From: a virus
IMG/VR virus record: IMGVR_UViG_3300025592_000044
Coordinates: 1-32,194 of that record
Direction: 5' to 3' (one strand)
Length of the DNA stretch: 32,194 nucleotides
Positions 1 through 32,194 of this stretch are shown one piece after another. Both the position numbers and the translations under genes were made by a program. The stretch's first letter is position 1, and the number at the start of each line of letters is the position of its first letter. Under the pieces are notes generated by a model, which was not told the DNA's origin, did not search any database, and saw only the letters and a program-made list of their open reading frames with translations.

Positions 1-379
1 CCCAGTCTTGGTCGCTTGCTTGGACAATCTCATAACAATGGTTTGGAGTAACCAAGCGTTCGTCGTCATCGTCAAGAACAATGTGCTCCCTGGTAGGAGA
101 ATCATTGGCGAATGCTTTCTTGCCTGGGCCTGAATAGCAACTAAACATATCAAGGTTTCCGATGCCCTTTACAGGAGTTTCAGAAGACTTGTTCATAAAG
201 TTATTTGTTCTGTTATAAGTCCTCACGATAGCACCTGGGACAATGCCCTTTTCTGTTAGGCTTTCTACATAATCTTCCCTCACCAAGGTGCTTACCTTTA
301 GGTAAGTTTGGAAGTCGTTACTCAATTCTTCACACTGCTTGCGAGTGTGCTTTGGATTTCCACAATATGTACACGGCAT
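1..379 (-). CDS. CCHC zinc-knuckle protein (3' end cut by window edge)
   Basis: This frame opens with ATG at 379 and stays open to the window edge, so the C-terminus is missing. Residues 3-16 read C-x2-C-x4-H-x4-C, the exact spacing of a CCHC zinc knuckle, which usually binds single-stranded nucleic acid. An Asp-rich DDDDE patch follows around residue 100. An AGGGG Shine-Dalgarno sits 8 nt before the ATG. It is the gene directly downstream of tRNA-Arg. The zinc knuckle is seen directly; an RNA- or ssDNA-binding role is inferred from that motif alone, and I do not recognise the rest of the protein. Confidence 0.75.
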   Translation of the reverse strand, partial: MPCTYCGNPKHTRKQCEELSNDFQTYLKVSTLVREDYVESLTEKGIVPGAIVRTYNRTNNFMNKSSETPVKGIGNLDMFSCYSGPGKKAFANDSPTREHIVLDDDDERLVTPNHCYEIVQASDQDW

Positions 380-418
380 TATCTTAACCCCTGTCGTCGA
401 TCTTGTAAAATATAAAAG

Positions 419-492
<74 letters not shown>

Positions 493-525
493 TTAATCTG
501 TTATACCGATGCTTGTGGGCACCCT

Positions 526-554
526 AGCATAAAAATAATGATTTGTAAATACAA
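526..554 (-). promoter_or_regulatory. Possible sigma-70-type promoter for tRNA-Arg
   Basis: On the minus strand TTGTAT (549-554) and TATGCT (526-531) are separated by 17 bp, each matching 4 of 6 consensus bases. Transcription would begin near 519, about 27 nt before the tRNA. The match is modest, and the tRNA could also be processed from the upstream operon transcript. Confidence 0.35.
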
Positions 555-559
555 AAGTT

Positions 560-652
560 TCATAGGTTGTTTTTCCTGTACCAATCAAAAGCTACACTGC
601 CAATAAAGATAGCAGCAGCAAGAATCGCAATCTCTCCAATAATCTCAAGCAC
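560..652 (-). CDS. Very small single-pass membrane protein (30 aa)
   Basis: This 30-residue frame starts with GTG at 652, overlapping the last codons of the upstream gene by 8 nt. An AGAGGG Shine-Dalgarno lies 8 nt before the start. The sequence is one hydrophobic helix (roughly residues 3-21, rich in Ile and Ala), followed by DWYRK and a polar tail, so the positive end is probably cytoplasmic. No family is recognised. The overlap and ribosome site argue for translation; its shortness keeps confidence moderate. Confidence 0.55.
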   Translation of the reverse strand: MLEIIGEIAILAAAIFIGSVAFDWYRKNNL

Positions 653-884
653 TTTTTACACCCTCTTTCAATCTTATCAAGAACCTGGCTCTAACTGTAA
701 CGCACTGTGTACTCTTATGCAACAACAATCTACAAGAATACGAGTCTGGATGCCAGTTTGCTTCCGATGTCGGTTTACCGGCTAAATTATAGTACAACGA
801 CTTTAAAACCATAGCAGGCTCTCCGTTGTACAAACTGTATTCGTCCTGAACTAAAACAAGGTCGCCAGGTTTAAGCGTCCTCAT
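645..884 (-). CDS. Hypothetical small protein, SH3-like N-terminus
   Basis: I chose the ATG at 884, which has AGGAGG at a 10-nt spacing; a GTG at 890 is the alternative with only 4 nt. The first residues contain KPGDLVLV, a turn-strand pattern common in small SH3-like barrels (KOW-like proteins), but the rest is not diagnostic. It follows the upstream gene with only a few bases between them, so the two are co-translated. Function is unknown. Confidence 0.7.
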   Translation of the reverse strand: MRTLKPGDLVLVQDEYSLYNGEPAMVLKSLYYNLAGKPTSEANWHPDSYSCRLLLHKSTQCVTVRARFLIRLKEGVKSA

Positions 885-890
885 AGGCAC

Positions 891-1301
891 TCAACCTCCT
901 GGATATATGAACGGGTTGTAATATTCATCAGTGTTGCCACTTGAATCTCCGAGATTTTCCGAGTCTTTGCGCTTCTTCTTCTGCTCTTCGAGCTTTCTCT
1001 TTAGCTTCTCTCTCTTATCGTTCTTGTTCAGGACACCCTCAACCATTGCTGGTAAGTAGCTGGGATCTCCGCCAGGGAAGACTCTGATTTTTTCTCCCGT
1101 TAACAAAGTCAAAACTGGATCGTTATTGACAATATCTTCGTGATAGATGAACTCCCTGGCGGTGTAGTTTACGTACTTTGACTTTAGCCTACTATCGGAC
1201 ATATAATGCAAAATGTATCGGAACGTACCGTCATTCTTAGACTCAAGTACGGACCTACCATCTCCTTCAAGATAAGAAATGTGTTTTATCGTCCTCTTCA
1301 T
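891..1301 (-). CDS. Hypothetical protein with Lys/Glu-rich helix
   Basis: A 136-residue protein with a mixed N-terminal domain and a Lys/Glu-rich segment (about residues 94-113) predicted to form a helix or coiled coil. It ends in an Asn/Tyr/Gly-rich tail. No catalytic motif or known family is seen. It lies 30 nt downstream of the SlyD-like gene in the same operon. Confidence 0.75.
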   Translation of the reverse strand: MKRTIKHISYLEGDGRSVLESKNDGTFRYILHYMSDSRLKSKYVNYTAREFIYHEDIVNNDPVLTLLTGEKIRVFPGGDPSYLPAMVEGVLNKNDKREKLKRKLEEQKKKRKDSENLGDSSGNTDEYYNPFIYPGG

Positions 1302-1331
1302 AAGCTTTAGTCCAGACCCTCTCGATACTAA

Positions 1332-1769
1332 TTAATCTACTTCAACCAACTCAATGTCAAAGTTCAAGTCCATCCCCGACAGGGGGTGATTAAAATCAAC
1401 CAGTACCATCTCTTCGGCAACATCGTTAATCACACCTCGGACGGGATGACCGTTGTTGTTACCCTCCACCATGACCCCAGGTTGGAACGGAAAGTCGACA
1501 GGAAACAACGTCTTTGGAACCTCTTGGACCGCATTTGGGTTTCTTACACCATATGCACTCTCTGTTGGGACTTTAATTGTCTTCTTTTGTCCCACCTTCA
1601 TACCAGCCACGGCGGAATCGAACCCTGGAATCATCTCCCCTGCGCCAACTGTGAAGCCGATGGCCTCGCCGCGCTTGTATGAGTTATCAAATTCTTTACC
1701 ATCGTCCAAGGTACCCTTGTAGTGCACCTTTACACTGCGACCTTCTTTAGCGATCGTCTTCTTTCCCAT
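1332..1769 (-). CDS. SlyD-like FKBP-type peptidyl-prolyl cis-trans isomerase
   Basis: Catalyses cis-trans isomerisation of X-Pro bonds and, in SlyD relatives, acts as a folding chaperone. The FKBP half shows YKGTLDDGKEFD (17-28), MIPGFDSAVAGMK (46-58) and SAYG (71-74). An insert-in-flap region follows, then the strand with DFNHPLSGMDL (125-135), which is the SlyD-type hallmark. At 145 residues it has the catalytic and flap domains but lacks the His/Cys-rich nickel-binding tail of E. coli SlyD. An AGAGGAG ribosome site precedes it. A prolyl isomerase is uncommon in phages; it may help fold virion proteins alongside the chaperonin genes in this window. Confidence 0.92.
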   Translation of the reverse strand: MGKKTIAKEGRSVKVHYKGTLDDGKEFDNSYKRGEAIGFTVGAGEMIPGFDSAVAGMKVGQKKTIKVPTESAYGVRNPNAVQEVPKTLFPVDFPFQPGVMVEGNNNGHPVRGVINDVAEEMVLVDFNHPLSGMDLNFDIELVEVD

Positions 1770-1784
1770 AACAATTTCTCCTCT

Positions 1785-1801
1785 GCCCGATCGGGCTTTT
1801 T
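1785..1801 (+). repeat. 12-bp perfect palindrome followed by a T run
   Basis: GCCCGATCGGGC (1785-1796) is a perfect palindrome followed on the plus strand by TTTTT, which is the shape of a short intrinsic terminator for plus-strand transcripts. No plus-strand gene is visible. On the minus strand the hairpin lies between the stop codon of the upstream gene and the AGAGGAG site of the SlyD-like gene, with the A run before it, so it cannot terminate minus-strand transcription. It could block antisense transcripts or shape the leader mRNA. Confidence 0.4.
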
Positions 1802-2051
1802 AGTTTAATTCAACCTCTTCTGTGGAGGGCGACCCGACCACAGTGTCCCAGTTAAAGGTTCTAAAACCCTGGCTATCAAGATCCCAAACTAGCTCTCGAC
1901 CTTCAGTATAGTTTCTTGATGCGTCTTTATCTTTATTCTTAACCTTCCCATCCAAAAAATTCGATGGCAAGTCCGCGTTGCGAACAAAATTCATCGTACG
2001 TTCTTCTCCAGAACTCTTTACAAAAGTTGCGTTATATCCCTTTACCTTCAT
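1800..2051 (-). CDS. Small Sm/SH3-like barrel phage protein (WYL_2/DUF2693-like)
   Basis: I placed the start at ATG 2051, which has GAGGAAG upstream, rather than a GTG at 2084 that would overlap the previous gene. The 83-residue protein contains TMNFV, a LPSNFL turn and a closing DSQGFRTFNWDT. From memory this is the pattern of the WYL_2/DUF2693 Sm-like barrel family seen in many phages. Its biochemical role is not known. Family assignment is by eye and needs a profile search. Confidence 0.65.
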   Translation of the reverse strand: MKVKGYNATFVKSSGEERTMNFVRNADLPSNFLDGKVKNKDKDASRNYTEGRELVWDLDSQGFRTFNWDTVVGSPSTEEVELN

Positions 2052-2074
2052 TTCTACTTCCTCTTCAGGAGCTA

Positions 2075-2338
2075 TTAACTCCACTTATTATAGTTATTCA
2101 CACCCTTGTAAGTAGGGCGGACGTCTTCACTAGAAAAATAAACCACATTTTGCTCACTGACTAGTGAACTGAGTGCTTGCTCAAAAAGCGGGGGCTCTAC
2201 TAATAATTGGAGAGATACCCCATCCTGCACACAATAGTTAAGCAGGCTCGCTCTGGTGATGCCAACCTGATCATTTCTGCTTGGCAGGTTTTCCATAATC
2301 AATCGCTTAACCTCTGTTAGTTTAGCATTTCTTCTCAT
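2075..2338 (-). CDS. Hypothetical protein, possible winged-helix fold
   Basis: An 87-residue protein beginning MRRNAKLTEVKRL. Its first 75 residues alternate predicted helices (LTEVKRLIMENL, ASLLNYCVQ, EQALSSLVSE) and end in a short NVVYFSS strand. That order resembles a winged helix-turn-helix, but no DNA-binding residue set can be confirmed. Its ATG overlaps the TGA of the upstream 58-residue gene (ATGA), so translation is coupled. Confidence 0.65.
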   Translation of the reverse strand: MRRNAKLTEVKRLIMENLPSRNDQVGITRASLLNYCVQDGVSLQLLVEPPLFEQALSSLVSEQNVVYFSSEDVRPTYKGVNNYNKWS

Positions 2339-2511
2339 TTGTATTCTATGCCTTCGATTTCTTCAATTTCTGCACAATGGTACCATCCATCATTGGACCG
2401 ATCACTAAACACCACATAAACCATAAACAGTGCGTACGCCTTTACAGTACACGGGGACCGGTGACGTACACACCAATAAAACTTTTCTAGTTTTATATCC
2501 CCCGACCTCAC
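2335..2511 (-). CDS. Hypothetical 58-aa protein
   Basis: A short frame that exactly fills the gap between two genes. Its GTG start at 2511 shares a base with the upstream TAG, and its TGA overlaps the downstream ATG as ATGA. The product is rich in aromatic and Cys residues (FYWCV near the start, DGWYHCAEI near residue 41) with a strongly hydrophobic middle (ALFMVYVVF), and it ends in an acidic EIEEIEGIEYK tail. It may be a compact beta-barrel. No strong ribosome site is seen, so translation probably depends on coupling. Confidence 0.6.
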   Translation of the reverse strand: MRSGDIKLEKFYWCVRHRSPCTVKAYALFMVYVVFSDRSNDGWYHCAEIEEIEGIEYK

Positions 2512-2768
2512 TATAAAGCTTTGGACTCCACAGTGTAGGACTCGGGTCTAATAGTCCTGAAAAACACATACAATCTCTCAACCAGGACGAGAGGGTCTGT
2601 TTCTTTACAGATCCTTAAAAACTGGTCTCCAAGGATCGAAGTGTCTCTGAACCTGGACAAGTTCAAATCTACAAAGGTGCGGCGGGCATCACGCTCGTTC
2701 TCTTCATAGATCGTTTCCGTCTTAGTATCTTGTCCAGGGATATGATCAGTCACAGTGATTGCGTACAT
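2511..2768 (-). CDS. Hypothetical protein
   Basis: An 85-residue mostly helical protein with a charged N-terminus (DTKTETIYEENERDARR) and no recognised motif. It lies 1 nt downstream of the histone-like gene, in the same transcription unit that begins at the promoter near 3000. Confidence 0.65.
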   Translation of the reverse strand: MYAITVTDHIPGQDTKTETIYEENERDARRTFVDLNLSRFRDTSILGDQFLRICKETDPLVLVERLYVFFRTIRPESYTVESKAL

Positions 2769-2769
2769 T

Positions 2770-2952
2770 TTATTTTCTCGTGCTCTCTAAAGCCTCTGTC
2801 CGAAGTTCCTTCAAGTCCTTGATTGCTTGAAGACATGCCTTTCTAAGCCTCCTGCCTGCTGCGGCGTTACCCTGCTCAGTCTTAGTCGCGTCTGTTAAAT
2901 TTTCCTCTGAAGATAATACTTCGAGTAATGTTTTCAAGTTTTCTAGAATCAT
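2770..2952 (-). CDS. Possible histone H1-like (Hc1-type) small DNA-binding protein
   Basis: A 60-residue helical protein. Its second half (about residues 28-58) reads GNAAAGRRLRKACLQAIKDL followed by KELRTEAL, close to the GNxAAxRRxRKxxLxxxKxLxKxxR pattern of bacterial and phage Hc1/histone H1-like proteins, which bind DNA non-specifically. The N-terminal half is acidic, which is less typical. It is the first gene behind a strong sigma-70-type promoter, so it may be made early. The resemblance is from memory and needs a profile search. Confidence 0.6.
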   Translation of the reverse strand: MILENLKTLLEVLSSEENLTDATKTEQGNAAAGRRLRKACLQAIKDLKELRTEALESTRK

Positions 2953-2985
2953 AATATTCTCCTTCTATGTATTCTCTGTTTATAT

Positions 2986-3014
2986 ATTATTACAAACTTG
3001 TCCTGATTTGTCAA
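2986..3014 (-). promoter_or_regulatory. Sigma-70-type promoter for the 2952 gene cluster
   Basis: Minus strand TTGACA (3009-3014) is followed after 17 bp by AATAAT (2986-2991), or after 16 bp by TAATAA. An extended -10 TG lies just upstream of AATAAT. The start would lie near 2979, giving a leader of about 27 nt with an AAGGAG ribosome site before the ATG at 2952. Confidence 0.7.
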
Positions 3015-3047
3015 GCTACTTATGTAATTCTTTTTCTAGCGTTACCC

Positions 3048-3182
3048 TCAATCGCCGAATACTCCTTCTTTTACCAAAATAGAATATACGATTTTGGGTA
3101 ATACAAGGACAGCGCCCATAGCCAGGGTAGAGACTATAAGGCCGTCAATAACAACATTTGGAATAAGGTTTTTAATTTTCAT
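3048..3182 (-). CDS. Small single-pass membrane protein (44 aa)
   Basis: A 44-residue frame starting at ATG 3182, 10 nt after the upstream stop. Residues 8-37 are hydrophobic (VVIDGLIVSTLAMGAVLVL), with Lys residues at both ends, indicating one transmembrane helix. No strong Shine-Dalgarno is visible. It is followed by the promoter of the next transcription unit. No family is recognised. Confidence 0.5.
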   Translation of the reverse strand: MKIKNLIPNVVIDGLIVSTLAMGAVLVLPKIVYSILVKEGVFGD

Positions 3183-3192
3183 ATTTGACCAT

Positions 3193-3444
3193 CTATGTTT
3201 CGAGAGTTACACTAAGAGGTTGAACTCTGTCTACGAACTTTTTGTTCTTCTCAGGGACAAAATCAGTTTTAACCAGTTCAAAGTAGTCCTCCTCGAACTC
3301 CCCCCACTCCTGCAAGTCTGGGAAATAGATCATATGTTTATTGTTTGTCTCACTTAGTTTAATATAGACACCCACAGTGCCATTGACATTGTTGTCGAAA
3401 AGATCGTAATCTTTGACAATCAAAACATCTTCGCCTTTAGTCAT
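3193..3444 (-). CDS. Hypothetical SH3-like barrel protein
   Basis: ATG at 3444 has AAGGA 6 nt upstream and is preferred over a TTG at 3459. The protein (83 residues) begins MTKGEDVLIVKDYDLF and continues NGTVGVYIKL and FPDLQEWGEFEEDYFELV. That order of strands is typical of small KOW/SH3-like phage proteins that bind or sense other proteins. Function is unknown. Confidence 0.65.
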   Translation of the reverse strand: MTKGEDVLIVKDYDLFDNNVNGTVGVYIKLSETNNKHMIYFPDLQEWGEFEEDYFELVKTDFVPEKNKKFVDRVQPLSVTLET

Positions 3445-3446
3445 CT

Positions 3447-3704
3447 TTAATCCTTGCAAATAAGATTGTTTTGCCTAAGAGCATCAGACAAATTCTGACA
3501 CAGTGTCAACCTAACTTCTTCATCATCTGTGACTGTCCGCTCTAAAAGTCCTCTCAGCACGACAAACACCTTTTCATAGTTGTTCTCTGCTTCTTCAATC
3601 GATTTTGTGTCTAGATTGTCGATGTCGTGGAAAGTACAGGAAGAGTCCCCATCTTCTAAGTGCACAACTAAGTTCTTGCCGAATCTTTTTCTATTGGAAA
3701 TCAT
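3447..3704 (-). CDS. Hypothetical protein
   Basis: An 85-residue protein with a short beta-rich N-terminus (NLVVHLEDGDSSCTFHD) followed by two predicted acidic helices. It overlaps the upstream gene by 14 nt. No family recognised. Confidence 0.65.
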   Translation of the reverse strand: MISNRKRFGKNLVVHLEDGDSSCTFHDIDNLDTKSIEEAENNYEKVFVVLRGLLERTVTDDEEVRLTLCQNLSDALRQNNLICKD

Positions 3705-3900
3705 TTAACCTACCTACATCTCCAGCCACGTCAATGATCGCATCTGCCAAATTGACAGCAGAGTCAATGTCAAAGGAAAATTCCTTGTCGCCGACAACTA
3801 AAACCACACCTTCATCGGTGGGCCTGACTTCGATCCTGTTCATATCACCGTTTGGGGTGAAAGAATAAAATGTTAATTTTTTCGGTGCTTGTGAAAACAC
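3691..3900 (-). CDS. Hypothetical protein
   Basis: A 69-residue protein read from GTG 3900, which has AAGGGA about 6 nt upstream; an internal ATG (residue 20) is an alternative. It alternates short beta strands (KLTFYSF, RIEVRPT, GVVLVVG, EFSFDI) with a final acidic helix, consistent with a small beta domain. It overlaps its upstream neighbour by 28 nt, which is long for this genome and makes the start less certain. Confidence 0.55.
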   Translation of the reverse strand: MFSQAPKKLTFYSFTPNGDMNRIEVRPTDEGVVLVVGDKEFSFDIDSAVNLADAIIDVAGDVGRLNDFQ

Positions 3901-4097
3901 TCCGTATCCCTTTCAGAAATTAGTCTCCATTCTTTATAAGAAACAACGCTGCCTTCTTGCAGTCCGTTCATCATAACAATGTTATAACGATCAATCCCTA
4001 TATACCCTACCACCTTTCCGAAAAGATTTAAAGGTTTACCGTAGGGATAATCACGAAGAAAGACTATTTGTCCGGTAATAAATTCTCTTTCGTACAT
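3873..4097 (-). CDS. Hypothetical small beta-rich protein
   Basis: A 74-residue protein starting MYEREFITGQIVFL with strands such as GKVVGYIGIDRYNIVMM. It resembles small SH3-like barrels, but no family is certain. The start lacks a clear Shine-Dalgarno, and a copy of the CTAYTTAY motif ends only 3 nt before the ATG, so initiation or the true start may be unusual. Confidence 0.6.
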   Translation of the reverse strand: MYEREFITGQIVFLRDYPYGKPLNLFGKVVGYIGIDRYNIVMMNGLQEGSVVSYKEWRLISERDTECFHKHRKN

Positions 4098-4100
4098 AAA

Positions 4101-4108
4101 GTAAATAG
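4101..4108 (-). promoter_or_regulatory. CTATTTAC motif (candidate phage promoter element)
   Basis: One of five intergenic copies of CTA[T/C]TTA[C/T] on the coding strand, here in ACAACTATTTACTTTATG directly upstream of the 4097 gene. The proximity to the ATG is odd for a promoter and weakens this instance. Confidence 0.3.
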
Positions 4109-4145
4109 TTGTGAGAAATCATTTTTAAATAACCATCACTAAAAT

Positions 4146-4265
4146 TCAACTGCTTCGGTAGAACAGGACGCCCAAAATAGTCAAAAAGCTCGACCAAGAC
4201 GCGATATAGCCAACACTCCGAACGACGTCAATGTGTTGTGCTTCCCAGACAGCCATATATTCCAT
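4146..4265 (-). CDS. Small membrane-anchored protein (39 aa)
   Basis: A 39-residue frame starting at ATG 4265 with AGGA 7 nt upstream, placed 4 nt after the stop of the 207-residue gene. The first 15 residues are polar (AQHIDVV) and the remainder (YIASWSSFLTILGVLF) is one hydrophobic helix ending in YRSS. This is a tail-anchored or single-pass topology. No family recognised. Confidence 0.5.
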   Translation of the reverse strand: MEYMAVWEAQHIDVVRSVGYIASWSSFLTILGVLFYRSS

Positions 4266-4269
4266 TACA

Positions 4270-4893
4270 TTATCCTAAAATCTTTTTCTGAATTGACCTT
4301 ACTGCCATTCTCTGGAGTCGTGGAAGTTTCTCGTATGTTTCCAATTCTACGCCTTCCTTTGTCATAAAGGGTCTATTGTTAACTCTAGTCATGAACTCGC
4401 CTTCTTGACCCATTGCCAGGTCTCCTTGCATACTCTTCTTACCATAACCAGGAAACTCAGCGTTGTTTGTTCCGATCAGGTGTGCGTCTTTGCCGCCCTT
4501 TGGAAACACGATAACAGAGTCCTGACAGAACTTCTCACCCAGGGCAGCGATTCTACTCACAAAGTCTGCATCATCATTGATGTTTACGCAGAACAAACTG
4601 TTCTCTTTAACCTCTTTCGCCAATGGTGTACCAAACTTCTCTATGTAAGATCCGTCAACCTTGGTAACACCATACCCAAGACCAAGCAATGTCGCCTTGA
4701 GGTCTCGGTTTCTCTCCATGTTATCACCACCAATCACTGCCTTCTCTGTGCATTGGTCTGATTCGTCTGTATCATCTCTGAACGCTGTGATCACAGCACA
4801 GTCGTGCTCTTGGATGTGTTTATAGACTCTACTTAGTCCAGATTCATTTACGAATCCACGCCACTCATTCAATATTTCTTTCATGTCACTCAC
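4270..4893 (-). CDS. Conserved-type phage protein, DUF3293-like, with capsid-targeting-like N-terminus
   Basis: A 207-residue protein started at GTG 4893, which has AGGAGG 6 nt upstream. Around residues 32-130 it shows CAVITAFR, ERNRDLKATLLGLGYGV and KFCQDSVIVFPKGG. That order (ITAF, N-R-L-L-GY, FGQ/CQ-D-x-I) recalls the DUF3293 family from memory. The N-terminus MSDMKEILNEWRGFVNE is amphipathic and ends in VNE-S, close to a T4 prohead-protease site, so it may be a head-internal protein. It lies directly upstream of a small membrane protein and downstream of the endolysin gene. Confidence 0.75.
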   Translation of the reverse strand: MSDMKEILNEWRGFVNESGLSRVYKHIQEHDCAVITAFRDDTDESDQCTEKAVIGGDNMERNRDLKATLLGLGYGVTKVDGSYIEKFGTPLAKEVKENSLFCVNINDDADFVSRIAALGEKFCQDSVIVFPKGGKDAHLIGTNNAEFPGYGKKSMQGDLAMGQEGEFMTRVNNRPFMTKEGVELETYEKLPRLQRMAVRSIQKKILG

Positions 4894-4914
4894 TTTCTTC
4901 CTCCTATTTTTATA

Positions 4915-5829
4915 TTAAAACCAATCTACTCCAAACGTGCAATTTTTTGCGTCTTCCCAGTGGGCGAACTCCTTGCATTCCGTTAAGGAGTATAGCTTTA
5001 AAAGCTCTCCACCAAAGGTTGACTTACCTTTTATCAGGCCGTCCTCCCATTGAAAGTGCCACCATTCTGCCCCTGTGAACTTCCCACCCCTCATAAACCA
5101 GCTTCTTGCTCTGATGGGCTGCCACCCATGCTTTTTTGCCAGGTCTGTTATCGAAAAAAATCGGTCCTCGACCAAGACCCTGGTGTGGTTGTACGTATAT
5201 CCAGACAACTTTACCTTGGGTACGCTTTCGTTCTCTGTCCTACACCAGACGTTCCATCGCCTGTCACCAGACTCTTCTACAACATATCTTTCCTTTTTGG
5301 GGTTGTTCATTCCCGAATCCAGAGCCATGTCAAGGGCCAAGCCGGTGTAGTGCATAGACTTTGTACTTCTAGATTTCGACTTAGAACTGTCGTGTAAAGG
5401 GCGGCGGGCACCTGCACTAGTGATTACACCTCCGAGTGCAAGAACGTCGCCTCTAAAGGCGTTATAAGCCTCTGCTGCATCTTCTCTGAGGTAAAATCGA
5501 TTGTATCCACCGCTGCCGTCAACCTTGTCCGCTTCGACCTTGACCCATTTCATTTTGTGAAGAGTTTCTACCGGATCTGGGTGCTTCCCCAATTCAAATT
5601 TGGATGAGCCCTCGCCGGCAGCATCAAGAGATTCATTTAGCGCCCTCATTGTGCCGCGACCTACTATACCGTCAGCGTGGATATGCGCAGACTCTTGAAA
5701 CTTTTCCACTTGATGCGCTGTGCCTCTGCCAAAAATTCCGTCCGCAACTCCACAGTTGTGACCTAAAACATTCAGGGCCAACTGCAACTCCTTCACATCT
5801 TCCCCTCTAGAACCTATCTTTAAGAACAC
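4915..5829 (-). CDS. Endolysin: peptidoglycan-binding domain plus M15 (VanY-type) peptidase
   Basis: Cuts peptide cross-links of the cell wall to release progeny. Residues 4-67 form a PF01471-type peptidoglycan-binding domain (two helical repeats with the ADGIFGRGT and ADGIVGRGT turns). Residues about 90-275 are an M15 D,D-carboxypeptidase domain with SAGARRP (138-144), SMHYTGLALD (158-167) and EWWHFQW (255-261). These give zinc ligands H160, D167 and H258 and catalytic E255. There is no signal peptide, so a holin or other export route is needed. It starts with GTG preceded by AGGAGG at 8 nt. A small hairpin abuts that ribosome site. Confidence 0.93.
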   Translation of the reverse strand: MFLKIGSRGEDVKELQLALNVLGHNCGVADGIFGRGTAHQVEKFQESAHIHADGIVGRGTMRALNESLDAAGEGSSKFELGKHPDPVETLHKMKWVKVEADKVDGSGGYNRFYLREDAAEAYNAFRGDVLALGGVITSAGARRPLHDSSKSKSRSTKSMHYTGLALDMALDSGMNNPKKERYVVEESGDRRWNVWCRTENESVPKVKLSGYTYNHTRVLVEDRFFSITDLAKKHGWQPIRARSWFMRGGKFTGAEWWHFQWEDGLIKGKSTFGGELLKLYSLTECKEFAHWEDAKNCTFGVDWF

Positions 5830-5842
5830 AATTTAAACCTCC

Positions 5843-5863
5843 TACTACAAAACATAAGTAGTA
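5843..5863 (-). promoter_or_regulatory. Hairpin and CTACTTAT motif before the endolysin ribosome site
   Basis: Minus strand TACTAC (5858-5863) and GTAGTA (5843-5848) can form a 6-bp stem with a 9-nt loop that touches the AGGAGG site (5838-5843) of the endolysin gene. The 5' arm also contains CTACTTAT (5854-5861), a copy of the recurrent CTAYTTAY motif. It could be a promoter element, a translation-control hairpin, or both. Confidence 0.35.
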
Positions 5864-5874
5864 CAGCAGGGGGC

Positions 5875-6129
5875 TTAATTGCTAGTTTCTTTAAGGTTCT
5901 GGGGGTCTTTTAGGATGTCTTCCATTTCGTTACGAAAGCTGCTCAACTCCCTCATACACCCTTTAAAGTTGTACTTCTTTGGGTCTTGACTGAGTGCCTT
6001 AATTGTGTTGCAAGCCTTCTTTACTTTTGGGCTGTAGGCGTGTGGAATGTCAACAACCTTGGTGGACTTCACTTTGTCTGTGCAGGCAAGCGTAGTAACG
6101 GCTGCAAAGATTAAAACTAAATAAAACAT
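5875..6129 (-). CDS. Small lipoprotein (o-spanin-like candidate)
   Basis: ATG at 6129 has GGAG 6 nt upstream and begins a lipoprotein signal: MFYLVLIFAAVTTLAC, with a lipobox-like LAC and the lipidated Cys at residue 16. The following 68 residues are charged, helical and contain two more Cys. It would be anchored in the outer or inner membrane facing the periplasm. Its place just upstream of the endolysin gene and just downstream of a 34-aa membrane protein makes an outer-membrane spanin subunit or a superinfection-exclusion lipoprotein possible, but neither is shown by sequence. Confidence 0.75.
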   Translation of the reverse strand: MFYLVLIFAAVTTLACTDKVKSTKVVDIPHAYSPKVKKACNTIKALSQDPKKYNFKGCMRELSSFRNEMEDILKDPQNLKETSN

Positions 6130-6130
6130 T

Positions 6131-6235
6131 TTACTCTCCATAAAAAAGATCTCTAAGGCGCTCGACACAAAGCGTCAAAACGTACAAACTAAGAAACGAT
6201 AGGGTCCAGCAAATTACAGAAACCAATATACTCAT
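6131..6235 (-). CDS. Very small single-pass membrane protein (34 aa)
   Basis: A 34-residue frame whose ATG overlaps the upstream TGA as ATGA and whose stop lies 1 nt before the lipoprotein start. Residues 2-23 (SILVSVICWTLSFLSLYVL) form one transmembrane helix, followed by a charged CVERLRDLFYGE tail. The tight coupling on both sides argues that it is real. It could be a holin-like, spanin-like or regulatory peptide; no family is recognised. Confidence 0.6.
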   Translation of the reverse strand: MSILVSVICWTLSFLSLYVLTLCVERLRDLFYGE

Positions 6236-6438
6236 TTATCCTTGACACCCCACTTGAACATATACCAGGCCCGCTCGTGAAAGTAATAGAGGACCATCTT
6301 CGTGATTATCTCAAGGCCTCCGATTGCTACACCTATCGTAATGTCTCCAGATACTAACCAGCCGAGGAGAAAAGTATCAATCGTGCCGACCACCCTCCAG
6401 GTCAGTGCCTTAGCTAAATGTCTTTTTCTTGCGACCAT
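6232..6438 (-). CDS. DUF2061-type membrane protein
   Basis: A 68-residue two-pass membrane protein that matches the DUF2061 (PF09834) pattern almost throughout: RHLAKALTWRVVGTIDT, then LGWLVSGDITIGVAIGG, then EIITKMVLYYFHERAW. The family occurs in bacteria and phages and is sometimes fused to sulfate-activation enzymes, but its function is not established. Its stop is shared with the downstream ATG (ATGA). Confidence 0.85.
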   Translation of the reverse strand: MVARKRHLAKALTWRVVGTIDTFLLGWLVSGDITIGVAIGGLEIITKMVLYYFHERAWYMFKWGVKDK

Positions 6439-6596
6439 AACTTGATCCCTCCATCGTGATAGTGTTTGTATTCGAAACTGTTCTCTATTTTCTCGAAGAT
6501 TATAATCGCCAACTTCTCAACCTCAGTAGAGGGTAAAGGAAGGTTCTTGCTGATAGCATCCTCTAGCAATTCAAACATAAGCCTTTTGTTGTTCAT
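6414..6596 (-). CDS. Hypothetical protein
   Basis: A 60-residue helical protein with an acidic middle (LPLPSTEVEKLAIIIFEKIENSF) and a His/Tyr-rich segment (EYKHYHDGG). It overlaps the DUF2061 gene start by 25 nt. No family recognised. Confidence 0.55.
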   Translation of the reverse strand: MNNKRLMFELLEDAISKNLPLPSTEVEKLAIIIFEKIENSFEYKHYHDGGIKLWSQEKDI

Positions 6597-6738
6597 AATC
6601 TACGCCGCCTGTAAAATCTCTCTGTACTTAATTAGGGCTAGTTCTTTTTTCTTACACTCAAGCATCATATCATAGTCTACGCCATAACTTCTAACTTTGT
6701 TGTATGTAATAACAATCTACACAGTAGTGGTTAGATAG

Positions 6739-6966
6739 TCAATCAATATTGTCGCAAATTATCTCTGATTCTGTTTCTATCCAAACTTTTGCGCCACAAG
6801 GTAAGGGTTTATCTGGTGAATAAATGACTTTGCAGGGCCCACTTACATAGACCTCGTGACAATAGGTGTTACTCTTGTAAGTCTTTACGGTTATAACCGG
6901 CTCCCTCTCTCCAGTTTTTGAATTAGATTTTATTTTATGCTGATTTACGTGAATCTTTTTTTTCAT
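6739..6966 (-). CDS. Conserved-type phage hypothetical protein
   Basis: A 75-residue basic-to-acidic beta-rich protein. It starts MKKKIHVNQHKIKSN and contains VITVKTYKSNTY, KVIYSPDKPLPCGAKVWIET and a short acidic end. I remember near-identical patterns (IHVNQH, YSPDKPLPCGA.VWIETES) in many tailed phages from environmental samples, always without a known role. It begins inside the stop of the upstream coiled-coil gene (ATGA). Confidence 0.75.
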   Translation of the reverse strand: MKKKIHVNQHKIKSNSKTGEREPVITVKTYKSNTYCHEVYVSGPCKVIYSPDKPLPCGAKVWIETESEIICDNID

Positions 6967-7166
6967 TCTTCAATCTCTTTCACAATTACTTCCTGGGGTA
7001 TGAACTTGCGATGTTCTTTCATAAACTTACCGTGAATTACGTCCAAGTCTGTAATTCTTCCTTGGAGTTGGTGTATAATCGCCATTATGTCTACCTGGTT
7101 TTTGACTACCTGATCAGAAAAACTTTGGTACATCTCTCTCAGCTTCTTCTTTTCTGCCTTGGTCAT
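6963..7166 (-). CDS. Small coiled-coil protein
   Basis: A 67-residue helical protein. Heptad-like hydrophobic spacing runs across LREMYQSFSDQVVKNQVDIM and IIHQLQGRITDLDVI, suggesting a coiled-coil oligomer. Coupled to the next gene by an ATGA overlap. No family recognised. Confidence 0.65.
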   Translation of the reverse strand: MTKAEKKKLREMYQSFSDQVVKNQVDIMAIIHQLQGRITDLDVIHGKFMKEHRKFIPQEVIVKEIEE

Positions 7167-7183
7167 AATATGTCGATATTCCC

Positions 7184-7609
7184 CTATCTATGCCTACGTC
7201 TTCTCTTTTCTAGAGTATACTTTGATGAATTACCTGGTCCAAACTTATGTCGGCTATGACCTCGATGAGAATTGCGAGACCAGCGAGCGCCTGACCCTGT
7301 CCTGATCACCCATTCGTTTGTAGAAATCCAACGGTATTTGACAGGCATTGAAACCGATCGCGTGCGATTTCTTCGGTGATGGGTTCGAGAGTATCTAGGG
7401 CCGTGTGAATACTCGCTTCCAACATAAAATGGTATCCTCCATAAATTTACATAAGACTGTGGGGCGGGGGTGACCACCAGGTTTTCAGGCAGCATATCGA
7501 CAAGATATACGATCTGACTTGGCGACCTTAATAGTCCGTCCCTACGAACACAATCATCATTGGCAAATCCAACGCCAGTCGACATAACAAACAAAACACA
7601 ATACAGCAT
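7184..7609 (-). CDS. Secreted strongly cationic protein (Arg/His-rich C-terminus)
   Basis: A 141-residue protein with an AGGAG site 5 nt before its ATG. The N-terminus MLYCVLFVMSTGVGFAND looks like a short cleavable signal peptide (probable cut after GFA). The mature part becomes increasingly basic: SRTHHRRNRTRS near residue 75, SRNSHRGHSRHK near residue 112 and a terminal EKRRRRHR. A protein sent to the periplasm with this charge could bind lipopolysaccharide or DNA. It lies in a membrane/secreted gene cluster upstream of the endolysin. No family recognised. Confidence 0.7.
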   Translation of the reverse strand: MLYCVLFVMSTGVGFANDDCVRRDGLLRSPSQIVYLVDMLPENLVVTPAPQSYVNLWRIPFYVGSEYSHGPRYSRTHHRRNRTRSVSMPVKYRWISTNEWVIRTGSGARWSRNSHRGHSRHKFGPGNSSKYTLEKRRRRHR

Positions 7610-7611
7610 CT

Positions 7612-7851
7612 TTACTCCTGTTCACCCCTGTAGGATTCTATTTCGTCTTTACAGAGTTCTAAGTTATACTTTTGGTAATCCAAATAATTGCGATAATACG
7701 CTTCCTTAACAGTACATACGTTGTAAACCATAGAACATTCAATCTGATCTGACAAATTGTGGTTTCTAAAGTTAACCAGCGCGTAGAGATTGTACGCGGC
7801 AGCACCAGAGCAAAACACCAAAAAATTTAATAAAAAGCTCTTATTTTTCAT
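7612..7851 (-). CDS. Small membrane-anchored or exported protein with four Cys
   Basis: A 79-residue protein with a hydrophobic N-terminal helix (SFLLNFLVFCSGAAAYNLYAL), either a signal anchor or a signal peptide. A polar periplasmic part follows, rich in Tyr, with Cys in ECSMVYNVCTV and LELC. Its last codons contain the ribosome site of the cationic secreted protein 2 nt downstream. The topology (N-terminal anchor, short periplasmic part) would suit an inner-membrane spanin subunit, but the sequence does not prove it. Confidence 0.65.
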   Translation of the reverse strand: MKNKSFLLNFLVFCSGAAAYNLYALVNFRNHNLSDQIECSMVYNVCTVKEAYYRNYLDYQKYNLELCKDEIESYRGEQE

Positions 7852-7901
7852 ACCTATACCGTATCACCTTCTGTTTGTTTTATCAACATAAAATACAAGG
7901 C

Positions 7902-8057
7902 TCAGCGTGACATCTGAATTCGAAGATTGTGCCTCTTTTGTCTGACAGTCTGCCGTTCTATTTCTTCGGGACCACATAGTGCCACAACTCCAGTCAAAAC
8001 AAGCACAACAAACCACAAAAAAATCAAAACGTCTCGAAAACCTTTACTGAAGTGCAT
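7902..8057 (-). CDS. Small single-pass membrane protein (51 aa)
   Basis: A 51-residue frame starting at ATG 8057 inside the end of the 26-residue gene (14-nt overlap). A short basic start (HFSKGFRD) is followed by a transmembrane helix, VLIFLWFVVLVLTGVVALCG, and a basic tail with many Arg residues. By the positive-inside rule the orientation is ambiguous. No good Shine-Dalgarno is visible, so coupling to the upstream peptide is likely. It could be a holin or spanin-like protein. Confidence 0.5.
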   Translation of the reverse strand: MHFSKGFRDVLIFLWFVVLVLTGVVALCGPEEIERQTVRQKRHNLRIQMSR

Positions 8058-8124
8058 AATTTCTATACCAAAACAACATCATCGAGATGCTAGTCGCTAT
8101 AAGCAAGCAAAGGCGGTGAGACAT
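8044..8124 (-). CDS. Micro membrane peptide (26 aa)
   Basis: A 26-residue frame whose ATG overlaps the upstream TAA (TAATG), with a strong GAGGGAG ribosome site inside the end of the upstream gene. The product is one hydrophobic helix (LCLLIATSISMMLFW) between short basic ends. Its start signals are better than those of many longer genes here, but very short products are hard to prove from sequence. Confidence 0.5.
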   Translation of the reverse strand: MSHRLCLLIATSISMMLFWYRNYALQ

Positions 8125-8708
8125 TAGACTCCCTCGTAAAATGCTATATTGGAGTTGACCAAACTTGCCAGTCGATACTCGTATTTAGACACAATGTCCG
8201 ACCTGTTCCTACTCTTTGCATCCTGAATAATCATTTTCATCTTCTTAAAAGCAAGCTCCGAATTTAAGAAATACTCTACAGAGTCCAGCACACACTTGCA
8301 ACACGCGGTCACTATCGAATAATCGCTGGCTGTGAACGTTGCGCTTTGGCGTCCGTTGCAAAACTCAGCCCCAACTAGGACTTTGGCGTCTGTCCCTGCC
8401 TGCGACCTTGGTAGGTCGGCCTTAACTTCGAACGATTTCAATTGAAGAGGTTGTATCGATGAAAAGTCCCGGTAATGTGCGATAATAGATTTGAAGAAAG
8501 CATCCGCTGCGCCCATTCCGGGGGCGTCATTTATTTCTATAATCTGCGCTCCGTCAAAAAATTCATAATCTATTGTGGTCTTTTTGCCCTGAAGGTGCTC
8601 TGACACGCTTAGTTTTCTTAGCGAAAGTTCTTGATAATCTTCGCCTAGTGTATCTGTGATCATGATTTTAACAGCAGTTCGGCGGGATGCGTCCGGCGTC
8701 GTGTACAC
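8124..8708 (-). CDS. Stand-alone LeuA-type regulatory (allosteric) domain protein
   Basis: In 2-isopropylmalate and citramalate synthases this C-terminal domain (PF08502) binds leucine or isoleucine and shuts off the catalytic barrel. Here it occurs alone. Residues 25-145 follow the family order: DYEFFDGAQIIEIND, then PGMGAADAFFKSI (like GNGPVDAVYQAI of E. coli LeuA), LKSFEVKAD, GTDAKVLVGAEF, and SDYSIVTACCKCVLD ending at an Asn. No catalytic barrel is present or adjacent. GTG at 8708 has AAGGA 7 nt upstream; an ATG at residue 16 is an alternative. It may bind an amino acid or dimerise with a host enzyme. Confidence 0.72.
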   Translation of the reverse strand: MYTTPDASRRTAVKIMITDTLGEDYQELSLRKLSVSEHLQGKKTTIDYEFFDGAQIIEINDAPGMGAADAFFKSIIAHYRDFSSIQPLQLKSFEVKADLPRSQAGTDAKVLVGAEFCNGRQSATFTASDYSIVTACCKCVLDSVEYFLNSELAFKKMKMIIQDAKSRNRSDIVSKYEYRLASLVNSNIAFYEGV

Positions 8709-9067
8709 TAGTCGATCCTTTCGAACTTAGTGGAGAGTTTAAATATCCTCGTGACTCCTTTGACTGCCCTCAGTGTTTGAACAATTCTAGATTTGGCTTC
8801 CTCGGGGGACCTGATAGTCCCTGGAAAGCTCGGAACAAACTTTATGGCGACCCCTGCGACGTACATATTTTCTCCAACCTTCCTGTTTCTGGTTGCCACA
8901 GTAACTACTGTCACTGAGGGTATCGCTCGGACCTCTGCTAATATATCATCCAGGCCGCGACCCTCGGTTGTCTGGTATCCTAACATCAAGTAGAATCTAT
9001 AGTTCGACTTTTGGCGGCTTTGGCTGGCTTCAGCCAAGTAGGATTTCCAGGTTTTACTAAGACTCAT
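8708..9067 (-). CDS. Hypothetical protein with T4-like capsid-targeting N-terminus
   Basis: A 119-residue protein. Its first 15 residues, MSLSKTWKSYLAEAS, closely resemble the T4 internal-protein leader that the prohead protease cuts at LxE or IxE (here LAE followed by Ala). The rest is an alpha/beta domain with DDILAEVRAIPSVTVVTVAT, VAGVAIKFVPSF and a closing VKGVTRIFKLSTKFERI, which looks like a ferredoxin-like fold. I infer a head-internal or head-assembly protein. A CTATTTAT motif lies 19 nt upstream of the ATG. Confidence 0.72.
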   Translation of the reverse strand: MSLSKTWKSYLAEASQSRQKSNYRFYLMLGYQTTEGRGLDDILAEVRAIPSVTVVTVATRNRKVGENMYVAGVAIKFVPSFPGTIRSPEEAKSRIVQTLRAVKGVTRIFKLSTKFERID

Positions 9068-9085
9068 AAAATTCTCCTCAATATA

Positions 9086-9093
9086 ATAAATAG
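9086..9093 (-). promoter_or_regulatory. CTATTTAT motif (candidate phage promoter element)
   Basis: The coding strand reads GTTGCTATTTATTATATTGAG in the 61-bp gap before the 9067 gene, followed by a GAGGAG ribosome site. No TTGACA-like -35 is placed correctly upstream, so if this is a promoter it belongs to another class. Confidence 0.35.
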
Positions 9094-9128
9094 CAACTAA
9101 AGTGAGAAAGGGGACTCGAAAGTGGCTA

Positions 9129-9470
9129 TCAATACTTTAGTTGGATAAAAAGAGTTAAAACCGCCAAAAAGAGACAAGTCATAGTTTTTGTAGTAAGCAT
9201 AGACTCATCCAGAAATATCCAAGTTAAAAACGGAAACACTATCAGGCCCGCAGAGGAAGCTATAAATCTGGCTGTCCAGGCTGAACCTGTCTCCGTCACT
9301 ACATATCTCCAGCCGTACCAAAACAAGACAGATGTCGGGACACCTAAAACAACTGCTGAGAACAGAGCTTTATCGCTCCACCAACTAGAGATGCTCTGGG
9401 CGTTCAATTGAAACCATCCTACGATTTGCCCGAGGAAGAACAGGACTATGCCTAAAATTAAGTAATGCAT
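9129..9470 (-). CDS. Four-helix integral membrane protein
   Basis: A 113-residue protein with four predicted transmembrane helices: about 3-19, 36-54, 65-85 and 92-112. Between helices 2 and 3 lies a polar WRYVVTETGSAWTARF segment, and helix 4 follows LDESMLTTKTM. The size and four-helix layout recall small multidrug-resistance-like transporters, and I recall similar proteins from marine phages and bacteria, but no transport residue set is established. Its ATG overlaps the upstream TAA (TAATG). Confidence 0.75.
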   Translation of the reverse strand: MHYLILGIVLFFLGQIVGWFQLNAQSISSWWSDKALFSAVVLGVPTSVLFWYGWRYVVTETGSAWTARFIASSAGLIVFPFLTWIFLDESMLTTKTMTCLFLAVLTLFIQLKY

Positions 9471-9814
9471 TAGTGAAGTTCCATAGACAAGTTTAGGTTC
9501 TTAAATTTTTTAGCAGATGCTAAGCAACCTCTTAACACAATAAAGAGCGCATCTGCAAAGGGTTTCGGCACTTCGTATTCTGCATCGGCAGGTACGTCCT
9601 CGTCAAAGTCAAACAGCCTGTAGAGGGAGTCCAACATTATTGAACACAAACCGTAAGTCTCACAGACGTTAGCGTATTGATCCCTTCTCATTTTGAAGCG
9701 GTCAAATTGTGCTTCAAAAAGTAAAATAGATTTGCAGCGAGTCATATATTGTTCACACAGCTCTGCCTGGCTTTGGATATCTGCTTTTGTCATAATGAAG
9801 GGTTGATCAGACAT
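9470..9814 (-). CDS. Hypothetical helical protein
   Basis: A 114-residue protein made of predicted helices, with several Cys residues and an acidic LFDFDEDVPADAEYE stretch in the middle. An AAGGG site lies 5 nt before the ATG and the start overlaps the upstream gene by 8 nt. No family recognised. Confidence 0.65.
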   Translation of the reverse strand: MSDQPFIMTKADIQSQAELCEQYMTRCKSILLFEAQFDRFKMRRDQYANVCETYGLCSIMLDSLYRLFDFDEDVPADAEYEVPKPFADALFIVLRGCLASAKKFKNLNLSMELH

Positions 9815-10205
9815 TTACACCCTTGCCCCAGAATGATCGATTCTTTTTTTCGTTAGTGATGACTATCGCCGAAATTAAAGTTTTGCCGCCCTTATTGACA
9901 TATTTTGCGTTGTATAACTCCAGAGTTCCATATTTTGGTTTGGGCTTTTTTTTGCTATACTTGGCTCGTGGTGGTGGAGTATTCAAGAACTCCACACACC
10001 TTCGGGCTACAGATACAGCATTCGGGTCATCTAAAAATCTATAGTCGTCGACTTCGATGTAAACTCCTACACCCCAACTCTTCGATCCAAATTCAGGTAC
10101 GTCCCAAAAGCAAGAAGAAAGGTACTTTCCATACTTTTCCTTGTCGCCGCCGAGCATAATATATTCTGGCCTAAGTACGAGATCACATTTAATTTCATCT
10201 AACAT
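9807..10205 (-). CDS. Hypothetical protein
   Basis: A 132-residue beta-rich protein with strands such as GVGVYIEVDDYRF and TLISAIVITN and a Lys-rich loop (KYSKKKPKPKYG) about residue 85. The start overlaps the glutaredoxin gene by 11 nt. No family recognised. Confidence 0.65.
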   Translation of the reverse strand: MLDEIKCDLVLRPEYIMLGGDKEKYGKYLSSCFWDVPEFGSKSWGVGVYIEVDDYRFLDDPNAVSVARRCVEFLNTPPPRAKYSKKKPKPKYGTLELYNAKYVNKGGKTLISAIVITNEKKNRSFWGKGVNV

Positions 10206-10452
10206 TTAATAACTCTTCCAGGTCGTCACAACCACCCACAAAATTAGCTATCCCAGACTTGTAACACAATCTTAAAATGATTGGTACAGTCTCGTATCCA
10301 TAAAAATTCTTAGCTTCCTCAAGGAACCTTCTGTCCTTCTCCAAGTCAAAAAACAGACACTCAATCGAAGCCTGCTTCAGCAACTGGTGGGCTCTAGTAC
10401 AGAAAGGGCAAGAGGACCGACCGTAAATTAGAAACGTGTCTTTACTATCCAA
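10195..10452 (-). CDS. Glutaredoxin-like thiol-disulfide oxidoreductase
   Basis: Carries electrons to disulfide substrates such as ribonucleotide reductase. After a first strand (TFLIYGRSS) comes the redox motif CPFC, then helix ARAHQLLKQ, the cis-Pro motif TVPII and the GGCDDLEELL end, all in the correct glutaredoxin order. At about 85 residues it has the standard length. I prefer a TTG start at 10452 because AAGGGG lies 8 nt before it; GTG at 10461 is too close to that site. Likely partners are the class II RNR in this window or host RNR. Confidence 0.85.
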   Translation of the reverse strand: MDSKDTFLIYGRSSCPFCTRAHQLLKQASIECLFFDLEKDRRFLEEAKNFYGYETVPIILRLCYKSGIANFVGGCDDLEELLNVR

Positions 10453-10726
10453 GAAGCACACCCCTTCTCTTTGAAGCGCCCTTGACCAGCATTTCTACCT
10501 CGGTCAATCCTCCAACAACCACGACCTCGGATACTGTGCCGCCCGCTTGTATAACTATCGTGCAGAATCTGTTGGCACCTGAAGGCAGTTCAGATTGCCC
10601 CTCACTGATGAGGTTAGCAACAACCGTGTTCTCCCTAACCGTCGTAATGTTTCCTGTGTTAACAGATATATGCCTTAGTGTCCAGGCCCCACTTGCGTTC
10701 TTATATACCTCACTAAACTTTAACAT
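10445..10726 (-). CDS. Hypothetical protein
   Basis: A 93-residue beta-rich protein with repeated short strands (TLRHISVNT, FCTIVIQAG, VSEVVVVGG) and a basic KGASKRRG end. It has a GGAG site 9 nt before ATG. The layout suggests a small beta sandwich. No family recognised. Confidence 0.65.
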   Translation of the reverse strand: MLKFSEVYKNASGAWTLRHISVNTGNITTVRENTVVANLISEGQSELPSGANRFCTIVIQAGGTVSEVVVVGGLTEVEMLVKGASKRRGVLLG

Positions 10727-10931
10727 CGTACTTTACTCCTTCTTCAATTGGGAACACATCCCTTTTTCTAACCAAATACTTTGCTCCGTCAAAATATGTC
10801 TCATAGAAGTTATCCATATCCTTTATGTTTATCATCACGGCCGGCGCTTCCAGCTTATTTATAACGTTCTTGCCAAACATCATAATTCCAGATGGAGCAT
10901 AAAAAAGTTTACCCCTCTCTATCTTCGACAT
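10713..10931 (-). CDS. Hypothetical protein
   Basis: A 72-residue protein starting MSKIERGKLFYAPSG with GGAGGGG 4 nt upstream. It contains APAVMINIKDMD and a final VRKRDVFPIEEG. Probably a small beta-rich domain; no family recognised. It overlaps both neighbours, as is usual here. Confidence 0.6.
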   Translation of the reverse strand: MSKIERGKLFYAPSGIMMFGKNVINKLEAPAVMINIKDMDNFYETYFDGAKYLVRKRDVFPIEEGVKYDVKV

Positions 10932-11208
10932 TGATCCCCTCCGCTACTGGCCTGTGAGAAATCATCGACAAATATCCGGCAGTGATAGCGTCCAAGTCTT
11001 GTAAAAAAACATCCAAGTCGAACACTTCGGCTCGCAATGTCGCTATCTGGGATAAGCCGCTCTCCAAGGACTCAAACTTGAAGCTATTTTCTAATCTGCC
11101 GAATTGCGAGTCAATTTTGTGCTTCTTTATTGAAATTTTATCAACAAGGCCCTGTATTTCGCCTGGAATACTGTCCACGTCTACGGTGTACGATATCTTC
11201 ACTTTCAT
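10909..11208 (-). CDS. Hypothetical protein with coiled-coil
   Basis: A 99-residue protein whose first strand, MKVKISYTVDVDSIPGEIQ, leads into long amphipathic helices (residues about 20-80) that may pair as a coiled coil. I recall the MKVKISYTVDVDSIP opening from other environmental phages, without known function. ATG directly follows the stop of the metallopeptidase gene. Confidence 0.65.
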   Translation of the reverse strand: MKVKISYTVDVDSIPGEIQGLVDKISIKKHKIDSQFGRLENSFKFESLESGLSQIATLRAEVFDLDVFLQDLDAITAGYLSMISHRPVAEGINVEDREG

Positions 11209-11649
11209 CTAAAACCACTCCATATAAGATATTAAAGAACTCTGTCTGTGTTTGTTCCAAGATTCTGCTTCGATTGGGATACCTAGTCGCACAGCTAGAC
11301 CTCTGGCGCGTTCCCAGGCCAACACCTCTTCCCTCAGTACGTCGGCGCGATGGTTCTTGTCTCCGCGAACACTGGAGCCTCTCTTTCTCATAAATGGAAA
11401 GTTTGTTGCAAAACTTGCGCGACTAGCCTCGTTTCTTAATTCTACGTGACCTGCTTCGTGCAAAAGCGAATGGAGTCTAGATTTCATACCTTGCCTACTG
11501 TTTATTTCAATCACTCTCGCGGAATCATAATATGCGTCACTGGCGAGATAGTCATAAACCACCTCCACGCCATAAAGCTCCAAAAGATGTATCTCTAACC
11601 TCAAAAGGTAAGTGCTGTAGATAAAATTTTTCGTACCTTTCAAAAACAC
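11209..11649 (-). CDS. ImmA/IrrE-like zinc metallopeptidase
   Basis: Residues 61-70 read SLLHEAGHVE, giving the zincin motif HExGH (H64, E65, H68), and the downstream EEVLAWE (107-113) supplies a likely third zinc ligand. The order HExxH then a helix with E is that of ImmA/IrrE (M78-type) peptidases, which cut repressors or regulators. At 146 residues it is a bare catalytic domain, with no helix-turn-helix. Its own near-consensus promoter lies immediately upstream. That promoter would put the RNA start about 5 nt before GTG 11649, so either the mRNA is nearly leaderless or the true start lies a little further in. Confidence 0.75.
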   Translation of the reverse strand: MFLKGTKNFIYSTYLLRLEIHLLELYGVEVVYDYLASDAYYDSARVIEINSRQGMKSRLHSLLHEAGHVELRNEASRASFATNFPFMRKRGSSVRGDKNHRADVLREEVLAWERARGLAVRLGIPIEAESWNKHRQSSLISYMEWF

Positions 11650-11660
11650 TATACCTCTCT

Positions 11661-11689
11661 AGTATATTGTTAAGCGAGCCGACTGTCAA
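11661..11689 (-). promoter_or_regulatory. Near-consensus sigma-70 promoter for the metallopeptidase gene
   Basis: Minus strand TTGACA (11684-11689) and TATACT (11661-11666) are separated by exactly 17 bp. The -35 overlaps the last codons of the XhlA-like gene. Predicted RNA start is near 11654. Confidence 0.8.
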
Positions 11690-11961
11690 GGAAAGTTTTT
11701 AATTATAAAAGCACTGAGAAGACCGATCACAGAGGAAAACAGGGTCCATATTAATTTGGAGGAAGTAGATCTCCAGGCCTCAAGTTGGCGAAGGCGGGCA
11801 TAAAGGCCGTTGTCTGGGTTGTAAACAGCCTCCTTAATCTTTGCTATGTCAGCAGCCATCAAGTCTTGCTTTTCTTTGAAAAGTTCGAGACTATTGCAGA
11901 TCTTATCCATTTTAACATCTAACTTAAGCAACTGATCTATACCGCTATGCTCTACAGACAT
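11686..11961 (-). CDS. XhlA-like coiled-coil membrane protein
   Basis: A 91-residue protein with an amphipathic coiled coil (about residues 8-65, including LARLRQLEAWRS-type spacing) and a C-terminal transmembrane helix, LIWTLFSSVIGLLSAFII. This layout matches the haemolysin XhlA family found in phages, often near holins. It may assist lysis or anchor a complex to the membrane. GGAGGGAG precedes the ATG. It follows groEL by 40 nt. Confidence 0.65.
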   Translation of the reverse strand: MSVEHSGIDQLLKLDVKMDKICNSLELFKEKQDLMAADIAKIKEAVYNPDNGLYARLRQLEAWRSTSSKLIWTLFSSVIGLLSAFIIKNFP

Positions 11962-12001
11962 GAAGAACTCCCTCCGTTATGACTTACAACATAACTAGTT
12001 C

Positions 12002-13573
12002 TTAAGTCTCTAAGACGGCGAAGTTTGTTGTGATCAAGACTCCCGCTACTGACGCAGCGTTCTGTAATGCACATCTGGTCACCTTGGCGGGGTCAATAAT
12101 TCCCGCCTCGAAAAAATCAACCAACTCTCCAGTCGCAAAGTTCATACCAATTTTGGGATCGTTTATGCTTTCTAATCTCTCCAAAACCATAATTGGATCA
12201 AGTCCAGAGTTTTCGGACATCTTTACAATCGGAGCTAAGATTGCACTCTTGACTATGCCAACACCCATCTTTTGTTCTTCGTTGTCGGTCTCAACTTCTA
12301 ACTCTCTGGCAATCGAAAATAATGTTATGCCCCCACCTGGGACTACCCCTTCAAGCTGGGCAGACCGAACTGCTTCTAGGGCATCCTCGATACGGTGTTT
12401 CTTCTCAATCATTTCGACTTCAGTGTGGGCACCTACATTGATTACAGCGATGCCTGATGCTAGGCGGGTTATTCTCTCTTGGATGCGCTGACACTCATCG
12501 ATCGATTCTTCTTGCTTGATATCTTCTTTCAAATTCTCAATCCGCTCGTCCACTTTGCTAGCGGTGCCGTGACCGCCAACGATTGTGGTGTACCCAAGGC
12601 CAATCTCAATGGAGTGGGCGCTGCCGAAGTCAACAAGAGAAGGCGACGAAAGATCGTCACCCTCGGATTTTCTGAAATATTTCGCACCTGTCGCGAGAGA
12701 TAGGTCGCTCATAATATTTCGCCTAGTCTCCCCGTACCTAGGTGCCTTGATCGCAGCCACTTTCATAGAACCGCGAATCGTGTTCATTATCAAAGCGGCG
12801 AGGGCTTGTCCTTCAATTTCGTCCGCGACAATAATGAATGGCCTGCCTTCTCTAGCTGCGGTCTCAAGTGATGGTAAGATTTGCTCTACTCGCTCAAGTT
12901 TAGAATCCGTTATCAAAAAAACCGGGTCTTCATAGCTTGCAACCTTCCTTCTTTCGTCTGTCACAAAAGCGCCGGCGGCATAGCCAGAATCGAATCTAAA
13001 ACCCTCAACAAGGTCCAGGGTCGTGTCAACAGACTTAGCCTCCTTGATCGTGATCGAACCGTTCTTTCCAACCTTGTCCACAGCCTCCGAGATCAACTCC
13101 CCGATAGTACTGTCATTGTTTGCTGAAAGGGACGCAATGTGAGCAATGTCAGCTTTACTGCTGATTGGTCTAGAGAGGTCCGCAAGTTTACCCACCACGG
13201 CTGCGACAGCTTTATCGATACCTCTTTTAAGCTCTGTGGCGTTAACCCTGTGGTCAAGCGCCTCGTCTGCAGAAAGAAATATCGCGCCAGCCAGTATGGT
13301 TGATGTGGTTGTGCCGTCCCCAGCCTCAATGTTGGTCCTTGCTGATGCCTCTTTTACGATCTGCGCAGCGACATCCATTACTGGGTCTTCCAAGTCCACG
13401 AACCTAGCGACGGTCACGCCGTCCTTGGTAATGAATGGCTTTTTACCCTTCTCCCTTATAATTACATTTCTACCCTTCGGGCCCAGGGTAGAACCGACGT
13501 TCTCTGATAGAATCTTGATGCCCTCTGATAATTTAGATCTTAACTCGCCTTCTGAACAGAAGTGTTTAGACAT
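12002..13573 (-). CDS. groEL: GroEL-type chaperonin (Cpn60)
   Basis: A complete 523-residue chaperonin that folds proteins in an ATP-driven double-ring cavity. Seen: TLGPKGRN (29-36), DGVTVA (51-56), GDGTTT (85-90), APRYGETRR (277-285), GAHTEVEMIEKKHRIEDALE (381-400) and GGG (413-415). D51, D86, D397 and D494 align with the catalytic and nucleotide-binding Asp residues of E. coli GroEL (D52, D87, D398, D495). The C-terminal GGM-repeat tail of bacterial GroEL is absent. It is far diverged from host-type GroEL and has no adjacent groES; a GroES-like gene lies 16 kb away. A TTGACA promoter precedes it. Phage GroELs are known from only a limited set of phages. Confidence 0.97.
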   Translation of the reverse strand: MSKHFCSEGELRSKLSEGIKILSENVGSTLGPKGRNVIIREKGKKPFITKDGVTVARFVDLEDPVMDVAAQIVKEASARTNIEAGDGTTTSTILAGAIFLSADEALDHRVNATELKRGIDKAVAAVVGKLADLSRPISSKADIAHIASLSANNDSTIGELISEAVDKVGKNGSITIKEAKSVDTTLDLVEGFRFDSGYAAGAFVTDERRKVASYEDPVFLITDSKLERVEQILPSLETAAREGRPFIIVADEIEGQALAALIMNTIRGSMKVAAIKAPRYGETRRNIMSDLSLATGAKYFRKSEGDDLSSPSLVDFGSAHSIEIGLGYTTIVGGHGTASKVDERIENLKEDIKQEESIDECQRIQERITRLASGIAVINVGAHTEVEMIEKKHRIEDALEAVRSAQLEGVVPGGGITLFSIARELEVETDNEEQKMGVGIVKSAILAPIVKMSENSGLDPIMVLERLESINDPKIGMNFATGELVDFFEAGIIDPAKVTRCALQNAASVAGVLITTNFAVLET

Positions 13574-13602
13574 GAATACCTCGCTTTCTTTTATTCTACT
13601 AT

Positions 13603-13630
13603 AATATAATGTATCTTATCTTATTGTCAA
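13603..13630 (-). promoter_or_regulatory. Sigma-70-type promoter for groEL
   Basis: Minus strand TTGACA (13625-13630) is followed by TATATT (13603-13608, spacing 16) or TATTAT (13601-13606, spacing 18). The RNA would start near 13596, leaving a short leader with a GAGGT site before ATG 13573. No CIRCE-type inverted repeat or heat-shock sigma-32 site is visible. Confidence 0.75.
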
Positions 13631-14556
13631 GAGTCTTGTTGAATCTTTTCTGCTGCACGACTGGTGGCATCCGCCTTGTCTTTGGTTTTAGCAGCTTTTT
13701 CCTTGGTTCTATCGTCGTGGCCATAGGCCAACTGATCTGCTGAGTTTACCAGGTCTCTAAGCTGCGTAAACAGTTGCTTGAACCTAGTATCCAGTAGTTC
13801 AAATATCTGCTTGGTGCGCGGAACAACCGAGCCCAACTCCAGTTCATAACTCGGCGTCGAAGAAACGGACGTCAAAGGAACAGAAAATCTTTCCGATTGA
13901 TTCGAAGGAGTCGGAGTTACGAACCCAGACTCCTTCCAACTTTGAGCTACTTCGAGGTTGACATCGAACTCATAAAAGCTAATTTTCTTCCCAGGATATT
14001 TTTGAGCTACGATATATTTTACATTAGGGTTTCTCAAGAGGTTCGTATAAGACCCCACTATCTTAGACCCTGGTTTTATGAACTTGACGGAGACTCCTTG
14101 TGATCCAAATTTTATGTCAACAACGTCCTTTGAAACACCTGAGTCTATTACTTCTCCGTCGAACAGTCTTGCTAGAAATTGCTCAAATGTGTAGCCTCTG
14201 GAAGAGGCTCTTGTTGCGCTCTCTGGGCCTAGGATGTTGTAAATTGTTCTAAGGATCTCTGCCCTTGATACAGCTTCAGTGGTTGAGGAAGGCTCCTCTA
14301 AGATGAATTGATTCATTTTCTGTACGAAGCTTCTAAGGTTCTGTATCGATCCAGGATTGATGTTCTGTACCGCCAACTCAAATCTTTTTAAACTTCTAGG
14401 TTTTAGTGCGTCAGAACTCAAAGTCATCCAGTTCGGATCAAAGACTATCGGCTCGTAGACTATAGAGTTCTGTTCGTCGCTCTCGTTAACTTCACTAGGG
14501 TGATTCAGAGCCTCCCTTATCAAACCCGACAACATCTCAATATAATCACTAGACAT
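13627..14556 (-). CDS. Possible PD-(D/E)XK-fold protein with head-targeting-like N-terminus
   Basis: A 309-residue protein. Residues 121-159 read GYTFEQFLARLF, then DVVD (144-147), then VSVKF (155-159), followed by a KYIVAQKYPGKKISFYEFDV region. An E-helix, an Asp strand and an SxK strand are the order of PD-(D/E)XK nucleases (E125, D144 or D147, S156/K158), though the canonical ExK is replaced. The first 26 residues form an amphipathic helix with IRE-A and VNE-S sites like T4 prohead cleavage points. The C-terminus is Lys/Ala-rich and helical. Nuclease activity is only a possibility. Confidence 0.55.
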   Translation of the reverse strand: MSSDYIEMLSGLIREALNHPSEVNESDEQNSIVYEPIVFDPNWMTLSSDALKPRSLKRFELAVQNINPGSIQNLRSFVQKMNQFILEEPSSTTEAVSRAEILRTIYNILGPESATRASSRGYTFEQFLARLFDGEVIDSGVSKDVVDIKFGSQGVSVKFIKPGSKIVGSYTNLLRNPNVKYIVAQKYPGKKISFYEFDVNLEVAQSWKESGFVTPTPSNQSERFSVPLTSVSSTPSYELELGSVVPRTKQIFELLDTRFKQLFTQLRDLVNSADQLAYGHDDRTKEKAAKTKDKADATSRAAEKIQQDS

Positions 14557-14576
14557 AATAAACCTCCTTATACAAA

Positions 14577-14584
14577 GTAAGTAG
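14577..14584 (-). promoter_or_regulatory. CTACTTAC motif (candidate phage promoter element)
   Basis: Coding strand GATACTACTTACTTTGTATA lies 20 nt before the 14556 gene start, followed by an AAGGAGG site. It shares TACTACTTA and the AGGAGGTTTA layout with the copy before the endolysin gene, so the two leaders look related. Confidence 0.4.
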
Positions 14585-14586
14585 TA

Positions 14587-15252
14587 TCAAATAATCTCAT
14601 CTGCAATGCCAAATTCAACTGCCTGTTCTGCTGATAAGTAAACATCCACCTGCCGACGAATCATCTTTTTTAATCTTTTAACAGTCAAGTTTGTTTCTGC
14701 GGCAAGGCAAGAGATATACTTCTCTTGAATCCACTTAATCTCTTCGATCTCGTTCTCCATCGTAGTCAGGGTGCCGCCAAAGCCGCCAGCTACGCCGTGG
14801 ATCATGACCCTGCAGTTTGCGCCAATCTTTCGCTTACCCTTGGTTCCTGCGGCCAGTAAGAGCACACCTGCGGACATTACCTTGCCCATACCAATCGTGT
14901 TGATGTCGCAAACCTCTTTAGTCATTCTCATCGTATCGTAAACCGAAAACATATCCGTTGCCGAGCCGCCAAACGTAGAAATAACCAAAGAGACGGGCTT
15001 TGAGATTCCGATCACTTCAGAGTCTGGGTTGTCAGGGTCCTTAAGTTCGTACGTAACAGCAGTGTCCTTGAAGTAAAATAAAGCCGAGACAGCCTCCGCA
15101 CAAACCTTCTCAGTAATATCTGAATAAAGGTTGATCGTTCTAATCTCATCTGCTCTGTTGCCGGCGCCGTCTATGTTGTTGACAATGACAATTTGCTTAC
15201 TTAGATCTGTTTCTTTGTCTTTCTTTTTATTTTTTGCGAGTTTTTCTAGCAT
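14587..15252 (-). CDS. ClpP-like serine protease
   Basis: A 221-residue protein of the ClpP/crotonase fold. The Ser nucleophile is S127 in GKVMSAGVLLLAAG, the His is H152 in VMIHGVAGGFGGT, and the Asp is probably D203 in RRQVDVYLSAEQAVEFGIAD; the order and spacing fit ClpP. I chose ATG 15252, with AAGGAG 10 nt upstream; ATG 15273 lacks such a site. The N-terminal 20 residues are Lys-rich. Phage ClpP-like enzymes can either act with host ClpX/ClpA or process head proteins; its place beside a scaffold-like gene and proteins with cleavage-like N-termini favours the second, but does not prove it. Confidence 0.9.
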   Translation of the reverse strand: MLEKLAKNKKKDKETDLSKQIVIVNNIDGAGNRADEIRTINLYSDITEKVCAEAVSALFYFKDTAVTYELKDPDNPDSEVIGISKPVSLVISTFGGSATDMFSVYDTMRMTKEVCDINTIGMGKVMSAGVLLLAAGTKGKRKIGANCRVMIHGVAGGFGGTLTTMENEIEEIKWIQEKYISCLAAETNLTVKRLKKMIRRQVDVYLSAEQAVEFGIADEII

Positions 15253-15532
15253 TGAAAACTTTCTCCTTACCATTCTTTTTAATCTCTACCACTTTACAGT
15301 CCAAGCTTTTTGCAAACTTGTACCAGTCTTCTCTCTCCTTAAAAAGTCTGGAGAAGATTCTAATATAATCTTTTGTCCTGGGCGAGAAGCCCTCTCCTGA
15401 CGGCATCCAATGTGAAGCATCCTTGAAGATCTCATTGACCTCTTTCAAGGTTTTTGATCGCACCTGCACTTTATATGTGTGTTTCGGAGTCGCTTCATCG
15501 AATATTTCCCAAGCTACAACTTCTATAGACAT
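15227..15532 (-). CDS. Hypothetical protein
   Basis: A 101-residue alpha/beta protein starting MSIEVVAWEIFDEATPKHTY with an AGGATTAGGAA site. The N-terminal strands (VEVVAWEIF, YKVQVRSKTL) are followed by helices with SHWMPSGEGFSPRT in between and a very basic end (FNARKTRKK). No family recognised. It overlaps the ClpP-like gene start. Confidence 0.65.
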   Translation of the reverse strand: MSIEVVAWEIFDEATPKHTYKVQVRSKTLKEVNEIFKDASHWMPSGEGFSPRTKDYIRIFSRLFKEREDWYKFAKSLDCKVVEIKKNGKEKVFNARKTRKK

Positions 15533-15535
15533 TTC

Positions 15536-15931
15536 CTAATCCTTTCTTAAATTAGTTTTTTCTAAGCTGTTTTTAAGCTCCCTTAGTCTAGCATCCGGTG
15601 TGGTCTTTGTCAAGTACCTCAAGGGCCTAAAATACCTCTTCGGGATCGCAACAACGAACTTAGCAAGAATCAAGGTTTTCCACTGCCTTTTGAACAACGC
15701 ATCGTCTCTACACAGTCTGTTGATTTCTTTTTCGTCTGTTGAGGTGTTCTCTAGCCAGCTACGTCGTTTGTTTAGGGCATTGTTGAGGTCGACGTCGACT
15801 GCGTCGCAAATGAGAAGGAGACAATCATAAACTTCCTGCAAGATGACCCTAGATGTTGATATGCCGAGCACGGTAGATAGGATCTTGTGCAGCAAGGCCC
15901 CCAGGAAAAACCACAATGCATTCTCTAACAT
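15536..15931 (-). CDS. Membrane-anchored phage hypothetical protein
   Basis: A 131-residue protein with an N-terminal hydrophobic helix (ALWFFLGALLHKILSTVLGI) and a long soluble helical part ending PKRYFRPLRYLTKTTPDARL. I recall the opening MLEN(A/V)LWFFLGALL from many marine T4-like phages, always unassigned. The anchor may keep it at the inner membrane during head assembly, an inference only. Confidence 0.7.
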   Translation of the reverse strand: MLENALWFFLGALLHKILSTVLGISTSRVILQEVYDCLLLICDAVDVDLNNALNKRRSWLENTSTDEKEINRLCRDDALFKRQWKTLILAKFVVAIPKRYFRPLRYLTKTTPDARLRELKNSLEKTNLRKD

Positions 15932-15964
15932 ATCAGAATCTCTTCTTTTTGTTTCGGGTGCGCT

Positions 15965-16711
15965 CTACTTGGTAAGCTTCCTGACGAGAGCTTCTTTAAC
16001 AAGCCTCTTGGCTACCTTCGCAGTGATGCTCTCGATCATTTCTTCGAGTGCTTCTTCGTTAAATTCAGTGGGTTCCTCATCCATCCCCATTTCCGGCTCG
16101 TCATCAAGTAGACCCGCTTCTTCGTCCTCGATCTCCGCTTCCGGGTCCATTTCGTCTCCGGCGGTTGCTCCGTCAGCGGCTGACAAGATTTGGTCGATGA
16201 CACCTCTTGCTGTTCTAAGAGCCTCAACATCTGACTCCGGGACGCTGACTTCCGCGTCGACCTCAGCGCCGTCCAAGTCTCCTCCGTCGAGTGATGGCTC
16301 ATCTGCTGGTGCATCTTCAGGTGCTGCATCCATCGGACCCATATCATCTTCTTCTTCAATTTGTTCTTCAAGGTCGTCATCCCTTTTCATCTTGGCCATT
16401 TCTTCCATTGGCTCTTCTTCTTTGGAAGCAGTCTCTTCGAGATGCTCAAAGTCTTCCTTGTAGGCGGCGTACTGCTTTTGAAAATATGCATCATCAAATT
16501 TCATTCTCTTGTTCTCTGATTTGAAGAAACCTGGCTTTTGGTCGTCAGGTAATCCTTCTCCGATTGCTCTGACGAGTTTCATACGGTTCGCTTCGTTGTT
16601 TTCCACCTCTTCCTCTTGAATGTAAAAGGGAGATTCGTTAATTGGTCGTAGTCCAGCCAATTTCCAAAATCTTCTAACTGTAGCTTCGTTTAGGTTCTTT
16701 TTATTGCTCAT
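15965..16711 (-). CDS. Acidic scaffold/core-like protein with head-processing-like sites
   Basis: A 248-residue, strongly acidic protein; residues 90-225 are almost entirely Glu/Asp/Ala/Ser-rich (for example EEQIEEEDDMGPMD). It ends with a basic amphipathic helix (ITAKVAKRLVKEALVRKLTK). The N-terminus contains LNE-A (residues 7-10) and INE-S (28-31), both fitting the T4 prohead-protease rule (L/I)xE. Low complexity, acidity and a basic terminal helix are typical of phage scaffold or prohead-core proteins; this is an inference. AGGAG precedes ATG. A CTATTTAC motif lies 56 nt upstream. Confidence 0.72.
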   Translation of the reverse strand: MSNKKNLNEATVRRFWKLAGLRPINESPFYIQEEEVENNEANRMKLVRAIGEGLPDDQKPGFFKSENKRMKFDDAYFQKQYAAYKEDFEHLEETASKEEEPMEEMAKMKRDDDLEEQIEEEDDMGPMDAAPEDAPADEPSLDGGDLDGAEVDAEVSVPESDVEALRTARGVIDQILSAADGATAGDEMDPEAEIEDEEAGLLDDEPEMGMDEEPTEFNEEALEEMIESITAKVAKRLVKEALVRKLTK

Positions 16712-16766
16712 TGTGGTTTTCTCCTGGTTTTTTCAATAAAAGATTGATGTAATAGTCTTGCACAAG

Positions 16767-16774
16767 GTAAATAG
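16767..16774 (-). promoter_or_regulatory. CTATTTAC motif (candidate phage promoter element)
   Basis: Coding strand TATGACTATTTACCTTGTGC in the 73-bp gap upstream of the acidic scaffold-like gene. The distance to the ATG is longer than for the other copies. Confidence 0.35.
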
Positions 16775-16784
16775 TCATAAATAA

Positions 16785-17039
16785 TCAAAAAACTCCTGTT
16801 TTGTTGTCTCGTATCGTCTTAGATAGTTTTTTTAATGCTATCTTTTCTATCTGCCTGACTCTGACAAAGCTCAAACCAACTCGCTTTGCCGTCTCATGCA
16901 AAGTTAACCCCTTCTCGTTATTGTCGTCGATCGTGATCAAGCAGCAATTCAGATCGTCTTCATAGTCTATCCATTTTCTACACTCGCTGTTCTGGCAAGG
17001 CGTGTTTGTTTGTTTGCAGGATTCTGCACATTCTTTCAT
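16785..17039 (-). CDS. Sigma-70 region 4-like HTH protein with Cys-rich N-terminus
   Basis: An 84-residue protein. Residues 44-74 (LTLHETAKRVGLSFVRVRQI, then EKIALKKL) match the -35-binding helix-turn-helix of sigma region 4, including RVRQIE. The N-terminal half has Cys at CAESC, PCQNSEC and LNCC, which could bind zinc. There is no region 2, so it cannot act as a complete sigma factor; it may remodel host RNA polymerase or act as a small activator. Its ATG overlaps the upstream stop (ATGA). Confidence 0.82.
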   Translation of the reverse strand: MKECAESCKQTNTPCQNSECRKWIDYEDDLNCCLITIDDNNEKGLTLHETAKRVGLSFVRVRQIEKIALKKLSKTIRDNKTGVF

Positions 17040-17365
17040 ATATCTGAAAACTCCTCCGCTATTAAATCAAAAATCTCATCAGACTCTTCGTCTGTCAGCT
17101 TAAAAAGAGCTTTGTTGAACTTGCCCCGCTCATAGATCGAATGAGACTTGTCTATTTTGGCTTTCCCTTGTCTTGCCAGGTTTCTCTTAACGTCAAGAAA
17201 AAACTCCACAATTCTAGGGTCCTTCTCAATGTATCCCGTCACGATGCTTTGGAAGAACTGTAACTGTGTTAGGCCGTCATACCTCAGTCTTATTTTGAGG
17301 TCTGCGTGACGTTTATCTGTATCAGCAAAGACAACTTTCTTTAAGTTCTTTCCATATTCAGGCAT
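17036..17365 (-). CDS. Ribbon-helix-helix-like phage protein
   Basis: A 109-residue protein with KVVFADTDKRHADLKIRL then YDGLTQLQFFQSIVTGYIEKD, an arrangement of strand-helix-helix like ribbon-helix-helix DNA-binding proteins. I recall the MPxxGKNLKKVVFADTDKRHADL opening from several environmental phages. It is coupled to the sigma-like gene (ATGA) and directly follows the IMPDH/GMPR gene. A regulatory role is possible but unproven. Confidence 0.7.
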   Translation of the reverse strand: MPEYGKNLKKVVFADTDKRHADLKIRLRYDGLTQLQFFQSIVTGYIEKDPRIVEFFLDVKRNLARQGKAKIDKSHSIYERGKFNKALFKLTDEESDEIFDLIAEEFSDI

Positions 17366-18369
17366 TATTTACCAACCCTACTGAGTATGTGTGTGTTGCT
17401 CTCCATCTGCCCAGCAGAAGTTTGGGCGATGAACTGGGCTTTTGCTTGTAATTCTGTGATGTTTCTAGCTCCAGAGTAGGACAATCCAGACTTTATGTTC
17501 CTTGTCAAATTGTCCAGTATCTCAATCACGCAACCTTTGTATGGTATAGTTGTCGAAATACCCTCCAGCGATCTCGCTTCGCCCCTCCAGTCCTTCTGGG
17601 CCTCCACGCTGGCCATCCCCCTGTATACCTTGTATTTCTTGCCGGCGGTGGATTGAAACACCTCACCGGGACTCTGCTCCGTGCCGGCGAGCATCGAGCC
17701 AAGCATAACAAAGTCGGCACCGGCAGCCAAGGCCTTCACTATGTCTCCCGCAGTCTTGACACCTCCATCGGCGATGATTGGAGCACCATCCACATCCCTG
17801 CAGTTCAAGACAGATTGGAAGGTCGGGACACCGTGCCCTGTCTGTATCCTCGTAGAACAAATAGACCCACCGCCGATGCCTATGCGAACTGCGTCCGCGC
17901 CCCACTCGGAGAGATCCTTATACCCCTCCGGTGTGGCCACGTTACCAGCAATAAGTGTAAGGCCAGAGCCGTATTTATCTTTGATAGCCTTTAGGGCCCT
18001 CTCGACTAAGACGTGGTGACCGTGAGCGACGTCCAGACAAAAGGTCGTCGTGCCGGTTTCGCCATTAAGAAACTCGATCCTATTCATGAAATCGCCTGTG
18101 ACGCCAACTGCAGCGGCTGCAAAGCTCGGTGTCATTCTTGATTGCTCAACCTCGTCACAGTACCTGTGTGTGATTGCAAGGTTGCCAAGTTCTCCAAAGA
18201 TCAAAGACATTTGCAGCCCCGTAACCGTATCCATCGGGCTAGATACTATCGGACTAGCATACATCTTACCAGCTAAGTCCCTAGACAAATCGACCTCCGA
18301 GCGGGACTCGATGTCGCTATATTTGGGGGCTAATAGCACGTCATCAAAACTATGCACCTGATTTTTCAT
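17365..18369 (-). CDS. IMP dehydrogenase/GMP reductase family enzyme (CBS-less)
   Basis: Interconverts IMP with XMP (IMPDH) or GMP with IMP (GMP reductase), controlling guanine nucleotides. A TIM-barrel of 334 residues with SFDDVLLAPKYSDIESRS (7-24), AGNVATPEGY (141-150), the catalytic loop GIGGGSICSTRIQTGHG (164-180, Cys171), ADGGVKTAGDI (200-210), GSMLAGTEQSPGE (224-236) and YRGMAS (249-254). It has no CBS-domain insert. The choice between the two activities is not decidable by eye. GAGGAG precedes the ATG. It sits with dUTPase and other nucleotide genes. Confidence 0.92.
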   Translation of the reverse strand: MKNQVHSFDDVLLAPKYSDIESRSEVDLSRDLAGKMYASPIVSSPMDTVTGLQMSLIFGELGNLAITHRYCDEVEQSRMTPSFAAAAVGVTGDFMNRIEFLNGETGTTTFCLDVAHGHHVLVERALKAIKDKYGSGLTLIAGNVATPEGYKDLSEWGADAVRIGIGGGSICSTRIQTGHGVPTFQSVLNCRDVDGAPIIADGGVKTAGDIVKALAAGADFVMLGSMLAGTEQSPGEVFQSTAGKKYKVYRGMASVEAQKDWRGEARSLEGISTTIPYKGCVIEILDNLTRNIKSGLSYSGARNITELQAKAQFIAQTSAGQMESNTHILSRVGK

Positions 18370-18622
18370 TAATCTCCTCCGCCAAGTCGTTCAAGAACTT
18401 TTTAGCACCCTCCCAGCAAGTCGGACAATATAAGTTCACCTTCCCCTCGTTCTCTCTGACCGTGACACTCCAAGAAGTTACGTGTTCCTTGCTTGTTTTA
18501 TCGTAAGGTTTGTCGCAAGACAGGCAACTATCAGGAATTTTTTCAAACAGACCCAGTGTCTTGGTCATCTGTTTTTCTGCTGTCTTCTTTTTATTTCTTC
18601 TTAGTTTTCTTGTCACGCTCAT
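18350..18622 (-). CDS. Zinc-ribbon phage protein
   Basis: A 90-residue protein with a Lys/Arg-rich start (KLRRNKKKTAEKQ), then CLSCDKPYDK (about 33-42) and LYCPTCWEGA (about 64-73). The two CxxC pairs 30 residues apart form a probable zinc ribbon. I recall this layout (xCLTCxxxFDK ... LYCPxCW) from marine phages, with no function known. The basic N-terminus suggests nucleic-acid binding. ATGA overlap with the dUTPase gene. Confidence 0.75.
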   Translation of the reverse strand: MSVTRKLRRNKKKTAEKQMTKTLGLFEKIPDSCLSCDKPYDKTSKEHVTSWSVTVRENEGKVNLYCPTCWEGAKKFLNDLAEEINEKSGA

Positions 18623-19080
18623 GAGCCTGTCGATCCAAGAGCGCCGTCGCCTCTAGATGTATTCTTACTGTATATATTGTCTTCGGTGACCTCCACCAAG
18701 GTCGGCCTACCTACATTTATAAACACGCCCTGTGCTATCTTGGTGCCAGGATTAACAATCTCAATGTCCTTGCCAACATTGTGAAGGTTAACAAAAATCT
18801 CGCCAGTATAGCCGTGATCGACAACGCAAGCGCCAACCAACAACTGTCTTTTATATGCCACACCGGATTTGTTCATAACCTGTAGCATATATTCTGGAGG
18901 TACCTCGACCTTAACTCCAGTGCTTAAAAGGGCTGTTCGCCCAGGGGCGAGGCAGACGGCGACGCCATCGATGGGGGCGAAAAAGAAGTCCATGCCCGCG
19001 TCCCCTTCGTGCGCTCGATCTGGCAGCTTTGCTGCTTCTCTCACCCTATAAACATTTACTGTATTTTTACCAACAGACAT
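18619..19080 (-). CDS. dut: dUTPase (dUTP diphosphatase)
   Basis: Hydrolyses dUTP to dUMP, lowering uracil in DNA and giving substrate for ThyX. All five trimeric-dUTPase motifs appear in order over 153 residues: AGMDFF, NKSGVAYK (RSG replaced by KSG), VVDHGYTGEI, GTKIAQGVF and the C-terminal SRGDGALGSTG. The ribosome site GAGGAG lies upstream. It overlaps the HAD gene upstream and feeds the thymidylate pathway with ThyX at 29 kb. Confidence 0.96.
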   Translation of the reverse strand: MSVGKNTVNVYRVREAAKLPDRAHEGDAGMDFFFAPIDGVAVCLAPGRTALLSTGVKVEVPPEYMLQVMNKSGVAYKRQLLVGACVVDHGYTGEIFVNLHNVGKDIEIVNPGTKIAQGVFINVGRPTLVEVTEDNIYSKNTSRGDGALGSTGS

Positions 19081-19444
19081 TTTGAATCTCCTCTACAACA
19101 ATATCAGACATGCCCTCGTCTCTGCTTAAATTAAAGGCGGTGGCTCTGAGTCCAGGTTTGCCTGGGTCCATATCGTTGATTAAATATCTCGGTCCTCTCT
19201 CAAGTCCCATTATCAATCTATCATATGGCACAGATGTGCCCCACAATTCTTTGATGGTATGATCCCTCAAGTTCTCTGGTCTAGCCGTTGTAAGAACGAT
19301 CATATGACCAGCTTCCTTGATTTCTTGAAGCTTCTCCAGTGAGCCAGGCGTAAGCTCTGGTGATGTACTCTCGTATGTCTCGAACTTACGATACTTGAAG
19401 ATGGTGCCATCGATGTCGCAAAAAATAGTCTTGTATTTCTTCAT
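19067..19444 (-). CDS. HAD-superfamily phosphatase
   Basis: A 125-residue protein with the HAD nucleophile motif FCDIDGTIF (D10, acid/base D12) and motif II VLTTARPE. The terminal acidic motif is reduced to INDMD. There is no clear cap insertion. The substrate cannot be read from sequence; small HAD enzymes in phages may act on nucleotides or polynucleotide 3' ends. TAATG overlap with the upstream gene. Confidence 0.82.
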   Translation of the reverse strand: MKKYKTIFCDIDGTIFKYRKFETYESTSPELTPGSLEKLQEIKEAGHMIVLTTARPENLRDHTIKELWGTSVPYDRLIMGLERGPRYLINDMDPGKPGLRATAFNLSRDEGMSDIVVEEIQNVCW

Positions 19445-19938
19445 TACAGAACCTTCTTTCCATACTTGTTAATCTCTGTGTTTGTGATGTTGGCTGAGAG
19501 GCGCGGGTCCTTCTTGCTAAGAACAGTTGGATACTTCTTTTCCAACTTTGGTAACAAAATATCAAACACTTGTTGTCCTGATAACTGCCAAGATTCTACA
19601 AGCCTTCCGCCCTCGAACCTATTGTAAAAGTGTTCAGGATACTTCGCCAACTTTTCTTCTCTCAAATAGCGTACTTGTTCTTCCCAACTGTTCTGAACCG
19701 ATATACCAGTATACGCACCCTTAACCTTGCCGCTGGTAGTGGATTTGTATTCGACTGGCTGCCCTGCGTCATTGTACGCATCAGCACCTGCAAAGCTCAC
19801 TGCAACGGTGTGGCCAAGCTCAATCGCGGCATATATCTCTTTAGATCTCGCGTAACTAAACGGGTCGCCCCAATCTTGAGTCGCGCAAAGCCTAGCCAAG
19901 CGCTCATATAAGTTTTTGTACTCCTCGGGAGGTGTCAT
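19444..19938 (-). CDS. PD-(D/E)XK nuclease-like protein next to a methyltransferase
   Basis: A 164-residue protein. Residues 40-66 contain a strand with GADAYNDAGQPVEYKST: D53 and E63-x-K65, the D...ExK catalytic signature of restriction-endonuclease folds, preceded by the helix with E34/E40. The C-terminus is basic and ends SANITNTEINKYGKKVL. It has its own consensus sigma-70 promoter, embedded in the end of the methyltransferase gene just upstream. The pairing suggests a restriction-modification-like unit, but no cutting has been shown, and the specificity is unknown. Confidence 0.62.
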   Translation of the reverse strand: MTPPEEYKNLYERLARLCATQDWGDPFSYARSKEIYAAIELGHTVAVSFAGADAYNDAGQPVEYKSTTSGKVKGAYTGISVQNSWEEQVRYLREEKLAKYPEHFYNRFEGGRLVESWQLSGQQVFDILLPKLEKKYPTVLSKKDPRLSANITNTEINKYGKKVL

Positions 19939-19953
19939 ATTCTATCCTTTTTT

Positions 19954-19982
19954 ATTATATTAGTATTTTTTTAATCTGTCAA
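19954..19982 (-). promoter_or_regulatory. Perfect-consensus sigma-70 promoter
   Basis: Minus strand TTGACA (19977-19982), exactly 17 bp, then TATAAT (19954-19959). Both hexamers match the E. coli consensus at all positions. It lies in the last codons and downstream edge of the methyltransferase gene and drives the PD-(D/E)XK-like gene and the nucleotide genes beyond. RNA start near 19947. Confidence 0.88.
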
Positions 19983-20844
19983 CACTTTTGTCGAAAAATT
20001 TCTGGTCTACCTCACACCCTAGGAAGTTTCGTTCCGTTAGCTTTGCTGCAACAGCAGTCGTACCCGAACCAGAAAACGGGTCCAATACTATGTCACCAGG
20101 GTTTGAATGCTTTGCAATCAAGTCCTGAAACAACCGTAAGCTCTTTTGTGTGGGGTGGAACCTATCTTTACCTCCTTGCAACGGGTACTTGTATATTGCA
20201 TTGTCATATTTGCTATTAAATGTTGGGCTGCCACCCTTAACACCTAACAGGGCGATCTCCCTACAGTTTGTCAAATAGTTCCTGGAACTGTTAAGGGGTT
20301 GAGGGTTCGTCTTGATCCATTCTAAGAACCTCAACTGTTTGAATTTGTTGCCTTCTAAGATGTCTTTTAGATTCGTCACCTTCCACAAATCAAAGAAGAT
20401 GATGGCCGTGCCGCCCTTTCGGAGAACTCTATAAAACTCACTCACGAACTCGTTCAAGGATTCCATAGTAAACTTAGAGTCCCAATCGCCGTAGTCTGTA
20501 GTGACAGCATATTTCTTGCCGTAAATGCTGCCGTATTTCAGGTAGTTCTGCTTATGTTTTTCAAGTTCAGCTGGCCACAAAGACCTGTCATCCTTGAACT
20601 TGCTTTTTTCAAAGAACTCCACCCACTGCGGGGCGGTTTTGTAAGAGTCCCAGTCCTCGCTGGTCTTGATGTTCTGCGACCCGTCCTTGTCCTGACCCTC
20701 GACGTGCTTCACCCACTTGTCCATACCTGTCTCCCTAGACGTGATGTACGGGGGGTCTGTAAGGATAAGATCTACCGAGTTACTGTCGAGAGTCTTCAGA
20801 AACTCCACCCCCTCGCTTAAAAAAATCTCCTGCTTAATTTCCAT
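19960..20844 (-). CDS. DNA N6-adenine methyltransferase (beta class)
   Basis: Transfers methyl from S-adenosylmethionine to DNA bases. The catalytic motif DPPY (30-33) comes first; the SAM-binding motif DPFSGSGTT (255-263) comes last, with HPTQK just before it. This order (IV before I, target region between) defines the beta class, and DPPY indicates adenine as the target. At 294 residues it is a complete single enzyme. It may protect phage DNA or mark it against its own neighbour nuclease-like protein. An AGGAG site precedes ATG. Confidence 0.94.
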   Translation of the reverse strand: MEIKQEIFLSEGVEFLKTLDSNSVDLILTDPPYITSRETGMDKWVKHVEGQDKDGSQNIKTSEDWDSYKTAPQWVEFFEKSKFKDDRSLWPAELEKHKQNYLKYGSIYGKKYAVTTDYGDWDSKFTMESLNEFVSEFYRVLRKGGTAIIFFDLWKVTNLKDILEGNKFKQLRFLEWIKTNPQPLNSSRNYLTNCREIALLGVKGGSPTFNSKYDNAIYKYPLQGGKDRFHPTQKSLRLFQDLIAKHSNPGDIVLDPFSGSGTTAVAAKLTERNFLGCEVDQKFFDKSVDRLKKY

Positions 20845-20853
20845 CGGTAGCTC

Positions 20854-23800
20854 CTATGCTAACATCTTGAAAGTGCCTGATATAGACCTGGTACTGAACC
20901 CCCACTGGAGACTCCAGTCAAGCTTGGCCATGTATGGGCGATTTAAGTAAACTTTATCTTTCTCTGGCTTGACTCCCCAGCACTTAATCGATCTCTGCTC
21001 GGAGTTGGAGTCAATGACCTTGACAATGTAGAAGTCTTTACCGTTTTTCGTCTTCTTCTTCGCAACCTCTCTGGGAATAAACCAAACGACTTGCAAACCC
21101 TCATCGAATTCAGAGATTGGAGGGATGTGCAGCTCATCCAATCTCCTCTGAACGTGTTCATCAACAACCAGATTCAGTGGGAAGACTCCCGTAAGATCAA
21201 CGAGATACTGAAGTTTTTCCTCTTCCGTGAACTCTCCCTCTGGGGCATATAACCTTATGTTGTCCTCCAAGTTTTTAAGCTTTCGAGGCCGGTCGCATGC
21301 GACGGCTGACCAGAAGTGCTTGAGGCCCGTGAATCTTTCGTCCATCAGGCAATTCAGGGTCTGACTCTTTATCAAGGCGTCCAAACTTTTCTTGTTGAGT
21401 TTCGAATAAGTGATGTTGTCGTTAAATATAAACTCCTCGATCGTGTCGAACGGCCTGTTGTCTAGTATTTGTCGAATCGCAGATATACCTAGACCCTTGA
21501 TAGACGAAAGCGGTTGGATCAATGTTTTTTTGTCTTCGCTTATCTCCCAAGTTATGCCAGATGTATTTATGTTCAAAGGTTCGATATTGTACCCATAGGA
21601 TTTCGCAACATTGATCGCTCGCTCTTTCCGTTTATCCGGCTCCTTATCTAAAAACGCGGCCATCCAGCACTCGGGGTAATAATTCAGTAACCAGGCGCAC
21701 TGGTATGAAAGAATACAGTAGGAAACAGCGTGAGACTTGTTGAAACCATATCCTGAAAAGTATTCAAACTTTTCCCAAAGCTCCTTGGCTTGGTGGCCCT
21801 TCATTCCCTTCTCGATACAACCCTCGCGAAACTTGACATAAATCTTTTCTTTTTCTTCATCCGCTGATGAGCCCAGCCCTGTCTTGGTCAGCAGTTTTCT
21901 CAGCTTGTTCCCCTCATCTAGCGTCACATTCTTGCCGAGCTTGTGAGCTAGCATAGCAATCTGCTCTTGAAAGATTAAAAAACCGTATGTTTCTTCGGTG
22001 ACTTCTCTGACTTGTTTGTTGAGGTAGTCCACGCTACTTGGATCTTGCTTTGCGCCGACATACATCTTATCAACGCCAGCCGACAATGGGCCAGGTCGAT
22101 AGATGGAGGTGATTGCAGCGAGGTCTGTGATATTATTGGGCAGTGCCTGCTTGCAAAAGGCTTGTGCTCCGGCTTCTGTAAATTGGAATATCCCCGCCCA
22201 CCTTCCTTCGTGAAACACGTTTTTCCACACTTGGTCATCATCTAGGTCGATCCTCTCGGGGTGTAACCTTTCGTCGTAGAATCTCTTGATATCGGTGAAG
22301 GACGGGTCATCCACACCTTCATACCTCACCAAAACGTGGCGTATTGCGTCCTCCATCATCCTCAAGGAAGCGAGTCCCAGGATATCAAACTTGATGAAAC
22401 CCATTGGTTCCAAGTGTCGCACGTTCATACCCTCAGACCAAGGCGTTTGGCGGACACCCCCTGAGTTGATAAGCGGCATCCACTGGTCTAGGTTCTCTCC
22501 CACAACAACACCACCAGCGTGGCGTGAAGCTGAGCGTGTCTGACCATAGAGAGCATTTACGTGCGTTTCAATGTGAGGATACTTCTTCAAAAAATCTTTT
22601 AATGTCTCGGAGTACATCATAAGCTCTTCGAAGGTGGGATTGTACACTCCAGCAGTGATACCGCGTGCTTTTTTGGCCAGCGGTGTTGCCTCGAATATCA
22701 TCTTGCTAGTGACGTTGTTCACTTCCGAGAAAGATATGTTATAAAACTTTGATATGTCCTTTACCAAAGATCTCAACTGTAACGTGTTCCAGTTTGTAAT
22801 GGGGACCACGGTGTTGTCTCCCCACTCGTCAATGAGTTCTTCCTTTAAAGTCATCGGGTCCGAAACATCGTAGTCAATGTCTGGGTAGCCGGACCCACCT
22901 TTTGTCAAAAAGCGCTCAAATTGGAGCCCGTACTTGATCGGATCTACTTGGGTGATGTCTAGGGCATAGGCGACCAGAGAGCCTGCGGCAGAGCCTCTGC
23001 CGGCCCCCACAAGCTGCTTTACGGTCGCTCTGTCGGCGATTGCTTTCATCGTCAGAAAATACTTACTAAATCCTCTAGACTCGATAATCTTGCACTCATA
23101 TTTCAGCCTTTCGATATAATCGGGATTGGAAACGAATCCACGCACTCGTGCGCCCTCGATGCAAAGTCTTGCGAGAGCTTGTCCTGGCGAGTAGCCGTCG
23201 GGAACAAACATATCAGGTAGACGAACCTCGTTATCAGGCAAAAAATCCTCAATGTCATTAAAAGCAATCCGGTGAGTACTCTTTATAGAATTAAGTACCA
23301 AATTGTCGTCGTATTGAAATCCACATTCTTTAGAGTATTTCTTATAACTCTCCCACATCTGGTCGCCATTTTTTGGATAAAGTTCATAACCAACCTCTTC
23401 AACTCCATCGGGCAGTTCATTAGACATCCATTCTGGGCGTCTGCCTAGGAAGCCTAGGCGCTTATAAAGTTCTCTGTCCTTCCATACGTCTGGCGAATAG
23501 TAGTGAGAGTCCGCCGTAGAAATCAGGTCAATGCCAAATTCGTGATGCATTTGTATGATGTAGGTATTCAGTTGATGCTGCTCTGGCACATTATTCCACT
23601 GCAGTTCTCCATACCATCTCTGTCCAAATATTGACTGCATCTTCTGGGTAGTCTCTCGAAAAGCATTGAGGACAGCATCTTCCCCCTTGTCTTTATTCTG
23701 CCAGAAATTACCTGCATAAACCCCGCCTAAACAGGCAGAGGCCGCGATGACGCCCTCATTGTGCCTCTTCAGCATCGCATAGTCAACTCTAGGGTAACGA

Positions 23801-24291
23801 TAAAAGTTATCACTAGTGTACGACTTTGAGATCATTTTGAAAATGTTCTTCAAACCGACCTGATTCTGAGCTAGTAGTATGAGATGACTTCTTCTATTTA
23901 GAGTTGACTTTACGAGCTTTTTAGATTCCTCATCTTCAACCGTAGCGCCGCTCTGGAGTTCCCTCTTCTTTGTAGATTTGTTCTTTGCTAAAGCGCGAAC
24001 CTTGTCGTATTCCTCTTTCCAATTGGCCACAGATGGAATGAAGTAGGCTTCACAGCCGAAGATAGGCTTGAAGTCCCTGCCCTCAGACTTCATCTTCTTT
24101 GCGTGTAAAACCTGGTATGCTAGTCCGTTAGCGTTTCCGTGATCCGTGAGGGCCAGGGCGTCCATACCGTTTTCGTATGCAAAGTCCATATGCTCGGAAG
24201 GGTATCCCAGAGCGTCAAAAAGCGAGCCGGCGACCGAATGTGCGTGCAGTCCAACGAACGGAATATCGGATTTATTCCTCTGTGAGTTCAT
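20854..24291 (-). CDS. dnaE: DNA polymerase III alpha subunit (DnaE type)
   Basis: A complete 1145-residue replicative polymerase. The N-terminal PHP domain has H16-x-H18, TDHG (D50, H51), E81, H136, C187 and D261-S-H263, so the metal site looks intact. The Pol3 core has GRGSAAGSLVAYALD (431-445) and the catalytic PDIDYD (470-475; D471, D473), with the third Asp in the KFDILG motif. Then comes the GYGFNKSHAVSY motif, a helix-hairpin-helix-like part and a C-terminal OB-fold (KTKNGKDFYIVKV). Its ATG has AGGA 8 nt upstream. Few phages encode DnaE; most use family A or B polymerases. Confidence 0.97.
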   Translation of the reverse strand: MNSQRNKSDIPFVGLHAHSVAGSLFDALGYPSEHMDFAYENGMDALALTDHGNANGLAYQVLHAKKMKSEGRDFKPIFGCEAYFIPSVANWKEEYDKVRALAKNKSTKKRELQSGATVEDEESKKLVKSTLNRRSHLILLAQNQVGLKNIFKMISKSYTSDNFYRYPRVDYAMLKRHNEGVIAASACLGGVYAGNFWQNKDKGEDAVLNAFRETTQKMQSIFGQRWYGELQWNNVPEQHQLNTYIIQMHHEFGIDLISTADSHYYSPDVWKDRELYKRLGFLGRRPEWMSNELPDGVEEVGYELYPKNGDQMWESYKKYSKECGFQYDDNLVLNSIKSTHRIAFNDIEDFLPDNEVRLPDMFVPDGYSPGQALARLCIEGARVRGFVSNPDYIERLKYECKIIESRGFSKYFLTMKAIADRATVKQLVGAGRGSAAGSLVAYALDITQVDPIKYGLQFERFLTKGGSGYPDIDYDVSDPMTLKEELIDEWGDNTVVPITNWNTLQLRSLVKDISKFYNISFSEVNNVTSKMIFEATPLAKKARGITAGVYNPTFEELMMYSETLKDFLKKYPHIETHVNALYGQTRSASRHAGGVVVGENLDQWMPLINSGGVRQTPWSEGMNVRHLEPMGFIKFDILGLASLRMMEDAIRHVLVRYEGVDDPSFTDIKRFYDERLHPERIDLDDDQVWKNVFHEGRWAGIFQFTEAGAQAFCKQALPNNITDLAAITSIYRPGPLSAGVDKMYVGAKQDPSSVDYLNKQVREVTEETYGFLIFQEQIAMLAHKLGKNVTLDEGNKLRKLLTKTGLGSSADEEKEKIYVKFREGCIEKGMKGHQAKELWEKFEYFSGYGFNKSHAVSYCILSYQCAWLLNYYPECWMAAFLDKEPDKRKERAINVAKSYGYNIEPLNINTSGITWEISEDKKTLIQPLSSIKGLGISAIRQILDNRPFDTIEEFIFNDNITYSKLNKKSLDALIKSQTLNCLMDERFTGLKHFWSAVACDRPRKLKNLEDNIRLYAPEGEFTEEEKLQYLVDLTGVFPLNLVVDEHVQRRLDELHIPPISEFDEGLQVVWFIPREVAKKKTKNGKDFYIVKVIDSNSEQRSIKCWGVKPEKDKVYLNRPYMAKLDWSLQWGFSTRSISGTFKMLA

Positions 24292-24508
24292 CTATTAAAT
24301 CCTCCAGGTCATTTTGAAGACCGTATAATTTATTAACAAGGGAGTCGAACTCATCTGACTTTGACTTCGAGGCACAAATCATTGCACCATCCCATATTTT
24401 TTCAAAAAGACACTGTTGAAAGTGGCCCAGTTGGTAACTGTGGTTTGGCAAACCAGCTTCCCCTTTTTCCAAGAGCGTAAGCTCATCATAAACCTCATTC
24501 CAGCTCAT
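24272..24508 (-). CDS. Hypothetical acidic helical protein
   Basis: A 78-residue, mostly helical acidic protein (ending DLEDLIDELTEE) with AGGGG 7 nt before its ATG. It overlaps the dnaE start by 20 nt, so the two are co-translated; it may assist the polymerase, but no family is recognised. Confidence 0.65.
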   Translation of the reverse strand: MSWNEVYDELTLLEKGEAGLPNHSYQLGHFQQCLFEKIWDGAMICASKSKSDEFDSLVNKLYGLQNDLEDLIDELTEE

Positions 24509-25385
24509 CGTCTGTCCCCTTTAATTTTTTAAAAGTACTGTTTTTAAATATGTGTTTGCTCGGTCTCTTTATCTCCGAGGTTTTACCTGATAAGAAATAG
24601 TACTGGTAATCCTGCCAATTGTCAATTGAAAAGTACCAATCGACGTTAACCTCAACAGTGCCAGCGTCGATTACGCAGCCCTGCATCATTTCCCTTATTC
24701 CGATGTCCTTGGATGACCAGCGCTTAGCAATGGGCAAACTCTTGTCGTTTCCGGTACAGGACTTCTTGGCCTGGTGTACGCAATTCTTGTAGTCTTCTGG
24801 GGACATCGAGAAACCCAAGTACGTATCTTTGTTCAAAGCGTTGCAGCTTTCGTGCGTAAGCACTACCCGGTTCGGACTGGACAACACTTTCCTGTGTTTT
24901 TGAAGTTGCGACGGATCGTAGACGCCATAAGGGAAGCAGACATAATATCTACTAGGTACGACCCAACGACTAATCTTTGAGCTTGTGACGAACGCTGATA
25001 ACATTCCGTGCATCGCGTTCCAAATAAGGCTATCTCTTCTATCTCTGTCTTTTGGGTGCACCGGAGTATAAAACACCGGAACTATGCGCTTTCCGTCTTT
25101 TGGAAACTTGGTGAACGAGGCCTGAGAAACACTGCAAGGGTCAACAACATAATCTCCAACCCTATGCTTCAAAAGTGGTTGAATGTCGTCATCACAAACA
25201 ATCCATATAGTCTCGCAGCCAGCATAAGCGCACTCGATTACAGCCCTCTCTATTGCGAGGTAGTTCTGAGATATCGGATTCAAGGATTCGTGCCAAGGGA
25301 ATCCAAAGTCTGATCGTATTCCAGAAACAGGAATCACACCAGCCAGATGAAAAATATTGGGATTTTCGCTGCCTTTTTCAATCAC
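24495..25385 (-). CDS. Nucleotidyltransferase (GT-A)-like protein
   Basis: About 296 residues from the GTG at 25385, which overlaps the upstream stop (start uncertain: a longer frame reaches TTG 25463). Near the N-terminus it reads HLAGVIPVSGIRSDFGFPW then LAIERAVIECAYAGCETIWI and VCDDDIQPLLKHRVGDYVVDP. This resembles the nucleotide-binding strand, helix and second strand of GT-A nucleotidyltransferases, which make NDP-sugars. The substrate is not readable. The C-terminal half has no clear motif. Its partner is the gene directly upstream, and they may act together. Confidence 0.6.
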   Translation of the reverse strand: MIEKGSENPNIFHLAGVIPVSGIRSDFGFPWHESLNPISQNYLAIERAVIECAYAGCETIWIVCDDDIQPLLKHRVGDYVVDPCSVSQASFTKFPKDGKRIVPVFYTPVHPKDRDRRDSLIWNAMHGMLSAFVTSSKISRWVVPSRYYVCFPYGVYDPSQLQKHRKVLSSPNRVVLTHESCNALNKDTYLGFSMSPEDYKNCVHQAKKSCTGNDKSLPIAKRWSSKDIGIREMMQGCVIDAGTVEVNVDWYFSIDNWQDYQYYFLSGKTSEIKRPSKHIFKNSTFKKLKGTDDELE

Positions 25386-26142
25386 GCGCTTGCACCAAAA
25401 GAACATCAAGAGATGTCGTTGGAAATTCGACCAAAGAGGACGGTTCATACCTGTCGAGCCCAACCTTTATAACGTCCCTACTGGTGACGTTCAAGTCTAT
25501 CCTGTTTCTAAAGACTTTTCCCGTCTTTTTATCGATTCTATTTACAGTACCCATAATACCATTTTCTTCTAACGCTCTTCTGGTCTTAAATCTACACATA
25601 GTATCAGAAAATTCAAAATCCAACAACTGGCCTTCACTCAGGTATGAAACAACGACTACATCCTTGTGTCTCAAGTCACTATCTAATCTGCCAGACTCGT
25701 AGAGAACAATTCTGTTTACAAAATCGTCTTTAGATCTAATCTCATCGGTTTCAAACTTAACACATTTTTTTAAGTTTATCCAATCAACAACTTTGAGCTT
25801 TTCTTGGCCCTTTTCGATAACTTCGTTTTCAAGATCCAGGCAGTTGTTGTCAAATACATAACATTTTTTGAACAAGATTTTCGCACTGTGGTTTCCACCA
25901 TGGATCACGGTGATAGACTCACCCCTTACCCTCAAGGACTTGACTCTATCGGAGAACGGGATTTTCCCCAAGAGACCGAGTCTGAACATACGCTGGTTCC
26001 ACATCTCAAACCCTTCATCAAAGAAATATGGTGGAGACGAGCCATTATATATCAACGGACAGTCGTTGATCTGTGCGTATAATACCGATCTCAAGCAAGA
26101 TCCGACAACTATTTTATCGACAGACCAAGTTCTTGTAGTCAT
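25378..26142 (-). CDS. Unrecognised protein, partner of the nucleotidyltransferase-like gene
   Basis: A 254-residue protein from ATG 26142 with AGGAA 8 nt upstream (GTG 26160 is weaker). The N-terminus has IVVGSCLRSVLYAQINDCP and IYNGSSPPYFFDEGFE; the remainder is mixed alpha/beta with Cys and many basic residues. The GxC-x loop could be a nucleotide-binding turn, but no family is recognised. It ends inside the start of the nucleotidyltransferase-like gene and its start overlaps the end of the lipoprotein gene. Confidence 0.6.
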   Translation of the reverse strand: MTTRTWSVDKIVVGSCLRSVLYAQINDCPLIYNGSSPPYFFDEGFEMWNQRMFRLGLLGKIPFSDRVKSLRVRGESITVIHGGNHSAKILFKKCYVFDNNCLDLENEVIEKGQEKLKVVDWINLKKCVKFETDEIRSKDDFVNRIVLYESGRLDSDLRHKDVVVVSYLSEGQLLDFEFSDTMCRFKTRRALEENGIMGTVNRIDKKTGKVFRNRIDLNVTSRDVIKVGLDRYEPSSLVEFPTTSLDVLLVQARD

Positions 26143-28204
26143 AGTGTATGTTCCTAGCACTAGCGTGTTGAAATGCGCTTCTTGGCACTGAAGATGTTAC
26201 TTGGTCACCAGGGAGGCAAATCTCGTCTAGAATCGACATAAGATCATTGTACGTTTGGTCGGCATTGGTTGTCAGTGCAAACATTCCTCCGCCGGTCGGT
26301 TGTGTATACCTCGACCATCGGGTCTGGTAGTATGATCCTGTAAAGACATACAGTTTAGTATTTGGGGACGCGGATAAGGCCTCAATCAGCGGTTGTGGGT
26401 CTAGAGTTGGGTCAAGGAATGATTGGTCTTCTTCGTCTGTAAAAACAATTATTATTCTATCTGCGTCTGGTCTCCAGTTGATTCTGAAATCGTGAAGAGT
26501 AGGGATGGAGTCTATCTGGTGAAACCTATCCAACCACGATGCGGCTGCAAGGTCGTAAGGAAGATTCGTGGAGATTGTGCTTACAGACATATACAGAGCG
26601 TCCCTCAACATCTCACTTGTTGTCCCTGGTCCAAACGCTCCGGCAGAAGAGAACGCTGACATAAAGTCTGCAAAGCTTGCGATATCTGTTTCTCTTCTTA
26701 GCCACTCAGTTTGTTGGTGTGCGTGTAGACCTTCTACTGGAAAGATTCTTGGCCCAGTTATGAGACCCCATTTGAGTTTCTGTTCTGCGGAAAACTGACT
26801 GGCGAAGCGGTTCATTGCTGTTTGTGTCGCATTGATGTTGTATTCCATTGAGCCGGACCAGTCGAGAATGAAGAGAATGTCTGTATCTGGAATTGCTTCT
26901 CCGAAGTCCGTAGTTCCATCGCAGTCGTTGTCAGCGCCATCGCATATCTCTCTGCTCGGAACAACCTCTCCAGCGCAGAAATCGATAAGCAAGTCTCCGT
27001 TCGATAGTTCACCAAACCACTGTCCTTCTAGGCAAAGCATCTCGCCAAGTGAACATACGCCGATGCCACCAGTTCCCTCTGGGCCAGAATAACATGACTT
27101 GACAAGCTCTTCGTCAACTAGGTCGTCGCAGTCTTCATCAAAGTTATTGCAAACTTCTGGGTTGACTGGGATTCCCAGGAGCGCGTTGCACCCTTCTGGA
27201 TCATCAGCAGGGACTAGTTCCGGAGGTAACCAAGCGCAGAGTGCAAGGCAATCTGAATACTTTGTAACCGAGCAGTCGTCGTTATCACACTCGCAACTCT
27301 TGAATCCCATACCACAAGACAGCGGGGGTTCCATACAAGGCAATAGAGCACCAATGATTTCTGGCGGGCACTCACATTGAAGACCCTCATCGACGAGGGC
27401 ATCGCAGTCGTTGTCTTGGCCGTCGCAGGCCTCTACCGATGGTTGCCTTGCGGTACAACCTATCCAGCGGCCATCTACACAAACCTCGATACCTCTTTCG
27501 CAAGTGGTGACGCACTCTTGGATGAGTTCTTCGTCGATGTCTCCGTCGCAGTCGTTGTCTAGACCGTCGCAAGTGTCTTGAGGAAGTGGTCCGCAAAGAC
27601 CGCATTCATTTAATTGGTTTTCATCTACCTCGTCATCGCAATCATTGTCGAGACCGTCGCAGATCTCATCTGAAACAATGCAAGTGATGCACTCTCCGTA
27701 GTAGAGTCTACCTTTATCACACTTGACCTCTTGTGTCCCTGGGTCTCCATTGACATCGCAGTCATAGGTCACTGTAAAGTCTTCGTTCGCTCCTGGTGGG
27801 CAATCAAAGGCATGGTTGCAATCGCTTTCATAGATGATTTCTGCTGGTAGGCAAGTGCTGTCAAAGTTCCTGTCGCAAGGAACATGGTCTTCTCCACAAA
27901 TGTCCAAGATAGCATCTTTCGCTAGGATTTCAGTCCCAACTGGTGGGCAGTACCAAATTTGTTGCTGGCAGCATCTCGGAAAGCATGTGCAATAATCAGC
28001 GTCAATGTTCTGGACGTCAGCGCAAGGGTCGACATAAGCGTCAACCGTGATATCTGGGATTTCTATGATTCTTGTGTCTGGAGACAAAAGGTCTACACTT
28101 ATGCCTACCTGGAGGTCTTTTGTCTCACCTTGTTGCGAGACAGTATCAGCGCACGATGCGAGCGCTAACAAGACGCCGATAAAACTTATTGATTTTCTTA
28201 ACAT
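26114..28204 (-). CDS. MopE-repeat and von Willebrand A domain lipoprotein
   Basis: A 696-residue exported protein. A lipoprotein signal ends in LLALASC with lipidated C18. Five MopE-type metal-binding repeats, C-D-G-x-D-N-D-C-D-x3-D-E, occur at 182-195, 212-225, 260-273, 352-365 (CNNFDEDCDDLVDE) and 421-434; many further Cys suggest disulfides. A VWA domain follows (about 440-680) with MIDAS residues DWSGS (448-452), T528 and FTDEED (D590). Such proteins are typical of Myxococcota/Bdellovibrionota-type bacteria, where the repeats bind calcium or copper and VWA binds other proteins. AAAAGG precedes the ATG. It would sit on the host surface. Its presence in a phage is unusual. Confidence 0.88.
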   Translation of the reverse strand: MLRKSISFIGVLLALASCADTVSQQGETKDLQVGISVDLLSPDTRIIEIPDITVDAYVDPCADVQNIDADYCTCFPRCCQQQIWYCPPVGTEILAKDAILDICGEDHVPCDRNFDSTCLPAEIIYESDCNHAFDCPPGANEDFTVTYDCDVNGDPGTQEVKCDKGRLYYGECITCIVSDEICDGLDNDCDDEVDENQLNECGLCGPLPQDTCDGLDNDCDGDIDEELIQECVTTCERGIEVCVDGRWIGCTARQPSVEACDGQDNDCDALVDEGLQCECPPEIIGALLPCMEPPLSCGMGFKSCECDNDDCSVTKYSDCLALCAWLPPELVPADDPEGCNALLGIPVNPEVCNNFDEDCDDLVDEELVKSCYSGPEGTGGIGVCSLGEMLCLEGQWFGELSNGDLLIDFCAGEVVPSREICDGADNDCDGTTDFGEAIPDTDILFILDWSGSMEYNINATQTAMNRFASQFSAEQKLKWGLITGPRIFPVEGLHAHQQTEWLRRETDIASFADFMSAFSSAGAFGPGTTSEMLRDALYMSVSTISTNLPYDLAAASWLDRFHQIDSIPTLHDFRINWRPDADRIIIVFTDEEDQSFLDPTLDPQPLIEALSASPNTKLYVFTGSYYQTRWSRYTQPTGGGMFALTTNADQTYNDLMSILDEICLPGDQVTSSVPRSAFQHASARNIHYDYKNLVCR

Positions 28205-28631
28205 AATATAACCTTTTATAAAAATTTGTGTCTCTCAGACACTTAGAGCCGGCGTTGTAGAAACACAAGCCTTTGTCTGTATTACCTTTTGCATACACTC
28301 TAATATTGTATGAAAGGATTCTTGCACCAACCTTAACGGCTGTCCTGGGGTTCTTCAGTTGCTCGCAGGTGTACTTTATACCGCGTGTCTCCTTGCCTCC
28401 GGTCCACTTTGGAACGACTTGTGTTAGTCCGCATGCGTTAGCATAACTAACCGAACTTGGCCAATAGGCACTCTCAATATATATGAGTGCTGCTAGTAGC
28501 TCTGGTTCTATGTTGTTTTTGGTCGACGATCTCACAATGTCTGCCTCCCATTTGCACAGATTTCTGTGTTGGGTGCTGGACATTGGGAGAGCGATTTGCG
28601 CTGCGAGGCAAAGAGAAAGCAGTGGTAGCAT
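28146..28631 (-). CDS. Exported lytic transglycosylase (SLT family)
   Basis: Cuts the glycan backbone of peptidoglycan to anhydromuropeptides. I chose ATG 28631, with GGAG 5 nt upstream; it starts a signal peptide (MLPLLSLCLAAQIALPMSS). The mature SLT domain has catalytic E53 in LLAALIYIESAYW and the ANACGLTQVVPKWTGG strand-turn typical of family 1 lytic transglycosylases, then ARILSYNIRVYAKG and CFYNAG. A 59-nt overlap with the next gene and TAATG coupling to ThyX bind it into the operon. It differs from the signal-less M15 endolysin and may reach the periplasm by Sec before lysis. Confidence 0.9.
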   Translation of the reverse strand: MLPLLSLCLAAQIALPMSSTQHRNLCKWEADIVRSSTKNNIEPELLAALIYIESAYWPSSVSYANACGLTQVVPKWTGGKETRGIKYTCEQLKNPRTAVKVGARILSYNIRVYAKGNTDKGLCFYNAGSKCLRDTNFYKRLYYVKKINKFYRRLVSARIVR

Positions 28632-29335
28632 TACTTCTCCATTTTGTTTTTGATGAAAGAATGGACGGAATGTGGAAACAAATCCTCTACAATTTCTAGA
28701 CAAGCTTCAGCGACCTGCTGAATCTCCCACTGTGCTCCTGTGTGTGAACGCAAGGCTACGAACTTCAAGAGGTTATGGAGGTTGACTGTCCCATAATACT
28801 GAGTGTATAAATTCTGTGGCAACACCCCCCTTGCTTGTTCTCTGCATATTCCCGATTCAAGCATCTTGTCAAAGAGTTTTATACACTCTTGATGATGTGC
28901 CTTGACTAGGTCTGAAGCATTGGCCGAGACAGGAAAGCCAGCCCTGTTATATTCTACAATTGGGTTTACCAAATCGTCTGTACTGGCCTGCCTGTTGCTC
29001 TCGTGTTGCCGTCTGAACTCTTTAGGTTCATAAAAATTGATATTTACGGAAGTGTATCTCCTAGAAATCTCGTTATAGGCCCAAGTACGGTGTCGATGGT
29101 GCTGGCTACGTATGAAGAGAGGCACTGTAAACCGAAATGTGACAGCACAATGCTCGAAAGGAGAGCTATGATTGTGGTCCATAAGGTAGTTGATGAGCTT
29201 GATATCTTTCTCATCTACTTCTTTTTTTTCTGAGCCAAAAGACACCCTTGCCGCATTAACAACCGAGAGATCTGAACCCATATGTGAAACGTACTCAACC
29301 GCACCTATGTCATCACCGAAGATTTCAATTCTCAT
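28631..29335 (-). CDS. thyX: Flavin-dependent thymidylate synthase
   Basis: Makes dTMP from dUMP using methylene-tetrahydrofolate and FAD/NADPH. The signature RHRTWAYNEISRRY (RHRxxxxNExSxRY) is intact, with HNHSSPFEH upstream and RSHTGAQWEIQ downstream. At 234 residues it is normal length. AGGGG lies 5 nt before ATG. It works with the dUTPase of this window. Its start lies inside the end of the GroES-like gene. Confidence 0.96.
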   Translation of the reverse strand: MRIEIFGDDIGAVEYVSHMGSDLSVVNAARVSFGSEKKEVDEKDIKLINYLMDHNHSSPFEHCAVTFRFTVPLFIRSQHHRHRTWAYNEISRRYTSVNINFYEPKEFRRQHESNRQASTDDLVNPIVEYNRAGFPVSANASDLVKAHHQECIKLFDKMLESGICREQARGVLPQNLYTQYYGTVNLHNLLKFVALRSHTGAQWEIQQVAEACLEIVEDLFPHSVHSFIKNKMEK

Positions 29336-29648
29336 CTAAGCCCCTGTAAATCCCAACAACGTGATTTTCCAAAACAATATACGTCCTTCTATCGCCGATC
29401 TTTATTTCTTGGACCATAGACCCGTCGACAACTATTTTCTTTTGCCTCACTGTTCCGTGCCTGAGCCCCTCGAATTGCTTCGAGCAATCCTCGGACACGT
29501 CAATGACTGTCGCTTCGATGTATCTGCCTTCCTCTGGCCTGTAATCATCCGGTAAGAGTACCCCGGATTCCGTCTCACGTTCCGTAAAGTGCGGCACAAT
29601 AGTAAGATGGCGATTAGTTGGTTTCAGTCGGGGAGGCAAACTACTCAT
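29325..29648 (-). CDS. GroES-like co-chaperonin
   Basis: A 107-residue protein whose order of strands follows Cpn10. LKPTNRHLTIVPHF is the first strand pair, then the mobile-loop region TERETESGVLLPDDY (22-36) with a hydrophobic VLL tripeptide like the GroEL-binding IVL of GroES, then EATVIDVSEDC, and a late strand pair KIGDRRTYIVLENHVVGIYR. A tryptophan-free, glycine-poor middle makes it diverged. I chose ATG 29648 with GGGGG upstream. It is the probable lid for the phage GroEL 16 kb away. Alternatives: unrelated small barrel; the identification is by pattern. Confidence 0.65.
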   Translation of the reverse strand: MSSLPPRLKPTNRHLTIVPHFTERETESGVLLPDDYRPEEGRYIEATVIDVSEDCSKQFEGLRHGTVRQKKIVVDGSMVQEIKIGDRRTYIVLENHVVGIYRGLDEN

Positions 29649-29913
29649 CCGGGCCCCCAAATGTCTTTTTTAGTTGATCAAAATAATCGTTGAACGTCTC
29701 AATGTCGTCTCCCTGCTTGAGCATACGAAAGACTCTTACTGCTGTTCGCATATCGGCCTTTGTGAGCCATTCGTTCTCTGCATAGTTGGCTCTTAAGTCT
29801 TTAAGTTGTTCCTTGTATGGTCTCATTTCTTCCTCTAAGGCCACAAAGGACTTGACAAAGTTGATGACGTGTTCGTCTCTTGTGAGCATATCTTCTTCTC
29901 GATTAAAAGACAT
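29641..29913 (-). CDS. Helical phage protein, first gene of a new transcription unit
   Basis: A 90-residue helical protein from ATG 29913, which has AAAGGAG 5 nt upstream. It has FVKSFVALEEEMRPYKEQLK, DLRANYAENEWLTKADMRTA, then VFRMLKQGDDIE. The coil followed by a helix-turn resembles small DNA-binding helical proteins of the GapR/DUF2312 type only loosely. I recall similar proteins in environmental phages. Function unknown. Confidence 0.7.
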   Translation of the reverse strand: MSFNREEDMLTRDEHVINFVKSFVALEEEMRPYKEQLKDLRANYAENEWLTKADMRTAVRVFRMLKQGDDIETFNDYFDQLKKTFGGPDE

Positions 29914-29942
29914 ATAGTCTCCTTTCGTTATGTTGTTTAAGA

Positions 29943-29971
29943 AATATAATATATTATACGACAAAAATCAA
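29943..29971 (-). promoter_or_regulatory. Sigma-70-type promoter for the 29913 gene, GroES-like and thyX
   Basis: Minus strand TTGATT (29966-29971), 17 bp, TATATT (29943-29948). A perfect TATAAT (29953-29958) also lies nearby but without a good -35. It lies directly after the RNR stop codon and would give a short leader with the AAAGGAG site. Confidence 0.6.
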
Positions 29972-29976
29972 GCAAT

Positions 29977-31839
29977 TTATACGAATTTTATTTCACAAGC
30001 GCCGCCGGCGCAGGCGATTTCTCCTGAAAGATTGGTATTATCTTCCTCTTCGGAAACTTTCGTCAGATCTATATTCTTCAGAGATGCCATCATGGCTTCG
30101 TAGGTCTCCTTGGAACAATCCTCAAAGGGAGCCTGTGTATAGGTCCCCCCGTTATAAGGAAGCACGGAAAGACCATTGTAACTGGACCTGTTGTCCCACA
30201 TCCACTCGCCGACATCGACCCACTCCGCATCTTTTATTGATACGGTTGCTGAAACATTATGCGTGTTCTGCCCCTTGCGAAAACCTGGTTTTATCCACTC
30301 GGCAGTTACAGTCTTCACCCTCTTGAGCAGTTGTAATGCCGACTCTGTTCTCATAATAGAGCCCTCTGGGGCCTTTTGGGGAATAGAAATAACAGCGGTA
30401 GTATGAGGGCTAAAGTACTCGTCCTCGACAAGCTCCGGGTGATTGTTCAATAAGTGTGTGTAGATAGGTTCGCTCTTACCTACACGGATTCTGCGAATAT
30501 AGTAGTCATTGTGCCAGGCGTGAATGCCTGAAGACGTGCCGAGGGTCAAGCTTGTAGTTCCTGCTGGCTTTACGCAAGTTGTTCTGGCTGCTGGATTGAT
30601 GCCAACCAACGCTGCGACTCTTGCGTTTTCTTTCCTTACACCGTTGGCTGCTTCCTTCATATCAAGCTCTAAAACAGCACCAGAGGCAATACCAGTCATA
30701 GAAACACCAATAAGTGCGTCTTTTTCTGTTGTTCTACGCCAAATATCACGAAGATAATGGAAGTCGGTGTAGCTGGCTTGCAATGTTCCGATGAAGGTTG
30801 CTGTTCTGACTCTCTCATTAAGATCCTCTTGGGACTCTACGTTGGATACGTTGACTTCTGTAAGGTTGCAGAACTGATATGGGCGCAAACCGATCTCACA
30901 GCAAGGGTTGGTTCCCCAGTCTTTATCGTTTGAAAAATAAAAACCGGGTTCTCCAGCACCTGAAGCCTTCACTCTGTCCCAGAGGTTCATAAAATATTCT
31001 TTATCGATCTTGTGGCGCAACAACACAACAGAGTTGTTAGCTCTACCTCGTTGTGGGCTGGTTTCCCACCAGTTTCCTGTTTTTGCTGCAATCATATCCT
31101 CGTCATCTGCTGAAAACAAGGAAATAAGCGCTGCTCTCCTAATGCCACCTGCAAGAACTGCGTCTGCGATGTGGCAAATCATATCATGAACTTCGATTGT
31201 AGAAAGTTTATCTCCGTTCTCGCAATTTGAGAGGATGCCTTCTAACTTGACCAGACACTCTTTAAGAGGTTGTGGTCCTGGGGCCTTACCACCTGAAGTG
31301 ATTAGTGCCGCTCCCTTTGGTCGGATATCCGTAAAATCGAAACGAAGGTGTGAGCCACCCTGAAAATAAGAGCGAACAAGGGCTTTCACCGCGTCGGCCC
31401 ATCCCTCGATGGAGTCGTTAACTAGGAAACGTCGCGTCCTGTTCATATTTGGTCGTGTAACCTCTGGCAATTTCTCTACATGATGCTTTTGGACTGAGTA
31501 TCCGACACCCGTGCCCCCAAGAAGAAGAAACATTACTTCTCCGAAGCAGCGCCAATCATCAGCAGGCATAAAGGCACAGTTGAAAATGCGGTTGGGGGCC
31601 ACTTCGATTGGTTTGCCGCCGAATTGCATTGACCTCATCGAAGGTAAAACTTTTCTATCGAAGACCATTTTGTAAGCCTTGACGATTTGAAGTTCCAGTT
31701 CGGGAAACTTTTTTAGATGCATGTTCATATTGCGCGTTACTAGTTCGTCCCACGTTTCTCTTCTTTGTTTACTTTCCAAGTATCTTGCGTACTTCATATG
31801 TACTGTGATTTCTGATAATATCTGATTTGACAATTCCAT
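29977..31839 (-). CDS. Class II (adenosylcobalamin-dependent) ribonucleotide reductase
   Basis: Reduces ribonucleoside triphosphates to deoxy forms using a B12-derived radical. Seen: GGTGVGYS (107-114), SGGKAPGPQPLKE (178-190), NPCCEIGL with the catalytic Cys and CNLTEVNVS, a PAGTTSLTLGTSSGIHAW motif, and a C-terminal redox pair C610-x4-C615 (CAGGAC) equivalent to the tail Cys pair of Lactobacillus RTPR. At 620 residues it is a short, monomeric-type enzyme lacking the long ATP-cone. It needs cobalamin from the host or environment. TAATG overlap with the helicase gene. No cobalamin riboswitch is visible. Confidence 0.94.
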   Translation of the reverse strand: MELSNQILSEITVHMKYARYLESKQRRETWDELVTRNMNMHLKKFPELELQIVKAYKMVFDRKVLPSMRSMQFGGKPIEVAPNRIFNCAFMPADDWRCFGEVMFLLLGGTGVGYSVQKHHVEKLPEVTRPNMNRTRRFLVNDSIEGWADAVKALVRSYFQGGSHLRFDFTDIRPKGAALITSGGKAPGPQPLKECLVKLEGILSNCENGDKLSTIEVHDMICHIADAVLAGGIRRAALISLFSADDEDMIAAKTGNWWETSPQRGRANNSVVLLRHKIDKEYFMNLWDRVKASGAGEPGFYFSNDKDWGTNPCCEIGLRPYQFCNLTEVNVSNVESQEDLNERVRTATFIGTLQASYTDFHYLRDIWRRTTEKDALIGVSMTGIASGAVLELDMKEAANGVRKENARVAALVGINPAARTTCVKPAGTTSLTLGTSSGIHAWHNDYYIRRIRVGKSEPIYTHLLNNHPELVEDEYFSPHTTAVISIPQKAPEGSIMRTESALQLLKRVKTVTAEWIKPGFRKGQNTHNVSATVSIKDAEWVDVGEWMWDNRSSYNGLSVLPYNGGTYTQAPFEDCSKETYEAMMASLKNIDLTKVSEEEDNTNLSGEIACAGGACEIKFV

Positions 31840-32194
31840 TAATTACTTTTCTCCTTCTTAAACGTCTTGTACTTCTCTTTTAGGTGCTCGTGTTGTTGCT
31901 TCGCAGCGTTAACAATCAAGTCCTCCACACTCTCGGTCATGGCCGGCAACACCTTTATCTTAACGCAGCTTGTGTCCATAAAGATGGGGTAAATAATCCC
32001 ATCTGGTCCGTTTCTATTTTTGGCGACAAATATTCTGCCTCCGTTGGTAGTTTTATCTTTGACTGTCCTTGAAACAGAGAAGATAAAATCAGCCACGAAG
32101 CATTTATTGAATGCCTCTGAAATAGACTCCATTGTAATGACCTCGGCGTTAAGACCTGATCTATTTGTTTGCGAAGCTGTCCATATTGGACAAC
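31839..32194 (-). CDS. DnaB-type replicative helicase, C-terminal fragment (5' part outside window)
   Basis: The frame is open across the right edge, so only the last 117 residues are seen. They contain PIWTASQTNRSGLNAEV (the sensor SQxNR motif of DnaB/RecA-like ATPases), ADFIFSVSRT and AKNRNGPDGIIYP, equivalent to the DnaB KxRNGPxG end. The ATG at 32132 is internal. The end of the protein is acidic and Lys-rich and overlaps the RNR start. It unwinds DNA at the fork ahead of the DnaE polymerase. Helicase versus UvsX-type recombinase is decided by the KNRNGP motif in favour of helicase. Confidence 0.85.
   Translation of the reverse strand, partial: CPIWTASQTNRSGLNAEVITMESISEAFNKCFVADFIFSVSRTVKDKTTNGGRIFVAKNRNGPDGIIYPIFMDTSCVKIKVLPAMTESVEDLIVNAAKQQHEHLKEKYKTFKKEKSN

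Follow-up and report, generated by a model that had tools for sequence, protein, structure and literature searches.

The groEL locus and its neighborhood

The window, by which we mean the whole 32,194-nucleotide stretch of DNA analyzed here, is a 32-kb IMG/VR virus record (IMGVR_UViG_3300025592_000044) that overlaps the 64-kb contig L020, which comes from the same phage population, at 99.7-99.9%. The phage is large and has never been cultured. The minus strand carries groEL and essentially every other gene of the window, and the features on which the analysis centers are the following:

11686-11961, minus strand: 91-aa protein whose C-terminal segment is hydrophobic and membrane-like, encoded immediately downstream of groEL
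12002-13573, minus strand: groEL, a tail-less group I chaperonin of 523 aa and 56.0 kDa, assigned by Pfam, PHROG and alignment
13601-13630, minus strand: sigma-70-type promoter-like site, TTGACA ... TATATT/TATTAT, about 27-30 nt upstream of the groEL ATG
14587-15273, minus strand: ClpP-like serine protease, candidate head-maturation protease, two genes upstream of groEL
29325-29648, minus strand: groES-like co-chaperonin of 107 aa (ATG at 29648), 15.8 kb upstream of groEL
29541-29588, minus strand: predicted GroES mobile loop with the tripeptide V30-L31-L32, placed by alignment with E. coli GroES (I25-V26-L27)

An earlier sequence-only reading of this DNA had described the ORF at 12002-13573 as a full chaperonin of 523 residues, diverged from bacterial GroEL, with all the nucleotide-site Asp residues intact and without the Gly/Met tail, and each of these points was confirmed. 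The protein has the full-length Cpn60 domain architecture and fold, as it matches Pfam Cpn60_TCP1 (PF00118) over residues 22-517 (E=2.7e-68) and phrog_5725, 'chaperonin groEL' (E=3.4e-140), and it shows about 43% identity with the solved bacterial GroELs. Its residues D51, D86, D397 and D494 align with E. coli D52, D87, D398 and D495, the catalytic and nucleotide-site aspartates, which are present in all 75 distinct members of the phage family to which it belongs. The protein terminates at a point equivalent to about residue 525 of E. coli GroEL and the GGM tail is therefore absent, as it is from the 75 family members without exception. The apical groove is still hydrophobic: F204, L237, L259 and N265 (E. 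coli numbering) are found in 75/75 members, V263 is replaced by I and V264 by M in 74 of them, and in most of the family both S201 and Y203 have become A.

The proposal that groEL has a TTGACA promoter of its own was also sustained. The promoter-like site (13630-13601, minus strand) matches the consensus at 11 of 12 positions and can be read with two spacings, TTGACA-16-TATATT or TTGACA-18-TATTAT. Since the window has more exact sites of the TTGACA type than expected (8 versus 1.15), this site follows the usual promoter style of the phage. A search for a CIRCE element that might place groEL under heat-shock control found none, in agreement with the earlier reading.

The order of genes around groEL is conserved among the relatives: ClpP-like protease, groEL, 91-aa hydrophobic-tailed protein, dUTPase, IMPDH-like protein and DnaE. 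The protease gene, which adjoins groEL in 25 loci, matches Pfam CLP_protease (2.9e-33) and has phrog_94, head maturation protease, as its best PHROG match (5.3e-23); its motifs look like an intact Ser-His-Asp triad. The 91-aa protein gave no family match in Pfam/PHROG-type profile searches, and it is a neighbor of groEL in almost every relative, with tblastn matches beside the gene in 23 loci. An FKBP-type peptidyl-prolyl isomerase is encoded at 1332-1769 on the minus strand (Pfam FKBP_C, 5.8e-25), so that the phage has GroEL, GroES, a PPIase and a ClpP-like protease. Two other genes of the minus strand deserve mention. The first, at 16785-17039, encodes an 84-aa protein resembling region 4 of RNA polymerase sigma factors (phrog_351, 3.7e-5) that is conserved in 22 loci and could be a transcription switch of the phage. 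The second, at 20854-24291, encodes a phage DnaE-type DNA polymerase III alpha, which shows 70-83% identity across the uncultured phage family and 27-30% to cultured phages.

Loss of the T-state salt bridges

In its resting T state GroEL is locked by two salt bridges, R197-E386 and D83-K327. We compared the corresponding residues (E. coli numbering) in 44 bacterial GroELs and in the 75 distinct members of the phage family. Position 197 is K or R in all 44 bacterial proteins, whereas it is S, A or G in all 75 phage proteins. Similarly, position 83 is D or E in 44/44 bacteria, and A, S, V, T, N, L or I in most of the phage members, with E in three. The window GroEL has S196 and I82 at these sites and L at 327, and thus lacks both bridges. 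The same two bridges are absent from the chaperonin of phage EL (PMC7185714). The GroELs of Vibrio Va1-type phages keep R197 and D83; the loss thus belongs to the window's family and, separately, to EL.

With the T-state locks gone, the ring should favor a relaxed, GroES-ready state. The engineered E. coli double mutant D83A/R197A is reported to have its adjacent apical domains detached from each other (PMC10723157). An AlphaFold model of the window GroEL, obtained without templates (pLDDT 86.9), was nearest to GroEL-ATP (4aaq, TM 0.93) and to the D83A/R197A mutant (4ki8, TM 0.92), with values of about 0.83 for apo GroEL. This relaxed-like state of the model is no more than suggestive, as the run included no control protein and the R-like state may be a bias.

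The ring-ring contact face

The contact residues of the E. coli-type double ring, as taken from the literature, are K105, A109, R452, E461 and V464, with R452 facing E461. At these sites the window GroEL has E104, H108, V450, D459 and M462, so that nothing but the acid at 461 survives. Most sister lineages keep positions 105 and 452 basic and positions 434 and 463 acidic. In the window's group the basic residue at 105 is lost in all 12 sequences, and positions 109, 452, 461, 463 and 464 vary. This group was defined as the 33-tip clade that holds the window (support 99.4/100) minus a nested 21-tip clade (95.5/99), in a tree built without the contact columns; its 12 sequences form an unresolved grade.

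The mean class loss at the five contact residues was 0.684 in the window group and 0.044 (sd 0.097) at matched equatorial sites, and none of 20,000 random draws of conservation-matched equatorial sites was as extreme, in a contrast between the window group and the rest that was chosen after the residues had been inspected. Over seven contact positions, counting S463 and E434, which we take to be part of the contact, the mean net charge is -2.83 per subunit in the window group versus 0.02 in the rest. Contact retention is 0.25 in the window's clade and at least 0.76 in the other clades of similar size. These values make plausible the earlier suggestion that the assembly of this phage GroEL may be unusual. 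Since the ring-ring contacts are lost or changed in charge, one would expect single or loosely paired rings without negative cooperativity, the property that the K105A substitution alone abolishes in E. coli GroEL (PMC5941174).

Some elements that might still join two rings are left near the lost contacts. The window GroEL has D459 as the acid at 461, K451 beside the lost R452, and E104 near H108; the last two could make a contact like that of E105 and K109, the left-site charge pattern of mitochondrial Hsp60 (mHsp60), which the phage pattern resembles (PMC7174398). Taking these together, a weak and dynamic double ring would be just as likely as a strict single ring.

An ordinary double-ring GroEL/GroES system that happens to be carried by a phage, and that works like that of E. 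coli, would also account for part of these observations, the residue changes being drift or compensated contacts. The 43% identity extends over the full length, the nucleotide site and the groove are intact, most sister lineages keep K/R105 together with E/D434 and R/K452 together with a shifted acid at 463, and the window GroEL itself retains D459, with H108 and K451 close by. Such a system has, however, to accommodate contact sites that in the window lineage changed far beyond the matched sites (0/20,000 draws), besides T-state salt bridges that are both lost family-wide. We regard it as unlikely, if still deserving attention, and prefer rings that are single or loosely paired.

A distant groES that always accompanies groEL

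The absence of a groES gene that had been noted for this chaperonin is true of its immediate surroundings, as none adjoins groEL, but not of the genome, because one lies 15.8 kb upstream, at 29325-29648. That this GroES-like gene is real, as the sequence-only reading had supposed, is indicated by its match to phrog_3188 GroES (E=2.8e-7) and by its AlphaFold model (pLDDT 81), which matched the Cpn10 beta-barrel fold, with T4 gp31 among the matches; the 35 best Foldseek matches were all Cpn10s or entries containing Cpn10 (best E 3.7e-5, TM 0.60). The protein scored 20.4 bits against Pfam Cpn10 (E 5.4e-4), for which the cut-off is 21.1 bits, and a profile of its phage homologues matched chloroplast CPN11 in the PDB (3.4e-4). 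It shows 18% identity with E. coli GroES and had no match in 50,697 phage records. The predicted mobile loop coincides with a low-pLDDT stretch of the model and carries a hydrophobic VLL where E. coli GroES has IVL. We conclude that this is a divergent but genuine GroES.

A family profile found a GroES homologue in 20/20 related viral records (E 1e-18 to 1e-46), including three of the six that the PHROG GroES model had missed out of 19. In all 20, groES is on the same strand as groEL and 12.3-19.4 kb upstream of it; in two of them its frame contains one stop codon. The two genes are thus split in the genome, in separate transcription units, yet always together. A chaperonin that does without GroES, which the earlier reading implied, is not supported by these records, and a lone GroEL was accordingly discarded. 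Phages with GroES only, with both proteins and with GroEL only were already recognized (PMC7185714).

The distance of 12-19 kb between the two genes, in different operons, could also mean that their products are not partners: the phage GroES would act as a gp31 analogue on the host GroEL, which is exactly the arrangement that T4-like phages use, and the phage GroEL would employ the host GroES or act alone. We hold this to be improbable because the two genes co-occur invariably in the 20 records, and a phage that has both would hardly be expected to maintain each for a separate partner. The preferred reading remains that the phage GroEL and the phage GroES work together.

Not far from groES, at 26114-28204 on the minus strand, the window encodes a 696-aa predicted lipoprotein with a VWA domain and MopE-type metal-binding repeats that include five CDG..D.DCD motifs. 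It had no match in 50,697 phage records, and weak homologues were found at the same place, near groES and thyX, in related phages. MopE-type repeats are reminiscent of Myxococcota-like bacteria, which we take as a possible host lead.

Relatives and origin of the phage chaperonin

The statement that phage GroELs are few has to be abandoned: 289 phage records match GroEL, and scans of viral contigs gave 31 GroEL loci first and then at least 409 IMG/VR relatives, on contigs of up to 203 kb. A cultured relative was sought in 50,697 phage records, where no GroEL was closer than about 41%. Each of the ten relatives longer than 140 kb that were tested had a terminase gene and a capsid gene of the T4 gp23 type, in agreement with a phage-encoded GroEL, and the capsid protein measures 61-64 kDa in the four relatives in which its size was determined.

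A phylogeny against phage and host chaperonins had been proposed as a check on the origin of the gene. In a maximum-likelihood tree of 79 GroELs, with bacterial samples from Bacteroidota, Verrucomicrobiota, Bacillota, Actinomycetota and Patescibacteria, the window GroEL fell in an all-phage clade of 21 rows (support 100/100, stem 1.14) nested in none of the sampled bacterial groups, which argues against a recent acquisition from a host. The EL-like, PBS1/AR9-like and Mx1 chaperonins formed very long, remote branches. Kinship with the EL/OBP/AR9 proteins, with which the sequence-only reading had proposed to compare the chaperonin, was consequently rejected: the window GroEL neither clusters with the EL/AR9 type nor shares its lack of a co-chaperonin.

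In spite of this distance, a working mode like that of EL, OBP and AR9, namely an open chaperonin that prevents aggregation without a co-chaperonin and without encapsulation, has to be weighed, as the phage chaperonins characterized so far are EL-type proteins, and the window GroEL resembles EL in the absence of both the D83-K327 and R197-E386 bridges (PMC7185714) and also lacks the GGM tail. It is nevertheless very improbable given the identity of only about 25% to EL/PBS1-type proteins on very remote branches, the conservation of the GroES/substrate groove throughout the window's family and the groES gene of the 20 related records probed. A recent host acquisition, or a fragment of bacterial chromosome, is practically discounted in spite of three relatives that sit in MAGs (L046, L047 and L067), since the all-phage clade is long-stemmed and outside every sampled bacterial group, the relatives have capsid and terminase genes, two of the three are contigs of 8.5 and 27 kb, and the WOR-3 'chromosome' match (L067; CP070664.1, 201218-213536) corresponds to a scaffold of 12.3 kb that is flanked on both sides by a 100-N gap and hence is misbinned phage DNA.

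For the same reason, a prophage in WOR-3 was dropped as a host lead. The presence of a phage scaffold within a deposited WOR-3 MAG chromosome is a binning error that might lead to a wrong host being assigned.

A proposed GroES-capped, loosely paired chaperonin

We think it fairly probable that the phage GroEL is a GroES-capped chaperonin that works like mitochondrial Hsp60/Hsp10, as single or loosely paired rings without negative cooperativity, and folds phage proteins. The chaperonin, of a phage lineage of group I, would partner the GroES encoded 15.8 kb upstream by the phage itself. ATP-driven, GroES-capped encapsulation would be retained, as suggested by the nucleotide site, the apical groove and a GroES with a hydrophobic mobile-loop tripeptide. 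The loss of R197-E386 and D83-K327 in the whole family may bias the ring to the relaxed state that is ready for GroES, and the lost or charge-changed contacts of the window lineage may leave its rings single or loosely paired and negative cooperativity lost. The missing tails would enlarge and unblock the cavity floor. As deletion of the last 13 residues left E. coli GroEL unable to substitute for the wild type (PMC11978752), the tail-less phage protein must compensate for this lack.

The likely job of the pair would be to fold large phage proteins during infection, and the prime candidate client is the gp23-type capsid protein. Many gp23-type phages do without a GroEL of their own, which makes the capsid protein no more than a plausible client. 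Folding of T4 gp23 needs GroEL and the phage-encoded lid gp31, whose proposed effect is a larger folding cage (PMC3012670). The phage pair may thus replace the T4 arrangement of host GroEL plus phage gp31. A fuller picture, in which this is a natural single-ring, GroES-capped phage chaperonin that kept encapsulation, lost its locks, acquired a net-acidic ring face, converged with Hsp60/Hsp10 and is dedicated to a gp23-type capsid, is conceivable and we advance it tentatively.

Comparison with known chaperonins

The window's pair is like E. coli GroEL/GroES in fold, nucleotide site, apical groove and, for GroEL, about 43% identity, and differs from E. coli GroEL in the absence of the GGM tail and the replacement of R197, D83, S201, Y203 and the ring-ring contact residues. 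A weak or remodeled ring contact, read from sequence in the case of the phage protein, and the use of a co-chaperonin are shared with mitochondrial Hsp60/Hsp10; mHsp60 works as both single and double rings, and variants of it confined to a single ring remain able to fold protein and to complement bacteria (PMC7174398). The phage chaperonin is, however, of independent origin. Hsp60 keeps a Gly/Met tail.

EL gp146, OBP gp246 and AR9 gp228 are likewise phage-encoded, but differ in their low identity (about 25%), their independence of a co-chaperonin and their remodeled apical groove. With T4 the window phage shares a co-chaperonin of Cpn10 fold (gp31 in T4) and a gp23-type capsid gene, whereas T4 relies on host GroEL and the window phage brings its own. 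Group I chaperonins of the virioplankton, some with GroES, are already known (Marine et al. 2017 ISME J, as cited in PMC7185714 and PMC8390657); according to these citing papers they too are divergent GroELs, encoded by large marine phages with dsDNA genomes, and the window's family probably belongs to or overlaps this set.

As far as the papers that cite that work tell, loss of the T-state bridges together with the ring contacts, or a split layout of groES and groEL, has not been reported. What may be new is that one natural chaperonin unites lost T-state locks and a remodeled ring face while its co-chaperonin is retained, and that this face varies among close relatives. Whether encapsulation needs two rings and negative cooperativity has been debated for long, mainly on the basis of the engineered GroEL mutants SR1, K105A and D83A/R197A and of mitochondrial Hsp60. 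The phage family seems to supply a natural series of such mutants, with the T-state bridges lost in all and the ring contacts variable, and as GroES is encoded in all the related records probed, a direct comparison is possible within one family. It would also include phages with gp23-type capsids that supply the complete folding chamber and not just a lid like gp31.

Follow-up and report, generated by a model that had tools for sequence, protein, structure and literature searches.

Does a small open reading frame in the nucleotide-metabolism region of a viral genome fragment encode a GroES lid, and if so, which GroEL barrel would it close? The DNA in question, the window, is the whole 32,194-nt stretch of IMG/VR record IMGVR_UViG_3300025592_000044, and its source is a marine virus of bacteria that carries both a GroEL barrel and a GroES lid. 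An earlier note, made from the letters alone, had pointed to a GroES-like protein with a VLL loop and to a groEL gene 16 kb away. Both features were confirmed: the 107-residue reading frame occupies positions 29325–29648 on the minus strand (ATG at 29648, stop at 29325–29327), carries the loop TERETESGVLLPDDY with VLL at residues 30–32, and is separated by a gap of 15.75 kb from groEL at 12002–13573, likewise on the minus strand.

Sequence comparisons placed the protein in the Cpn10 family. Cpn10 (PF00166) was its sole Pfam match even at E ≤ 10 (E = 5.6e-4), and the similarity is domain-wide, covering profile positions 2–90 of 93; taken alone, the protein scores 20.3 bits, 0.8 bits short of the curated Pfam cut-off of 21.1. 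PHROG 3188 ('co-chaperonin GroES') matches residues 8–100 with E = 2.9e-7, and this reading frame is the one Cpn10 match in the entire viral record, a 32-kb fragment. Homologues at 24–60% identity are present as intact reading frames in many phage contigs. When the 58 aligned family members were compared with Pfam singly, 38 matched Cpn10 at E ≤ 1e-3 (best 6.4e-9) and none matched any other Pfam family. A search of PDB sequences with the window protein by itself gave GroES 8wuc as the top match at E = 0.52, which is not significant. A profile of 10 members placed GroES chains first (E = 0.0075), with the amyloid precursor protein among the weak matches, and a profile of all 58 members found chloroplast Cpn11 (7ekq_P) at E = 4.3e-6, followed by Cpn20 and GroES chains. 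The assignment is firm once these relatives are added to the single-sequence evidence: the window protein is a true but divergent phage GroES (Cpn10). Assignment of another fold by a profile search had been named beforehand as the outcome that would speak against this identity; the profile searches returned GroES/Cpn10. In tblastn against cultured phage records, neither the window protein nor a relative from among the most divergent ones gave more than chance-level matches. No cellular relative was confirmed in an alignment-based scan of ∼85,000 bacterial and archaeal species genomes, and a recent host origin of groES was therefore not found.

The fold was predicted with AlphaFold2 as a single chain, from 10 sequences (model 1, pLDDT 75, pTM 0.62) and from 58 sequences (model 2, pLDDT 79, pTM 0.66), so that the pTM is moderate in both cases (0.62–0.66). 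Both models share the strand order of Cpn10 (E14–20, E43–51, E71–75, E80–84, E87–93 and E97–100), in agreement with what the earlier note had read from the translation. Foldseek searches of the PDB put Cpn10 and gp31 structures at the top: Cpn10-family chains, T4 gp31 among them, filled the first 32 matches for model 1 and all of the top 35 for model 2 (best E = 5.2e-5, gp31 entry 1g31 included). In VIA-align the Cpn10 rows reached Z scores of 8.4 to 6.6 while anything else scored 5.4 or lower, the next unrelated rows being GroES-like domains of quinone oxidoreductases; among the BFVD viral models, phage GroES accounted for nearly all named matches. These models of moderate confidence point to a Cpn10 beta-barrel, with TM-scores of ∼0.5–0.6 that are probably limited by the loop. 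The segment around VKVGDIV of bacterial GroES is unrecognisable in the window protein, where a short helical segment takes its place; the roof of the phage lid may therefore differ from that of bacterial GroES.

The predicted GroEL-binding core of the loop, GVLLPDDY (residues 29–36, encoded at 29541–29564 on the minus strand), was assigned from low model confidence and family conservation. AlphaFold2 confidence drops at about residues 21–40 in both models, at the location of the GroES mobile loop, and these residues are probably mobile. A hydrophobic tripeptide follows Ser-Gly in 58 of 58 family members (VLL in 32, ILL in 11, IVL in 5 and others in 10), and Pro33, directly after the tripeptide, is invariant in the same 58. 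A probably mobile loop with a hydrophobic tripeptide, as expected of a member of the Cpn10/GroES family, is thus present.

The groEL gene of the window encodes a 523-aa group I chaperonin (Pfam Cpn60_TCP1, E = 2.7e-68; PHROG 5725, E = 3.4e-140) with 43% identity to E. coli GroEL and a C-terminus from which the GGM tail is absent. The positions considered below for ATPase, groove and inter-ring contacts were chosen as the functional positions of GroEL. By residue mapping, the equivalents of D52, D87 and D398 and the glycine motifs are kept, so that a GroEL partner with intact ATPase residues is encoded in the same genome. In the apical groove F204, L234, L237, E238, A241, L259 and N265 are identical to E. 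coli; V263I and V264M are conservative changes, and Y203A is not conserved. Five related phage GroELs agree with the window protein at the mapped ATPase and groove positions, and Y199 is Y in the window GroEL and F in two of the five. The inter-ring contacts are poorly kept (R452 to V, E461 to D, S463 to I), and single-ring behaviour of the phage GroEL is therefore possible, as far as these substitutions can suggest. In a 190-kb relative (contig G009, near L010) a second GroEL-like fragment was seen just downstream of groEL (34070–34282, profile positions 466–533, in a 153-aa frame), possibly a partial duplication.

Contigs were gathered from 31 groEL-homologue loci and 80 groES-homologue loci (the best 80 of 218) and then searched for both genes. 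In 35 of the 35 contigs with both, among them the window itself and record G002, identical in both proteins, the two genes share a strand and groES lies 12.3–20.9 kb (median 15.9 kb) upstream of groEL; the sample represents one broad phage lineage and contains near-duplicate contigs, and the independent number is therefore smaller than 35. All 15 contigs with groES only end 0.9–14.4 kb downstream of it, before or near the expected start of groEL. Three apparent groEL-only phages were rejected as a sensitivity artefact: the PHROG GroES model had missed groES in these contigs and a family profile built from the alignment found it in 3/3. An adjacent pair in one operon, of the E. coli groSL type, is not what the window contains, as the genes are 15.75 kb apart and have separate promoter-like sites. 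Adjacency of groES and groEL is usual in bacteria and is no requirement for a group I chaperonin system. The lineage keeps the lid and barrel genes apart as a stable trait, and the split is not an accident of a single genome. The split chaperonin pair suggested by the earlier note is supported by this linkage and by a GroEL that retains its ATPase residues and the greater part of the GroES-binding groove.

The gene order around the pair is largely kept: ribonucleotide reductase, small ORF, groES, thyX, MopE-like gene, two ORFs, DNA polymerase III alpha, dUTPase, GuaB, sigma region 4, ClpP-like gene, groEL and small ORF. The small conserved ORF directly upstream of groES (29641–29913, minus strand), to which no function was assigned, shares 8 nt with the start of groES and precedes it in most related loci. 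Downstream, the start of thyX (flavin-dependent thymidylate synthase, 28631–29335, minus strand; Pfam Thy1, E = 3.3e-51) overlaps the groES end by 11 nt, and thyX usually follows groES immediately in closer relatives; overlaps with both neighbours amount to a tight packing like that of a phage operon. A syntenic, class II-like ribonucleotide reductase with a B12-dependent insertion domain lies upstream of the groES unit (29977–31839, minus strand; PHROG 367, E = 5e-133; Pfam RNR-II_ins_dom). The gene of a ClpP-like protease (14587–15273, minus strand; Pfam CLP_protease, E = 2.9e-33; PHROG head maturation protease) is found upstream of groEL here and in most relatives, and its product may be a prohead protease or a proteostasis partner.

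Several other genes of the window deserve mention. Between the ClpP-like gene and groEL lies a 309-aa ORF (13627–14556, minus strand) without a Pfam or PHROG match, which has counterparts at 24–28% identity in some relatives. A possible phage transcription switch is an 84-aa protein (16785–17039, minus strand) that carries a sigma-70 region 4 domain (Pfam E = 1.6e-8) and is encoded between GuaB and ClpP in many relatives. A second folding helper is encoded at 1332–1769 (minus strand), an FKBP-type peptidyl-prolyl isomerase (Pfam FKBP_C, E = 5.8e-25) with homologues in several related contigs. At 26114–28204 (minus strand), a gene that stays near groES in most relatives encodes a protein of 696 aa that is predicted to be secreted and has a VWA domain as well as metal-binding motifs of the MopE type. 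The MopE-type motif is more typical of deltaproteobacteria-like bacteria and is a possible hint at the host.

Promoter-like sites were found in front of both chaperonin genes. A sigma-70-like promoter, TTGACA-16-TATATT, matches the consensus at 11 of 12 positions just upstream of groEL (13603–13630, minus strand); of 18 related loci, 17 have a site with at least 10 of 12 matches (most with 12/12) at 47–67 nt in front of groEL, compared to 6% of random 130-base stretches. Before the orf-groES-thyX unit there is a weak promoter-like site, TTGATT-17-TATATT (9/12; 29943–29971, minus strand). Across the 17 loci inspected, an equivalent site with 9 to 11 of 12 matches precedes the small ORF, 322–373 nt upstream of groES, and is usually stronger than the 9/12 of the window. 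Given these separate sites, groES and groEL look like separate transcription units and, judged by consensus matches, are probably transcribed as such by a host-type RNA polymerase. Elsewhere in the window a perfect sigma-70 consensus (12/12, spacer 17) at 19954–19982 (minus strand) precedes a 164-aa ORF at 19444–19938.

Taking together the computed homology, the predicted fold, the conserved loop, the ATPase and mostly conserved groove residues of the partner and the conserved linkage, we consider it very probable that the protein is a divergent phage GroES that would serve as the seven-subunit lid of the phage's own GroEL and close its chamber for folding. Seven subunits would assemble into the lid, and their mobile loops would enter the groove between the apical helices H and I of the phage GroEL, and not only of the host's, with the tripeptide VLL. 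The lid would close the chamber during the ATP cycle and phage proteins, as the presumed substrates, would fold inside. Expression of groES would belong to the nucleotide-metabolism unit, which follows the ribonucleotide reductase, and groEL, with the gene of the ClpP-like protease upstream, would be read from the sigma-70-like promoter in front of it. Against this explanation stand the Pfam score below the cut-off, an identity of 19% to E. coli GroES, the altered roof segment and the moderate pTM. A wider version, which does not contradict it, has the phage GroES binding both phage and host GroEL rings, thereby raising the total folding capacity during infection. The residues of the loop tripeptide are of the same kind as bacterial IVL and the groove residues are largely common to E. 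coli and phage GroEL; we regard this extension as possible, if doubtful.

Alternatively, the protein could act like T4 gp31 and retune the host GroEL, leaving the phage GroEL to work alone or with host GroES. This idea can draw on the structural match to gp31 (Z 8.0, 89 residues, 2.9 Å) and on the chaperonins of phages EL, OBP and AR9, phage-encoded GroEL orthologues like that of the window, which reportedly function without a co-chaperonin (PMC9598537). However, the linkage at similar spacing on one strand in every contig with both genes and the mostly kept groove for the GroES loop in the phage GroEL argue against it, and the EL chaperonin is far more divergent, with 22% identity to GroEL (PMC7185714) versus 43% for the window protein. 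We therefore judge a gp31-like use improbable. It is extremely unlikely that we are looking at another small beta-barrel, such as an accessory to ThyX or ribonucleotide reductase or a relic related to the GroES-like domain found in medium-chain dehydrogenases. Such a role would fit an operon shared with nucleotide-metabolism genes, and dehydrogenase GroES-like domains do occur lower in the fold list, at Z 5.4 or less. Yet there was no dehydrogenase profile match, the top fold matches are all true Cpn10, the loop and its tripeptide are kept throughout the family, and groEL was found in those searched groES-bearing contigs that are long enough to show it. A dehydrogenase GroES-like domain was rejected as the identity of the protein on the profile results and the fold ranking. 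Returning to a lid for the phage's own GroEL, one may speculate that selection has uncoupled the two genes. In such a case the lid would be produced along with the enzymes of nucleotide synthesis, and a strong promoter of its own, located after the ClpP-like gene, would drive the barrel gene. The ratio or timing of lid to barrel would then shift during infection, and the lid might pair only with the phage barrel; we consider this scenario rather unlikely.

How does the pair compare with known systems? The likeness to T4 gp31 drawn in the earlier note holds for the fold, a Cpn10 barrel with a mobile loop, at 8% identity in the structural alignment. It does not extend to the strategy: T4 has no GroEL and its gp31 works with that of the host, whereas the window phage has its own groEL, and phages with both genes are the closer precedents. 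With E. coli GroES the window protein shares full-length homology, the strand order and the tripeptide context (GG-IVL versus SG-VLL) but differs in sequence, in the roof segment and in an N-terminal extension of ∼5 residues. According to PMC7185714, which cites Marine et al. 2017 (ISME J, doi 10.1038/ismej.2017.102), a study of virioplankton chaperonins, for phages with GroEL and GroES homologues, many phages carry only GroES, some both and few only GroEL. In the Southern Ocean, the majority of viruses are reported to carry one or more analogues of the GroEL/GroES complex (PMC8407431). Among cultured phages, Flavobacterium phage immuto has annotated groES and groEL genes that are adjacent, in contrast to the split pair of the window; in Vibrio phage Va1 they are annotated 7.4 kb apart, in Vibrio phage Pv27 they are ORF14 and ORF24 (PMC12063606), and in Vibrio phage 1.244.A a GroES-like gene in the replication region lies ∼76 kb from groEL. 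Novelty is limited, because annotated pairs, some adjacent and some split, already exist in cultured phages. Immuto, Va1 and Pv27 belong to other lineages, and their GroES proteins are not detectably similar to the window protein by tblastn; the window lineage differs from them in keeping groES in a nucleotide-metabolism unit 12–21 kb upstream of groEL. This placement and the lineage-wide fixed split seem to be what is new here, and may already be contained in Marine et al. 2017. The pair adds a widespread family of large phages from the environment to those with a complete chaperonin system of their own. Being compact and intact, and having diverged sufficiently, it would lend itself well to asking if a phage chaperonin depends on its own lid.
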